Source: Candidatus Acidiferrales bacterium (GTDB lineage: Bacteria; Acidobacteriota; Terriglobia; Acidiferrales; UBA7541). From it: 51,765 nucleotides of DNA. The DNA is taken from contig JASHRC010000175.1 in assembly GCA_030037525.1 (NCBI GenBank), positions 1 through 51,765 of the forward strand. The letters are read 5' to 3'. Made by a program: the position numbers and the translations under genes. Below, piece after piece: positions 1 through 51,765 of this stretch (the stretch's first letter is position 1; each line of letters opens with the position of its first letter). The notes beneath the pieces are model-generated. The model was not told the DNA's origin. It ran no database searches and was given only the letters and a program-made list of their open reading frames with translations.

Positions 1-452
1 TGAGGATAAATCTCCAGTGCCTTTCGAACATGCCCTTCGGCTTCACTCAACCTCTTGTTCTTATAAGACGAGCAGGCTTTCTGGAACTCGCTGCTGGCCT
101 TGTCGGGTACTTCGAGGCGAGCCAAGCTTACCGTCGGACTATGGATCCCAGACTCCGTCCAAGAATTGCACGCCTCCGCTGCAACCGACCTGGTCGAGTC
201 CGACGTTACCGAAAAAACCCCGGGCATTGAGACCGGCAGCTGGGAGAATGGGTCTGTGGCCTCCGGTTGCACCCCAGCGGCCGAATAGAACGGCTGCTGC
301 TGCTGTTGGCCCGTTACGGGACCCGACGGGGGCGAATCGCTGCCGGTTGAGGGCCCATGCGACGTTTTCTGAGCAGACGAAGGCGCAACCAGAGCGGCAA
401 CAGCGGCAATGCAGGCTAGACCGTAGCGGAGGGCCCTTCTGTGGCGGCGCAC
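1..452 (-). CDS. TPR-containing secreted protein (partial, runs off left edge)
   Basis: This reading frame is open to the window edge, so the C-terminus is missing. I place the start at the GTG at 452-450 because GGAG lies 5 bases upstream and the protein then opens with a clean signal peptide (RRHRRALRYGLACIAAVAAL..APSSAQ). An in-frame ATG at 509 would add 19 residues before the signal. A low-complexity Gln/Ser/Pro linker of about 80 residues follows. The last 40 residues (LEVPDKASSEFQKACSSYKN, then a segment ending in RKALEIYP) match the first helices of a tetratricopeptide repeat, as in many acidobacterial TPR proteins. It is probably a periplasmic or envelope scaffold protein; the partner is unknown. 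Confidence 0.7.
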   Translation of the reverse strand, partial: MRRHRRALRYGLACIAAVAALVAPSSAQKTSHGPSTGSDSPPSGPVTGQQQQQPFYSAAGVQPEATDPFSQLPVSMPGVFSVTSDSTRSVAAEACNSWTESGIHSPTVSLARLEVPDKASSEFQKACSSYKNKRLSEAEGHVRKALEIYP

Positions 453-1017
453 GGGAACTCCGGAACCACCCAGGAAATCCAGTTCCACGTATGCGCCGGT
501 CGGAACCATTTGTCAAATCATAACTCCGTTTCGGATCGAATGGACCAGTTCTTTTTTCTTCCCTCAGGCGACCTCGAGTTGGCTTCTGACAACATCGACC
601 CCGATCGGGGAAGGCGCTCGACCGACTTCCCTTCCTACGGATCATTCGTAGTCCCGTCCCAGCGTCGGGGAAGCAGAACCCCTGGACCAAGTCTCACAGC
701 CATCTCCGAGATCGGCAACGCCGGCCGCAACAGCGTCGGAGGCCGAGCCGTTTCGACGCCGACGATCATCGCCTCGATGCTGAAGGCGTCGCGAAAACAA
801 GCGGTCTGATCTTTTCTCCGAGACGCGCGCCGCGAGTGGGAAACCGGCGGGCAGCGGATCCAAATGAAAATCTCCAGCGTGGACATGCTGACTGTCAAAG
901 ACAGGGGTCGAGCTTGGTGCCCCGCGTCATTTCCTCAGAGGCGAGAGCCGGTTCACGACCACCGTGAGGGTCTCGCCATAGCCCGGCCAGGGCCCATGCC
1001 AGGAAGCGACCGTCTCG
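453..1017. other. Gap between TPR gene and dodecin, no recognised gene
   Basis: Overlapping frames of 60-180 codons exist on both strands, but none shows a recognisable domain, a good ribosome binding site or consistent codon use. The stretch nearest 452 must hold the promoter of the minus-strand TPR gene. I see no repeat, tRNA or terminator that I can support. Confidence 0.4.
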
Positions 1018-1218
1018 TTAGCGCTTCACGTCGAAGTAAATTCGCGTGGTCGCGAAATACTCGACGACCCTCTTTTCGTCCAGGCGCATTTCCAAGTCCG
1101 CAATGCGGGCCCACTTCAGGCCGCGAACGGTCTTTGCCGCTTCGCTCACAGCATTTTCAGCAGCCTTGGCAAAGCCCTCCTTCGACGACCCGACGATCTC
1201 GATCACTTTCTGTGGCAT
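1018..1218 (-). CDS. Dodecin family flavin-binding protein
   Basis: At 66 residues this has the usual length of dodecin, a dodecameric flavin-storage protein. The N-terminal strand (KVIEIVGSS), the helix (EGFAKAAENAVSEAAKT) and the strand carrying the flavin-stacking tryptophan (GLKWARI, Trp36) are all present, followed by the RVVEYFATTRIYFDVKR end. The start is fixed by a strong AAGGAGG 5 bases upstream of the ATG. It stands alone with long gaps on both sides. The known role of the family is to bind riboflavin, FMN or lumichrome in the cytoplasm and buffer free flavin; the ligand cannot be told from the sequence. Confidence 0.93.
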   Translation of the reverse strand: MPQKVIEIVGSSKEGFAKAAENAVSEAAKTVRGLKWARIADLEMRLDEKRVVEYFATTRIYFDVKR

Positions 1219-1624
1219 GAGTACCTCCTTGTATGCCTCCGCACTTGGCTAAAGAAACTGTGCTCATTTCCCTGTCGGCACGCGGCGGTTCAATTCTTCC
1301 GTCTAGTTCAGCAAGGTTTTGATCCGCACTCGCACCTCTTGTTGGTGCTCGACAGGCTTAAACCACTAGGAACTTCTGCCATCCCGGTAGACGCCAGGAC
1401 GGATGGCATATACCTTTTCTGACAGAAGGTCTTGGGTGCCTGCCGAGAAGCTCGGCACGTTATATCGCGCATCATGCCGCGAGGATTCTACATCAGAAGG
1501 TTGGCTATAGATCGAACGGGACCCTAGTCGTTGGCGGCAGCACCGTTATCTCCCGCTTGCGTGGGGTCTACCGAGTTGCTGAGGGAACTACGGCTGACGT
1601 ATCGTTCCCAGCGGGAGTCTCCCT
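1219..1624. promoter_or_regulatory. Divergent intergenic region with leader hairpins
   Basis: This region separates the divergent dodecin and DUF169 genes and must hold both promoters. Visible structure: GCCATCC/GGATGGC arms around 1379-1418, a perfect TGCCGAG-aag-CTCGGCA palindrome at 1441-1457, a GGGAAC/GTTCCC hairpin at 1583-1609, and GGGAG-t-CTCCC at 1613-1623. The last one contains the Shine-Dalgarno of the DUF169 gene. No known riboswitch class is recognised. Confidence 0.4.
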
Positions 1625-2437
1625 ATGAACGAAGATATTGCCTCAACATTGCGAACGCTCGATGAAGCACTGGCCCGCTATGTGCGCCCCGACACCTTTC
1701 CCTTGGCGATCCGTGTGCTCAAGCCGGGTGAAGCAATCCCCGAGGGCGTGAAAATTCCCAGCAAGACCATGGGCGAGCAATGGATCGTGTGCCAGTCGAT
1801 CGGCGTCGCTCGGCGCTACGGATGGACCATAGCGGTGGGCAAAGACGACGTTATCTGCCCGCTGGCGGCCATCGCCTTCGGGTTTCGCAAACCCAACGAC
1901 GAGTATCTGAGAGGATTTGTATCCGTGGGCATGTACTGCAAGGATGAGCAGGCAGCCGCCAACCTGGAAGCGAGCACCTGGAGATTCGAACCCGGCACGT
2001 ACGACTACGTCTGTGTCGCACCGCTGAACCGAACCACCTTTGAACCGCAGGTCGTTGTCGTGTACGCCAACAGCGCGCAGGTGCTGCGACTGGTTCATGC
2101 ATCCCTCTACGCGCGAGGTGGGCGCGTCGTCTCGACTAGCGGCGGCCGCCTGGATTGCGCCGAGATCGTCATCCAAACGATGACCACCAACGAGCCCAAG
2201 GTCATCCTGCCGTGCACTGGCGATCGCGTTTTCGGCATGGCCCAGGATAATGAAATGGCTTTCGCTTTCCCCTGGGGATATGCACACGAAATCATCGAAG
2301 GCTTAGAAGGCACTCACAAGGGCGGGACCCGCTATCCCATAACCGTCGCCATGCGCGATACGGTGACCATGCCCAGGTCCTATCGGGAGCTGATGAAGAT
2401 GTTGGCGGATCGCGAGGCCTCCGACACAAGTAAATGA
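1625..2437 (+). CDS. DUF169 family protein
   Basis: This protein of 270 residues matches the DUF169 (COG2043) family: a core of about 220 residues with the LAIRVLKPGEAIPEGVK opening, a conserved CQSIGVARRYGW segment with a cysteine near residue 59, the DDVICPLAAIAFGF segment with another cysteine, and a C-terminal GDRVFGMAQDNEMAFAFP block. No signal peptide or membrane segment is visible, so it should be cytoplasmic. The biochemical function of the family is not established; conserved cysteines have suggested metal or cofactor binding. GGGAG lies 7 bases before the ATG but overlaps a small hairpin that could limit translation. It is monocistronic. Confidence 0.88.
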   Translation: MNEDIASTLRTLDEALARYVRPDTFPLAIRVLKPGEAIPEGVKIPSKTMGEQWIVCQSIGVARRYGWTIAVGKDDVICPLAAIAFGFRKPNDEYLRGFVSVGMYCKDEQAAANLEASTWRFEPGTYDYVCVAPLNRTTFEPQVVVVYANSAQVLRLVHASLYARGGRVVSTSGGRLDCAEIVIQTMTTNEPKVILPCTGDRVFGMAQDNEMAFAFPWGYAHEIIEGLEGTHKGGTRYPITVAMRDTVTMPRSYRELMKMLADREASDTSK

Positions 2438-2556
2438 GTGAGAACGCAAGTGTGTGAGAGTGTGCTGGCCGACCCGCATCGGAGTGATTCTAGGCCGATG
2501 GCTTGTTGGTCGTGGCCAGTCATGCGTGCGCGCAACGTGTTGAAACCTCTAAGTCT

Positions 2557-3003
2557 TCATCGAATCACGCTGCGAGTTGCTGTGCACAGATGTGTTTCCG
2601 GACCAACGGTACGAAGATAGCGAATGATGTCGCCGATTTCTTGGTCGCTGAGGCTGTCCTCAAACGAAGGCATGATGTCGGACCGCGGCGCGAGCATCAT
2701 GGAACGAACCGCAGAGTCGGTTGCAGGAACGCCGCTTGGGAGGTGTGGCTGGCGGAAAATTCCTGCCAGGTCAGGAGGCATTTTCGCAAGGTCCGTGCGT
2801 TTCCCGTTGTGGCAGCCGCAGCAATGCATTTCAAACAGGGCCTTTCCTCGTGCAATTGCCCGCTCTTTGCTTCGTTGCGTTTCATAGCAGCCCGTTGACC
2901 CCGTGAAGATGAGTCCAAGGAGCAATACGTAAGCAGTGAGCCTTGCCCGAAACGCTGAGACGATTTCATAGGGGCCCAAGTGGGTGCCGGACTGAATGGC
3001 CAT
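2557..3003 (-). CDS. Cytochrome c lipoprotein with kinase-like leader
   Basis: A 148-residue single-haem c-type cytochrome. The haem motif is CCGCH (CxxCH) around residues 61-65, and a methionine-rich stretch (RSMMLAPRSDIMPSFEDSLSDQ) supplies the distal Met. A hydrophobic segment ending in TGSTGC suggests a lipoprotein signal, so the mature protein would sit at the periplasmic face of a membrane and carry electrons. The first 17 residues (MAIQSGTHLGPYEIVSA) look like the start of an acidobacterial Ser/Thr kinase rather than a cytochrome, as if the 5' end of a kinase gene had been joined to the cytochrome. It stands alone between gene-poor stretches. Confidence 0.8.
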   Translation of the reverse strand: MAIQSGTHLGPYEIVSAFRARLTAYVLLLGLIFTGSTGCYETQRSKERAIARGKALFEMHCCGCHNGKRTDLAKMPPDLAGIFRQPHLPSGVPATDSAVRSMMLAPRSDIMPSFEDSLSDQEIGDIIRYLRTVGPETHLCTATRSVIR

Positions 3004-3883
3004 AGGTCCCCGCAGCTAACTGGAATCCGCGTAGTATATCCGAGGTCTGCTGCGTGTAAGGGTGATTTATCCTGTGTGTGGAATGACCTCGCCCAGCAGC
3101 GTAAGACAACGCTATGAGGAGCGTGACTCAAACGGAGCGCAAGCGCATCGCTTATTCCATCGAACTGTTTTCGCCGGAGACCTACGAATACTCGATCTTC
3201 TCGTAACCTATCTGGATTTCGTCTTCGTCACAAGAATATAGCTGAAAGAATTAAGCCTGTGCGGTGTTTGTTTGCTTACTCGTCTCTCTCGTCGGTTCAG
3301 CTTGCTCGCAGTGATCGAGGGGCCGTTTATCGATGACAAGCCCATCTTCGTTGCGGAGAACGATCGCTTCGTTGTGCGATTCCGCGTTCGGTCTACCGTT
3401 GAGGCAAAGCGCGATAGGGTCTTCCAGGAAATCCGGCGACTCGTGTTCTCTCTTCTAGAAAGGGCCCTCTCGCAGATCGCTGTACCGACTTGTCCTACGA
3501 TAGCCTTCGAGACTTGGGTGCACAGAAGCATCTGTCGCATCTGTCAGATCAGGTTCTCGGCGAATACGCGGAAGAAGCTGGATCATTTCACCAGATGCAT
3601 AACGTCCTGCACATCTTGTGATGTCTCTCTAGACGTGGCTCGCCGACGGCCACGATAGTTGCTTTCCATTGAGCCCTTCGTTTGTCGCCTCAGACGCTCC
3701 GAAACAGCTCAGGCAGGCCCCTCTGCAGCCCTTTGGAGATCCTCTCGATATTCAGCAGCGACACTTCCTCGTGCCGCGTTCGACGCCGCTCTAGTACGTC
3801 GTTCTTGAGGCGGCTCCTTTCTTGGAGGATGGCGACACAAAGAGATCAGGGAACGCTTCCACGGGAAAGCATAGCAGGTTGAC
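3004..3883. other. Gene-poor stretch with decayed coding-like fragments
   Basis: About 880 bases without a gene I can name. A plus-strand frame at 3272-3658 (128 codons) has a plausible stretch (IEGPFIDDKPIFVAENDRF) that then turns cysteine-rich and unlikely. A minus-strand fragment with strongly G/C-ending codons lies at 3690-3845 and is listed separately. A 30-codon ORF starts at 3115. I read the stretch as degraded former genes. Confidence 0.35.
3690..3845 (-). pseudogene. C-terminal remnant of an unknown gene
   Basis: This frame opens directly after a stop codon, has no start codon and ends at a TGA at 3692-3690. Its 51 codons have very high G/C at the third position and give a charged helical peptide (LQERSRLKNDVLERRRTRHE, ending in LPELFRSV), which looks like real protein rather than chance. 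It is probably the tail of a gene whose front is lost. The family is not recognised. Confidence 0.25.
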
Positions 3884-5377
3884 CTATACAGTCGGACCCA
3901 CGCCCTTGCCAGACTGCGGCGCAGCAATTGAGGGAACTGCTTTGTCGAATCCAGCCACGCGAACAGGCGTAAGCAAGCTCACGACACCGGTTGCTCCAAA
4001 ATTGAAACATAAGGCAATGAAGCCGGCGTTCAAGCCCCGGTAAGGATCCTGGCCGGTCAGCATCAGAAACATCGCAATGGAAAGGCCTGTGACTAGCCCC
4101 ACGAATACACCCTCAGCGGTCACCCGTCGGGAGAACAGACCGAGAACAACTCCCGGAAAGAGCTGGGCAACACCAGCGTATCCCACCAGCAGAAGAGAAA
4201 CCAAACTGATCGAGCTGTGAATCGCGAAGAACAGCGCCCCCGAGGTCAGGATTAGCACCATGATTTTGGCGAGCCTGGCCACCTGCTGGTCCGTCATGCC
4301 CGGCGCCACAATGGGCCGCCAAAGGTTCTTGGCATACAACGTGGCACCCGCAAGAAGTTGAATTGCCGCCGCCACCATTGCCGTAAGAGCACCCGCTCCG
4401 CCGACAAGGCCCAGAAACCAAGCTGGAAAGGATTTCCGCACGATGGTCAGCAACGAGAGATCGCCGTTGCCTAGGTCGGGCAAAACTAGAACCGCGCAAA
4501 GGCCCACAATAAACATCAGAGGCATCGTGATGCCGTAAAGCGGCATGATGACGGCGTTGCGCCGCAAAACCCTTCCACTTCGCGCCGTAAAGCTGGCGGC
4601 AAAAAACTGTGGCCACATGTAGCAACCGAAAGAAGTAAGCAACACACTCGTAATGTACCATCCGTGGCCCAGGTCCTTCGTCGCTCCCGGCATGACGAGG
4701 TGGGCAGGCTTCGCTCGCGCCAGGGCTGCGAACATCGGGCCGATCCCGCCGAAATAGACTCGCGGCACCGCAAATCCCACGAATACCGCAGCCAAAAGGA
4801 GCAAGAGATCCTTGACGATGCTGGCCCACGCCACGCCGCGAACACCGCTCACAAAGACGAACGCCCCCACCAGGGCAAAGGCGATGATCATGGCGGGCGT
4901 GCGATCGATCCCTCCAAAGCTCGCAACCTCTACGATGAGCCCCAAGCCCGTGATCTGCACCTGCAAATAGGGAATTAGACACACAACTCCCACTAAGGCG
5001 ACGAACGCAGCCAGAAATGAACTGCGATATCGCACCTGGAAGAAATCGGCTTGCGTCTGGAGCCCGTGCATTCGGCCTACCTCCCAAATCGGCGGCAGGA
5101 TGTAGAAGGAAACTACGTACATCAACGGCAAGTAGCCGAGAATGTACAAAACCGGGCCGCCCCGTGAGTACGCCCAGCCGCTGGCCCCTAGGAAAGTAAA
5201 TGTAGTGTAGATCTCGCCAGCCATCAGCAGCCAAACCAGCACGAGGCCGAATCCCCTACCGCCAACGGTCCATTGTTCGAGATCCATCTTGTGGTGGAAT
5301 CGCGCGACGAACCCCACCAGCGATCCTGCCGCCACGATAGCGGATATTAATGCGAGCGCGACGAGGCTAGGGCTCAA
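3884..5377 (-). CDS. Sodium:solute symporter family protein (SSS/SLC5)
   Basis: A 497-residue polytopic membrane protein with about 13 hydrophobic segments, typical of the SSS family. Landmarks are the N-terminal WTVGGRGFG segment, GEIYTTFTFLGASGWAYSRG in TM2-3, RYRSSFLAAF, and the SGVRGVAWASIVKDLLLLLA stretch that is characteristic of the family. It should use the sodium gradient to import an organic solute; the pairing with a DUF3311 protein is typical of monocarboxylate or amino-acid type SSS carriers (MctP-like), but the substrate cannot be read from sequence. Its ATG overlaps the stop of the upstream DUF3311 gene (ATGA), so the two are translationally coupled. Confidence 0.9.
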   Translation of the reverse strand: MSPSLVALALISAIVAAGSLVGFVARFHHKMDLEQWTVGGRGFGLVLVWLLMAGEIYTTFTFLGASGWAYSRGGPVLYILGYLPLMYVVSFYILPPIWEVGRMHGLQTQADFFQVRYRSSFLAAFVALVGVVCLIPYLQVQITGLGLIVEVASFGGIDRTPAMIIAFALVGAFVFVSGVRGVAWASIVKDLLLLLAAVFVGFAVPRVYFGGIGPMFAALARAKPAHLVMPGATKDLGHGWYITSVLLTSFGCYMWPQFFAASFTARSGRVLRRNAVIMPLYGITMPLMFIVGLCAVLVLPDLGNGDLSLLTIVRKSFPAWFLGLVGGAGALTAMVAAAIQLLAGATLYAKNLWRPIVAPGMTDQQVARLAKIMVLILTSGALFFAIHSSISLVSLLLVGYAGVAQLFPGVVLGLFSRRVTAEGVFVGLVTGLSIAMFLMLTGQDPYRGLNAGFIALCFNFGATGVVSLLTPVRVAGFDKAVPSIAAPQSGKGVGPTV

Positions 5378-5604
5378 CGTGCACCACTGCCGGCGCGATC
5401 ATCGTCTGCACCGCGGGATACTTCCAAGCGGTACGCTCCCCACATGCACAAGGGAGTGAGCAGAAGCCATGCGATCAGCCAAAAGAAGTTGAACGGAAGG
5501 CCGAAAACCATGGGGTAGACCCGGTCCCACAGGCCAACAGAGAAGCAGGTAGCAGCAAAAGGAATCAGACCCAGGAGCACTGCACCGAGCGAAGGCCGTT
5601 TCAA
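5374..5604 (-). CDS. DUF3311 small membrane protein, symporter partner
   Basis: A short protein of 76 residues with two membrane segments (GAVLLGLIPFAATCFSVGLW and FNFFWLIAWLLLTPLCMWGA), matching DUF3311 proteins that are encoded next to SSS symporters. I choose the TTG at 5604-5602 as start because a full AAGGAGG lies 6 bases upstream; a longer frame to 5670 would start without a binding site and bury that sequence inside the gene. The stop overlaps the symporter start by ATGA. It probably assists assembly or stability of the transporter in the inner membrane. Confidence 0.85.
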   Translation of the reverse strand: MKRPSLGAVLLGLIPFAATCFSVGLWDRVYPMVFGLPFNFFWLIAWLLLTPLCMWGAYRLEVSRGADDDRAGSGAR

Positions 5605-5955
5605 GTGGAGCCTCCTTGAAAGAGATTTGCATGATCCTAGCAGCATTGCGACGCACGCGGAAATAATCAACTTGACCGGGCGTCTCGATCGAGGACATCG
5701 CTATCGCTCGGCCACCGTGCAAGAAGCGTCACAGGGCGGTACGCGCATCCCTCGATCGAGGGCCCCTGAGAGGACGTGGCACCCCGTCCTCTGATCGCGT
5801 AGGTTCCTATTCATCGCATCTCGCGACGTGTGAACTGCCCGTGACAGACTCCCGCCTAATATCACCCCTGTGGAGATCAACCAGAAAAAGAGATCATCGA
5901 GAGGATTGCTCGCTGCCGCGAGGCTTTCGCCCCTGCAAAACGGCTGTTGCTCGAA
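5605..5955. other. Intergenic, upstream of symporter operon
   Basis: This should hold the promoter of the minus-strand symporter operon and the 3' end of the cytochrome gene. An AGAGGACG/CGTCCTCT inverted repeat (5769-5792, 8-base loop) is visible but has no T-run on either strand, so I do not call it a terminator. No gene is seen. Confidence 0.35.
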
Positions 5956-6291
5956 TTACTTCTGCTGGATGGATTTGATGTAGGTTGTTAGATTGGTGAT
6001 CCGTGTTTGCACCAAGTGTTTGTCTGGTGAGCTAAAGACTGGGCCCCAGATCGGCATGTCGCTTGTGCCATGTGCGTGGCCCGGGACTCCAAAGCGCAGG
6101 ACATTCATGACATCATAAACCGGGAATTTTCCGTTGTTGTTCTTGGCGAGCCTCGTCAGAGCGGCCGGTGGCGTTTTCAATAGGTCGGCCGCAGGCCCGT
6201 CTCCTTTTCCGGTGGCACCATGGCAAACCGCGCAGTAGTCCTTGAACATCTGCTGGCCTGACGCAGGGTTGCTACGCGTAATCGGAACCAT
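5956..6291 (-). CDS. Cytochrome c family protein, 5' end probably frameshifted
   Basis: A single-haem cytochrome c: CAVCH near residue 20-24, followed by GATGKGDGPAADLL and a C-terminal MPIWGPVF block that provides the methionine ligand. The longest uninterrupted frame starts at 6291 and lacks a signal peptide, which a c-type cytochrome needs. In the same frame upstream there is open sequence (GLASASGVALRGQQAGATNQ), and in the neighbouring frame a GTG at 6413 leads into NKYLRFVFAVVLL. Together these make a normal signal peptide split by a one-frame shift near 6365. Either the gene is inactivated or the read has an indel. Role if intact: periplasmic electron carrier. Confidence 0.8.
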   Translation of the reverse strand: MVPITRSNPASGQQMFKDYCAVCHGATGKGDGPAADLLKTPPAALTRLAKNNNGKFPVYDVMNVLRFGVPGHAHGTSDMPIWGPVFSSPDKHLVQTRITNLTTYIKSIQQK

Positions 6292-6605
6292 TACCAGAGT
6301 TTTTTGTGGTGCTTGGTTCGTGGCACCTGCTTGCTGTCCCCGCAGGGCGACCCCGCTGGCTGAAGCAAGACCACCGCGAAGACAAAGCGCAGATATTTAT
6401 TGACATATGCCACCTCCAAACCGACCCCTAGCAAAGACCGGCAAACGCCCCGCTGTGACCGGCGTCACACCCACCTGCTGTCGATTTGGGGAGCCCGCTC
6501 AAATCACTCTGTGGAGTTGGCTCCAATCGCCGCGAGGGAAGGCACCGTAACCCAGTACCAAGAAGGTGCGGCGCACCAAGAAGAGCACGGGGTTCGTGCC
6601 TACGA

Positions 6606-6959
6606 TCAACGTTCTTCGGGGGGGACGTAGCGGCGCGTCTGAACTCTGCCTTGATCGGGGTCGCGGGCCTCTTCCACGCCTCGGACAACCTCGGCCTCGT
6701 AATCTTGCCCTTCCTCCGCTAGCTCCGCGACGCTTTCCGAATCGACAGTCTCGGCGCGCGACAACCCCACGATATCCCCTGATTGGCCAGCGGACTCCGC
6801 GCCCAAGCCTTCCACCGTAGGAAGTAGGGGAGGCTTGACTGGTCCTGGCCCGCGCTGGCGGCGCTGGGCACGCTTCCTTTTTTGAGCTTTCAAAGCCTTG
6901 CCACGTACTGCGGATTTCCTCTTGCGAGGTTTTGTCGCTTTCTTGGCCTTCTTCGCCAC
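6606..6959 (-). CDS. Lysine-rich protein with conserved C-terminal acidic motif
   Basis: A 117-residue protein in two parts. Residues 1-37 are almost entirely Lys, Arg and Ala (KKAKKATKPRKRKSAVRGKA), like histone-H1-type DNA-binding tails. The C-terminal half is acidic and includes DSESVAELAEEGQDYEAEVV, a pattern I recall from small conserved hypothetical proteins of soil bacteria. The GTG start at 6959 has AGGAGG 8 bases upstream. I infer a soluble protein with a nucleic-acid-binding basic tail; no function is known to me. Confidence 0.7.
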   Translation of the reverse strand: MAKKAKKATKPRKRKSAVRGKALKAQKRKRAQRRQRGPGPVKPPLLPTVEGLGAESAGQSGDIVGLSRAETVDSESVAELAEEGQDYEAEVVRGVEEARDPDQGRVQTRRYVPPEER

Positions 6960-7108
6960 GAGCTTCGCCTCCTGGTCCCAGCTGCGCCCCTTTCAGATCG
7001 AGGCTATCACGACGGCGCATGCAATGGCACGCAGCAGCGTCCCGGATCGTTTGGGGGCTTTAGCTGAATACTGGCTAAGAAGTAGATAGTGCCGGAGGAA
7101 TCTCCAAA

Positions 7109-7237
7109 ATGCCAGAGTCCACTGACCAGGTTGTCCAGCACGCGCGGGAGCGGATGCGGAAACAAATCGCGAAGTGCTCGCAGCGTGCCGCTCAGAAGCT
7201 GTCCCAGAAGATCAAGTCCGGCTTGAAGCCGTCGTAG
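7109..7237 (+). CDS. Small basic helical protein, 42 residues
   Basis: A short ORF with a well-placed GGAGGA 8 bases before the ATG. The product (MPESTDQVVQHARERMRKQI, then RAAQKLSQKIKSGLKPS at the end) is a single charged amphipathic helix with a net positive charge and one cysteine. I do not recognise a family. It lies just left of the integrase remnant, so it may be the last chromosomal gene before the integration hot spot or part of an older element. Confidence 0.45.
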   Translation: MPESTDQVVQHARERMRKQIAKCSQRAAQKLSQKIKSGLKPS

Positions 7238-7263
7238 GCGTCCGTCGCGGACCTGACCGCTAG

Positions 7264-7506
7264 TCTACTGATCTCCGGCACCATGCGATCACGCGGCTCT
7301 GCAAGTCCCAAGCCTCGGACGCTACGATTATGGCAATTGCTGGACACGTCTTGGAAGCCATGCTGCGGCACGATTCGCACGTCAGGCAACAGGCCATGCG
7401 CCGGGCTTTGGATGCCCTGGCAGGGGGACGCTCTGAGGGGGGTTATGTCACAAACAACGTCACAAAATCGGCCAATGTAAGGATCCGAATCAATACAACC
7501 CCTTGA
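7264..7506 (+). pseudogene. Tyrosine integrase C-terminal remnant
   Basis: This 80-codon open stretch begins right after a TAG and has no start codon of its own. It reads STDLRHHAITRLCKSQ..ATIMAIAGHVLEAMLRHDSHVRQQ, which matches boxes of a tyrosine recombinase: the LRHH-type Arg/His box, the AGH box, and the position of the nucleophilic tyrosine (expected LRHYSHVR). Here the tyrosine is replaced by Asp, so the fragment would be catalytically dead even if expressed. It ends 5 bases before the left copy of the tRNA end repeat. I infer a relic of an older element that used the same tRNA-Ala site. Confidence 0.8.
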
Positions 7507-7734
7507 GAATCATGGTGGACCCGAACGCAAAGAATTCGAACTGAAGCCGAACTTCCCTTTGCGGTCATTCTTGCGGACCCTACCGCCGCTCCGCTCTATC
7601 AGCGCATCGCCGCGAAAGCACGTCATCTCCGTCAGCTGGGGCTCGGCTCGACAACCATTGCACGAAGGCTCAGCACAACCCGCAAGACGGTGGTCAAGGC
7701 GCTGGCCTGGCTAGCGAGGCCAAGGCATGAGTAA
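7507..7734 (+). pseudogene. Detached C-terminal HTH tail of the serine recombinase
   Basis: Open frame running from just after the integrase-remnant stop to the TAA at 7732-7734, without its own start. From the repeat core onward it reads WWTRTQRIRTEAELPF.. then ILADPTAAPLYQRIAAKARH and LRQLGLGSTTIARRLS..KTVVKALAWLAR, a helix-turn-helix. The WWT encoded by the core is also the end of the recombinase at 8623-10287, in the same codon phase. In a circularised element the recombinase frame would read straight through into this segment and gain 70 residues. I therefore interpret it as the 3' part of the recombinase gene separated by integration, not an independent gene. Confidence 0.65.
7512..7541 (+). 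repeat. Left attachment site: core plus inverted arm
   Basis: Core ATGGTGGAC (7512-7520), six bases, then the arm GCAAAGAATTCGAAC (7527-7541). The arm is the exact reverse complement of the arm at the right end. The core repeats the tRNA-Ala 3' end. Confidence 0.65.
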
Positions 7735-7752
7735 ATAGTTCCCACATGGCCG

Positions 7753-7781
7753 TTGACAACCGCATGGGAGTTCTTTATGAT
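7753..7781 (+). promoter_or_regulatory. Consensus promoter of the MerR-like gene
   Basis: TTGACA at 7753-7758, a 17-base spacer and TATGAT at 7776-7781: a near-perfect sigma-70 promoter. Transcription should begin near 7788, only about 8 bases before the ATG at 7796, so the message would be nearly leaderless. The -10 box overlaps the palindromic operator. Confidence 0.75.
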
Positions 7782-7797
7782 AGACACTGTCTATTAT
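7777..7797 (+). promoter_or_regulatory. Operator 1 (palindrome over -10 box and start)
   Basis: Perfect palindrome ATAGACA-c-TGTCTAT at 7780-7794 within a 21-base site. A second site at 8386-8406 shares 18 of 21 bases. Its place on the -10 box and transcription start suggests repression, probably by the MerR-like product itself. Confidence 0.6.
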
Positions 7798-8368
7798 GAA
7801 TTCCTGTGCCTCTCGCGAGTGGACGCTCACCGAGGCGGCGCGGTTGTTGGGAGAACCTCAGCACCGGCTGATCTACCTGTGCGAAAAAGGGGTGGTGCAG
7901 CCCGACCTCGAGGACGCCAAAGGCCGCGGAAGTAGCCGTCGCTTTTCTGCGCACAACTTACTGGAATTCGCCATCGCCCTCCGCCTGCGGGTGCTGGAGA
8001 TCCCGACCCCTTCCATTGGCGCGATCACCTACACTCTCCGCGCCTTCGCACACAAAGTTCAGCAGCGAATCCCCGACTTTTGCCTGCCCTATAGTCTTCG
8101 TGGGGCCGGAGCTCCGGATTTGCGCGTCATCATCAAAGATGGACGTCTCTACATGACGCTAGGGACGGGCGCGAAAACAGCCAAAGTGTATGGAGGAATC
8201 GACCTCCGGAGACTGGGTCGGAAGAAGAAGTCGGCCAGGAACCTACAACGGGCACTGGTTCTTCGTACGTCTGGACCGGGAACGAACGGTGACCTCGGGG
8301 AGAATCCTGGAGCGCGTGTGGAGCTCAGTGTTACGAGGATCGCTCAGGAGTTACGGCTGGAGATCTGA
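7796..8368 (+). CDS. MerR-like HTH regulator of the element
   Basis: A 190-residue protein. The N-terminal 70 residues have a MerR-type winged helix: WTLTEAARLLGEPQHRLIYL as the helix-turn-helix and a wing (KGRGSSRRFSAHNLLEFAIA) with the conserved RRF/Y. The rest is not a known effector domain and ends in a basic segment (RRLGRKKKSARNLQRAL). It should be a cytoplasmic DNA-binding protein. Two copies of one palindromic operator lie at its own promoter and just before the small-gene/recombinase unit, so I infer that it represses itself and the recombinase. No Shine-Dalgarno is seen; with the predicted start site the transcript is close to leaderless. Confidence 0.75.
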   Translation: MNSCASREWTLTEAARLLGEPQHRLIYLCEKGVVQPDLEDAKGRGSSRRFSAHNLLEFAIALRLRVLEIPTPSIGAITYTLRAFAHKVQQRIPDFCLPYSLRGAGAPDLRVIIKDGRLYMTLGTGAKTAKVYGGIDLRRLGRKKKSARNLQRALVLRTSGPGTNGDLGENPGARVELSVTRIAQELRLEI

Positions 8369-8384
8369 TTTTTTTTATGCGTTT

Positions 8385-8407
8385 GATGATAGACAGTGAC
8401 TATCATC
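8385..8407 (+). promoter_or_regulatory. Operator 2 before the small gene and recombinase
   Basis: Arms GATGATAG (8385-8392) and CTATCATC (8400-8407) form a perfect 8-bp inverted repeat. The site aligns with operator 1 over 21 bases with 3 differences. A GATGAT -10-like element overlaps it as in operator 1, but no good -35 box is visible 17 bases upstream. Confidence 0.6.
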
Positions 8408-8421
8408 GGAGGGCTAGCTGC

Positions 8422-8613
8422 ATGGCCGTCGCAAAAGCCCGCGTGGCATCGGAGCGGTGGGAGCCCCAGCCACCCTCTGCTAGAGACCCTGCCGCCGATG
8501 CGGCCTGGACGGCCCTTCTCGACCATTTGGCTGAGGAACTGGCGCGCGAATATGTGTGCCTGATGGAGAAGGCGGCCCGCGAGGAATCCATCGATGGGGA
8601 TGCTTCTCGATAG
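8422..8613 (+). CDS. Small acidic protein preceding the recombinase
   Basis: A 63-residue protein. I choose the ATG at 8422 (GGAGGG 8 bases upstream); the in-frame ATG at 8377 would put the operator inside the gene. The core is one acidic amphipathic helix (AAWTALLDHLAEELAREYVC). No known domain is recognised. The stop TAG overlaps the TAGGAGG binding site of the recombinase, so the two are translated as a pair. Its size, position between regulator and integrase and coupling make a recombination directionality or accessory factor possible, but this is inference only. Confidence 0.65.
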   Translation: MAVAKARVASERWEPQPPSARDPAADAAWTALLDHLAEELAREYVCLMEKAAREESIDGDASR

Positions 8614-8622
8614 GAGGTAGGC

Positions 8623-10287
8623 ATGCTTGCGGCGATTTATGCACGCTACAGTTCGGAGAACCAGCGCCCGGAAAGCATCGAAGACCAGGTGGCGGCGTGT
8701 CGTCGCCTCGCTGGCCAGCGTGGATTCACAGTTGTTGAGGATCACGTCTACTCCGACCAAGCTCAATCAGGAGCTCGCAAGGATCGTCAGGGATTGGCTG
8801 CGCTGCTCAGTTCGGCGCAAGGCGGGCAGTTCCAGGTGGTTCTCGTCGACGATCTGTCCCGTCTGGCTCGAGACAACTATCTCATGCTTTCAGTTTTGGC
8901 TGAGCTGCACTTTGCTGGTGTGCGTGTGGTATCGGTCGCCGATGGACTTGATAGCCATGACGAGGAAGCGACGCTGGGGATCCAGATCCGTGGCATCTTC
9001 AACGAGCTGCAACTCCGGGATCTCAGGAACAAGACGTTGCGAGGGCAAATCGGCCAGAAGCAGCGCGGCTTCTCGGTCGGCGAGCATACCTACGGCTATC
9101 GATCCGCCGCTGTGGGTGCCACGCGCTTGGACAAAAAGGGCCGGCCGCGGCCGGAAGGCTACAAAATGGAAATTGATCCTCGAGAAGCAGCCATCGTGCT
9201 ACGCATCTTTCGTGCCTATACAGATGGGCTATCCGTTCTCCGAATCGTTCGATTCCTGAACGCAGAAAGCGTGCCCGGGAGGTTCCGGTCGCGCAAGGGT
9301 TGGTCACCAGCCACCGTGGGCCGCGTGCTCGACAACGAGAAATACATCGGCCGCTGGGTATGGAACAAGACGGAGAGGCGCCGTGATCCGCGGACCGGTC
9401 AACGGAGATGCTTTCCTAAGCCTGCATCCGAGTGGGTCATGCAGGAGGATGAGTCGCTGCGCATCGTGCCACAGGAGTTGTGGGAGCAAGTCCGCACTCG
9501 CCGCAAAGAAGTGCGCCGGAGCTGGCCTGGCGGAAGCGGACAACGCGGATTCTCCGCTCAGCAAGGAGGTCGCGAGAAATACTTCCCCACGCACTTGCTC
9601 TCCGGAGCGATGGTCTGCGGCCAGTGCGGTGCCACGATCGCGCAGGTGAGCGGTAAAGGCGGGGGTTACTATGGATGCCTGGGCGCCGTCAAGGGAGCGT
9701 GCGATAACAAGTTGCTCGTTCGACGCCGCCTGGTTGAGGAGATCATTCTCGATGCGGTCCGGGAGCGGCTCTCTGATCCTCGGCACATCGAGTACGTCCT
9801 CAAGCGCGTCGAGACGGAGGTCGGAAGGCTCTACACACACGTCCCGGAATCGATCCGCCTCAAGGAGACCGAACTCACAGCAGAGGAACGACGGCTTGCA
9901 AACTTCGTCGATTTCATCGGCGAGGGTCGCGGCAGCCGCACGCTTGCCCAGGCGCTCTTAGAATCAGAGCGGAAGGTGGAGGCGCTAAAGGAAGAACTGG
10001 AAAGCCTGCGCCGTTGCCGCGGCAAAGTGTTTCAGGTTCCACCCATCGAGTGGATCCAGGAACGGTTAAGCAAGCTGAAGGAGATCCTGGAGCGCAACTC
10101 AAACCGTTCCGGGCTGCTCCTTCGGAAACTCCTCGGTCCGCTCCGTCTTGAGCCCACGCGCCCTGGTGACAATGATCGACCCTTTTACAGAGCCACGACT
10201 TCGCTCAACACCTTGGCGGTGGTGGATCCCCTGATTGAAGGCGAGGGAGGGAAAAGTGGTTCGAATTCTTTGCAATGGTGGACGTGA
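8623..10287 (+). CDS. Large serine recombinase (integrase), truncated by integration
   Basis: At 554 residues it has the full large-serine-recombinase layout. The resolvase domain (about 1-150) has YARYSSENQ with catalytic Ser10, DDLSRLARD near 76-84 and a long helix. The recombinase domain follows ([20 protein letters not shown]), then a zinc ribbon at about 330-362 (CGQC..C..C) and a coiled coil. A strong AGGAGGT precedes the ATG. The last codons (LQWWT, stop) lie inside the tRNA-Ala gene, so the 3' end is set by the host sequence. Reading in phase across the repeat core leads to a further 70-residue HTH tail now at 7521-7734. It should catalyse integration and excision of this element. Confidence 0.95.
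10259..10283 (+). repeat. Right attachment site: inverted arm plus core
   Basis: Arm GTTCGAATTCTTTGC (10259-10273), one base, then the core ATGGTGGAC (10275-10283), whose last 8 bases are tRNA-Ala 3' end. Joined to the left site through the core it gives a symmetric site of 46 bases with 15-bp arms, the size and form of a serine-integrase attP. Confidence 0.65.
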
Positions 10288-10351
10288 GGGGGCTCGAACC
10301 CCTGACCTCCTCGTTGCGAACGAGGCGCTCTCCCAGCTGAGCTACACGCCC
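10276..10351 (-). tRNA. tRNA-Ala (anticodon CGC)
   Basis: A 76-base cloverleaf including an encoded CCA. Acceptor GGGCGTG pairs with CACGTCC (one G-T), the D-arm is GCTC/GAGC, and the anticodon stem CCTCG/CGAGG encloses the loop TTCGCAA with anticodon CGC, which reads GCG. The T-arm is AGGGG-TTCGAGC-CCCCT. The recombinase gene runs 12 bases into its 3' end from the opposite strand. The tRNA remains intact after integration because the repeat core restores the CCA end. Confidence 0.95.
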
Positions 10352-10928
10352 ACAGTGCGGTAAGTTACGACCAACGAGGCGCTTTCATTATCTCCCGACT
10401 CCCGGCCGAAACTCAACAACGGCCGCTCCGTCAGTTTTTGTGGTCAGTTCGGGACCCGGGTTTGCGGTCGAGTTTTGCGACTACGGTGTAAAGCAAGTCC
10501 ATAGGCGAATGGGCATCGCGATCGTTGATTGACTTTGTGCCATGGCCGAGCAGATGTTCGCCTTGTTCTCGCGATATGGCCTGCCCACAGCAAACTTCAA
10601 CCAGTTCGGGGTAAGGGCATGAAGTGTATTCAGGTAAAACGGCTGCCCGGCTGCACTCCCGTGAGAAGGACATGAGGCAAATCGAGCCAGCGGTGGGCGG
10701 CCGATGCAGCGACCATCGTTGAGAGAGAGTTGGCTTGCGTGACGATTTAGCCGCCGGAGCAAGGTTGTACCAACCTGGGATGAGCGCGAACGTGTGATGG
10801 CAGCCGTCAAAACTTCCAGTGACAATAATCACTGACGGAGTGACTCGAAGGTTGATTTCATCTCGACGAAAAAGAGGATTCTGTCCGGTGACAATACCTC
10901 GAAAAACAGATCGAACGGGGAAAACACG
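10352..10928. other. Region upstream of tRNA-Ala, no gene seen
   Basis: This holds the tRNA promoter and the upstream region of the secreted protein at 10929. Frames on the minus strand run through into 10929-11258 but are shadows. An 11-base copy of the tRNA anticodon arm (AACGAGGCGCT) recurs at 10373-10383. Confidence 0.4.
10387..10416 (-). promoter_or_regulatory. Possible promoter of tRNA-Ala
   Basis: On the minus strand, TTGAGT (10416-10411), an 18-base spacer and GATAAT (10392-10387) resemble a sigma-70 promoter about 36 bases before the first tRNA base. Confidence 0.35.
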
Positions 10929-11351
10929 ATGAAAACGGCGAAGCTCCTGGTAGTGGCTTTCATTTCGTGTAGCGCTGCACTGCCGGCATTTGGCATGACA
11001 TACAAGGATACTTATCCCATCCCTTGCAGCGATGTCTGGAGCGCAGTCAAAGACACCCTCTCCAATCAGGACAATTACGAGGTTCGGCAGAGCGACGACG
11101 CGAAAATGCATGCTGAGTACAAAGTCAAGCATGCGGTTCATGTCAACATCAGCGGAGCGATTCTTCAGAGGACAAACAAGGTCACTCTGGTACCGAAGGG
11201 GACGGGCTGCGAGATGCAGGTCGTTTCGAACTATAGCGGGTGGGAGCACAACGACCAAGACGATTTCAAGAAGCGCGTGGATGACTCTCTAGTGAAACTG
11301 AAGGCCGCAAGACCTTCCGAGCCGGAGCAGCCGGGGCCTCCACAGAAGTGA
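10929..11351 (+). CDS. Secreted protein of unknown function
   Basis: A 140-residue protein with a signal peptide (MKTAKLLVVAFISCSAALPA, cleavage probably after FG or GM). The mature part begins with YKDTYPIPCSDVWSAVKDTL, includes a second cysteine (GTGCEMQV) that could pair with the first, and ends in a Pro/Glu-rich tail. The alternating strand/helix pattern with SDVWSAVKD is reminiscent of small START-like or DUF-type periplasmic domains, but I cannot assign a family. It stands alone to the right of the tRNA. Confidence 0.7.
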   Translation: MKTAKLLVVAFISCSAALPAFGMTYKDTYPIPCSDVWSAVKDTLSNQDNYEVRQSDDAKMHAEYKVKHAVHVNISGAILQRTNKVTLVPKGTGCEMQVVSNYSGWEHNDQDDFKKRVDDSLVKLKAARPSEPEQPGPPQK

Positions 11352-11811
11352 GCTCATCGTGGGTGAGGGCAGGTAACGCTATCTACATTCACACGAATAT
11401 TCTTCCCCAAAACCAAACGCGAAGGAGAGCTCCAGGCGACGTTCGTGAAGATGATCGCCGCAGGAGCGATGTGGGAATCTCGGAAGAGCACTCTAAATAC
11501 TCCTGCTGCTTCGCTGGGTCAACTAGGATACACAGAGTCATTTCAACTTCCCTCGCTTTGATTTCGGCGTAACCAAGCCTGCTGAGGTATGATCGGTTAG
11601 CTGCCCCCTCCACGTGGAACGATGCTTGGTATTTCGCATACTCCTTGCCGTCTGGCCTGTCCAAACTGGCAGCGAGTGCCGTCCATGATGTGTTCTTCCC
11701 CAGGGCACCGCTTGCCCCGCAGCCGGCCCTAGGCGGTGCCAAGTAAGACCGTCGGGTGGGAAATCTCTCCCCAACCAGAGAGAAACTCCGTCGGCGCGGT
11801 AGAATGGAGCG
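11352..11811. other. Intergenic, no recognised gene
   Basis: Frames of up to 144 codons on the minus strand lack domains and run into the next gene. The region should contain the promoter of the HAD phosphatase. No terminator hairpin with T-run was found. Confidence 0.35.
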
Positions 11812-12654
11812 ATGCCTATCCAACTCATTGCCATCGATATCGACGGAACGCTGCTCGATAGCCGCTCACAATTGCCTCCGCAAAACGCTCAAGCGATTTC
11901 CGATGCCGCGTCGCGCGGCATTGAAATGGTCATCATCACCGGACGCCGTTTTCATTCGGCAAGGCTGATCGCGGAACAGCTTCCCTGCGAGATGAAGTTG
12001 ATCGTAAGCAATGGGGCGCTCGTGAAATCGCTAGACGGCGAGACCCATTTGCGAACCCTCCTTCCGGCGGAGACTGCGCGCCGTGTGCTGGATGCCACCC
12101 AAAAGTTTCGGCCAATGTCGGCCGTCATCTTCGACCGTTCTGCGAAAGGCCAAATCGTTTTAGAGCGCATCGATTGGGATGAACCGGTCCTTGGGTCCTA
12201 TCTGAACCGCCATCGCCATCAGGTGGCGGAGGTCGCCCCTCTGCCGAGCTGCCTTGATGGAGAGGACCCGGTCGAAGTGATGTTCATCGGCAAGTGCGAG
12301 GAGATTCGTACTGCGATGAATGAGCTCGAAAACCTCGAATTTCGCACCGACTACGCCTTCGCGTTGACCGAGTATGCCAAAAGCGGGTTTTCCATGCTGG
12401 ACGTGCTTGCGCCAGGCGTGACGAAAGGCTCGACCTTGGCCGCCTGGGCCGCTCGGCAAGGGATACCGCGGGAGAACGTCATGGCCATCGGCGACAATTG
12501 GAACGACCGCGAAATGCTAGAATATGCGGGCTTGCCGGTGGTGATGGGTAATGGTGTTCGGGAACTAAAGTCGCTCGGCTGGGCAACCACGCTCTCCAAC
12601 GACGAATGCGGAGTCGCCGAAGCCATCCGCCGGCATGTGCTCGGTAATGACTAG
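11812..12654 (+). CDS. Cof-type HAD-IIB phosphatase
   Basis: A 280-residue HAD-superfamily hydrolase of the Cof subclass. Motif I is DIDGTLLDSR (nucleophile Asp9, acid/base Asp11), motif II IITGRR near residue 43-48, motif III Lys in TKGSTLAAW, and motif IV GDNWNDREML. The cap inserted between motifs II and III is the IIB alpha/beta type. Such enzymes dephosphorylate sugar phosphates, pyridoxal phosphate or related metabolites in the cytoplasm; the substrate cannot be predicted. The gene precedes the DinB gene by 41 bases and may be co-transcribed with it. Confidence 0.93.
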   Translation: MPIQLIAIDIDGTLLDSRSQLPPQNAQAISDAASRGIEMVIITGRRFHSARLIAEQLPCEMKLIVSNGALVKSLDGETHLRTLLPAETARRVLDATQKFRPMSAVIFDRSAKGQIVLERIDWDEPVLGSYLNRHRHQVAEVAPLPSCLDGEDPVEVMFIGKCEEIRTAMNELENLEFRTDYAFALTEYAKSGFSMLDVLAPGVTKGSTLAAWAARQGIPRENVMAIGDNWNDREMLEYAGLPVVMGNGVRELKSLGWATTLSNDECGVAEAIRRHVLGND

Positions 12655-12695
12655 CCGGGCAGGTGTGCGACGCAAGAGTTCCCTGGAGGGGAGTT

Positions 12696-13352
12696 ATGAA
12701 AATTCTTGCAGGGTTAGGAACGGCTCTGTTTGCCTGCTGTCTGGCCGCAACCGCCGTTGGAGCGCAGCAAGGCCCTCCGCAAGGTGGCCGACCCATGAGT
12801 GGCCCGCCCATGGTTTCTCAGGGGCCGCCAAGCATCACGTCGACTTTGGATTTCCAACTTTCGATTGAGGAGCGTGAAGTCGTTGGCTTAGCCGACGCCA
12901 TGCCTGAGGACAAGTACTCCTTTGCGCCCACGAATGGGGAATTTAAGGGTGTGCGCACCTTCGCACAGCAGGCCAAGCACATCGCCACGGTCAATAACCG
13001 GTTCTTTGGAGCCATCTTGGGACAGCCGGTGGCGGCGCCGGCCTCCGAGTTCGAAGCGGAGAACGGCCCCGATTCGATTCAAACAAAAGCGCAAGTCCTC
13101 CAGTATCTCCGAGACTCTTTCGCGCTCGGGCACAAGGCCATCGCGACAATCAATGCGGATAACGCTTTCACTCCCATGAAGGATCCGGCAGCGCCGTTTC
13201 TGCGGACTCCGGCGGCAACGGTGATCTTCGATTGCGCACACACGATGGATCACTACGGCCAGATGGTCGAGTATCTGAGAGACAATGGAATCGTGCCACC
13301 CGCAAGCCGCCAGCGCCGGCCTGCGAATCCGCCAACGGAGTCGATGAAATAA
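12696..13352 (+). CDS. Secreted DinB-family protein
   Basis: A 218-residue product. The ATG at 12696 follows GGAGGGGAG and gives a signal peptide (MKILAGLGTALFACCLAATA); an upstream ATG at 12663 has no comparable site. After a Gln/Pro/Gly-rich linker comes a DinB four-helix domain: the FAQQAKHIATVNNRFF helix carries the first histidine and the C-terminal DCAHTMDHYGQMVEYLRDNG helix carries two more, forming the usual three-His metal site. Exported DinB proteins are common in Acidobacteriota; the reaction is unknown, possibly a thiol transfer as in related bacillithiol transferases. Confidence 0.88.
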   Translation: MKILAGLGTALFACCLAATAVGAQQGPPQGGRPMSGPPMVSQGPPSITSTLDFQLSIEEREVVGLADAMPEDKYSFAPTNGEFKGVRTFAQQAKHIATVNNRFFGAILGQPVAAPASEFEAENGPDSIQTKAQVLQYLRDSFALGHKAIATINADNAFTPMKDPAAPFLRTPAATVIFDCAHTMDHYGQMVEYLRDNGIVPPASRQRRPANPPTESMK

Positions 13353-13378
13353 TCGCTGCCGGCTAGCCCGAACCGAGA

Positions 13379-14020
13379 ATGAAGCCCCGGTCCAGTCTCG
13401 CCTTCGCACTGCTCGTGGTCCCAGCGCTTCTATGGGTTGCCCCTTCGGCGCACGCAGATTATGCGGTGCTGCGCTCAGGGGCACGCCTTCACGTTACTGG
13501 GTATGAAGTAAAGGGTGATCGCGTGCTGCTTCGCGTTCGGGGCGGCTCGGTCGAAATCCCGGCCACCGAACTGATCGATGTCGAGCCTGAGGACACCTTC
13601 CCTCTCCCTCCGCCGCCCAATGTTGATTTTGGAGCCCGCTACGCAACTCTCATTCATGCTGCCGCGCTGAAGCATGGCGTTGACGAAAAACTCATCGCCG
13701 GCGTAATCGCCGCGGAATCGAATTTCGATCCGCAGGCCGTCTCGCCCAAGCGCGCGCTCGGGCTGATGCAGCTATTGCCTACCACCGCCGCCCGTTACTC
13801 AGTGGGGAACGTATTTGATCCCGCGCAAAACATCGACGGAGGAACCCACTACCTCAAGGACCTTCTCATCAAATATCGCGGCAACGTCGTGTTGGCGCTC
13901 GCCGCATACAATGCCGGCCCGGACGTAGTTGACCGCTACGGAGGTGTACCGCCCTTGGCCGAAACAGAGAGCTACGTCCACCGGATCACCTCCAAACTAG
14001 CAAGCGACGCAAGCCACTGA
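13379..14020 (+). CDS. Lytic transglycosylase (SLT domain)
   Basis: A 213-residue exported enzyme. The signal peptide (SLAFALLVVPALLWVAPSAHA) is followed by a short beta domain (DYAVLRSGARLHVTGYEVKG) resembling the SH3-like segment seen before SLT domains in this phylum. The C-terminal SLT domain has the catalytic glutamate in IAAESNFDPQAVSP, the GLMQLLPTTAARY block and AAYNAGPDVVDRYGG. It cleaves the MurNAc-GlcNAc bond of peptidoglycan in the periplasm to give 1,6-anhydro ends. It starts 26 bases after the DinB gene and is likely in the same transcript. Confidence 0.93.
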   Translation: MKPRSSLAFALLVVPALLWVAPSAHADYAVLRSGARLHVTGYEVKGDRVLLRVRGGSVEIPATELIDVEPEDTFPLPPPPNVDFGARYATLIHAAALKHGVDEKLIAGVIAAESNFDPQAVSPKRALGLMQLLPTTAARYSVGNVFDPAQNIDGGTHYLKDLLIKYRGNVVLALAAYNAGPDVVDRYGGVPPLAETESYVHRITSKLASDASH

Positions 14021-14029
14021 CCAAACGAA

Positions 14030-14920
14030 CGTTCAGGTTCCCACCGGTGAAGCCGATTTCTCCGGTCCGTGGATCGGCGGGAACACATTCCCGACAGACC
14101 CCATCGGACTTCCGGCTTCAAAACGGACCAGGGCATTTCGTCGATCAGCTGATCCTCGAGACGCGTCTTTGGGCTTAGGTTCTTCCAAACCGCATCGGTA
14201 GCGCGTGGCGCTGCTGGGTGCAGGATCAACGTGATGATGGCAAGCGCCTGACACGCATCGTGAATCAACGGCGGGAATCGGCCTTTCTTGTCGAGTGCGC
14301 GCGGCGTGCGAGTCGGATCACCATCGGCCAGAGCACGCGCCACCAGCGCGATCAAACGCTGGATGATCTTCAGACCTTCGCAGAAATCATTGTGATCGAA
14401 CCGCTCGACTTCCTGCCTGCGAGCACCGGGTTGCAGCAGCTGCGGACGATACCTATAGAGCGCCTGAAGCCTTCCCTGGAATGCGGAAAGCCAGAAGAAA
14501 TAGCGTTCCTCGGAGAGGAGCTGCCGGCGCGCCCGCAAACTTGGCAATCGGCTGCCTTTGACCCTTCGCTGATGTCGACCTGGTCGGCCGCACAGTAGCG
14601 GCCTTCATACTTAGACTTGTAAATCGCCGACCAGGAATGCCGCAGGATGCCACGCAGGATCCTCTCGACCGCGCGGAGCGGCCCACTTGAGCGCAAGCCG
14701 CCCCAGTGCGTGGGATGAAGATCGGCCAACCGAGCAAGTCTTTGCGACATGCTCTCATCTTCTGGCCCACCGCCTCTCGCTTCGCAAGCGATAAAAATGC
14801 GCGACGTCGGAGCCGGTCATGCGCCGGTGCCGCGCCATCGCATCGGAAAAAAACTGCCGCGTAGAAAGAGCCGGCAGCCGAGCTCGAAGATGAGGTTATG
14901 TAGTATTTGCGCTTCCCCAT
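14030..14920 (-). pseudogene. metG: Methionyl-tRNA synthetase pseudogene
   Basis: Remains of MetRS lie in order on the minus strand but in different frames. The N-terminus is KRKYYITS (ATG at 14920), followed by DAMARHRRMTGSDV (about 14845-14800), YKSKYEGRYCAADQVDISEG with a CQVCGR zinc segment (14620-14540), LLSEERYFFWLSAFQGRLQA and QPGARRQEVERF (14520-14390), and a C-terminal ALAIITLILHP..LEDQLIDEMPWSVLKP (14270-14110), then SPMGSVGNVFPPIHGPE in a shifted frame. At least three frameshifts are needed, and the KMSKS half of the catalytic domain is missing; the whole is about 0.9 kb against 1.5-2 kb for a functional gene. It cannot make active enzyme, so a working copy must exist elsewhere. 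Confidence 0.85.
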
Positions 14921-15036
14921 TTTTCTAGTTCTAGCGACATCGATTGCGTCTGGATCGGTGATCCGCATCACGGGATCCCTTGGGCTAGGCGGGAAGAATG
15001 TAAAAAGGTTTCGAAGAAGTGTAGGTCGTCGGTGCC

Positions 15037-16200
15037 CTAAGCGGCTGGGGTGATTCTGCCCTGGGCACAACGGCCAGCCAAGGGCTCCTTGCGCCCCCTG
15101 GCCGACTCGGCGGAAAGTTCTGGTCTCGCGTAGGCCCTAGCAATCGACAACAGGGCCGCAAACGTGCCCACGACCAACGCGGCTTGCTTCCAGCCGAAAA
15201 TCCGGTCGGCGCCGCCCATCATGCCGATCCCGAGGAAACAGAAAAAGAAATGCATGCTGAAGACTTGCAGCGAAGCTTGGCCCATCAGCACCAGCGGGCG
15301 AATCGCCAGCGACTTCAAGGCCTCGCGAAAACGGATCAGCAGCATGGCCGCGGCAGAACAGTTGATCAGCCGCACCGCTCCAACATGCCACTTATCAAAC
15401 AATGGAGCGTAGCCGCCGAGGTCCAGGCCCGCTAACTGTAGGTAACGCAAAACCAGAAGAGCCACGACGAGAACCGCCGCCGGTATCCACATCCGATTGG
15501 CCCATTTCTCCGCCGGCAAATCATCTTTCGCCCAGCGCACACCGCACCAAATCCCGATCACCCACACGAGCTGCCATCCCCAGAGGTCGAACGCGCCCAT
15601 TTCGTTCAGCGGAATCCGCAAAAAGAGGTGATGCAAGACGGTGTAGGAAACCTGTCGCAGACCGAACTGCGCGCCGAGCCATATGGCAAAACTCCCGCTG
15701 AGGATCCATTTCCAGTTGATCCGCGTGGAGGCGAAGATTACCAGCGGCGACAGCAGAAGGAAAATGATGTAGAGCGGAATGATATCCAGAAGGGGCGGCC
15801 GGTAAACCAGCAGAAGCGCGTCGCGAATCGCTCGCGCTGGTCCGGCCGCGAAGTAAAAGTCCAGCAGGTTATAAAGCGCCTGTCTCTGTGCACCAATGGC
15901 ATAATGCGCCGCAACCACGAAGGTGAAAAACAGCAGCACCACGTGGTAGCCGTACAGCCGCAGCGTGCGCATCAACAACCTCAAGTTCATCTTGCCGAGA
16001 CCTTCGCGTGCGAGCAGGCGGTAGTAGATACGCCCGGTGAACAGAGCCGAAAGGAAAATGAATCCCTCGGACGCCGAAACGTAGCCGAAGGGCTGATTCA
16101 GCCAGGGCGTAAGCGCCGTGGGCAGATGCACCAGCGTCATCCAGGCAAGCATCAGCCCGCGTGCGGCGTCAATCTCGATTTCTCGTCGCAGCCTGCTCAC
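15037..16200 (-). CDS. OpgC-like membrane protein
   Basis: A 387-residue protein with about ten membrane segments and the OpgC domain. The opening EIEIDAARGLMLAWMTLVHL, the FGYVSASEGFIFLSALFTGR segment and the late MGQASLQVFSMHFFFCFLGI helix are typical. In Proteobacteria OpgC adds succinyl groups to osmoregulated periplasmic glucans; related acidobacterial proteins are thought to be acyltransferases of the same superfamily acting at the inner membrane, substrate unknown. It lies directly upstream, on the same strand, of the metG pseudogene, with no evident operon partner left. Confidence 0.87.
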   Translation of the reverse strand: MSRLRREIEIDAARGLMLAWMTLVHLPTALTPWLNQPFGYVSASEGFIFLSALFTGRIYYRLLAREGLGKMNLRLLMRTLRLYGYHVVLLFFTFVVAAHYAIGAQRQALYNLLDFYFAAGPARAIRDALLLVYRPPLLDIIPLYIIFLLLSPLVIFASTRINWKWILSGSFAIWLGAQFGLRQVSYTVLHHLFLRIPLNEMGAFDLWGWQLVWVIGIWCGVRWAKDDLPAEKWANRMWIPAAVLVVALLVLRYLQLAGLDLGGYAPLFDKWHVGAVRLINCSAAAMLLIRFREALKSLAIRPLVLMGQASLQVFSMHFFFCFLGIGMMGGADRIFGWKQAALVVGTFAALLSIARAYARPELSAESARGRKEPLAGRCAQGRITPAA

Positions 16201-16495
16201 GCTCCTTCGATGCTAAGGCCTTGGCAAGAGTTTCCAAATACCGTGAACTGGGCATCCCGCCTCATTTCAAAACGAGATGTAAGGTATTTGCCTTACTCCG
16301 CCTCGAGAAAAGTCATGACGCGGTATAGGAGAAATCGCCATGCCGGCCAAAGCCAGCCACAGGCTCCCGGGCCAATACCCAGAGGGACATGGCCGATGCG
16401 AAAGACGTTTGATACTGAGTCTAGAAAAGGGCAAGATCGAGGGCACTCGCGGAAACCGGAAGCGAAGAAAAAATCTGGCCTCGGCGCGGGGAGCC
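16201..16495. other. Divergent intergenic region
   Basis: Lies between the OpgC-like gene (minus) and the MgtC/DUF4010 gene (plus). A GTAAGG/CCTTAC hairpin is visible around 16281-16298. An AGGAG site followed by ATG at 16340 would extend the next gene by 52 residues, but those codons are unusual for this genome (ATA, CTA, AGA). Confidence 0.35.
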
Positions 16496-17755
16496 ATGGG
16501 CAATCACTGGATCCAATTCATTCCCAAAGAAGGCGCCCAGATCGTGCTGGTGCTTTTCCTGTCATTTCTGATCGGCCTCGAACGCGAAGAACAAAAGGTC
16601 ATCTCCGAACAGTATCGATTTGGCGGCGTTCGCACATTTCCGCTGCTAGGCCTGTTGGGCTATGCTCTGTACTTTCTCTCCGGCGGGAATCTCGTTCTGC
16701 CTTCGGTTGGCTTCGCGGTGGTCGGCGGGTTTCTCTGGCAGTCTTACCGGCACAAACTAGAGGGCGTTGCACTCGCCGGGATGACCACGGAGCTCTCCGG
16801 CCTGGGCACCTACGTTGTCGGGGGACTGGTATCGGCCGAGAAATATTGGGTCGCGGTCACCCTGACTGTTATCAGCGTCGCATTGCTCGAGCTGAAGACC
16901 GCCCTCGAGAGCCTTGCCAAGCGACTGCCCGGCGAAGAAATCCTGACTTTCGCCAAGTTCCTGCTGCTGACGGCCGTGATCCTTCCCGTCGTGCCGAACC
17001 AAACATTCGGCACATTCGGCTTCAACCCATTTAAGACTTGGCTGGTCGTGGTCGCCGTCAGCGCCATTTCTTACGGCAGCTACCTTTTGCAGGTGTGGAC
17101 GGGAGGGCGCGGCGGCGTTCCGCTTTCGGCCTTGCTTGGCGGCGGCTACTCGTCAACCCTCACCACCGTGGTCCTGGCAAAACGAGCGCGCGAGGAGGCC
17201 CGCCCACATCTCTACTCGGGCTCGATTCTCGCTGCTTCTGGCGTGATGTACTTGCGGCTCCTTGTACTTCTCGTGATTTTCAGTCGTCGACTGTTCGACC
17301 GGCTTTGGTTGCCGTTCCTGCTGCTGGCCGCCACCGCTCTGGTCGGCGCGTTCCTCTGGATGCGCCTGCTCGGCCAAGGCGCGAAACCGCACGAACCATT
17401 CCACCCGAAAAACCCCCTCGAAGTGGGTGCGGCCTTTTTGTTTGCGGCACTGTTCGTGGCCATGCTGTTCGCCACCCATCTGGCCCTGCTCTACCTCGGC
17501 CGCGCAGGACTGTTCACTCTAGCCGGAATTATGGGCGTGACCGACGTTGACCCGTTTATCTTGAGCCTGGCGAATTCGGCTGGCTCTCTCACACCCGTTG
17601 TGCTTGCGGGCGATGCCATCATCATCGCCGCCGCCAGCAACAACCTGATCAAAGGAATCTACGCTTACGCCTTCGCCGACCGCACGACGGGATTCGAGAG
17701 CCTGGGCCTGCTCACAGCGCTGGCGCTGGTTGGCCTGCTGCCTCTATTTCTCTGA
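16496..17755 (+). CDS. MgtC/SapB and DUF4010 domain membrane protein
   Basis: A 419-residue integral membrane protein. The N-terminal part has the MgtC-type motif (LFLSFLIGLEREEQK, FGGVRTFPLLGLLGYALYFL); the C-terminal DUF4010 part has the LPLSALLGGGYSSTLTTVVLA-type segment and repeated Ala/Leu helices, about 11 in all. I choose the ATG at 16496 because the family begins a few residues before the first helix; the alternative ATG at 16340 has a better ribosome site but encodes an atypical basic lead. Function is not proven for this family; MgtC relatives affect magnesium homeostasis and acid or phosphate stress. It converges with the next gene. Confidence 0.88.
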   Translation: MGNHWIQFIPKEGAQIVLVLFLSFLIGLEREEQKVISEQYRFGGVRTFPLLGLLGYALYFLSGGNLVLPSVGFAVVGGFLWQSYRHKLEGVALAGMTTELSGLGTYVVGGLVSAEKYWVAVTLTVISVALLELKTALESLAKRLPGEEILTFAKFLLLTAVILPVVPNQTFGTFGFNPFKTWLVVVAVSAISYGSYLLQVWTGGRGGVPLSALLGGGYSSTLTTVVLAKRAREEARPHLYSGSILAASGVMYLRLLVLLVIFSRRLFDRLWLPFLLLAATALVGAFLWMRLLGQGAKPHEPFHPKNPLEVGAAFLFAALFVAMLFATHLALLYLGRAGLFTLAGIMGVTDVDPFILSLANSAGSLTPVVLAGDAIIIAAASNNLIKGIYAYAFADRTTGFESLGLLTALALVGLLPLFL

Positions 17756-17801
17756 GGACACACGGACGCCTTGTTTTGCCCCTCTCGACCGTTGCGGGTG
17801 C

Positions 17802-19502
17802 TTACTGCTCTGAGCGGTCCTTGCTCGCCAGGGTCGAGTGGGGCCCCTTCGCTGTGGTGTCCGCTTGGCGATAGCGCGTCAAGAACGGCATGAACGGAGT
17901 CACTTCGAAAGGCATCTTTTCGCGCGCCGAATAGAGCGCGACAGGCTTGGACTTGAGCAGCTCCACACGATCGCTCCAGGGATCCAGCTTCACCCGACCA
18001 CCGAGCGGCAGCGCCGCAATCTGGTCAAGCTTATTCACCTGGAGCGGAGGGCTCAGGGCCAACAGCGCCGAGCTCAAACCCACCTGGTTCCCCAGCCGCG
18101 GGCTGATCAGAGACGGAAGGGCACCTGAATCGAGCGAAAGCTGCTTGAGAAACAGCGCGGCGCTTCCGAGCTTGTCTTGATACGGGGAATGCTTGAGCAG
18201 TTCCAGTGCTTTTTTGTCGGCCATATCCACCTCGGCCGGCGTTGCTTTGAATGAAAACCGCGAGAGCGCCTCGCCGGCAGTGACGTTTGTGGCGTCGTTG
18301 AAGCCCCACTTATCGGTCGACGGCTTGGTGACGATGATCTGGGCCAGTTCCTGAGCCAGCATCGTGGCCAAGCTAGCTTCGTCGGGGAGGACGTCGATCA
18401 GGCCACGGCTCAAAACGATGGTATGCCCGATCGAAAATGATTCCAGCGTTCCGGTCAGCATGACGCGGCAACGAATTTCGGGCTGAATATCGAGACTGTT
18501 CGTCACCTCCAGGTTGTTGACAACGGTTTCCAGGACCTTGTCCACTTCTCCGGGAGGTGCGAGCAAGCCGATGCGTTCGAGCCGGCCAATCACGTTTACT
18601 TCCGCCTGCTGCTGCCACTCGCGTTCAACCTCGATGGGCGATTGATCCGCGACCTTGTCACCTCCTTCTGCCGCCGGCGAATCGAGCGAGCGCTGCTCGT
18701 CCTCGGCGACGCGGCCTGGCAAGGCAAGCGCGTATCCCCACAGGCGCGTTTGCGCCTTGAAACGCACCCCATTGCCAGAATCCTTCAGCTCGGAGTCCTG
18801 ACTGAACACCAACGCCGGCAGCCACAGATCCGGCTGGAGGTTCAATCGCCAGCTATCGAAGTGGACGCTGTATCCATTCGCTTCCGCCCCGAACTCGAAC
18901 ATGCCGTTGAATCGGACCACGGTGAACCCCTGATCCTCCGCCCAGATCCTCCCGATGAAACGCCCTTTTCCGGTTTTGGGCAGCGGCCTCACGTCGAAGA
19001 CCACGCAGCGCACTTCACCCAAAAACTCCCGCCCCACGTAGTCGAACTCGTAGTGCTGGCGATCAAAACCATTCGGATCGATGTAAATCATCTCCAGAAA
19101 ACCGCGAGGGGCGTACGCCGGCCCTGACGATCCGGCCAGGTGCGCGAAGGGATTGTGCGAGTGTTCCTCTCCCTTGCCCTTCCTGCTGCTGTCCAGCATG
19201 GAGTCGTCCACGACGCCGCTCGAAAGACTCGCCTGGCCGAGGTAGTAGTGATCGTGAAAGGGCACGACGCCCATGTCGGGATCCGCTTTCACGTCCTGGA
19301 CGTATGTCTCGACAATCGGGCTGTAGCGCCTGATCAGCATGTCTTCGTCATGCTCGCGCGCAATAATGCGGTCGATGGCTTGCGCCACGGTAGTCACCGG
19401 AGCTCCGCTCGCGCTGGCCTGTGGCTGCGTTTGTGCCGCGGCGACGGCAATGAAACTGCCCACCAAGAGGATTGCCAGAGAATAGCGATTCCACGTGCGC
19501 AT
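17802..19502 (-). CDS. M48-like peptidase homologue lacking the zinc motif
   Basis: A 566-residue exported protein (signal peptide SLAILLVGSFIAVAAAQ). The first 300 residues have a beta-rich fold like outer-membrane lipoprotein-sorting proteins (FLEMIYIDPNGFDRQHYEFD, FDVRPLPKTGKGRFIGRIWA). The C-terminal half resembles peptidase M48 (LETVVNNLEVTNSLDIQPEI, VLSRGLIDVLPDEASLATML), but the expected HExxH is QELAQ: both zinc-binding histidines are glutamines. The later Asp in VDMADKKALELL is kept. It is probably a non-catalytic envelope protein derived from a protease, perhaps a scaffold or chaperone. Confidence 0.8.
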   Translation of the reverse strand: MRTWNRYSLAILLVGSFIAVAAAQTQPQASASGAPVTTVAQAIDRIIAREHDEDMLIRRYSPIVETYVQDVKADPDMGVVPFHDHYYLGQASLSSGVVDDSMLDSSRKGKGEEHSHNPFAHLAGSSGPAYAPRGFLEMIYIDPNGFDRQHYEFDYVGREFLGEVRCVVFDVRPLPKTGKGRFIGRIWAEDQGFTVVRFNGMFEFGAEANGYSVHFDSWRLNLQPDLWLPALVFSQDSELKDSGNGVRFKAQTRLWGYALALPGRVAEDEQRSLDSPAAEGGDKVADQSPIEVEREWQQQAEVNVIGRLERIGLLAPPGEVDKVLETVVNNLEVTNSLDIQPEIRCRVMLTGTLESFSIGHTIVLSRGLIDVLPDEASLATMLAQELAQIIVTKPSTDKWGFNDATNVTAGEALSRFSFKATPAEVDMADKKALELLKHSPYQDKLGSAALFLKQLSLDSGALPSLISPRLGNQVGLSSALLALSPPLQVNKLDQIAALPLGGRVKLDPWSDRVELLKSKPVALYSAREKMPFEVTPFMPFLTRYRQADTTAKGPHSTLASKDRSEQ

Positions 19503-20062
19503 GGATACTTTGCCTCCAGACTGCCTGTGATTTTGCTTGGGTCCGGCCTATTTCCTGCACCTGCTAAAAGAGTAGCAGGAGGCCGCACAACAGTGCGAGC
19601 CCTGTGTTCAATGAATCAGTGAAGCGGTTCAAATCATGGCCCGGGCACCTAACTGGGCCGTATCTGGTTCAAATCGGTGCGGGCAGCACGGGCGAAATCA
19701 ATCGAGCCCGCGTCAGCTCGCTTCGGGACCTCGCCCCAGAGATCCTTCTCGAATTCTCCTTCTGGCGATGGCAACCGCCTTCGGCGCTTGGTGCAGGGAA
19801 GTGCAGGTCATTTCGAACCAATCGCACAGCTGGGGTTAGGCCCATTCTACTTCAGACACTTCACCTCGTATACAGCCTTGCGCATCCGTGGCCCTCAGCG
19901 GAGGCAATCGCACTCTGACAAGGCAGACGCTGACCATGTGATCGACCGATGTTTGCGGCACAAGCGGCCACAAAGAAACACAGAAACGATAGCGGACACT
20001 CCAGGTCGACCCTACTGCCACACCATGTGGGGCGGCACAAAAAAAAGAGAAGGGGTGATTGC
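19503..20062. other. Intergenic, no recognised gene
   Basis: About 560 bases upstream of the M48-like gene. CCTGCTA/TAGCAGG arms flank 19559-19581 and may be part of its regulation. Frames on both strands lack domains. GGTTCAAATC occurs twice, 40 bases apart, without a tRNA fold. Confidence 0.35.
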
Positions 20063-20075
20063 TCACCCCTTCTCT
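20039..20075 (-). terminator. Strong Rho-independent terminator
   Basis: On the minus strand a perfect 13-bp stem (AGAGAAGGGGTGA / TCACCCCTTCTCT) with a 4-base loop is followed by a run of T residues. It ends a leftward transcript; the stop codon of the ORF at 20063-20272 lies inside the stem. Confidence 0.85.
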
Positions 20076-20272
20076 ATCTCGCAAGGCGACGGCTGCCCAA
20101 CCTTTTCCCGTTTTACCGGGACAAGCTGACCACGACCAGTCTGACTCGGCCGGTCCGCGAATTGCTCCGCGCCCTCGATAGCGCGCCAGGTTTTCACTTG
20201 CCGTGCTGTCCAAGACTCAGATGATTGGAACGCTCTGGCACACTCCTTGTAACTCTGCTGTCGAAATCGGTC
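20063..20272 (-). CDS. Small ORF of unknown function before a terminator
   Basis: A 69-codon frame from the ATG at 20272 (an in-frame ATG at 20332 would add 20 residues) reading MDRFRQQSYKECARAFQSSE, then SWTARQVKTWRAIEGAEQFA. It ends within the stem of a strong terminator, which is common for real genes. No ribosome binding site is obvious and no family is recognised. The alternative is that the terminated transcript is a non-coding RNA and the frame is accidental. Confidence 0.3.
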   Translation of the reverse strand, partial: DRFRQQSYKECARAFQSSESWTARQVKTWRAIEGAEQFADRPSQTGRGQLVPVKREKVGQPSPCEIEKG

Positions 20273-20330
20273 CATCGCACCGAAGCAGATATTGATTGTG
20301 GAAATCGCGAAAATGTGGAAATCGTCTTCC

Positions 20331-20384
20331 AAAAAAAGAGAACAACGCGCCGCGCATCAGCGCTCGCCTTAAGTCGGGCGGCGC
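20331..20384 (-). terminator. Possible terminator of the LRV gene
   Basis: On the minus strand GCGCCGC (20384-20378) pairs with GCGGCGC (20353-20347) around a 24-base loop that can fold further, and T7 follows after six bases. It lies 110 bases past the LRV gene stop. Confidence 0.35.
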
Positions 20385-20492
20385 AGCATTGCTCCGCCAC
20401 AGATGCTGCCAACACCAGGTCAGCCTCCTGGCGCAAGCATGGCTCCCAGGCGACCAGAGCCGGCACGGACACAAACTCCTGTCGAGACCTCC

Positions 20493-21053
20493 CTACTGCG
20501 TGGCAGTTTTTTCGCCCAGGCGGCGCATGCGCTCTTGCAGCTTCTTGCGCAACGGAGCAGGAGCGTTGGGGTTGAAGGCCACCAGATACCAGAGCGGCTG
20601 GCTGCGATCGCGGCTCAGGCGAGTCAGCGTAGCCGCGTCACTATTGGGATGGCGCGCAATGTTTTCCCGAATGGCCGAATAAGGATGGTGCGAGAGGCGC
20701 CCCAAAGTCTTCGCGGTCACTTTCGGGTGCTCGCTGATCAAGCGCAGTAGATAATAATCCTCCTTGGGGGCCTGACGCGAAAGATGGTCGAGCGCGTCCG
20801 GCTTCACCTCCGCACTCAAAACCGTGCCCACTTTTTCATCCCATCCCGGATTGATGCGGTTGAGTTCCTGCGTGCGTTCGTGAATCAACTGCTCGATCAC
20901 ACGGCGCTCCTGTTCCATCCGTGCTGCGGGCAAAGCGCTGCGCTCGACCGAATCCAGCACGCGCAGAAGATGCTGCCGTTCGCCAAAAACAATTTGAGAT
21001 GTACGCAAAGCTTTCCCCTTGCCAGAATGTCGTACCAAGTCGGAACGTCTCAT
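20493..21053 (-). CDS. LRV-repeat (variant leucine-rich repeat) protein
   Basis: A 186-residue cytoplasmic protein. The N-terminal 80 residues form charged helices (VIEQLIHERTQELNRINPGW). The C-terminal half has three LRV-type repeats of about 24 residues: PDALDHLSRQAPKEDYYLLR, HPKVTAKTLGRLSHHPYSAI and HPNSDAATLTRLSRDRSQPL. LRV repeats make an alternating helical solenoid and usually bind proteins; the known nitrogen-fixation member also carries an Fe-S cluster, but no cysteines are present here. Partner unknown. It stands alone. Confidence 0.75.
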   Translation of the reverse strand: MRRSDLVRHSGKGKALRTSQIVFGERQHLLRVLDSVERSALPAARMEQERRVIEQLIHERTQELNRINPGWDEKVGTVLSAEVKPDALDHLSRQAPKEDYYLLRLISEHPKVTAKTLGRLSHHPYSAIRENIARHPNSDAATLTRLSRDRSQPLWYLVAFNPNAPAPLRKKLQERMRRLGEKTATQ

Positions 21054-21284
21054 GGCTCACCCCATCGGTTCCACGAGCGAAAAACCATCGCGCTGGTCGG
21101 TCCCGGACAAGCTAGACACGCAGCCCATCGGAAGTCGAACCTCGCGCCTGCTGAGTAAGCTCGCACCGTAAACACCATGGACGACCGCGGTGATTATCAT
21201 CTGGCGAGGTGAACGAGTCAAAGCTTGCGCACCGGAACTGTTCCGTAGCTCGCAATAGTTGGTCCTAGAACTAGGCTGCGGCGC

Positions 21285-21944
21285 CTAGCGCAGGAACGGG
21301 TTATGCTCCCGTTCGTCGCCGATGGTGGTGAACTCGCCATGGCCCGGAATCACGACAAGATCATCCGGGAGCGTGAGCAGCTTATCGCGAATCGATCGGA
21401 TAATTTGGGGATAGGAGCCGCCGGGCAGGTCGGTGCGACCGATACTGCCCTGAAAGAGCGTATCGCCGGCAATCAACAGCCGATCTTGGTTCCGGCCGCC
21501 GTCGCCAGCCTCGACCACCAGGCTGATGCTGCCCTGCGTATGCCCAGGCGTGTGCAAAACGCGCGCCCGAAAACTGCCCCAGCGCAGCGCGTCGCCTTCT
21601 TTCAGGAAGTCGCGGATTGGGACGGTCTCCGGAACGGGAATCCCGAGCCACTGCGCCTGCACGTCCAGGCTGCGATAGAGCCCGAGATCGGCGTCGTGAA
21701 TCAACACGGGCGCTCCGGTCGCTCGGCCGAGCGCGGCCAACCCTCCGACGTGGTCGATGTGGGTATGCGTGCTCACGATCGCTCGGACCTTCAGTTTGTG
21801 CCGCGCGATGATTTCCAGGATCCGCTCAACTTCGTCGCCCGGGTCAATGACGATCGCGTCGCCGGTCGCCGGATCGCCCAGAATCGAGCAATTGCACTCG
21901 AGCAGTCCAACCGGAATCACTTCGTGAATCAGCTTTGCAGTCAT
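21285..21944 (-). CDS. MBL-fold hydrolase, glyoxalase II-like
   Basis: A 219-residue metallo-beta-lactamase-fold hydrolase. The first metal motif is THTHIDHVGG (HxHxDH), followed by the His of LHTPGHTQGS, the Asp of LIAGDTLFQGSIGRTDLPGG and the final His of VIPGHGEFTTIGDE. The GRTDLPGG signature and length match the glyoxalase-II-like subgroup that hydrolyses thioesters such as S-lactoylglutathione or related thiols. I start at MTAKLIHEVIPVG (21944); an upstream GTG would add 21 residues with no homology. Confidence 0.92.
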   Translation of the reverse strand: MTAKLIHEVIPVGLLECNCSILGDPATGDAIVIDPGDEVERILEIIARHKLKVRAIVSTHTHIDHVGGLAALGRATGAPVLIHDADLGLYRSLDVQAQWLGIPVPETVPIRDFLKEGDALRWGSFRARVLHTPGHTQGSISLVVEAGDGGRNQDRLLIAGDTLFQGSIGRTDLPGGSYPQIIRSIRDKLLTLPDDLVVIPGHGEFTTIGDEREHNPFLR

Positions 21945-22044
21945 ACCACAGGAGTATAGCAGCGCGGCGGCACTTCGGTTCTCCCTCGGCACCCTGGGAG
22001 GCCCCAAAAGAGCCCCGCGGAGTGAAGATACACACCGCGCTCGT

Positions 22045-22755
22045 TCACGGTTGCTGGTCGGCCGGCAAGCCCGAAGCCACCAGCCGTTCGACTCGCGCGA
22101 TCATCTCCGGCCGCTGTTCCATCCTGTAGGAAGCACCGTCCACGGCGGCACCGAACCTGACGGTCACTTCGCCCGGCCGCACAATGCTCTTCCCTTTCGG
22201 GAGGGTGTGCTGCGTTCCTGCGATCGACACGGGCACAACCGGAACGCCCGCTTCTATCGCCATGGTGAAGCCACCACGCTTGAACGGCCGCATGCGCCCA
22301 TCGGGACTGCGTGTTCCCTCGGCAAAAATCACATAGGAGAAGCCCTTTTTGAGATTTTCAACGGCAGTCGCGATGGCCGAAGTGGTCGATTCCTTCTCGC
22401 CGCGATCGACCGGGATGAATTGGGCCAGGCGCATCGCCGTCGAGAAGATGGGGATGCGAAAAAGCTCCTGCTTCACGAGGATTCCCACGCGGCGCGGAAT
22501 CTCGGGGATCATCACCATGGGGTCGATGTTCGAAGCGTGGTTTGCCACAAACACGCAGGCAGCCGGCGGGATATTCCCGATCCCTTCGACCCTCAGCCGA
22601 ATTCCCAGCAAACGCGTTTCAAAGCGGATGATCCTCATCGCCAGGCTGTACATCGTGTCAGGCTTGCCGCTGATAACGCTCCACAGCACCAGCCAGGGAA
22701 GCAGGAGAATGACGGCCAGCGCGAGGGAGGTGGCGACCAGAAAGGTGCGAATCAT
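22045..22755 (-). CDS. plsC: 1-acyl-sn-glycerol-3-phosphate acyltransferase
   Basis: A 236-residue membrane-associated acyltransferase. A hydrophobic N-terminal segment (SLALAVILLLPWLVLWSV) anchors it. The PlsC motifs are present: NHASNIDP (NHxxxxD, catalytic His/Asp), VKQELFRIPIFSTAMRLAQF, FAEGTRSPDGRMRPFKRGGF (EGTR) and VPVVPVSIAG. It transfers an acyl chain to lysophosphatidic acid to make phosphatidic acid at the inner membrane. It is the last of a minus-strand run and lies 29 bases after the M61 gene. Confidence 0.94.
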   Translation of the reverse strand: MIRTFLVATSLALAVILLLPWLVLWSVISGKPDTMYSLAMRIIRFETRLLGIRLRVEGIGNIPPAACVFVANHASNIDPMVMIPEIPRRVGILVKQELFRIPIFSTAMRLAQFIPVDRGEKESTTSAIATAVENLKKGFSYVIFAEGTRSPDGRMRPFKRGGFTMAIEAGVPVVPVSIAGTQHTLPKGKSIVRPGEVTVRFGAAVDGASYRMEQRPEMIARVERLVASGLPADQQP

Positions 22756-22784
22756 AAGCTGCGGAGTTCGAGCAGCATAGCATA

Positions 22785-24341
22785 TCAGTCGGTCGAGCCG
22801 CGGAGCACGCCATCGAGGATGCGGTGCTGGCGATCGGTGGGGCTCGCCATTTCATCGACGACCACGCGGCCGCCAACAACTTTGACCTCGAGTCCCGCGA
22901 CGGCCAGGAAACGGTTGTAGGGGATCTCCTCGGTGCCCGAAACGTAGCGGCTGAAGAAATCGGCGAAGCTCTGGCCGGAGACCTCTTCAATCACCGCACG
23001 GACGCCGGCGCTGTCGTCATAAAACCTTCGGTTCAGCCCATACTCCTGGTTCATCTGGCGCAGCACGTCGTCGAGAGACTTGCGGTTGTCGGTCCCATCG
23101 CGGATTGCCAGATCGAGCAGAACACCCACAATCTGGCCCTTGTTGTAGTAGGAGATGCTGTGGTCGGGCAGGTTGTAGATGTCGTATTTTTCAAGCCAGG
23201 CGTCCAGGCTCGATTCTTCGACGCTTTGCCAGGCGCGAGCGGGCCGCGACTCGAGATCGCCGATTTGCCGGGCGACATCGTCATAGAAGCGCAGCTTGGA
23301 CCAAAGCCCGGTCCGCTCGAGCGTAAGGGACGCGTAGAGGCTGGTGACGCCTTCGGCAAACCACAGCGCGCGCGTGTACTGCTCCTTTGAGTAATCGACC
23401 GGCTCGAGCGACTGCGGCCGAATGCGTTTCACATTCCAGACGTGAAAGAACTCATGCGCTGCGATCGGAATCGCGGCCTCGGTGGATACGGCCGAAATCG
23501 CGGCCGAGTTGCGATGCTCCATGCCTCCTCCCTCCACCTCACCCTCCGGCCCGATGTGGAAAAAGAAGGTGTATTCCTTGCCCGGCGAATCAAACGGCGG
23601 GCCGCCCATCAGTTCGAGTTGGTATTGCGTAATGCGACCGAGCGCGTCGGCGAGCAGCGCTCGATTCCAGGAGCGCGCGTCGACAACTACGCGGAAATGA
23701 GCTCCGGACTGAACGAAGTCCATTTCGTCAAATTGGCCCGCTTCGACCGGAGCGTCCACCAGCTGATCGTAGCTTGCGGCCGCATAGGTGTAGGCGCTGG
23801 GAGCGGTGAGCTCGGCGATCGTTCTCCATCCGGAGGGAATATCGACGAACTCGACCGTAACGTCTTCCTCCCGGCGCTCGGGCACGTACATCAGAATCTC
23901 GGCGAGATTCAGGAAGGCGTGGTGGGCGCTCAGTTGGGAATTGAAGGGGCCAGGATCATTCCATTCGATGGCGTAGTCGATTTGGAATGCGTTGTGGTCT
24001 TGGGGCTGGCATTGGCCTGCAAGCCAAAAGTGCCAGGTATCTTTGTCGATCTGGCGTTTGTCGAGCGGGACGGCCGTCGAAGCTGGACAAATGCCGCGAA
24101 GGGTCTGGAGGCGCTCTGAGAAGTCGCGAATGCGATACAAAGTGTTCCACGCAGGGAGGGCGGTCGTGACATCTCTGCCCTCGACCGGAATGATCATGGT
24201 CACGTGGAAAAGGTGCGCGGCCGGCTCGGCCAGCGAAACGCGATACCGGATTGTGGCAGACGCAGAGCCGGCGCCCAGCAACGCGCCCAGAAGACAAGAC
24301 ACAAACAACGGCCCGTGAAGACCGATCGGGTTCGCCCTCAT
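22785..24341 (-). CDS. M61 family (glycyl aminopeptidase-like) peptidase
   Basis: A 518-residue exported protease (signal peptide ending GSASA). The N-terminal beta domain (HLFHVTMIIPVEGRDVTTAL) is followed by a thermolysin-like catalytic domain with HEFFHVWN (HExxH) near residue 300, GGGMEHRNSA just before it and ALWFAEGVTSLYAS carrying the third ligand Glu. Many family members have a C-terminal PDZ domain; here the chain stops at a short strand region, so the PDZ is truncated. It starts within the ATGA overlap with mpl, indicating coupled translation. It should trim peptides in the periplasm. Confidence 0.9.
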   Translation of the reverse strand: MRANPIGLHGPLFVSCLLGALLGAGSASATIRYRVSLAEPAAHLFHVTMIIPVEGRDVTTALPAWNTLYRIRDFSERLQTLRGICPASTAVPLDKRQIDKDTWHFWLAGQCQPQDHNAFQIDYAIEWNDPGPFNSQLSAHHAFLNLAEILMYVPERREEDVTVEFVDIPSGWRTIAELTAPSAYTYAAASYDQLVDAPVEAGQFDEMDFVQSGAHFRVVVDARSWNRALLADALGRITQYQLELMGGPPFDSPGKEYTFFFHIGPEGEVEGGGMEHRNSAAISAVSTEAAIPIAAHEFFHVWNVKRIRPQSLEPVDYSKEQYTRALWFAEGVTSLYASLTLERTGLWSKLRFYDDVARQIGDLESRPARAWQSVEESSLDAWLEKYDIYNLPDHSISYYNKGQIVGVLLDLAIRDGTDNRKSLDDVLRQMNQEYGLNRRFYDDSAGVRAVIEEVSGQSFADFFSRYVSGTEEIPYNRFLAVAGLEVKVVGGRVVVDEMASPTDRQHRILDGVLRGSTD

Positions 24342-25777
24342 ACGCGGACACCGGCCCGCGCCTGGAGCCTTTCCAGCAGCTTAAACGTAAGGCCGTCAAA
24401 GCTGCCATTGGACATGATGAGGACCAGATCGCCGGGGTTGGCATTACTGGCAAGGTGTTCGGCGATCTCGTCGGCCGAGCCAAACGCTCTGGCCTGGCGG
24501 CCCCGCGCGCGAATCGATTGCGCGATTGCCTCAGGCGAGAGGCGCTCGCCCTCCTCAAGCAACTGGGCGCGACTGACGGGTCCGAAGAGCACGGCATCGG
24601 CAAGCCCGAGCGCCTCCGGCAGGGCCTGTTCGAACACTTTGCGCCGCATCGTGTTGGAGCGCGGCTCGACGGCTGCCCAGACCTTGCGGCCGGGCCAGCG
24701 CGTGCGTGCGGCCTCGAGCGTCAGACCCATGGCGGTCGGATGATGGGCAAAGTCTTCAACCACCAGCACGCCGCCCCCCTCACCCTTGACCTCCAGGCGG
24801 CGGCGCACGCTTTGAAACGTGGCGAGCGCCTGGGCGATCGAACCGCAGTCGACTCCGCTTCCATAGGCCAGCGCAGTCGCGGCGAGCGCGTCAAGCGCAT
24901 TGTGGCGACCGGGAACGGGAATGCGCATGCGTGCAATCTGCTTGCCGCGATATGCGACGCGAAACTCGGTCGCCGAACCCTGCCAGACAACGTCGCCTGC
25001 CGACCAATCGCACTGGGGCGTAAGACCGAAGGTCTCCACCGGGCAAAAGGCCTTTGCAACCACGCTCTCAAGTTCCGCGCTTTCGCCCCAACACAAGATT
25101 CTGCCGCGCCGCGGCACGAGATTCACCAGCCGGCGAAACTGCACGGCGATGGATGCCAGATCCGGGTAGATGTCAGCATGATCGAATTCAAGCGAAGTAA
25201 GAATCAGCTGGTCGGGATGATAGTGGAGAAACTTGGGCGCCTTGTCGAAAAACGCGGTGTCGTACTCATCGCCTTCGATGAGGAACTCCCGACCGCCGCC
25301 CAGGCCGTAGCTGCGGTCTCGGAAGTTGGGCGCCACTCCCCCCATCAGAAAATCGGGCCGGCGGCCAGCGACCTGAAAAATCCAGGCGAGCATGGCGGTC
25401 GTGGTTGTCTTGCCATGCGTACCGGCGACGACGATCGAAGTTTTCCCCGGCAGAAAATATTCTTCGATTAGCTGCGCCATCGAACCGTAGGGGATTTTTT
25501 CGTCGAGGATGTATTCGACTTCGGGATTGCCTCGCGATAGGGCGTTGCCGATCACGGCAAGATCAGGCGCCGGCTTGAGATTTTCGGCGCGGTACCCTTC
25601 GTTCCAGCCGATGCCCAGCGAATCGAGCAGCGTCGAAGCAGGCGGGTAGACGTTCACGTCGGAGCCGGTGACCTGATAGCCGCGCTCCTTCAACATGCCG
25701 GCCAGGGACGACATGGCCGAACCGGCAATCCCCAGCAGGTGGATATGGCGGATGGATCTGGTAAACGCCGCAGTCAT
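24338..25777 (-). CDS. mpl: UDP-MurNAc:L-Ala-gamma-D-Glu-meso-DAP ligase
   Basis: A 479-residue Mur-ligase-family enzyme. I start at MTAAFTRSIRHIHLLG (25777, AGAGG upstream); the longer frame adds 17 residues. The N-terminal UDP-binding domain has IHLLGIAGSAMSSLAGMLKE, the ATP-binding loop is AGTHGKTTTTAML, the central domain contains EGDEYDTAFFDKAPKF, and the C-terminal domain has the DFAHHPTA motif of Mpl. It re-attaches the recovered tripeptide L-Ala-gamma-D-Glu-mDAP to UDP-MurNAc in peptidoglycan recycling. The LD-carboxypeptidase next to it would produce that tripeptide, so the pair makes a recycling unit. Confidence 0.96.
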   Translation of the reverse strand: MTAAFTRSIRHIHLLGIAGSAMSSLAGMLKERGYQVTGSDVNVYPPASTLLDSLGIGWNEGYRAENLKPAPDLAVIGNALSRGNPEVEYILDEKIPYGSMAQLIEEYFLPGKTSIVVAGTHGKTTTTAMLAWIFQVAGRRPDFLMGGVAPNFRDRSYGLGGGREFLIEGDEYDTAFFDKAPKFLHYHPDQLILTSLEFDHADIYPDLASIAVQFRRLVNLVPRRGRILCWGESAELESVVAKAFCPVETFGLTPQCDWSAGDVVWQGSATEFRVAYRGKQIARMRIPVPGRHNALDALAATALAYGSGVDCGSIAQALATFQSVRRRLEVKGEGGGVLVVEDFAHHPTAMGLTLEAARTRWPGRKVWAAVEPRSNTMRRKVFEQALPEALGLADAVLFGPVSRAQLLEEGERLSPEAIAQSIRARGRQARAFGSADEIAEHLASNANPGDLVLIMSNGSFDGLTFKLLERLQARAGVRV

Positions 25778-25855
25778 TTCGCCTCTTTCCAAACCAGCAT
25801 CGAATTCACGTTCTCCTCCGCGCAGCATTGGCTCCCACGATGAGCTATCTGCAGA

Positions 25856-26809
25856 TCAGGGCACGCACGCCGCCTCGAGCAGTTCGAGCCTGGCAGGCGC
25901 GCCGCTCTCCCCCGCAGACCATAGACGTGCCCGCACGCCCAGAGGCAAGGTTAACATCGGGCGCGAAGTGTGGCCGATCGGCGCTCCCCAAACCGCCGGA
26001 ATTTCTGCCGGTTTGTGAGGGAGGATTCGGCGAGCGATGTCCCGGACCGTTTCACCTCCCCCAGAGGCTTCACAGTCGGGAAACTCTCCGAGGATGACCC
26101 CCGCAAGATCGCGCAGCTTGCCCGCCTGCTTCAAGTGCATCAGCGCGCGATCGACCTGATAGGGCTTCATGGCGCGATCTTCAAGCACCAAAATCGCGCC
26201 GGACGTATCGAGTTCCCAGGGAGTCCCGAGCGTTGATTCGACAAGCGTGAGGCAGCCGCCCAGGAGAATGCCTTCAGACTCGCCGGACACGAGCGACTCT
26301 CCCTTCAGGTCGATCTCCCACCCTTGCTTCGTCTCCGTCAGGGCGGTCAGGAGGCTTCGGCGATCATAGCCATTCCCAGCCCCCGCGCCACAATCAAAAT
26401 TTGTTGCGACCATCGGACCATAGAAAGTGATCCAGCGAAATTTCTGCCAGAGAAAAATCTGGAGGGATGTGATGTCGCTCGCGCCCAAAAGGATTTTGGG
26501 CTTTGCGGGCGCTTCGGAAAAGCATTCCACCAAGTAGTTGGAACCGTAACCGCCGCGCGAGCAGAAAATAGCGCGCGTTTCCGGATCCTCAAGCGCTTGG
26601 CCGAACGCCGCTGCGCGGCATGCCTTCGGTCCGGCAAAGAAACTCTCGCGGGCCAATACGGTCGTCCGATCGAGCTTGGGTCGATAGCCCAGGGCGACCA
26701 GCTCGTCTGAGCCCTTCTGTAAGCGGGCCTCTTCGACCGGGCTTGCCGGCGAAAGAACGGCGACTTGATCGCCGGGACGAAGTGCCGATGGCTTGAGAGC
26801 TTCCCTCAT
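25856..26809 (-). CDS. LD-carboxypeptidase (S66 family)
   Basis: A 317-residue cytoplasmic serine peptidase of the LdcA/MccF family. Landmarks are LRPGDQVAVLSPASPVEEAR, the CSRGGYGSNYLVE segment, the nucleophile in LLGASDITSLQ (Ser of GxSD), the GGCLTLVESTLGTPWE block and the C-terminal GAPIGHTSRPMLTLPLG with the catalytic His. LdcA removes the terminal D-Ala from murein tetrapeptides, giving the tripeptide that Mpl reuses. It lies 78 bases upstream of mpl on the same strand, which supports this role over MccF-type immunity. Confidence 0.93.
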   Translation of the reverse strand: MREALKPSALRPGDQVAVLSPASPVEEARLQKGSDELVALGYRPKLDRTTVLARESFFAGPKACRAAAFGQALEDPETRAIFCSRGGYGSNYLVECFSEAPAKPKILLGASDITSLQIFLWQKFRWITFYGPMVATNFDCGAGAGNGYDRRSLLTALTETKQGWEIDLKGESLVSGESEGILLGGCLTLVESTLGTPWELDTSGAILVLEDRAMKPYQVDRALMHLKQAGKLRDLAGVILGEFPDCEASGGGETVRDIARRILPHKPAEIPAVWGAPIGHTSRPMLTLPLGVRARLWSAGESGAPARLELLEAACVP

Positions 26810-26899
26810 GTGGCGCAGTCGAGAATACGGGAATAGGAAGGCACGAGTCTAGGAGCGGCGTGTCCGACCGAGAGCTAACGGTTACCAGCCCAAAATCGA

Positions 26900-27859
26900 C
26901 TAGCTGCCGCTCACGGTGAAGGAGAGCGCCCCCGACGTTCCGCCACCGGGAGCGGGGTTCGAGATATCGATGCTGGCTGTTGCCATGGCAGCAGCCGCTT
27001 GAGCAATGTCGTCGGCCGAAACCAGCACGATGACCTGGGAGCTGCTCAGGTAGGCGACTGCCAGGGGCGTGACTATCGCGCCCACGGTCCAATTGGCTGT
27101 CGACAGAGGGGTGAAGCCGGAGCCCGAAACCAACACTTCGGTGTCGCCACTGCCGGCCGCGACGCTCGAAGGCCTGAGCGACGATGCAGTCGGCTTCGGA
27201 TTGTTAGGCCCCGTGATCGGAAAAGTCACCGATTGCGAACCCACGACCAGGTTGGGCGTGAACACGGCAACGCTGGCGGAGCCAGCCGACGCGATATCGT
27301 TGGCCGGAACCGAGGCGGTAACCTGGGTTGAGTTGACGAAGGTGGTTGACAGCACAGCGCCGTTCCAGGTGACGGCGTCGTTCGCGGCGAAATTGCTGCC
27401 GTTCACGGTTAGGGCAAAAGCGGCACCGCCGGCTTTGGCGCTGGCAGGCGACAGCGAACCGACAACCGGCGCGCCGGGAACGAGGCTCTCAACGGTGAAA
27501 GCCACGGCCGTGGATTCTCCTCCGCCGGGGGCGGGGTTGATCACTGTGACGTTCACTGTTCCCGGCAAGGCCACGTCAGAGGCAAAGATTTGGACTTCGA
27601 GTTCGCCGGTCGTCTGATTAAGCGTGGTCGAGCGCGAAAAGCCGTTCCAATAGACGAAGGAAGCGCCCTTCGAAGCGGTGGCCACAAACCCCGTACCCAC
27701 GACCGACAGGGTAAAACCAGGGCTTCCGACGACGATGTTCGACGGGAAGAGGTTGGAGATTGCGGGCGTGGCATTGAAGGGAGGCGTACTACTACCACAG
27801 CCGCTCGCCAGCGCGCTTCCGGCCATCGACACGAGCACAGCCCAACGCCGCCAGTTCAA
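26900..27859 (-). CDS. IPT/TIG-domain lipoprotein
   Basis: A 319-residue lipoprotein. I choose the TTG at 27859 (GGAGG 8 bases upstream), which gives a normal lipoprotein signal NWRRWAVLVSMAGSALASGC with lipobox ASGC. The mature part is three or more IPT/TIG immunoglobulin-like repeats, each with a PxISxLxPxxxxxGxxxFxLxVxGxxF pattern (ISNLFPSNIVVGSPGFTLSV; VGSLSPASAKAGGAAFALTV; ASSLRPSSVAAGSGDTEVLV). Such proteins are abundant in Acidobacteriota and probably act at the cell surface in adhesion or polysaccharide binding. The longer frame to 27958 lacks a signal at its start. Confidence 0.85.
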   Translation of the reverse strand: MNWRRWAVLVSMAGSALASGCGSSTPPFNATPAISNLFPSNIVVGSPGFTLSVVGTGFVATASKGASFVYWNGFSRSTTLNQTTGELEVQIFASDVALPGTVNVTVINPAPGGGESTAVAFTVESLVPGAPVVGSLSPASAKAGGAAFALTVNGSNFAANDAVTWNGAVLSTTFVNSTQVTASVPANDIASAGSASVAVFTPNLVVGSQSVTFPITGPNNPKPTASSLRPSSVAAGSGDTEVLVSGSGFTPLSTANWTVGAIVTPLAVAYLSSSQVIVLVSADDIAQAAAAMATASIDISNPAPGGGTSGALSFTVSGS

Positions 27860-28025
27860 ATCCTCTGCCTCCAAGGTTTCTAAGGGAATCCGGGAGCCAC
27901 CTGCGGAGCGGCCAGGAAGGCGAAGACCTGGCTGCCAGACGGCACCGATTGATAGCATTCCCCGCTCGACGCGTCAACTCGGATTCGGTTTCGGGCGCAA
28001 GGGTTGCCGCATGCGGGAAATGACT

Positions 28026-28934
28026 CTAGAGCCTGAACGTGGTCAGGCGGGCAAATTGCTTAGCGCGTGCCACAATTTCCGGCCGTGTGACCGTGGCCAA
28101 ACGCTCGACGCCAAATTGTTCCACGGTGAAGCTCGCGACTACGGAACCGTAGACCATGGCCGACCGCAGGGTCTGCTCGGTGATACGTCCCTTGCTTGCC
28201 AGATAACCCATCAATCCGCCGGCGAAGGTGTCCCCCGCCCCGGTCGGGTCGCGTACCTCCTCAAGCGGAAAGGCCGGGACGGCAAACACAAACCCTCGGT
28301 GGACCATGATGGCGCCGTTTTCACCGCGCTTGATAATCAGCGTTTGGGGACCCATTTTGAAGACGTGCCGCGCGGCGCGAAACAGATTGTGCTCTCCGGT
28401 AAGCTGGCGGGTCTCGTCATCGTTGATGGTCAGAATCTGCACGTGCTTCAGAGTTTCCCTCAACTCCGCGGGGGTGCCGCTGATCCAGTAATTCATGGTG
28501 TCGAGCCCGACAGACTTCGGTTTCCGGCGAATCTGCCTTAGGACCAAGCGCTGTAGCGCAGGGTCGATATTGCCGAGGAAGACGTGCTCGGAATCGCGAT
28601 ACGCTTTCGGCAACTTGGGCCGGAAGGACGCGAAGACATTCAACTCGGTGGCGAGCGTGGTGCGCTCGTTCATGTTCTGGCTGTAGCGGCCAGCCCAGAA
28701 GAAGGACTTGCCAGAAACCCGTTCCAGGCCGGTGAGGTCGATTTTGCGGCCGCGAAAGACGGCTTGGTCTTCTTCGGTGAAGTCCTCGCCTACGATCCCG
28801 ACCAGGCGAACCGTGGTGAAGTGACTGGCGGCCAAGGCGAAATAAGTGGCTGCGCCACCAAGCGTGCGGTCGACTTTTCCGAAGGGCGTTTCGATTGAGT
28901 CAAATGCGACCGATCCAACTACCAGAAGCGACAT
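28026..28934 (-). CDS. PfkB family sugar/nucleoside kinase
   Basis: A 302-residue ribokinase-family kinase. The start MSLLVVGSVAFDSIETPFGK (28934) follows GGGAG; two upstream starts add non-homologous residues. The GGAATYFALAASHF signature 1 and the C-terminal signature 2 RDPTGAGDTFAGGLMGYLAS with the catalytic Asp are intact. It phosphorylates the hydroxymethyl of a sugar or nucleoside using ATP. It lies 91 bases downstream of the methylthioadenosine phosphorylase gene on the same strand, so a role in nucleoside or methylthioribose salvage is possible but not shown. Confidence 0.92.
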   Translation of the reverse strand: MSLLVVGSVAFDSIETPFGKVDRTLGGAATYFALAASHFTTVRLVGIVGEDFTEEDQAVFRGRKIDLTGLERVSGKSFFWAGRYSQNMNERTTLATELNVFASFRPKLPKAYRDSEHVFLGNIDPALQRLVLRQIRRKPKSVGLDTMNYWISGTPAELRETLKHVQILTINDDETRQLTGEHNLFRAARHVFKMGPQTLIIKRGENGAIMVHRGFVFAVPAFPLEEVRDPTGAGDTFAGGLMGYLASKGRITEQTLRSAMVYGSVVASFTVEQFGVERLATVTRPEIVARAKQFARLTTFRL

Positions 28935-29024
28935 GGACGCTCCCATTTTCACGCGGCGGCCGAACGCCACCGCAGCAATGGATGCAATTACGGGGAAACT
29001 CGAATGCGCCGCCAGACCGATGGC

Positions 29025-29903
29025 TTACATGTATTTGCCGATAATCGGCGCCAGGCGTCTCTTGGCCGCCGCGGGTATTTTTTTGTGATCGGTCAGAATC
29101 GCGTGCGCCAGAGCCGATCCGCACTTGCACGCCCGCTGGCCATCGAGTGTGCGCACTACTTCCCGAATGGCGCGCTGCACGCTATCCGCATTCTTGTGCA
29201 GATAACCGATGATCATGTCGACGGTGACCGAATCGTGCTGCGGATGCCAGCAATCGTAATCGGTGATCATGGCGAAGGTAGCGTAGCAAAGTTCCGCTTC
29301 GCGCGCGAGTTTGGCTTCGGTGAGATTGGTCATGCCGATGACGTCGAAGCGAAGCTGACGATAAGTGTGCGATTCGGCCAGGGTGGAGAACGCCGGGCCC
29401 TCCATACAGACATAGGTGCCGCCATGGTGAGCTTTCACTCCGACGCGCTCGCAGGCCTCGGCGAGGAGTCCCGACAGCCGAGGGCAAGTGGGCTTGTCGA
29501 AGGCGATATGGGCGACCACGCCTTGGCCGAAGAAGGTGGCCTTGCGCCCTCGAGTGCGATCGAAGAATTGGCTGGGGATTAGGAACTCGGTAGGCGCGAG
29601 ATCTTCCCGCAGCGAGCCCACGGCGCTGACGGAGATGATTTGCTCAACCCCCATCATCTTCATCGCGCAGATGTTGGCCCGATAGTTGATCTCCGAAGGC
29701 GAGAACAGATGGCCCCGACCGTGGCGCGCGAGAAAGGCAACGCGCCGGCCTTCTAGGGTGCCGACCACGAGGGCGTCGGAGGGAGGGCCGAACGGAGTCC
29801 TCACGCGGGTCTCGCGCACATCGCTGAGGCCCTCCATTTGATACAAACCGCTGCCACCCATGATGCCGATCCGGACCGGCTCGGTTCTTTTCCCCTTGGG
29901 CAT
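29025..29903 (-). CDS. mtnP: S-methyl-5'-thioadenosine phosphorylase
   Basis: A 292-residue trimeric PNP-family enzyme. Phosphate-binding residues lie in GIMGGSGLY and FLARHGRGHLFSPSEINYRA; the base-binding part is in FDVIGMTNLTEAKLAREAEL, typical of MTAP rather than guanosine phosphorylase, and CMEGPAFSTLAESH is conserved. It splits methylthioadenosine (from polyamine and quorum-signal synthesis) into adenine and 5-methylthioribose-1-phosphate. The start is 21 bases into the ORF from GAGCAGG, giving MPKGKRTEPVRIG. It pairs with the PfkB kinase downstream. Confidence 0.95.
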   Translation of the reverse strand: MPKGKRTEPVRIGIMGGSGLYQMEGLSDVRETRVRTPFGPPSDALVVGTLEGRRVAFLARHGRGHLFSPSEINYRANICAMKMMGVEQIISVSAVGSLREDLAPTEFLIPSQFFDRTRGRKATFFGQGVVAHIAFDKPTCPRLSGLLAEACERVGVKAHHGGTYVCMEGPAFSTLAESHTYRQLRFDVIGMTNLTEAKLAREAELCYATFAMITDYDCWHPQHDSVTVDMIIGYLHKNADSVQRAIREVVRTLDGQRACKCGSALAHAILTDHKKIPAAAKRRLAPIIGKYM

Positions 29904-29947
29904 GCCTGCTCCTGAAACGGGTCTGTAGTGCCGGGAACAGAGTCAAT

Positions 29948-30784
29948 CTAGCCGATACTCAAGGGCTCGGCTTCCCAATCGCCGTCGCGGCTGCGAAGAT
30001 AGGCGGCAGGAACACGCGGGTCATGCGCGAATAGCGCGATCCATCCCTCGCGAACCGCTTCGGAAATCCACCGCTTCTTATTTTCAAGCGTGGTCATAGG
30101 GAACAGATCGTACCCCATAATCCACGGCAGAGGGAGATGCGCGGGGGTGGGGACCAGATCGGCGAAGAAAAAGGCGGTTTGCCCCCCTCCGGTCAACTTG
30201 ACGCACTGCATGTGCGCGGTGTGACCGGGCACGCGAACCAGTTCGACGCCCGGCGTCACCGTGTGCTCACCTTCGAGAAGAAACAGTCTGTCGGCCGCCC
30301 CCACGGGGCTGAAATTTTCCTGAACATAACTGGACTTATCGCGCTCATTCGGGCGCATGGCATGATCGAGCTCCCCGGCTTGTACAAGATAGTGGGCGTT
30401 CGGGAAGGTCGGGATGATTTCACCCTTTCTGACGCAAGTGTTTCCGCCGCAATGATCGAAGTGGAGATGCGTGTTGATGACGATGTCGATGTCCTCGGGC
30501 CGCAAATCCAGGGCCCGCAGGCCATCGAGGAGAAATGGGCCGTCCAGACCGTAGATGTCGCGCAGTTTCTGGCTCATTTTGCCGCCCGCGCCGCTGTCGA
30601 CCAAAATTCTTTTGCCGCCGGCGCGGATGACCAAGCAATTCATGGCCAGCGCGATGCGGTTCCGCGTGTCGGGAGGCATCTTTTTCTCCCACAGGGGACG
30701 CGGAACGACTCCGAACATCGCCCCGCCGTCCAGAAGAACGTGCCCGTCGGAAACAATGTGAAATTCGAGGTCGCCGAGTTTCAA
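29948..30784 (-). CDS. MBL-fold metallo-hydrolase
   Basis: A 278-residue enzyme of the metallo-beta-lactamase fold, lactonase-like branch. The metal motif is NTHLHFDHCGG (HxHxDH), later ligands are in RVPGHTAHMQ and the Asp of FFFADLVPTPAH, and a final His is in ALFAHDPRVPA. Such proteins hydrolyse lactones, thioesters or phosphodiesters. The ATG overlaps the meaB stop (ATGA), so the two genes are translated together; why a lactonase-like enzyme should be coupled to MeaB is unclear. Confidence 0.92.
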   Translation of the reverse strand: MKLGDLEFHIVSDGHVLLDGGAMFGVVPRPLWEKKMPPDTRNRIALAMNCLVIRAGGKRILVDSGAGGKMSQKLRDIYGLDGPFLLDGLRALDLRPEDIDIVINTHLHFDHCGGNTCVRKGEIIPTFPNAHYLVQAGELDHAMRPNERDKSSYVQENFSPVGAADRLFLLEGEHTVTPGVELVRVPGHTAHMQCVKLTGGGQTAFFFADLVPTPAHLPLPWIMGYDLFPMTTLENKKRWISEAVREGWIALFAHDPRVPAAYLRSRDGDWEAEPLSIG

Positions 30785-31740
30785 GAGCCGCTCCTTCCAA
30801 GGATCTCGCTGACTGCGCTGTAGGGGTCTTTTTTTCGCGCGGCCACCTGCTCGACAATCAAGTCAAACTCCGCCTCGCTCATCCCCTTGGCTAAGACCCG
30901 CTCGACGGCGCGTCTTTCAAGCAAGCGCAGGAGCCAATCTTTCCAGTAGGCGAGAGCCTTTGCGGAGCGGTCCTTGGCCTCGCAAAGGTGCTGGCGGAAA
31001 CGCTCGATTTGGCTGGCAAGTTCATCGATGCCTCGGCTCTCTGTGGCGACGGTGCGAACCACCGGGCACCGCCAGCCGTCACGTTCCGGGACCAGCTGCA
31101 AAACGGCGCGGGTTTGTTCTTCAAGCTTTTCGGCGCCCTCGCGCTCCGCTTTGTTGATGACGAAAATGTCGGCAATTTCCATGAGGCCGGCCTTGAGGCT
31201 CTGAACATCATCTCCCAAACCGGGCACCAGCACGACCACTGTGCAATCGGCCAGGCGAACGATTTCAACCTCGCCCTGGCCGACGCCGACCGTCTCGATC
31301 AGGATCATATCTTTGCCGGCCGCATCGAGCAGAAGCGCCGTATCGCCAGTCGCTTGCGCCAGGCCGCCGAGGTAGCCGCGCGTGGCCATCGAGCGAATGA
31401 AGATGCCTTCGTCGGAGGCGTGGCCCTGCATGCGGATGCGATCGCCCAAAATTGCGCCGCCACTGAAGGGGCTCGAGGGATCGATCGCGATGATACCGAC
31501 GCTCTTGTTCTGCAAGCGATAGCAGGCGGCCAGCTTGTCAACCAGCGTGCTTTTGCCCGTTCCAGGCGCGCCGGTGACGCCTACACGACAGGCACGGCCC
31601 GTATAGGGGAAGAGTTCTCTCAGGAGCGATTCGGCTTCGGGCGAGCGATTTTCAATGGCGGAAACGGCGCGGGAGATGGCCCGTATGTTACCCGCGCGCA
31701 CTTGCGCGGCCCACTTCTCAACCGTTCGAGTCGTCGGCAT
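30781..31740 (-). CDS. meaB: Methylmalonyl-CoA mutase chaperone GTPase
   Basis: A 319-residue MeaB/ArgK G3E GTPase. I start at MPTTRTVEKWAAQVRAGNIR (31740); the frame reaches 31815 but those residues do not fit the family. P-loop GVTGAPGTGKSTLVDKL, switch I DPSSPFSGGAILGDRIRM, Walker B ETVGVGQ and base-specificity NKAE are in order. MeaB protects and gates the B12-dependent methylmalonyl-CoA mutase. The mutase genes lie about 6 kb away on the other strand (37378-39553), so both halves of the system are in this window. Confidence 0.95.
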   Translation of the reverse strand: MPTTRTVEKWAAQVRAGNIRAISRAVSAIENRSPEAESLLRELFPYTGRACRVGVTGAPGTGKSTLVDKLAACYRLQNKSVGIIAIDPSSPFSGGAILGDRIRMQGHASDEGIFIRSMATRGYLGGLAQATGDTALLLDAAGKDMILIETVGVGQGEVEIVRLADCTVVVLVPGLGDDVQSLKAGLMEIADIFVINKAEREGAEKLEEQTRAVLQLVPERDGWRCPVVRTVATESRGIDELASQIERFRQHLCEAKDRSAKALAYWKDWLLRLLERRAVERVLAKGMSEAEFDLIVEQVAARKKDPYSAVSEILGRSGS

Positions 31741-31820
31741 GGCAATGGCAGAGGGGCACCGAAGTGAGTTTACCCTGAGAGCGCCGGCGCGCGGGCCGAT
31801 TTCGATACACAGCAAGCCGA

Positions 31821-32798
31821 TTAGGCCGAGCGGGAGGGATTGCCGGAGCCGGGCTTGGCGCCAGAATATTCGTCGTAAGCCTTGATGATCCGCTGCACGA
31901 GGCTGTGACGGACCACATCGCGCTCGTCGAAATAGATGAGCTTGATGCCTTCGATTTTGCCGACGACTTCGATGGCTTCGACCAGCCCGGATCGCCGAGT
32001 GTCGGGCAGATCGATTTGGGTGATATCACCCGTGATGACGGCCTTGGAATTGAAGCCCAGACGGGTCAGGAACATCTTCATCTGCTCGCTGGTGGTGTTC
32101 TGAGCTTCATCGAGAATCACGAAAGAATCATTGAGTGTGCGGCCGCGCATGAAGGCGAGCGGAGCCACTTCGATAATGTCCTTTTCCAAGAAGCGCTCGA
32201 GCTTATCCGCTTCCAGAAGGTCGTGCAGCGCATCGTACAGCGGCCGCATGTAGGGATCGACCTTTTCCTGCAATGTCCCGGGAAGGAACCCCAGGCGCTC
32301 GCCGGCTTCTACGGCCGGTCGCGCCAGAATGATGCGATTCACCTGTTTGGAAAGCAGCTCGGATACGGCCATGGCCACGGCAAGATAGGTCTTTCCCGTG
32401 CCGCCCGGACCGATGGCGAAAACCATATCGAAGGTCTCCAGCGCCTCAATGTAGCTCTTCTGGTTGGCGCTCTTGGGTGCGATGCTCTTCCGGCCGAGCA
32501 GTCGCGTGCGGGCGGGCGAAAACGCCCCGTGCAGGGTAGAGGTGGGCTCTTCGGAGGCGACGCGGAGCAGCGCTTTCACTTCGCGACTGTCGGGAATGCG
32601 GCCGTCGCGAACGCGGTCGTTATACGCGCCGAAAATGCGCGCGGCGCGCTCGACTTGCCCCGGCTCCCCCTCGATTTCGATGTCGTTGTCTTTCAGGTGC
32701 GTGCGGACCTGTAAAGCGGACTCCAAAAACTTCAGATTCTCATCGAGGGGGCCGAAGAGCTCGCTGATCCCCCCGGTGATTCGGACGGTTTGTTTCAT
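31821..32798 (-). CDS. PhoH family ATPase
   Basis: A 325-residue PhoH-type protein with an N-terminal KH-like region ([20 protein letters not shown]) and a PhoH ATPase: Walker [18 protein letters not shown] near residue 125, [20 protein letters not shown], Walker [17 protein letters not shown] and the [20 protein letters not shown] sensor. I start at MKQT (32798), the family start; the frame continues to 32960 without homology. The family (YbeZ-like) binds RNA and is linked to rRNA processing with YbeY. No ybeY is seen here. Confidence 0.93.
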
Positions 32799-32863
32799 CA
32801 AGTGCGCTAGACGCAAAAATAGCGTAACCCGGCCAGCGGGCCCGGTCAAGAAGAGCAGGTCGG

Positions 32864-33448
32864 TTAGTGAGTTACCGGAGCGGGAAACTGAACTTTGGGC
32901 ACCTCGCGGGCCGCCGCCGGCGCGTTGAAGTAGGCTTCGTTGCGCTTGAAGCCGGCCCAAGTCGCGAAAATGTTGTTCGGGAATAGGCCGATGAACGTGT
33001 TGTAGTCCTGGATCGCATCGTCATAACGCCTGCGTTCGACGGCAATGCGATTCTCCGTTCCCGCCAACTCGTCCTGCAAACGCAGGAAATTCTCGTTGGA
33101 TTTGAGCTGCGGATAATTCTCGGCTAAAGCAAGCACCTTCATCTCCATTCCGTAGAGCTGGTTACTGGCTGCGATTTTATCCGAGGGAGTCTGGGCCTGC
33201 AGATATTGCGTGCGGGCCTTGGCCACATCGTCAAAGACGGTCTGCTCTTGCGCGGCGAACCCCTTCACCGTTTCGACCAAATTGGGAATCAAGTCAGCAC
33301 GGCGCTCCAGCACCACGTCGACCTGGGCCCAGTCGGATTTCACGGTTTCGTTCTTGGCGACCATCTGGTTCCGAGCCGAGATGTAATAGAGGCCTATACC
33401 GAGGGCCAGGACCACCAAAACCGCGAATACCGCGACAAATCCCTTCAT
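32864..33448 (-). CDS. lemA: LemA family protein
   Basis: A 194-residue protein with an N-terminal membrane segment ([20 protein letters not shown]) followed by the LemA four-helix domain ([60 protein letters not shown]), with the rest in the periplasm. The family function is not known; LemA is often next to a TPM-domain protein, as here (34240-35034), suggesting a joint role in envelope integrity. The nucleotidyltransferase gene lies between the two, and all three share one strand and small gaps. Confidence 0.94.
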
Positions 33449-33466
33449 TAGAGTCCTCCACCCGGC

Positions 33467-34183
33467 TTAGCGCCGATCGAGAAGCCGGTCCACTTCGCTC
33501 GTAGCCACTTCTACAAATTCCAGATACGCATGGAGCATCGCTTCGATATCCAGGTCCTTCTCTTTGCGCTTCCCTTCTCGAAACTCCAGCAGCGCGTAGA
33601 AGGCCGAGGGGTCCGCTCCTGCCAGAGCGGCCACGGCTTCGATGGCCGCGCGCTTGCCATGAGGCGCCTCCTGGCCCAGGGCGATGGCGGCGTGACGAAA
33701 CAGCGCGCAGAACACGGGAAACGAGGCACACATGATGCCCAAGTGCACTTTTCTTTTCTGAGGCGCCGCCACAATCGCCTGACGCAGACGCAGCCAGTTT
33801 ACGCGCAGCTCGTGCTCCACCTGAGCCCGATGCAGCTGCATGGGAACGGGAAGCTCGTCGAGGAAATCCTCGCCCAGCAGCATGCGGTGATGCCGCTTCA
33901 TGTCGAGCATTTCGATTGCAAAGACGTCGGCCGAACGGGTGAGCTCTTCCCGGGTAAAAACCAGCGGCGCGGCATTTCGCTGCTTCATCCACCACTGGGC
34001 GACATCGTGCAGCCGCTCGAGTTCGGCCACACCGGCGCGCTCCACCAGACACAGGATATTGATATCGGAATGCTTTTCGGAAAACTCGCCGGTGACGGCC
34101 GATCCGTACAGCACCACCGCCTTGAGGTTATCGCCGGCAGCCGATTGGAGGCGATTCACAAGCTCAGTCAATTTCGTTTCCAC
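33467..34183 (-). CDS. Nucleotidyltransferase-domain protein
   Basis: A 238-residue protein with an N-terminal minimal nucleotidyltransferase domain: VVLYGSAVTGEFSEKHSDIN, i.e. the GSx(n)D pattern of MNT proteins. The second acidic residue of the usual DxD is Asn (SDIN), which would weaken metal binding. The C-terminal part is helical (HELRVNWLRLRQAIVAAPQK) and may be a HEPN-like or substrate-binding domain. It may modify a nucleotide, RNA or protein, or be a non-catalytic relative. It lies 18 bases upstream of lemA on the same strand and is probably in its operon. Confidence 0.82.
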   Translation of the reverse strand: METKLTELVNRLQSAAGDNLKAVVLYGSAVTGEFSEKHSDINILCLVERAGVAELERLHDVAQWWMKQRNAAPLVFTREELTRSADVFAIEMLDMKRHHRMLLGEDFLDELPVPMQLHRAQVEHELRVNWLRLRQAIVAAPQKRKVHLGIMCASFPVFCALFRHAAIALGQEAPHGKRAAIEAVAALAGADPSAFYALLEFREGKRKEKDLDIEAMLHAYLEFVEVATSEVDRLLDRR

Positions 34184-34239
34184 GCTCGGGTACCTTTCTG
34201 GTTAGCGCAGGTGCGCCGAGAGACCCGATTTTGCGATTC

Positions 34240-35034
34240 TCACCATCCCCCGCTCGCACCGCCCCCGCCAAACGACCCTCCGCCAAAACCCCCAAATCCG
34301 CCACCTCCGCCTCCAAAGCCGCCGCCGCTCCAGCCGCCCCCACCCCATCCGCCGAACGGGCCCATCCATCTGCCGCGCCTGTCCGCACCATGGGAACCCA
34401 AGACTGCCCAGAGGATCGGTCCCAAGAAACCCCCAAAAACCAGAATGAAGATAATCAGCCCGACAATCGATCCGATTGTATTAGGCAACCCCTGGTCGCC
34501 GCCAGGGGCCCTGGGCGCTGCCGGAGGCGTGCCGGAAAGCGTGACCCCCTTGTCGGCGGCGATGACATCGGCTACGCGGCGAGTCATCAGCAGAATCGCT
34601 CGGTCGTAGTCGTTCTGGCGGAAATACGGGACTGCTTCGCGCCCGAATCCGCCCACCTTGCCGTCAGGCAGAATCGGCTCCAGGCCGTAGCCGACCTGGG
34701 TTGAATACTGGTGCTCGTTGGGAGCGACGAGAATGAGGACGCCGCGCTCAGATGACTTTGGCCCAATGCCCAGCCGGGAAGCCAGATTGAACGCATAGTC
34801 GCTGATGGAATCACCCTCGAGCGATTTCACTGTCACAACCGCCATCTGCGCCTGCGCTTTTTGGTCGACTTCAGTGCACAGCGCCGTGAGCTGGTCTTTG
34901 GCCGATGGACCGAGAACTCCCGCGAGGTCGGTCACGTAGCCGTTTTTCGCCTGCTTTGCGACTTCTTCGACCGACTGGGCTTCGGCGGCTCCACAAAGCA
35001 GAGCGATGGCCACAAGGATGGCAAGGCGCCGCAT
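34240..35034 (-). CDS. TPM-domain protein with glycine-rich tail (YgcG-like)
   Basis: A 264-residue exported protein. The start MRRLAILVAIALLCGAAEAQ (35034) gives a signal peptide; the frame reaches 35184 without support. The TPM (TLP18.3/Psb32/MOLO-1) domain spans about 25-170 (NGYVTDLAGVLGPSAKDQLT, AQMAVVTVKSLEGDSISDYA, GVLILVAPNEHQYSTQVGYG). It is followed by a membrane helix (GSIVGLIIFILVFGGFLGPI) and a Gly/Trp/Ser tail with long GGGG runs. Such proteins are often encoded with LemA and are thought to help envelope or membrane-protein maintenance. Confidence 0.92.
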   Translation of the reverse strand: MRRLAILVAIALLCGAAEAQSVEEVAKQAKNGYVTDLAGVLGPSAKDQLTALCTEVDQKAQAQMAVVTVKSLEGDSISDYAFNLASRLGIGPKSSERGVLILVAPNEHQYSTQVGYGLEPILPDGKVGGFGREAVPYFRQNDYDRAILLMTRRVADVIAADKGVTLSGTPPAAPRAPGGDQGLPNTIGSIVGLIIFILVFGGFLGPILWAVLGSHGADRRGRWMGPFGGWGGGGWSGGGFGGGGGGFGGFGGGSFGGGGASGGW

Positions 35035-35412
35035 AATTCTTACTACGGCTGCGGCTCTATGAAACTTACAAGGGCGTGGCACAAGCGGTGGTCGAGCGCG
35101 CATCGAGCTGAGTAGAGTTGATTCCCGCGATAGTAAGGGCCTCATCCCGCCAGTGTCAAACGCGCAGCTCCGAGCACACTCCAATTGTCACCCCCGGTGG
35201 GCAATGCTACACTGCCGGGCGTTCGATTTCCGGGCGCGCCTAACGGGGAAGCACGCTATAAGGGTGCGCCAACTCCCATTCCGCTTAGGTACTGGCAGCA
35301 GACGTGCGCGCCATTGAGCATGGGCCCGTTTCTGAAACAAATTCAGATTCGCGCGCGTTTCAATGAAGAGACTTTACACCCCCATAGACTGCTGTTTGGA
35401 GAGGACAACACG
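35035..35412. promoter_or_regulatory. Divergent region between TPM and TolC genes
   Basis: These 378 bases must hold the promoters of the leftward LemA operon and of the rightward TolC gene. The TolC frame is open through most of it but lacks signal-peptide or domain support before 35413. No strong consensus promoter or clear operator palindrome was found by eye. Confidence 0.4.
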
Positions 35413-37362
35413 ATGAGCCGAAGTCGAATGCATTTAGCGTTGGCGCTCCTGCTAGCGGCGTCGCTGGCCGCCTCGCCCCTCTACGCGCAAGACCAACAAG
35501 CGCCAGCTTCGGATGCACAATCGCAGACACAGCCTCAAACGCAGGCGCCTCCCATCTACCAACCGCCCACGCCGGCGGCTACGCCGCCTCCCGCCCCGGC
35601 ACGCAACCTAGGCCTTGCCCAGGGTCCACACTACAACGCAGGAAGGTCGTGGTACCGGAATCCTCTCGGGCCCTACGAGGGTTTGCGGGTCGAGCAGCCG
35701 GTGCTGATCAACACGCCACGAATCGACCAACTGATTCAGGAAGGAAAGCTCGTGCTCAGCCTGGAGGACGCGATTTCGCTCGGCCTTGAAAACAACCTGA
35801 GCATCGCCGTCGAGCGGTACGTGCCCTGGCTTGACGAAGCGAACCTGTTGCTGGCGAAATCGGGGACCAATGGCCGCGCCTCCTTTGATCCGTCATTCAC
35901 GAGCTCGTGGAACATAGAAGAGCAGACGACCCCGGTGAATAATCCCTTCATCGCCGCCGTGCCCTGTCCGATCGGCAAGTTTTGTCCTCCTTTCGGGCTA
36001 GTCGGACACACCTTTACCGGCAACTTCGGCTATACGGAAAACTTTCATTACGGCACCCAGTTTCAGCTTACTTTCGACAACCAGTATGCCAGCCAACCCG
36101 AAGAGTTCAGCTACAACCTGTTTAACCCCTACTACCAGTCGACGCTGGCGTTTCAAATCACCCAGCCTCTGCTCAACGGGTTTGGAAAAATAGCGAACGA
36201 CCGCTACATCATTGAGGCCAAAAACACCGTGAAGATCGGCGAGTCCCAGTTCAGACAGCAAGTCATCAACACGGTCACGCAGATCGGGACCGCTTACTGG
36301 GAGCTTGTCTACGCCCGGGAGAACGTCAAAGTCGAACAGGTGACCGTGGCTGCCGACCAGCAGCTCTATAACAACAACAAGAAACAGCTGGAGATCGGCA
36401 CCATGGCCCCGCTCGACGTCATTACCGCGCAGGCACAACTAGCGACCGATCAACAGGCGCTGGTACAGGCGCAGACAACGCAGTTACTCGATCAAACCAC
36501 GCTGCTGGTCGACATCACCAAAAACTCGCTAACGCCCGCGCTTCTAAACGTCGAGATCGTTCCGACCACTTCGATTTTTACGCCCGCCGAAGAGAGCCTT
36601 TCGCTCGAAGCGGCCGTGCAGGTGGCCTTCAAGAACCGGCCCGAGATTGAACAGGCCTTGCTCACTCTTCGGAACGATGAGGTGGAAATCAAAGCCACGC
36701 GGAACGCCTTGCTGCCGACGATCAATATCTTCGGCCTCTACGAGCAGGTGGGCCTTGGCGGCACCGCACAAGTCTGCACGGCAAATTGCGTTTTCGGCGA
36801 GGCGGGCAAGTTGGTGAAACCGATTCCACTTGGCCTGGGATACGGGCTCAACGCAATGATTACGTCTACGTTTCCAACCTACGAAGGTGGCGTGAACATT
36901 ACGCTGCCCATCCGCAACCGGGCCGCCGAGGCCGCCAACGCCACGGCTCAACTGAACCAGCGGCAGCAGCAGGTCAATCTTTTGAACACTCAAGCCACGA
37001 TCGTCCTGAACGTCCGCCAGGCCCTGATTGCGCTCGAACAGGACCGCGCCGCAGTGGCCGCTGCCGAAGAATCGCGAATCTACAACCAACAGAGCTATGA
37101 TGATGAAGTGAAGAGGCTGCAGCTGGGGAGTTCGACGGCGTTCACGGTGGTGCAGAAGCAGCAGCTCCTGACGGTCGCCCAGGGCACTGAACTGCGCGAC
37201 CGCATCAATCTGATCGAGGCGGAATTGAACCTGGACCAAGCCCTCGGACGCACGCTGGACGTGCACGACATCACGATGGGGGAGGCCGTTACAGGAACCA
37301 TCGTCCATCCCCCCAACATTCCGGGAACGCCCGACACCACCGGAGCGAGCAGCCACAAATAG
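35413..37362 (+). CDS. TolC family outer-membrane efflux protein
   Basis: A 649-residue outer-membrane channel. The ATG at 35413 follows GAGAGGA and gives a signal peptide (MHLALALLLAASLAASPLYA). A Gln/Pro-rich linker precedes the TolC repeats: LSLEDAISLGLENNLSIAVE at about 110, helices with GTAYWELVYARENVKVEQVT, NNKKQLEIGTMAPLDVITAQ, SLEAAVQVAFKNRPEIEQAL and LLTVAQGTELRDRINLIEAE. TolC trimers form the exit duct for tripartite pumps or type I secretion. No membrane-fusion or inner-membrane pump gene is adjacent, so the partner is elsewhere. About 100 residues longer than usual, from the linker and an insert around 180-230. Confidence 0.93.
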   Translation: MSRSRMHLALALLLAASLAASPLYAQDQQAPASDAQSQTQPQTQAPPIYQPPTPAATPPPAPARNLGLAQGPHYNAGRSWYRNPLGPYEGLRVEQPVLINTPRIDQLIQEGKLVLSLEDAISLGLENNLSIAVERYVPWLDEANLLLAKSGTNGRASFDPSFTSSWNIEEQTTPVNNPFIAAVPCPIGKFCPPFGLVGHTFTGNFGYTENFHYGTQFQLTFDNQYASQPEEFSYNLFNPYYQSTLAFQITQPLLNGFGKIANDRYIIEAKNTVKIGESQFRQQVINTVTQIGTAYWELVYARENVKVEQVTVAADQQLYNNNKKQLEIGTMAPLDVITAQAQLATDQQALVQAQTTQLLDQTTLLVDITKNSLTPALLNVEIVPTTSIFTPAEESLSLEAAVQVAFKNRPEIEQALLTLRNDEVEIKATRNALLPTINIFGLYEQVGLGGTAQVCTANCVFGEAGKLVKPIPLGLGYGLNAMITSTFPTYEGGVNITLPIRNRAAEAANATAQLNQRQQQVNLLNTQATIVLNVRQALIALEQDRAAVAAAEESRIYNQQSYDDEVKRLQLGSSTAFTVVQKQQLLTVAQGTELRDRINLIEAELNLDQALGRTLDVHDITMGEAVTGTIVHPPNIPGTPDTTGASSHK

Positions 37363-37377
37363 GCAAGCAGGTGCACT

Positions 37378-39078
37378 GTGAGCGAACTGAAGGATCCTCG
37401 AGTTCGGTCTTCGGAATGCCGGCGCCAGGCTTCGGCGGCCGAACGCGAATGGGACGAGAAGATCCTTCGGCTGGCGCTGGCGCGCTCTCCGGAGCGCTCG
37501 GCGGAGTTCACCACCGTCTCCGGCCATCCGATTCGGCGACTGTATACCCGGGCCGATCTCACGGATTGGGAGGCTGAGCGCGATCTCGGCCGGCCGGGAT
37601 CGCCCCCGTATACGCGCGGCATCCATCCCACCATGTATCGGGGCCGTCTGTGGACCATGCGCCAGTTTGCCGGCTACGGCACAGCCGAAGATACAAACCG
37701 CCGGTTCCGCTACCTGCTGTCGCAGGGCCAGACCGGACTCTCGGTGGCTTTCGACCTTCCCACCCTGATGGGCTATGACTCCGATCATGCGCTATCGGAA
37801 GGCGAAGTCGGAAAATGCGGCGTGGCCATCAGCTCGCTTGCGGATATGGAGACTCTCTTCGAGGGGATTCCGCTCCGAGACGTCAGCACTTCGATGACTA
37901 TCAATTCTCCGGCCGCCCCGATTTGGGCGATGTACCTGGCCGTTGCGGAAAAACAAGGGGCCCGCTGGGAGAAAATTTCCGGCACGCTGCAAAATGACAT
38001 CCTGAAGGAGTACATCGCTCAAAAGGAGTACATCTTTCCGCCCGCGCCGTCGATGCAACTGGTGACCGATACGATCGAGTTTTCGACCGAGCATGTGCCG
38101 AAGTTCAATCCCGTTTCGATCAGTGGGTATCACATCCGCGAGGCAGGCTCGACGGCCATACAGGAATTGGCATTTACGCTCCGGGACGGGATCGAGTATG
38201 CGGACAGCTGCGTTCGCCGTGGAATCGGGATCGATCTATTTGCTCCGCGCCTGTCGTTTTTTTTCAACGCCCATAACGACTTTTTTGAAGAGATCGCGAA
38301 ATACCGGGCTGCCCGGCGGCTTTGGTACCAGGCAATGCGCGAGCGGTTCGGCGCCAAGAACCCGCGCTCGTGGGCTCTCCGATTTCATGCGCAGACGGCC
38401 GGTTGCTCGCTCACAGCGCAACAGCCCTACAACAATGTAATTCGCACGGCCATCCAGGCACTGGCCGCCGTGATGGGCGGCGCACAGTCGCTGCACACCA
38501 ATTCGCTCGACGAGGCCTGGGCGCTGCCAACCGAAGGGGCGGCCACAATCGCTCTGCGCACGCAGCAGATCCTGGCGTATGAAAGCGGCGTCACCGCGAC
38601 GGCCGACCCGCTCGGCGGATCCTATTTCCTGGAATCCCTCACGAACGAGGTGGAGAAGGGTGCGCGCGACTATATTGCACGGATCGACGCTCTCGGGGGT
38701 ATGGTGCCGGCCATCGAGCGCGGCTTCCCTCAGCGCGAAATCTCCGACGCTGCCTATTGCTACCAAAGGGCCCTTGACCGAAACGAGAAGATCGTGGTCG
38801 GCGTGAACGACTACGTCACCCCCGAGGAGCCGATTGAGACTCTCGAAATCGATGAGGCCGTGGCGAGCCGCCAGCAGGCGAGATTGCGACAGCTGCGCGC
38901 CGAGCGCTCCAGCGATGAGGTGCGACGCGGTCTCGATGCGCTGCGACGAGCCGCCTCGAGCCAGCGGAACACCATGCCTCCTCTGCTCGAAGCCGTGAAG
39001 GCCTACGCCACACTCGGGGAGATCTGCGACGCCCTTCGCGACGTGTTCGGAACCTACCAGGAACCCGCCATTACCTGA
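37378..39078 (+). CDS. Methylmalonyl-CoA mutase, large (catalytic) subunit
   Basis: A 566-residue catalytic domain of a split B12-dependent acyl-CoA mutase. Substrate-tunnel residues lie in [20 protein letters not shown] (with the conserved Tyr and Arg) and [38 protein letters not shown] carries the conserved His of the B12 lower face, and [20 protein letters not shown] and [17 protein letters not shown] are family blocks. It lacks the B12-binding domain, which is the next gene. It interconverts methylmalonyl-CoA and succinyl-CoA. A GTG start follows AGGTG. It begins 15 bases after the TolC gene, so transcription could read through. Confidence 0.94.
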
Positions 39079-39139
39079 TGGCTTCGGGGCTCGCTTGCGC
39101 CATCGGTTTCGCGAGAATTTGAAGTATCCTTCTAGCAGC

Positions 39140-39553
39140 ATGCCTGAGAAGAGGATACGAGTGCTGATTGCTAAGCCGGGTCTCGATGGGCACGACCGCG
39201 GAGCGAAAGTGATCGCGCGCGCACTGCGCGACGCGGGCATGGAAGTCATCTACACGGGCCTGCGGCAGACGCCGGAGATGATCGCCTCAGCCGCTCTGCA
39301 GGAAGATGTCGACGTCATCGGGCTTTCCATCCTCTCCGGTGCACACAACACGCTCTGCCCCCGGTTAATGGAGCTGCTGCGCGCCAAGGGCATGAATGAC
39401 GTCACCGTGCTCATCGGCGGCATTATCCCGGAAGCGGACATTCCCGGGTTGAAACAGGCCGGAATCGCAGAGGTGTTTTTGCCCGGGACATCCACGCAGG
39501 CGATCGTGGACTTTATCCGGCAGCGGCTCACGAGCGAGCGACAGGGAGTCTGA
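39140..39553 (+). CDS. Methylmalonyl-CoA mutase, B12-binding subunit
   Basis: A 137-residue Rossmann-type cobalamin-binding domain. The start [20 protein letters not shown] (39140) is immediately followed by DGHDRGAKV, the DxHxxG motif whose His replaces dimethylbenzimidazole as the cobalt ligand; [20 protein letters not shown] and [19 protein letters not shown] are the later SxL and GG motifs. It works with the catalytic subunit encoded just upstream (61-base gap). No good Shine-Dalgarno precedes the ATG. Confidence 0.95.
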
Positions 39554-39554
39554 C

Positions 39555-41267
39555 TTGGCGACCAGAACCAAGGCTCGAGAGCTTCGCGTGGCGCCGGGAA
39601 CGGTGATCGACTCTCGTGTCGATCCGAACTCGGCCGCCTTCGAGCGGAACCGCCGGGACATGACCAGCCGCCTGGTGGAGATCAAGAACGAGGAGAAGAA
39701 AATCAAACAGGGAGGCGGTGCGAAAGCGATCGAGGGGCAGCACCAGAAGGGCCGTCTCACCGCCCGCGAACGCATCGCGAGACTGATCGATCCTGAATCC
39801 GATTTCTTCGAACTCGGCATTTACGCCGCCTACGAAATGTATGAGGACTGGGGCGGGGCGCCCGCCGCAAGCGTGGTCACCGCGCTGGGCCACGTGACCG
39901 GGCGGCGCGTCATGATCATCGCCAATGATGCCACCGTGAAGGCTGGAGCCTTCTTCCCCATGACCGCGAAGAAAGTGATTCGCGCCCAAAACATCGCTAT
40001 CGAGAATCACATTCCGACAATCTACCTGGTTGATTCGGGCGGCGTTTTTCTGCCCTTGCAAGACGAGGTCTTTCCGGACACGGACGATTTTGGACGGGTT
40101 TTCCGCAATAACGCGGTGATGAGCGCACTGGGAGTCCCGCAGATTGCGGCCATTATGGGTCTGTGCGTCGCTGGCGGCGCCTACCTGCCGGTCATGTGCG
40201 ACCACGTTCTGATGACCGAAGGCAGCGGTCTGTTTCTCGCCGGACCTGCCCTGGTGCAGGCTGCCATCGGTCAGCAAGCATCGGCCGAGGAGCTCGGCGG
40301 AGCCCGCATGCATGCCCAAATCAGCGGCACGGCGGATTTCCGCGAGCCCAACGACGAGGCATGCATCGAACGCATCCGCGCCCTGGTCGACAAAATCGGC
40401 CACCGGCCGAGGGCACCGTTCGACCACCGTCCGGCCGAGCGTCCAGTGTATCCGGCCGAAGAGATTTACGGTATTTTTTCCGCTGATCCATCCAAGCAAT
40501 ACGATATTCGGGACATCCTGGCTCGCATCGTCGATGGCAGCCAATTCGAGGAATACCGCGCCGAATTCGGGCAGACGGTCGTCTGCGGCTATGCGCGAAT
40601 CGGCGGATGGGCCGTCGGCATCGTGGCAAACCAGAAAAGGCACGTAACGGTCGCCGCCCCGGGCACGGGCGAAAGACGCGTTGAATTTGGCAGCGTCATC
40701 TACACCGAATCGGCCGATAAAGCAGCGCGCTTCATTTCCGACTGCAACCAGAATCTCGTGCCGCTCATTTTCTTCCACGATGTCAATGGGTTCATGGTCG
40801 GCAGGGAGGCCGAATGGAGCGGCATTATTGCGGCCGGAGCCAAAATGGTGAACGTCGTTGCCAATAGCGTCGTGCCCAAAATTGTTTTGATCTGCGGGGG
40901 CAGCTTTGGAGCCGGGCATTATGCGATGTGCGGCAAGGCGTACGACCCGCGGTTTGTCTTCGCCTGGCCGACGGCACGATATGCCGTGATGAGCGGCGAT
41001 TCGGCGGCCGGAACGCTGGTCGAGCTCAGGATCCGGCAGCTCGAACGGGAAGGCAAAAAACTGAGCGACGCCGATAAAAAGGAGCTTCAACGGTCGATCC
41101 GAGCAAGCTATGAGCATCAAACCGACCCGCGTTATGCGGCAGCGCGCTTGTGGGTCGACGCCATCATCGACCCTGCTCATACCCGCGAAGCCCTGATCGA
41201 GGCGCTCGAAAGCACCGCCTTGAACCCGGAAATCCGGGAGTTCAAGACCGGAGTGTTGCAGACGTGA
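39555..41267 (+). CDS. Acyl-CoA carboxylase beta subunit (carboxyltransferase)
   Basis: A 570-residue biotin-dependent carboxyltransferase. N-terminal half: KGRLTARERIARLIDPESDF, VMIIANDATVKAGAFFPMTA and YLVDSGGVFLPLQDEVFPD, the last being typical of methylcrotonyl-CoA carboxylase. C-terminal half: FHDVNGFMVGREAEWSGIIA, GGSFGAGHYAMCGKAYDPRF and WPTARYAVMSGDSAAGTL. It transfers CO2 from biotin to an acyl-CoA. The following HMG-CoA-lyase-like gene and hydratase favour methylcrotonyl-CoA (leucine pathway), while the mutase upstream would suit propionyl-CoA; substrate is therefore uncertain. The biotin-carrying alpha subunit is not in the window. The start is a TTG one base after the previous stop. 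Confidence 0.93.
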   Translation: MATRTKARELRVAPGTVIDSRVDPNSAAFERNRRDMTSRLVEIKNEEKKIKQGGGAKAIEGQHQKGRLTARERIARLIDPESDFFELGIYAAYEMYEDWGGAPAASVVTALGHVTGRRVMIIANDATVKAGAFFPMTAKKVIRAQNIAIENHIPTIYLVDSGGVFLPLQDEVFPDTDDFGRVFRNNAVMSALGVPQIAAIMGLCVAGGAYLPVMCDHVLMTEGSGLFLAGPALVQAAIGQQASAEELGGARMHAQISGTADFREPNDEACIERIRALVDKIGHRPRAPFDHRPAERPVYPAEEIYGIFSADPSKQYDIRDILARIVDGSQFEEYRAEFGQTVVCGYARIGGWAVGIVANQKRHVTVAAPGTGERRVEFGSVIYTESADKAARFISDCNQNLVPLIFFHDVNGFMVGREAEWSGIIAAGAKMVNVVANSVVPKIVLICGGSFGAGHYAMCGKAYDPRFVFAWPTARYAVMSGDSAAGTLVELRIRQLEREGKKLSDADKKELQRSIRASYEHQTDPRYAAARLWVDAIIDPAHTREALIEALESTALNPEIREFKTGVLQT

Positions 41268-41405
41268 TCAGGTGGGCGACTCCGTTTGCTCTTGCCTGCC
41301 GACCGGGTGAAGCTCTGTCGGGGGTGCGGGTTGGGTCGACCTTGCCCTCCTGGGGTGGTTCTTTGGCATCAGCGGCTTAGCGAGTGTCCCAGCTGAGTTT
41401 CCACG

Positions 41406-42320
41406 ATGGATCAGACGGAAGAAACTTTGGTTCGCATCATCGAGTGCCCGCGCGATGCATGGCAGGGCTTGCCTCAAATGATCCCCACCCAGGAAAAGAT
41501 CAAGTACCTCGAGACTTTGGTGTCGCTGGGCTTTCGCCACCTGGATGCGGTTAGTTTTGTATCGCCGAAACACGTGCCGCAAATGGCCGATAGCGAAGCC
41601 GTCATGGCGGAACTGAGCCGGGCGAAGCTGCCTTCGGGCGAATCCCCGGATATCATCGGCATCATCGTCAATGAGCAGGGACTCCAACGTGCTCTCGCTG
41701 CGCCAGGCGTCACGACTATCGGCTATCCGTATTCGATCTCGGCATATTTCCGGCGCGCCAATGCCAATATGTCGCGCGCCGAGTCCCGCCAGCTGGTTGA
41801 AAAAATCCAGCGCGAAACCAGGGTGTCCAAGCGCGATCTGGTGGTCTACATCTCCATGGCTTTCGGCAATCCTTATAGCGAACCCTGGGGACCAGAAATC
41901 GTCGAAGAGACTCTCATCTGGCTGAAAGATACCGGAGTGCGGACGGTCTCGCTGGCTGATACGGTGGGGAGAGCCTCGGCGGAGGATGTTGCGCACGTGT
42001 ATAAGGCTGTTAAGAATTGCGTCGCCGGTGTAGAAATTGGCGTTCATTTGCACAGCCGCCCGGAAGGCGCAGCGGCGAAAGTCCTCGCGGCGTACGAAGC
42101 AGGTTGCCGGCGCTTCGACGGCGCACTCACCGGCCTGGGCGGCTGTCCTTTTGCCGGAGATGAACTGGTGGGCAATATTCCGACCGAGGCGATCCTGGCG
42201 ACCCTCGCCGCGCGCGGAGTCTCGACCGGCATCGATGCGAAATCGCTCGCTCTGGCCCGTGCGATTACCGGCGAGCTGCGCGAAAAATATGCCGCCGCGG
42301 AAGCTGCCAAACCGAGTTAG
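41406..42320 (+). CDS. Hydroxymethylglutaryl-CoA lyase-like aldolase
   Basis: A 304-residue TIM-barrel of the HMGL/DRE-TIM family. The first motif is IIECPRDAWQG where classical enzymes have RDGLQ; the barrel continues with LGFRHLDAVSFVSPKHVPQM and ends with the LGGCPFAGDELVGN signature, whose Cys is the catalytic loop cysteine. The metal-binding HxH is GVHLHSRPEGAAAK, where the usual following Asp is Ser. It probably cleaves HMG-CoA to acetyl-CoA and acetoacetate, the last step of leucine breakdown, in line with the carboxylase and hydratase next to it; the altered motif leaves room for another substrate. Confidence 0.82.
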   Translation: MDQTEETLVRIIECPRDAWQGLPQMIPTQEKIKYLETLVSLGFRHLDAVSFVSPKHVPQMADSEAVMAELSRAKLPSGESPDIIGIIVNEQGLQRALAAPGVTTIGYPYSISAYFRRANANMSRAESRQLVEKIQRETRVSKRDLVVYISMAFGNPYSEPWGPEIVEETLIWLKDTGVRTVSLADTVGRASAEDVAHVYKAVKNCVAGVEIGVHLHSRPEGAAAKVLAAYEAGCRRFDGALTGLGGCPFAGDELVGNIPTEAILATLAARGVSTGIDAKSLALARAITGELREKYAAAEAAKPS

Positions 42321-42338
42321 GCGGCACGATTCACAATC

Positions 42339-43124
42339 ATGAGTTATCGCACACTGACGTATCAGCAAGACGAGCTGGGAATCGCGACGATCGCGCTCGC
42401 ACTGCCTGAGAAGCGCAACGCCATCTCGTCGCAAATGATCAGCGATCTCCTCGGCGCGCTCGATCAGGCCGAACACGGCCCGACCCGCGTGGCGATTCTG
42501 ACGGGATCGGGCAAGGCCTTCTCAGCCGGGATGGATCTGGACGAACTCCAGAGCGTGGCAAAGCAGACGCCCGAGAAAAATCTGGAAGACGCGCGCCGCG
42601 TCACCCAGATGTTCTCGCGGCTTTACAGCTTTCCCAAACCGCTCATTGCCGCGGTCAACGGCTCCGCCATTGCCGGCGGATGCGGGATCGCTACCCTGGC
42701 GGATTTCACCATCTCCGTTCCCGAGGCAAAATTCGGGTACACGGAGGTCAAGCTGGGGTTTCTTCCCGCCATCGTGGCGGTTTTCTTGCGCCGCCGTTTG
42801 GGCGACAAACATCTGCGCGATCTGCTCCTGACGGGCCGCCTGATCAATGCCGCCGAAGCGCTTCGCATGGGCCTGATTACCGAAGTCGTGCCTGCCGAAG
42901 ACCTGATGACCCGGGCTCGCGAGATTGCCAAGATCTTGCTCGCAACAAGCCCCAGTGCCATCGCCCAGACCAAGAAACTACTATTGAGTTTCGATCACGC
43001 CGCGGTTCGCGCCGAACTGGAAGCCGCAATCAAAGCAAACGCTGACATTCGCTCCACCCCCGATTTTCGCGAGGGAGTCGCCGCATTCCTGGAAAAGCGC
43101 GCTCCAAAATGGGGCGAGGACTAG
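42339..43124 (+). CDS. Enoyl-CoA hydratase/isomerase family protein
   Basis: A 261-residue crotonase-fold enzyme. The oxyanion hole is formed by ILTGSGKAFSAGMDLDELQS and by KPLIAAVNGSAIAGGCGIAT; the catalytic Glu is in EAKFGYTEVKLGFLPAIVAV. The C-terminal helices (LLTGRLINAAEALRMGLITE) are typical. In this cluster it would hydrate 3-methylglutaconyl-CoA or a similar intermediate between the carboxylase and the lyase. It starts 18 bases after the lyase stop, in the same operon. Confidence 0.93.
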   Translation: MSYRTLTYQQDELGIATIALALPEKRNAISSQMISDLLGALDQAEHGPTRVAILTGSGKAFSAGMDLDELQSVAKQTPEKNLEDARRVTQMFSRLYSFPKPLIAAVNGSAIAGGCGIATLADFTISVPEAKFGYTEVKLGFLPAIVAVFLRRRLGDKHLRDLLLTGRLINAAEALRMGLITEVVPAEDLMTRAREIAKILLATSPSAIAQTKKLLLSFDHAAVRAELEAAIKANADIRSTPDFREGVAAFLEKRAPKWGED

Positions 43125-43131
43125 CTCCTCG

Positions 43132-43617
43132 ATGAATTCCCTGCCCGATTACGCCGACGCGCAGATTCGCGTGCGCTATGCCGAAACCGACCAGATGGGC
43201 GTGGTGTACCACTCGAACTATTTTGTATGGTTCGAAATCGGACGCGTGCAGTTTTGCCGCCAACTGGGTTTCGAATACAGGAAAATGGAAGCAGAAGATG
43301 ATAGCCACATCGTCGTCGTTCAGGCCTCCTGCCGTTACAAGCGCCCGGCCCGGTTTGATGATCTTCTGACGGTTCGGACGCGCGTCGCGCATTGGCAACG
43401 CCGTATGATCCGGTTTACCTACGAGGTTTTCCATCAGAGCTCGGGCGAACTTCTCGCGACCGGCGAAACGCTGCACGTGATCTGCGATCGCCTGGGTCGT
43501 CCGAAATCGTTGCCTGAGAAATATCGGGAATACTTCTCTGCCGTGGCCCGCCCAAGGGCTGCTCGACAAGCCCCAAACCTCGCACAAACGGGGGGAGCCG
43601 TCGATGGGCTCGATTGA
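43132..43617 (+). CDS. Hot-dog thioesterase (YbgC/FadM type)
   Basis: A 161-residue hot-dog-fold thioesterase. The motif RYAETDQMGVVYHSNYFVWF holds the catalytic Asp20 and the GVVYHSNY signature of 4-hydroxybenzoyl-CoA thioesterase-like enzymes. It hydrolyses short-chain acyl-CoA or acyl-ACP in the cytoplasm and may relieve CoA trapping in this acyl-CoA operon. Its end overlaps the start of hutH by 14 bases. Confidence 0.93.
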   Translation: MNSLPDYADAQIRVRYAETDQMGVVYHSNYFVWFEIGRVQFCRQLGFEYRKMEAEDDSHIVVVQASCRYKRPARFDDLLTVRTRVAHWQRRMIRFTYEVFHQSSGELLATGETLHVICDRLGRPKSLPEKYREYFSAVARPRAARQAPNLAQTGGAVDGLD

Positions 43618-45151
43618 TCCCGCCAAGACTGTTCGGATCGATGGCGAGCACCTGACGCTGGACGATCTGTTCCGCATCGTTTTCGAGCAAGCGGAAGCGG
43701 AACTTGCGCCGGCGGCGCGCGTGCGCATGGAGCGCTCCCGAGCCGTGATCGACCGTATCGTTAGAACCGAAACGCGCGTCTACGGCGTCAACACCGGTTT
43801 CGGAAAAATGGCCTCGGCGCGCATCTCACAGGACGAAATCCGACACCTGCAGCTCAATCTGGTGCGGAGCCATGCCTGTGGTGTGGGGCCCCCGCTCAGC
43901 GAGTTCTCTACCCGCGCCATGCTCGCCTTGCGAGCCAACACTATCGCCAAGGGGTTCTCCGGGGTCCGGCCGGTCGTCGTGGAAACGCTTCTCGCCATGC
44001 TCAATCGCGGCGTCCATCCCGTGATCCCCTCCCAGGGAAGCGTGGGCGCATCGGGCGACCTTGCGCCTCTGGCGCACCTGGCCCAGGTAGCCATCGGCGA
44101 GGGCGCTGCGATGTTCCAGGGGCGTCGCATGACTGGCGCGGACGCGCTCCGGGAAACAGGGATCACTCCGCTTGTGCTGGGCGCCAAGGAGGGTCTCGCG
44201 CTCCTCAATGGCACCCAAGCGATGCTCGCTCTTTTGGCCCTGGCGCTGCGCGAAGCAGAAAAGGCGCTTCAGACGGCAGATGTAGCGGCGGCCCTTTCGC
44301 TGGACGCCCTGCGCGGCAGTCCGGCGGCATTTGACGCGCGTATCGCCAGCGTGCGATCGCACCCGGGACAAGCGGTCACGGCACGCAACATCGAGAACCT
44401 CAATCGCGGCAGCGAAATCCGCGAGTCGCACCGCTCTCCGATCAACGATCCGCGCGTGCAAGACCCCTACAGCCTCCGCTGTGCTCCCCAAGTCCACGGC
44501 GCCGTGCGCGATTCGCTCGCCCAGGTTCGGGCGACCCTGGCCATTGAACTCAATAGCGCGACCGACAACCCGCTTGTTTTCGCAGAGGGCGAAGGCGATT
44601 CGGGAGAAGTGATCAGCGGAGGAAATTTCCATGGACAGCCGCTGGCAATCGCCGCGGATTACCTGGCGATCGCACTGGCGGCGCTTGCAGGAATCTCCGA
44701 GCGCCGCACCGAACAGATGACCAACCCCCAAACTAGCCAGCTTCCGGCGTTCCTGGTTCGTCAGGCCGGACTGAACTCGGGCTTTATGATTATGCAAGTC
44801 ACTGCAGCGGCCCTCGCGAGCGAACTGAAGGCATTGGCCACGCCCCATTCAGTCGACTCCATTCCTACTTCGGCCAACCAAGAGGATTATGTTTCGATGG
44901 GCATGGGCGCGGCACGCCGGCTCGAACCGATGCTTCGCAATCTGCGAAACATCTTGGCAATCGAACTGCTCGCAGCCTGCCAGGGCCTGGACTTTCTCGC
45001 TCCGCTCAAGTCAGGACCTCGAACACTCCAAGCCTATGAAATCGTCCGTTCCGTCTCTCCGCCGGTCGACACGGATCGATCGCTGTCGGCCGATATTGAA
45101 GTCGTGGCACGCTTGATCGCCGAGGGGGAATTCGCTCGCCTGCTGGGGTGA
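43604..45151 (+). CDS. hutH: Histidine ammonia-lyase
   Basis: A 515-residue lyase that converts histidine to urocanate and ammonia. The MIO electrophile forms from Ala149-Ser150-Gly151 in QGSVGASGDLAPLAHLA. RVYGVNTGFGKMA holds the catalytic Tyr60, and SHRSPINDPRVQDPYSLRCA, NSATDNPLVF and SANQEDYVSMGMGAARRLEP are conserved HAL blocks. The HAL-specific features (and not PAL or TAL) suggest histidine as substrate. Other hut genes (hutU, hutI) are not present, so the pathway is either scattered or the product has another use. It overlaps the thioesterase gene. Confidence 0.95.
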   Translation: MGSIDPAKTVRIDGEHLTLDDLFRIVFEQAEAELAPAARVRMERSRAVIDRIVRTETRVYGVNTGFGKMASARISQDEIRHLQLNLVRSHACGVGPPLSEFSTRAMLALRANTIAKGFSGVRPVVVETLLAMLNRGVHPVIPSQGSVGASGDLAPLAHLAQVAIGEGAAMFQGRRMTGADALRETGITPLVLGAKEGLALLNGTQAMLALLALALREAEKALQTADVAAALSLDALRGSPAAFDARIASVRSHPGQAVTARNIENLNRGSEIRESHRSPINDPRVQDPYSLRCAPQVHGAVRDSLAQVRATLAIELNSATDNPLVFAEGEGDSGEVISGGNFHGQPLAIAADYLAIALAALAGISERRTEQMTNPQTSQLPAFLVRQAGLNSGFMIMQVTAAALASELKALATPHSVDSIPTSANQEDYVSMGMGAARRLEPMLRNLRNILAIELLAACQGLDFLAPLKSGPRTLQAYEIVRSVSPPVDTDRSLSADIEVVARLIAEGEFARLLG

Positions 45152-45168
45152 CATTGAATCTCGTCGGC

Positions 45169-46200
45169 TCATCCGGCGAGCGCCTTTTGCAGGAATTTGC
45201 CGAATCGGTAGCCCGCAATGTGGCTGAAGGGCCATACGCCCATCGAATAGTGTCCGCAGGGCAGCGCGAGGTGCTCAAATTCGACTTGCTCCTCCCTCAA
45301 TTTGGCCAGCAGCTCAGCGGTCAGTTCCGGTTGAAAGGTCGGATCGTATCTCCCGGTGATCAGAAGGATTTTCTTTCCCGCTTGGCGCAGCTTCCCGATG
45401 TAGGGAAACGGGCTGATCGGCGACCAAAAACGCCGCAGTTCCTCAGGCCCGATCCCGGCCCGAGCCAACGGTGCCCACACCGTTCGCGTCGTCAATCCGC
45501 TCGCAACGACGTCGCCGAAGTAGGTCGAAGCATGTACAAACGCTCCGGCGCGCACGGCCGGCTCGTGGCACATGGCAACGAAGCCAATCGCCGAGCCAAT
45601 GCTCGTACCCAGCACACCCAGCCGCCCGTATCCCTCCCCTTCGAGCCAACGCAACGTGCACCGCACGTCGACGACCGCCTGCCGCGCGGCCTCGAGGGTC
45701 AACCCGATATTCGGGCCCACCAGATGATCGGCGCGGGGGTGTCCTGGAACCGCACGCCGGTCGTGGTAGGGCAAACTCATCTTGACGGCGGTGATGCCCA
45801 GGCGCTGGAGCCATCGGCAAACGTTCTGCTGCTCGTGCCAGCGCGCGTTCCACTGTGCCAGAACAACCGTTGCCGGACCCTTATGCTTCGCCGGAAACAG
45901 CTGAGCGTATACGTGATTGTTCTGCGCACACTGAGAAGCGATCGCACTCGTAAAACTCAGGACATTGTCGGTCAGGGTATAGTCGTCGGCAGGACTCGCC
46001 GCGTACCATTCATCGCTGCGCGCGATTGTTTCATTCACATAGCCCTGAAGAAACACGCGATGGCCTTGGCCGTTGGCGCTTCCTCCGATGCGATCGAGTC
46101 CCCAGGCAAACTCCATCGTCTGGCGACCCTGTTCTTGGTTGAACCGCATCTGCTCGTAGCGATGAACCTGCCTGTGGATCCAGGACGTCATGGAATGCAC
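45169..46200 (-). CDS. Alpha/beta hydrolase
   Basis: A 343-residue hydrolase. The nucleophile elbow is LGVLGTSIGSAIGF (GxSxG), the acid is probably the Asp of LLITGRYDPTFQPE, and the His is in LPCGHYSMGVWPFSH. The N-terminal 100 residues (ENVLSFTSAIASQ region) are cap-like and not typical of simple esterases; the HYSMGVWPFSHIAG end is shared by a family of acidobacterial and proteobacterial hydrolases of unknown substrate. No signal peptide is seen. It converges with hutH. Confidence 0.88.
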   Translation of the reverse strand: MHSMTSWIHRQVHRYEQMRFNQEQGRQTMEFAWGLDRIGGSANGQGHRVFLQGYVNETIARSDEWYAASPADDYTLTDNVLSFTSAIASQCAQNNHVYAQLFPAKHKGPATVVLAQWNARWHEQQNVCRWLQRLGITAVKMSLPYHDRRAVPGHPRADHLVGPNIGLTLEAARQAVVDVRCTLRWLEGEGYGRLGVLGTSIGSAIGFVAMCHEPAVRAGAFVHASTYFGDVVASGLTTRTVWAPLARAGIGPEELRRFWSPISPFPYIGKLRQAGKKILLITGRYDPTFQPELTAELLAKLREEQVEFEHLALPCGHYSMGVWPFSHIAGYRFGKFLQKALAG

Positions 46201-46221
46201 CAGTATATCGCCGATGAACCG

Positions 46222-46725
46222 CTAAAATCGGTGGGCAAGCGAGCGAAGGCGTCGGCCGGTAAGCCGCGTCAGCACCCAGGTCTTGTCCAATCGTGCTCCC
46301 AGGCGTTGGTAAAATTTGATCGAAGCGGTGTTCCAGTCAAGAACGATCCACTCCATCTGCTCGCATCCTGCCTTGGCCGCAGCCCGGGCCAGAGCCGTCA
46401 TCAGCGCCTTGCCTGCCCCCTTGCCCCTCTCCTCTGGCAGCACAAAGAGGTCCTCAATGAACAGCACAGGTCGGCACGTGAAACTTGAATAGGCGAAGTA
46501 ATAGAGTGCGTATCCGAGGACTCGTTTCCCGCTCTGGCAAAGCAGGCACTGGAAATATTTCCGGCGGCTGAAGCCGTGCCTGCGCAATCGCATCGCGCTC
46601 AAGCGCAAATAGGGGGTCAAGCGCTCGTACTTCGCCAGCTGACGAATCATGCCGGCAACGACTGCCATGTCGCGCGCCCGAGCACTTCGAATTCCGAAAG
46701 CCTTCGCTTGGACCATTCGCTTCAC
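46222..46725 (-). CDS. GNAT family N-acetyltransferase
   Basis: A 167-residue acetyltransferase. I start at the GTG at 46725 (AAAGGA 6 bases upstream), giving VKRMVQAKAFGIRSARARDM; the much longer frame overlaps the prepilin-peptidase region and has no homology. The acetyl-CoA motif is LFVLPEERGKGAGKALMTAL (Q/RxxGxG/A), followed by MEWIVLDWNTASIKFYQRLG. The layout (HxF..YFAYSSFTCRPVLFIED) resembles diamine N-acetyltransferase relatives, substrate uncertain. The alpha/beta hydrolase gene follows 21 bases downstream on the same strand. Confidence 0.9.
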   Translation of the reverse strand: MKRMVQAKAFGIRSARARDMAVVAGMIRQLAKYERLTPYLRLSAMRLRRHGFSRRKYFQCLLCQSGKRVLGYALYYFAYSSFTCRPVLFIEDLFVLPEERGKGAGKALMTALARAAAKAGCEQMEWIVLDWNTASIKFYQRLGARLDKTWVLTRLTGRRLRSLAHRF

Positions 46726-46905
46726 CGAAAATCCTTTGGTTTTCGAGCGCGCCCGAGTATAGCCGGGTCCATGCTCAAGACAAACAGGTCTCCCGAGGCC
46801 CCCGCCCTCACTCATTCTGAATTGACAGGCAAGATCTGTTAGCAGTCGGGCACTTCGAGCGGTCCGTCGCTTGAGGGTTGTTTCCGGATGTGGCAGATTC
46901 GATGA

Positions 46906-47829
46906 GTGATCCCTCCGCTGGTCGTCGACATCGCGGTTTTTGTGTTCGGACTGCTCCTTGGAAGCTTTCTGAACGTCTGTATCGTTCGAATTCCTGAGGC
47001 CAAGTCGATCGTCTTGCCGCCATCGGCCTGCCCCAAGTGCGGTGAGAAGATTCGCCCGTACGACAATATTCCCGTGGTGAGCTGGATCCTTCTTGGCGGC
47101 CGCTGCCGCCATTGCAAAGCAGGAATCTCGCCCATGTACCCGATCGTGGAGCTCCTGACCGGTCTGGTTTATTGGGGCTGCTACCGAGCGTTCGGCTTGA
47201 GGGTCGAAACGCTGAAGTGGGCCATCTTTTCATCCATCCTGATCGTGCTGGCATTTACCGACTTGCGCGACCGGATTCTGCCCGATGTTGTGAACTATAC
47301 GGGACTTGCGCTGGCGATCGCGCTCAGCCTGGCCACCAAGCCCGCCGACGGCTCCGCCTCCTGGCTCGCAGCTCACGCCTTCGGCGTGTCGCCACCCACA
47401 CCCCTACTGTCGCTTGCCGACGCACTCGTGGGAGCAGCAATCGGCGGCGGCGTTTTGTGGTTGGTTTCCGAGCTCTATTTCCGACTCCGCCATCGAGAAG
47501 GCATGGGCCTGGGAGACGTGAAGATGATGCTCATGGCGGGCGCCTTTCTAGGGCCCAGAAACACGTTTTTAATGATCCTGCTTGGTTCGCTGCTGGGCAG
47601 CATCATCGGTTTAGTGGTGATCGGCCTTCTCTACCTGGCAGGTTGGAAGAAAAACGTTGCCGTGCGGGGGAATCGAATGGGCCTGGGGGCAATACTGACG
47701 CTTCGGTGCGAGCTCGTACGGCGATATCAGTTGCCATTTGGAACCTACTTGGGAATCGCAGGACTGGTCGTGATCTTCCTGAGCAGCCCGGTCTCGAACT
47801 GGTACGAGTCGCTGCTGATGGGTCGATGA
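46906..47829 (+). CDS. Prepilin peptidase (A24 family)
   Basis: A 307-residue polytopic inner-membrane protease with N-methyltransferase domain. The N-terminal part has the zinc-binding CPKC..CRHC pairs (near residues 42-70), and DLRDRILPD (first catalytic Asp) with GMGLGDVKMMLMAG (second) follows. Length and order match PilD/GspO. It cleaves the leader of type IV pilins or pseudopilins and methylates the new N-terminus. No pilus genes are adjacent. The start is a GTG at 46906 with a weak ribosome site. Confidence 0.94.
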   Translation: MIPPLVVDIAVFVFGLLLGSFLNVCIVRIPEAKSIVLPPSACPKCGEKIRPYDNIPVVSWILLGGRCRHCKAGISPMYPIVELLTGLVYWGCYRAFGLRVETLKWAIFSSILIVLAFTDLRDRILPDVVNYTGLALAIALSLATKPADGSASWLAAHAFGVSPPTPLLSLADALVGAAIGGGVLWLVSELYFRLRHREGMGLGDVKMMLMAGAFLGPRNTFLMILLGSLLGSIIGLVVIGLLYLAGWKKNVAVRGNRMGLGAILTLRCELVRRYQLPFGTYLGIAGLVVIFLSSPVSNWYESLLMGR

Positions 47830-48052
47830 TCGAAATGCCGTCCTGGGCGACGATTTCGGGCACGATCGAGGGCCTGACCGTGAATCCCGGGCTGGCTAAC
47901 GGTCCCCCGGACCAGCCTAAGATCTTCGAGGATGCCAGCAGTATCGAAGCGGTTTCCGGTTACTTTTGCGGCAGGAGCGCCGGCCCTGGCTATTCCCTTC
48001 CACTGCGCCCACATCTACACTGATCTATAGGTACACGCGCGGAGGTTCAGTT

Positions 48053-48655
48053 ATGCGCACATTCGTCTGGTTGAGCGGGGTCGCTACGGCAGTGCTGCTC
48101 GTCTCCCCAGCGAGCAGCTGGACTCAGCAGAACGATCCACAATCCCAGGTACAGCCAGCGCCAGCCCCACAACAAGAATCCCTAGCCGAAGCTGCCCGCA
48201 AGGCACGCGAACAAAGGAAAGAGGCACCGAAGAGCGCCAAGACCTTCACGAACGACAATCTGCCGACTGAGGGCGGTATTTCAACGGTCGGCGAGAACGC
48301 CGGCACAGCCTCAACCGCCGCTTCGACCTCACCTGCCGCCCAACAGAAAGGCTCCCCCGGGGGCACACCCAATGACCAGAAGAGCTGGCGGGCACGGTTC
48401 GAGGAGCTGCGCCACAAGCTGGAACAAGATCAGGCCAATCTGGAGGTCATGCGGCGCGAACTGGGCGTTTTGAACACGCAGTATTACAGCGATCCTACCA
48501 AAACTATGCAGCAGGAGCTCACGCGCAGCGAAATCAACGATAAGACTTCCGATATCGATAAGATGCAGGCCCAGGTCGATGCCGACAAGCAGGCCATTGC
48601 CGATGCGGAAGACCAGCTCCGGAAATCCGGCGGCGATCCAGGCTGGGCTCGCTAG
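48053..48655 (+). CDS. Secreted coiled-coil protein
   Basis: A 200-residue exported protein. The ATG at 48053 follows GGAGG (7 bases) and gives a signal peptide (MRTFVWLSGVATAVLLVSPA); the longer frame to 47966 has no support. A Gln/Pro/Ala-rich linker precedes a C-terminal heptad region (RARFEELRHKLEQDQANLEV and DKMQAQVDADKQAIADAEDQ) that should form a coiled coil. The N-terminal LAEAARKAREQRKEAPKSAK pattern is frequent in acidobacterial periplasmic proteins. Function unknown. Confidence 0.82.
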   Translation: MRTFVWLSGVATAVLLVSPASSWTQQNDPQSQVQPAPAPQQESLAEAARKAREQRKEAPKSAKTFTNDNLPTEGGISTVGENAGTASTAASTSPAAQQKGSPGGTPNDQKSWRARFEELRHKLEQDQANLEVMRRELGVLNTQYYSDPTKTMQQELTRSEINDKTSDIDKMQAQVDADKQAIADAEDQLRKSGGDPGWAR

Positions 48656-48830
48656 ACGGAAAATCAGACCTGTCCCCCTGGCCGAGGACAGAGGCGGCTA
48701 GCGCATTGCAACGAGCTCCGATTACACTGGGCGCGCACGGCAATCGGAACCACAACCGGCGTTTCCTTCTTCTCCCAGCGAAAAAGCTAGCGGGCAGTTC
48801 AGGACAATTCGTTGCTCTTGCGCAATCTCC

Positions 48831-49982
48831 CTATGCCAACAATTGAATAAAAACTTCGTTCGATACCGTCAACCGGTCCGGCGCCAGGCGGATGCGCGTG
48901 CCTTCGCGCTCGATGAAGCCCAGCGACTCGAGGTGCGCAATTCGTTCGCGCAGCTGGGCCATGCGTCGAGGCAACTCGGGAGCAAAATCGCGCTCGATGG
49001 GCGCTAGGTCAATTCCTTCGAGCAAGCGCAGGCCGACGAAAAACTCTTCATCCAGCATCTGGATCGCCGTCAGCCCCTCGAATTGCTCGCCCGGCGAGCT
49101 CCCCTGTTCGATGCACGCCACGTAACGTGCCGGATCGTGCACATTGGCCCAGCGCATCATTCCATCAAACGAATGGGCTCCGGCGCCAAAGCCCAGGTAC
49201 GGCTCTCGGCGCCAATATTTCCCGTTGTGGCGCGACCTGTAACCCGGCAGCGCCCAATTCGAGATTTCATAGTGCTCGTAGCCCGATGCGGCGAGTCGCT
49301 GGCGAGCGATTTCATAGAAATCGGCGATCGTGTCGTCGTCTGGAATGGCTTGTGCGGAATAGCGGCTGCCGCCGGCGAGCGCTTCCCTGCCGAGACGGCT
49401 CCCTTCGTCAATTTCCAGCATATAGATCGATACGTGCTCGGGCCGGATGCTCACGAGCTCTTCGATCGACTTGTCCCAGGATGGGGGCGTTTGGTAGGGC
49501 AATCCGGCGATCAGGTCCATGTTGAGATTCCCGATTCCGGCTGCCCGCAGCGCCTCTGTCGCCCCAAGGATGTCTGCGCGTCGATGCCTCCGCCCGGCGG
49601 CCTGCAATTCCCGGTCAGCGAAAGACTGCGAGCCCAGGCTGATCCGATTGAATCCTGTTCCCACCCACAGGGCGGCCCTTTCCGAACTAACTGTCTCCGG
49701 GTCAGCCTCGAGCGTCGTTTCGAGCGGCTCTGCGCGGAACGAACGGCGGAGGGTGTCCAGGATTTTCCCGAGATCCGCTGGGTCAAGAAGGCTCGGAGTG
49801 CCTCCACCGACATACACCGTGTCGACCGAGGCGTGCGGTGATTCGCCAGCCTTGGCGATCTCGCGGCACACCGCCTCGCTGTAGGGTCCGTGACGGTCGC
49901 GCGACACCACGCCGGTGTGAAAATTGCAATAGGTACACTTCGTTTGGCAGAAGGGTACCTGAATGTAAATTCCGAGTGACAT
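48831..49982 (-). CDS. hemW: Radical SAM haem chaperone HemW
   Basis: A 383-residue radical SAM enzyme. I start at MSLGIYIQVPFCQTKCTYCN (49982), where the cluster motif CxxxCxxC is Cys12, Cys16, Cys19; the longer frame to 50297 is unsupported. Further motifs are YVGGGTPSLL, NRISLGSQSFADRELQAAGR and NLNMDLIAGLPYQTPPSW. The extra Cys residue after the CxxxCxxC triplet seen in coproporphyrinogen oxidase HemN is absent, so this is HemW, which inserts haem into target proteins, and not the oxidase. It is divergent from the ygfZ-like gene. Confidence 0.93.
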   Translation of the reverse strand: MSLGIYIQVPFCQTKCTYCNFHTGVVSRDRHGPYSEAVCREIAKAGESPHASVDTVYVGGGTPSLLDPADLGKILDTLRRSFRAEPLETTLEADPETVSSERAALWVGTGFNRISLGSQSFADRELQAAGRRHRRADILGATEALRAAGIGNLNMDLIAGLPYQTPPSWDKSIEELVSIRPEHVSIYMLEIDEGSRLGREALAGGSRYSAQAIPDDDTIADFYEIARQRLAASGYEHYEISNWALPGYRSRHNGKYWRREPYLGFGAGAHSFDGMMRWANVHDPARYVACIEQGSSPGEQFEGLTAIQMLDEEFFVGLRLLEGIDLAPIERDFAPELPRRMAQLRERIAHLESLGFIEREGTRIRLAPDRLTVSNEVFIQLLA

Positions 49983-50058
49983 CCGCTTCCAGCAAAAATC
50001 TAGCACAGTCGAACTCGTCGCGCATGCGCTACCGCGGTCAGAGGGAATCGGTCCTGGC

Positions 50059-51162
50059 ATGGAGGCCCATCTGCTAACATGGTGCCTGAAGGATCGCCAC
50101 TGGGCACGCACTTCCGTGATCACACCGCTATCTCGGCAGCATCGCGAGGCTGGCGCACAGCTCACCGAGTCGAGCAGTTGCAATCTGCCTGACATGTTCT
50201 CCGACTTTGAAAGGGAATACCGTGCTGCAAAGGAAAACGTCGCGATCTTCGACACCAACTGGCAGGCGATCTTTTTTCTTACCGGGCGCGATCGCACGAG
50301 CTACCTGCACGCAATTTCTTCACAAAATATTCGCGACCTGCCGGCCGGGGGAGGGGCGCTCGCGCTGTTGCTCAACCCGCAAGGGCACATTCTTGCAGAA
50401 CTTGAGGTATATGCCCTGCCAGAAAAGCTGCTGGCCCTTTCGAATGCTTCCTTCCGCGAACGGACCCTCGCGACTCTCAAGAAGTACATCATAGGCTCGC
50501 AGGTCGCGATCGATGATCAAACCGACCGGATGGGGAGCCTGGCGATCGAGGGCCCGCGTGCGGCAGAGGTGGTGAGAGAACTGGGCGCCGCGCTCGCTCC
50601 CTTACCTGAAATGTCCATGGTCGAGTCGGCGATCAAAGGGGCCCCTTGCTACTGGCTCAAGCGCTCCCACTTCGGGCAGTCCGGAGCCCAGCTGATCATC
50701 GGCCGCGAAAACCTCGCCGGCTGCTGGAAAGAGCTTCTTCGAGCGGTGCGTGCGCTCGGTGGCGAGCCAATCGGCATGCTGGTACTCAACGCCTTGCGCC
50801 TGGAGGCCGGTGTGCCTTGGTTTCCCGCCGATTTCAATGACTCGATGATCCCGCACGAAGCGGCGATTGAAACGACTCACATCAGCTTTAACAAGGGCTG
50901 CTACACAGGACAGGAGATTGTCGAGCGTGTCCGTTCGCGAGGCCACGTGAACCGCGGGCGCGTGCAGCTGAAATTCTCGACCGAAATGCCGCCCTCGCCC
51001 GGAACAAAGCTCCGCGCAAACGGGGCCGAAGTTGGCTACGTCACCAGCGCCGCATTCTCACCCGCGGCGGGCACAGCAATTGGGATGGGCTATGTGCGAA
51101 GGGAGCAGTTTCTCCCAGGAAGCATAGTGGAATTCGATCAGGGGACCGCTACGGTTTTGTAA
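50059..51162 (+). CDS. ygfZ: YgfZ/GcvT-like folate-binding protein, 5' end uncertain
   Basis: A frame of 367 codons with a GcvT/YgfZ fold. The K-G-C-Y-x-G-Q-E motif (SFNKGCYTGQEIVERVRSRG, about residue 275-290) defines YgfZ, which helps maintain iron-sulphur clusters using tetrahydrofolate. The first 35 residues in this frame are not family-like. In the next frame, an ATG at 50079 gives MVPEGSPLGTHFRDHTAISA, which would join to EAGAQLTESS of the main frame by a one-base shift near 50145. So the true start is probably 50079 with a frameshift, or the protein is translated from an internal ATG. The neighbour hemW is also a cofactor-maturation gene. Confidence 0.85.
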   Translation: MEAHLLTWCLKDRHWARTSVITPLSRQHREAGAQLTESSSCNLPDMFSDFEREYRAAKENVAIFDTNWQAIFFLTGRDRTSYLHAISSQNIRDLPAGGGALALLLNPQGHILAELEVYALPEKLLALSNASFRERTLATLKKYIIGSQVAIDDQTDRMGSLAIEGPRAAEVVRELGAALAPLPEMSMVESAIKGAPCYWLKRSHFGQSGAQLIIGRENLAGCWKELLRAVRALGGEPIGMLVLNALRLEAGVPWFPADFNDSMIPHEAAIETTHISFNKGCYTGQEIVERVRSRGHVNRGRVQLKFSTEMPPSPGTKLRANGAEVGYVTSAAFSPAAGTAIGMGYVRREQFLPGSIVEFDQGTATVL

Positions 51163-51167
51163 CACTG

Positions 51168-51713
51168 CTAGCTCTTGCTCAAATTCAGCGCACGAAGGAA
51201 GCTGCCCCGCTCCTTATCAATCTTTTTCTGAATCTGGAAGACAGCGTACAGCAGGGCCTCGGGCCGCGGCGGGCAGCCCGGCACATACACATCAATGGGG
51301 ATCACCTGGTTGACGCCCTGTACGACCGCGTAGTTATTAAACACGCCGCCCGATGTGGCGCATGCCCCCATCGAGATCGCCCACTTCGGCTCGGGCATCT
51401 GCGCATAGAGCTGCTTGATCACTGGCGCCATCTTTTGCGATACGCGCCCGGCGATGATCATCATGTCCGACTGGCGAGGCGAGCCGCGAAACACCTCGGC
51501 TCCAAAGCGGGAAATGTCATAGCGGGAAGCCGCCATCGACATCATCTCGATGGCACAGCAGGCAAGACCGAAAGACATCGGCCAGATCGAGCTGCGCCGC
51601 GCCCAGTTCACCACCTTGTCGAGCGAAGTGAAAAGAATCCCTTCGTCCTTCAGGAAATTCCCTTCTTCGCCGGGTTTTTCGAGCGTGACACCCCGTGCGA
51701 TCTCAACCGCCAT
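51168..51713 (-). CDS. nuoB: NADH-quinone oxidoreductase subunit B
   Basis: A 181-residue subunit of complex I carrying the last iron-sulphur cluster (N2). All four cysteine ligands are present: the adjacent Cys52-Cys53 in [10 protein letters not shown], Cys118 in GACATSGG and Cys147 in VPGCPPRPE. Further conserved parts are [20 protein letters not shown] and [23 protein letters not shown] site precedes the ATG. The gene is 3' to where nuoA would be expected, beyond the right edge; no nuoC follows on this side within the window, so the operon is split here or the genes are scattered. Confidence 0.96.
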
Positions 51714-51765
51714 TCCTGCCTCCCTGTGGGCAACCGCGATTGTCTATATTTATTCTGCGCGCTCG

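Follow-up and report, generated by a model that had tools for sequence, protein, structure and literature searches.

A large serine integrase gene that appears to contain its own attachment site and to exchange its 3′ end at a bacterial tRNA-Ala gene

What becomes of an integrase gene when the site at which it recombines lies within its own coding sequence? The question is raised by a 51,765-nucleotide stretch of a Candidatus Acidiferrales genome (contig JASHRC010000175.1; hereafter the window), in which an element of ∼2.76 kb extends from a left core to the 3′ end of a tRNA-Ala gene (Table 1). A preliminary description of this locus had proposed that integration removes a helix-turn-helix (HTH) tail from the integrase, and had read the element as free of cargo. 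The latter was nearly right, as the large serine integrase is accompanied by a MerR-like gene and a small ORF, for which Pfam and NCBIfam gave no match. The MerR-like gene is conserved beside the integrase in relatives. Both window copies of a palindrome, GATAGNCANTGNCTATCAT, carry 0–1 mismatch, and all seven relatives scanned have one or more copies (≤4 mismatches) close to the MerR-like gene or the integrase, a count made without a chance control. Some relatives carry further genes between the element ends.

Table 1. Features of the element and its target in the window (positions are those of the whole stretch).
Feature	Position	Strand	Remarks
Element end of attL: core and left arm	core 7512-7520, arm 7527-7541	+	arm doubles as code for QRIRT of the tail
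Detached 3′ end of integrase gene	7513..7734	+	WWT codons of the shared core, 70 more (predicted HTH), stop
Promoter-like site	7753-7781	+	11/12 matches; upstream of MerR-like gene
Palindrome copy 1	7777-7800	+	overlaps promoter-like site
MerR-like gene	7796..8368	+	190 aa; Pfam MerR_1 under its cut-off
Palindrome copy 2	8383..8406	+	ahead of small ORF
Small ORF	8422..8613	+	63 aa; comparable ORF precedes integrase in relatives
Large serine integrase, integrated form	8623..10287	+	554 aa; frame passes core, stops within host-derived sequence
Element side of attR: right arm and core	arm 10259-10273, core 10275-10283	+	
tRNA-Ala(cgc), target	10276..10351	-	3′ end supplies core; T-arm supplies host-side TCGAA motif

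The integrase ORF ends in LQWWT and stops there because the tRNA-Ala sequence supplies the stop codon. Its domains, PF00239 (3e-28), PF07508 (1.4e-21), and PF13408 (3.9e-9), all score above their cut-offs and make up the Resolvase, Recombinase, and zinc-ribbon set of large serine integrases; the candidates for the conserved N-terminal serine of the class are S10 and S11 of the resolvase domain, both invariant in eight of eight full-length ORFs. Those eight integrated copies, selected for being full length, are stop-free and encode 549–554 residues. All of the known integrase domains fall on one side of the split. AlphaFold modeled the 554-residue form poorly (mean pLDDT 54), and we did not draw on that model as evidence. 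At the left end of the element the same codon phase reads WWTRTQRIRT.. for 73 residues before a stop, and joining the two ends through the core gives 554 + 70 = 624 codons, in agreement with the continuous frame put forward in the preliminary description.

The core, ATGGTGGAC, occurs at both element ends, with no third copy on either strand of the window. The arms beside it form a perfect 15-bp inverted repeat; no longer exact inverted repeat links the 60-base flanks on either side of the core, and 1000 mononucleotide shuffles of these flanks reached a maximum of 10 (mean 5.8). The arms, cores, and coordinates originally reported all held. The center of the resulting 46-bp site is the GA with which the shared GTGGA ends, and the 16-bp spacer is kept in all five natural sites with both arms. 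The motif TCGAA begins at half-site bp 18 in 5/5 natural right arms and 4/5 left arms, vs. bp 13 for the host-side TCGAA, which belongs to the tRNA or tmRNA T-arm, in 14 of 16 attR-type sites (exceptions L032 and L043). In the attB model for LI integrase, the zinc-ribbon domains are shifted 5 bp toward the crossover, from bp 16–24 to bp 11–19 (PMC3783163). Our offset agrees exactly with that shift, and an attP motif lying 5 bp farther from the center than the attB motif is what that source leads one to expect of a serine integrase. The offset counts as one coincidence and not many, since tRNA structure dictates the host position and similarity to the arms of the window was the basis on which the other arms were picked; likeness among the relatives' arms is likewise partly a product of that selection.

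A search for related integrase loci returned 15, in records naming several phyla; one (L045, a 25-residue match) was dropped, leaving 14 at 55–70% identity. The C-terminal integrase frame passes the core in all 14. Ten of these loci adjoin the 3′ end of an RNA gene, eight a tmRNA (L032, L033, L034, L036, L038, L041, L042, and L044) and two a tRNA-Ala (L035 and L040); another has a tmRNA ∼0.2 kb away (L043), one has no RNA gene at its integrase end (L031), and two (L037 and L039) retain both arms with the frame open across them and no recognizable tail downstream of the two-armed site. Residues beyond the core are written by the target, e.g., RRRESNPRP.. from an antisense tmRNA. Homologs natively ending at WWT had been named as evidence against a split gene, and we found no conserved own end at the core among the 14 loci. 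Several integrases among L036 to L044 are damaged or interrupted by contig ends. In L032, L034, L035, and L078, the 560–790 bp before the MerR-like gene hold other sequence and no tail; we dropped a reading of these as tail losses, since the contigs end there. The same reading of loci without a nearby tail was rejected more generally, the tail in the L031 genome lying 9.3 kb upstream of the integrase start. Plasmids and phages yielded integrase matches below 60% identity only (23–35% among the matches listed), and viral contigs contained no match to integrase or tail and no att pattern.

The tail frame in the window is closed upstream by a stop codon at 7504–7506 and has no start codon ahead of the core, and the tail should therefore not be made while the element is integrated. 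It ends in ..LARPRHE, with nothing resembling LAA. An AlphaFold model built from two sequences places helices at residues 33–41, 46–52, and 57–68, with block-mean pLDDT of 92–94 over residues 31–60. Foldseek searches with this model returned HTH-type folds only, at E 0.25 or worse; no PDB match reached E 0.001, and Pfam HTH matches were weak.

Tail searches at E 0.001 matched 8 of 396 genomes of the window's phylum and 8 of 20 chosen genomes, and searches at E 1e-6 matched 2 of 298, 3 of 201, 2 of 281, and 5 of 80, the genome sets overlapping in part. At E 1e-6 or better, matches occurred at 27 places in 17 genomes. We tabulated the 21 whose match extends to model position 1, 2, or 3 and excluded six partial matches (G498, one of G1105, two of G1107, and two of G1091). 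Matches at E 8e-4 in G183 and G376 were set aside, that in G183 sitting within an unrelated long frame. Plasmid and phage records gave no tail match at E 0.01. A left arm (≤2 mismatches) stands in the right place beside 19 of the 21 tabulated tails (exceptions G777 and G1105b), and none of the 21 lies in a recognized unrelated gene, which speaks against the possibility, raised at the outset, that the tail is part of another gene. Thirteen are open across 67 codons and eight are broken. Two elements are complete in the order tail, MerR-like gene, small ORF, integrase: those of the window and of G429. At L038 the tail is present and the integrase match begins at residue 154.

How much the tail matters is addressed by its conservation. 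An attP at the end of the gene might be no more than a compact layout, with a dispensable tail whose loss is unimportant. Distant serine integrases (31–38% identity) also read into an antisense tRNA at their 3′ ends, and one distant left end that we inspected (L081) bears no HTH tail, in keeping with such a neutral overlap. Against it, five other tails that share 32–60% identity with that of the window keep both the frame and the HTH residues, and pN was below pS in 21 of 21 pairs among seven tail copies, although this is a weak test because synonymous sites are close to saturation. We consider a neutral overlap improbable. The distant integrases suggest that an attP at the gene end is not rare, and that the special feature here is the HTH encoded beyond it.

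Natural copies carrying both halves in one frame, for which the preliminary description had suggested a search, do occur. In G489, integrase residues 439–554 (53% identity), a 46-bp two-armed site with both arms perfect, and the tail follow one another in a single 351-codon open frame. In G583, integrase residues 505–553 (39% identity), core, and tail again share one frame, with a MerR-like match downstream of the tail and a right arm at a tmRNA 4.3 kb on. G165 is a weaker case: only about 10 pre-core residues can be recognized on visual inspection, and beyond 43 positions the tail is decayed. All three are relics without the 5′ part of the integrase, and no undamaged gene joining integrase and tail was found among the searched genomes. 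They may have arisen where tandem copies meet or as captured free forms; of either origin, their frames are those of the predicted joined gene.

Solo tails complicate the picture. Ten of the 17 tail-bearing genomes have no integrase at E 1e-20 (14 of the 17 were searched, G000, G429, and G489 being already known positives), implying that tails persist or spread without the enzyme, and solo tails, several to a genome, are frequent in the phylum of L039, whose record is named Latescibacterota. Such tails may be remnants, or they may be element ends that an enzyme of outside origin has moved. Their occurrence, several per genome, in genomes without an integrase of this clade would also fit a tail that is a separate small gene or repeat merely located at the left end. 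We regard this as very improbable, given that in the window the interval from the upstream stop to the core lacks a start codon, that phase is conserved from the core onward, and that G489 and G583 carry the joined frames.

For comparison of the host site we took 15 regions around the neighboring HAD gene in genomes of the same genus. The tRNA-Ala(cgc) is present in eight, in six of these antisense and <1 kb from the HAD gene. At E 0.001 no element gene was detected in any of the 15 regions, and arms (≤3 mismatches) are absent within 1 kb of the eight tRNAs, indicating that this insertion is not a general feature of the genus. A search for empty tRNA-Ala sites had been suggested earlier, and it succeeded to the extent that the tRNA is free of the element in the same genus; a strict empty site was not obtained, as the flank beyond these tRNAs is too diverged to align with the left flank in the window.

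Taken together, the frame across the core, the tails beside the left arm, the joined frames, and the 5-bp shift imply that integration should swap the HTH for target-encoded residues and that excision should restore it. The sequences show an attP inside the integrase gene, exchanged 3′ ends in the integrated copies, a conserved tail, and naturally joined frames. The original proposal that integration removes the HTH tail thus stands insofar as the attP is in the gene, the tail is its natural 3′ continuation, and host sequence has taken the place of the tail in the integrated form; the recombination itself, excision, and the two protein forms are predicted, and the exchange may lock or regulate the element.

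Our best explanation, which we consider probable, is a small tRNA-targeting integrative element with attP in the 3′ part of its own large serine integrase gene. The circle would carry this gene uninterrupted across attP, so that its 624-residue product would end in the HTH. A crossover at the central GA of the core, with a tRNA or tmRNA 3′ end as the partner, would then move the last 70 codons, without a start codon, to the other end of the element, and the end of the integrated gene would depend on the target, WWT and a stop at tRNA-Ala(cgc) or antisense-tmRNA residues at a tmRNA. The 554-residue form retains the catalytic, recombinase, and zinc-ribbon domains. Most likely the HTH would help the full-length enzyme act at attP, in which case integration would remove the integration-competent form and so bias the element to stay, and excision would depend on a helper, such as the MerR-like protein or the small one, or on full-length enzyme that another copy encodes.

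The same DNA-coded exchange could also have the opposite role, with the HTH restraining excision or acting in regulation, and with the 554-residue form, present only in the integrated state, excising together with a directionality factor. The eight stop-free integrated ORFs carrying all three Pfam domains, and the MerR-like and small genes that remain linked to the integrase, are consistent with this role, but these ORFs were picked as full length from among loci otherwise cut by contig ends or damaged, and the analysis identified no directionality factor. We consider the opposite role unlikely, if less so than a neutral overlap.

Beyond the best explanation, we offer more tentatively a broader reading, quite possible although short of one that we would favor outright, in which the DNA state acts as an enzyme switch in a bacterial family. 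Only the free circle would encode the integrase with the attP-favoring HTH, the chromosomal form would be a different enzyme with a target-written end, and the attP arms would mimic the T-arm motif of tRNA and tmRNA at the 5-bp offset required by serine integrases. Given arms that are coded in the gene and copy the T-arm motif, one segment would then serve as protein code, attachment site, and tRNA mimic. Were this switch real, tandem copies would restore the full-length gene in the chromosome. The layout would offer a built-in means of changing a one-way integrase after integration.

We found no description in the open literature of a serine integrase whose gene contains the attP, which is weak evidence of absence because subscription journals lay largely outside the search; the portions consulted of PMC3931495, PMC10111431, and PMC12884075 describe no comparable layout, and that of PMC2951348 concerns a different kind of overlap, an attL overlying the integrase promoter. 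LI/A118-type serine integrases of phages and elements share the three domains and the 5-bp offset between attP and attB motifs, whereas here attP is inside the coding sequence and an HTH is encoded beyond it. In the integration-dependent immunity of mycobacteriophage BPs and others, as described in PMC9262239, attP lies in a coding gene and integration alters the C-terminus of the protein. There, however, the gene encodes a repressor, the integrase is a tyrosine recombinase, and the protein loses an ssrA-like tag, whereas here the integrase gene itself holds the site and an HTH is exchanged; neither an attP in a repressor gene nor loss of an ssrA-like tag was found. The closest parallel is with the SSV-type ('suicidal') archaeal integrases (SSV1, pTN3, pT26-2), in which attP lies in the integrase gene and integration parts it (PMC8371274); self-disrupting recombinases are exclusively archaeal according to the same source, of which part was consulted. 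The window element resembles them in having attP within its own integrase gene and differs in that they are tyrosine recombinases, whereas its domains are those of a serine recombinase; their split separates a catalytic C-terminal from an N-terminal piece, whereas only the C-terminal HTH is lost here. In its manner of working the element is like the suicidal integrases of archaea, without belonging to that group. It would extend the phenomenon to bacteria and to an unrelated class of enzyme, with the core enzyme left whole and an accessory domain alone exchanged.

Tail-bearing left ends, in which the detached 3' end of the integrase gene stands solo, were observed at loci L142-L151 of genomes G1091, G1105, G1106, G1107 and G1098, four of these five genomes having several each. 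An integrase search of the same five genomes recovered none of the window's clade at E 1e-20. In the L143 unit, the place of the integrase is taken by a 1021-codon open frame, and the unit is perhaps a non-autonomous relative with different content. Short tmRNA-like fragments lie outside attL at two tail-bearing loci, as if the same site had been used by earlier insertions.

Features at individual loci
Feature	Locus (genome)	Position	Description
Assembly gap, 100 N	L055 (G429)	6967-7066	Starts at att core
Relic integrase C-terminus	L092 (G045)	near 6847	At tRNA-Ala(cgc) gene; 57-61% identity
L143 unit	L143	7838-11406	3.5 kb; left, broken tail; right, arm at tmRNA
tmRNA 3'-end-like fragment	L038	310-432	~30 bases, ~100 bp outside attL
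tmRNA 3'-end-like fragment	L142	6341-6470	~30 bases, ~100 bp outside attL

The assembly gap at the core in G429, a genome in which the tail precedes the integrase, might reflect a mixture of integrated and excised forms, or a repeat only. The genome carrying the relic integrase belongs to a different genus of the same family as the window.

Distant serine integrases sited at tRNA-Phe were also seen in three genomes (L002, L003, L004; L080-L082). Their C-termini read into the antisense tRNA, and an ftsK-like gene, recognised by eye, adjoins them.
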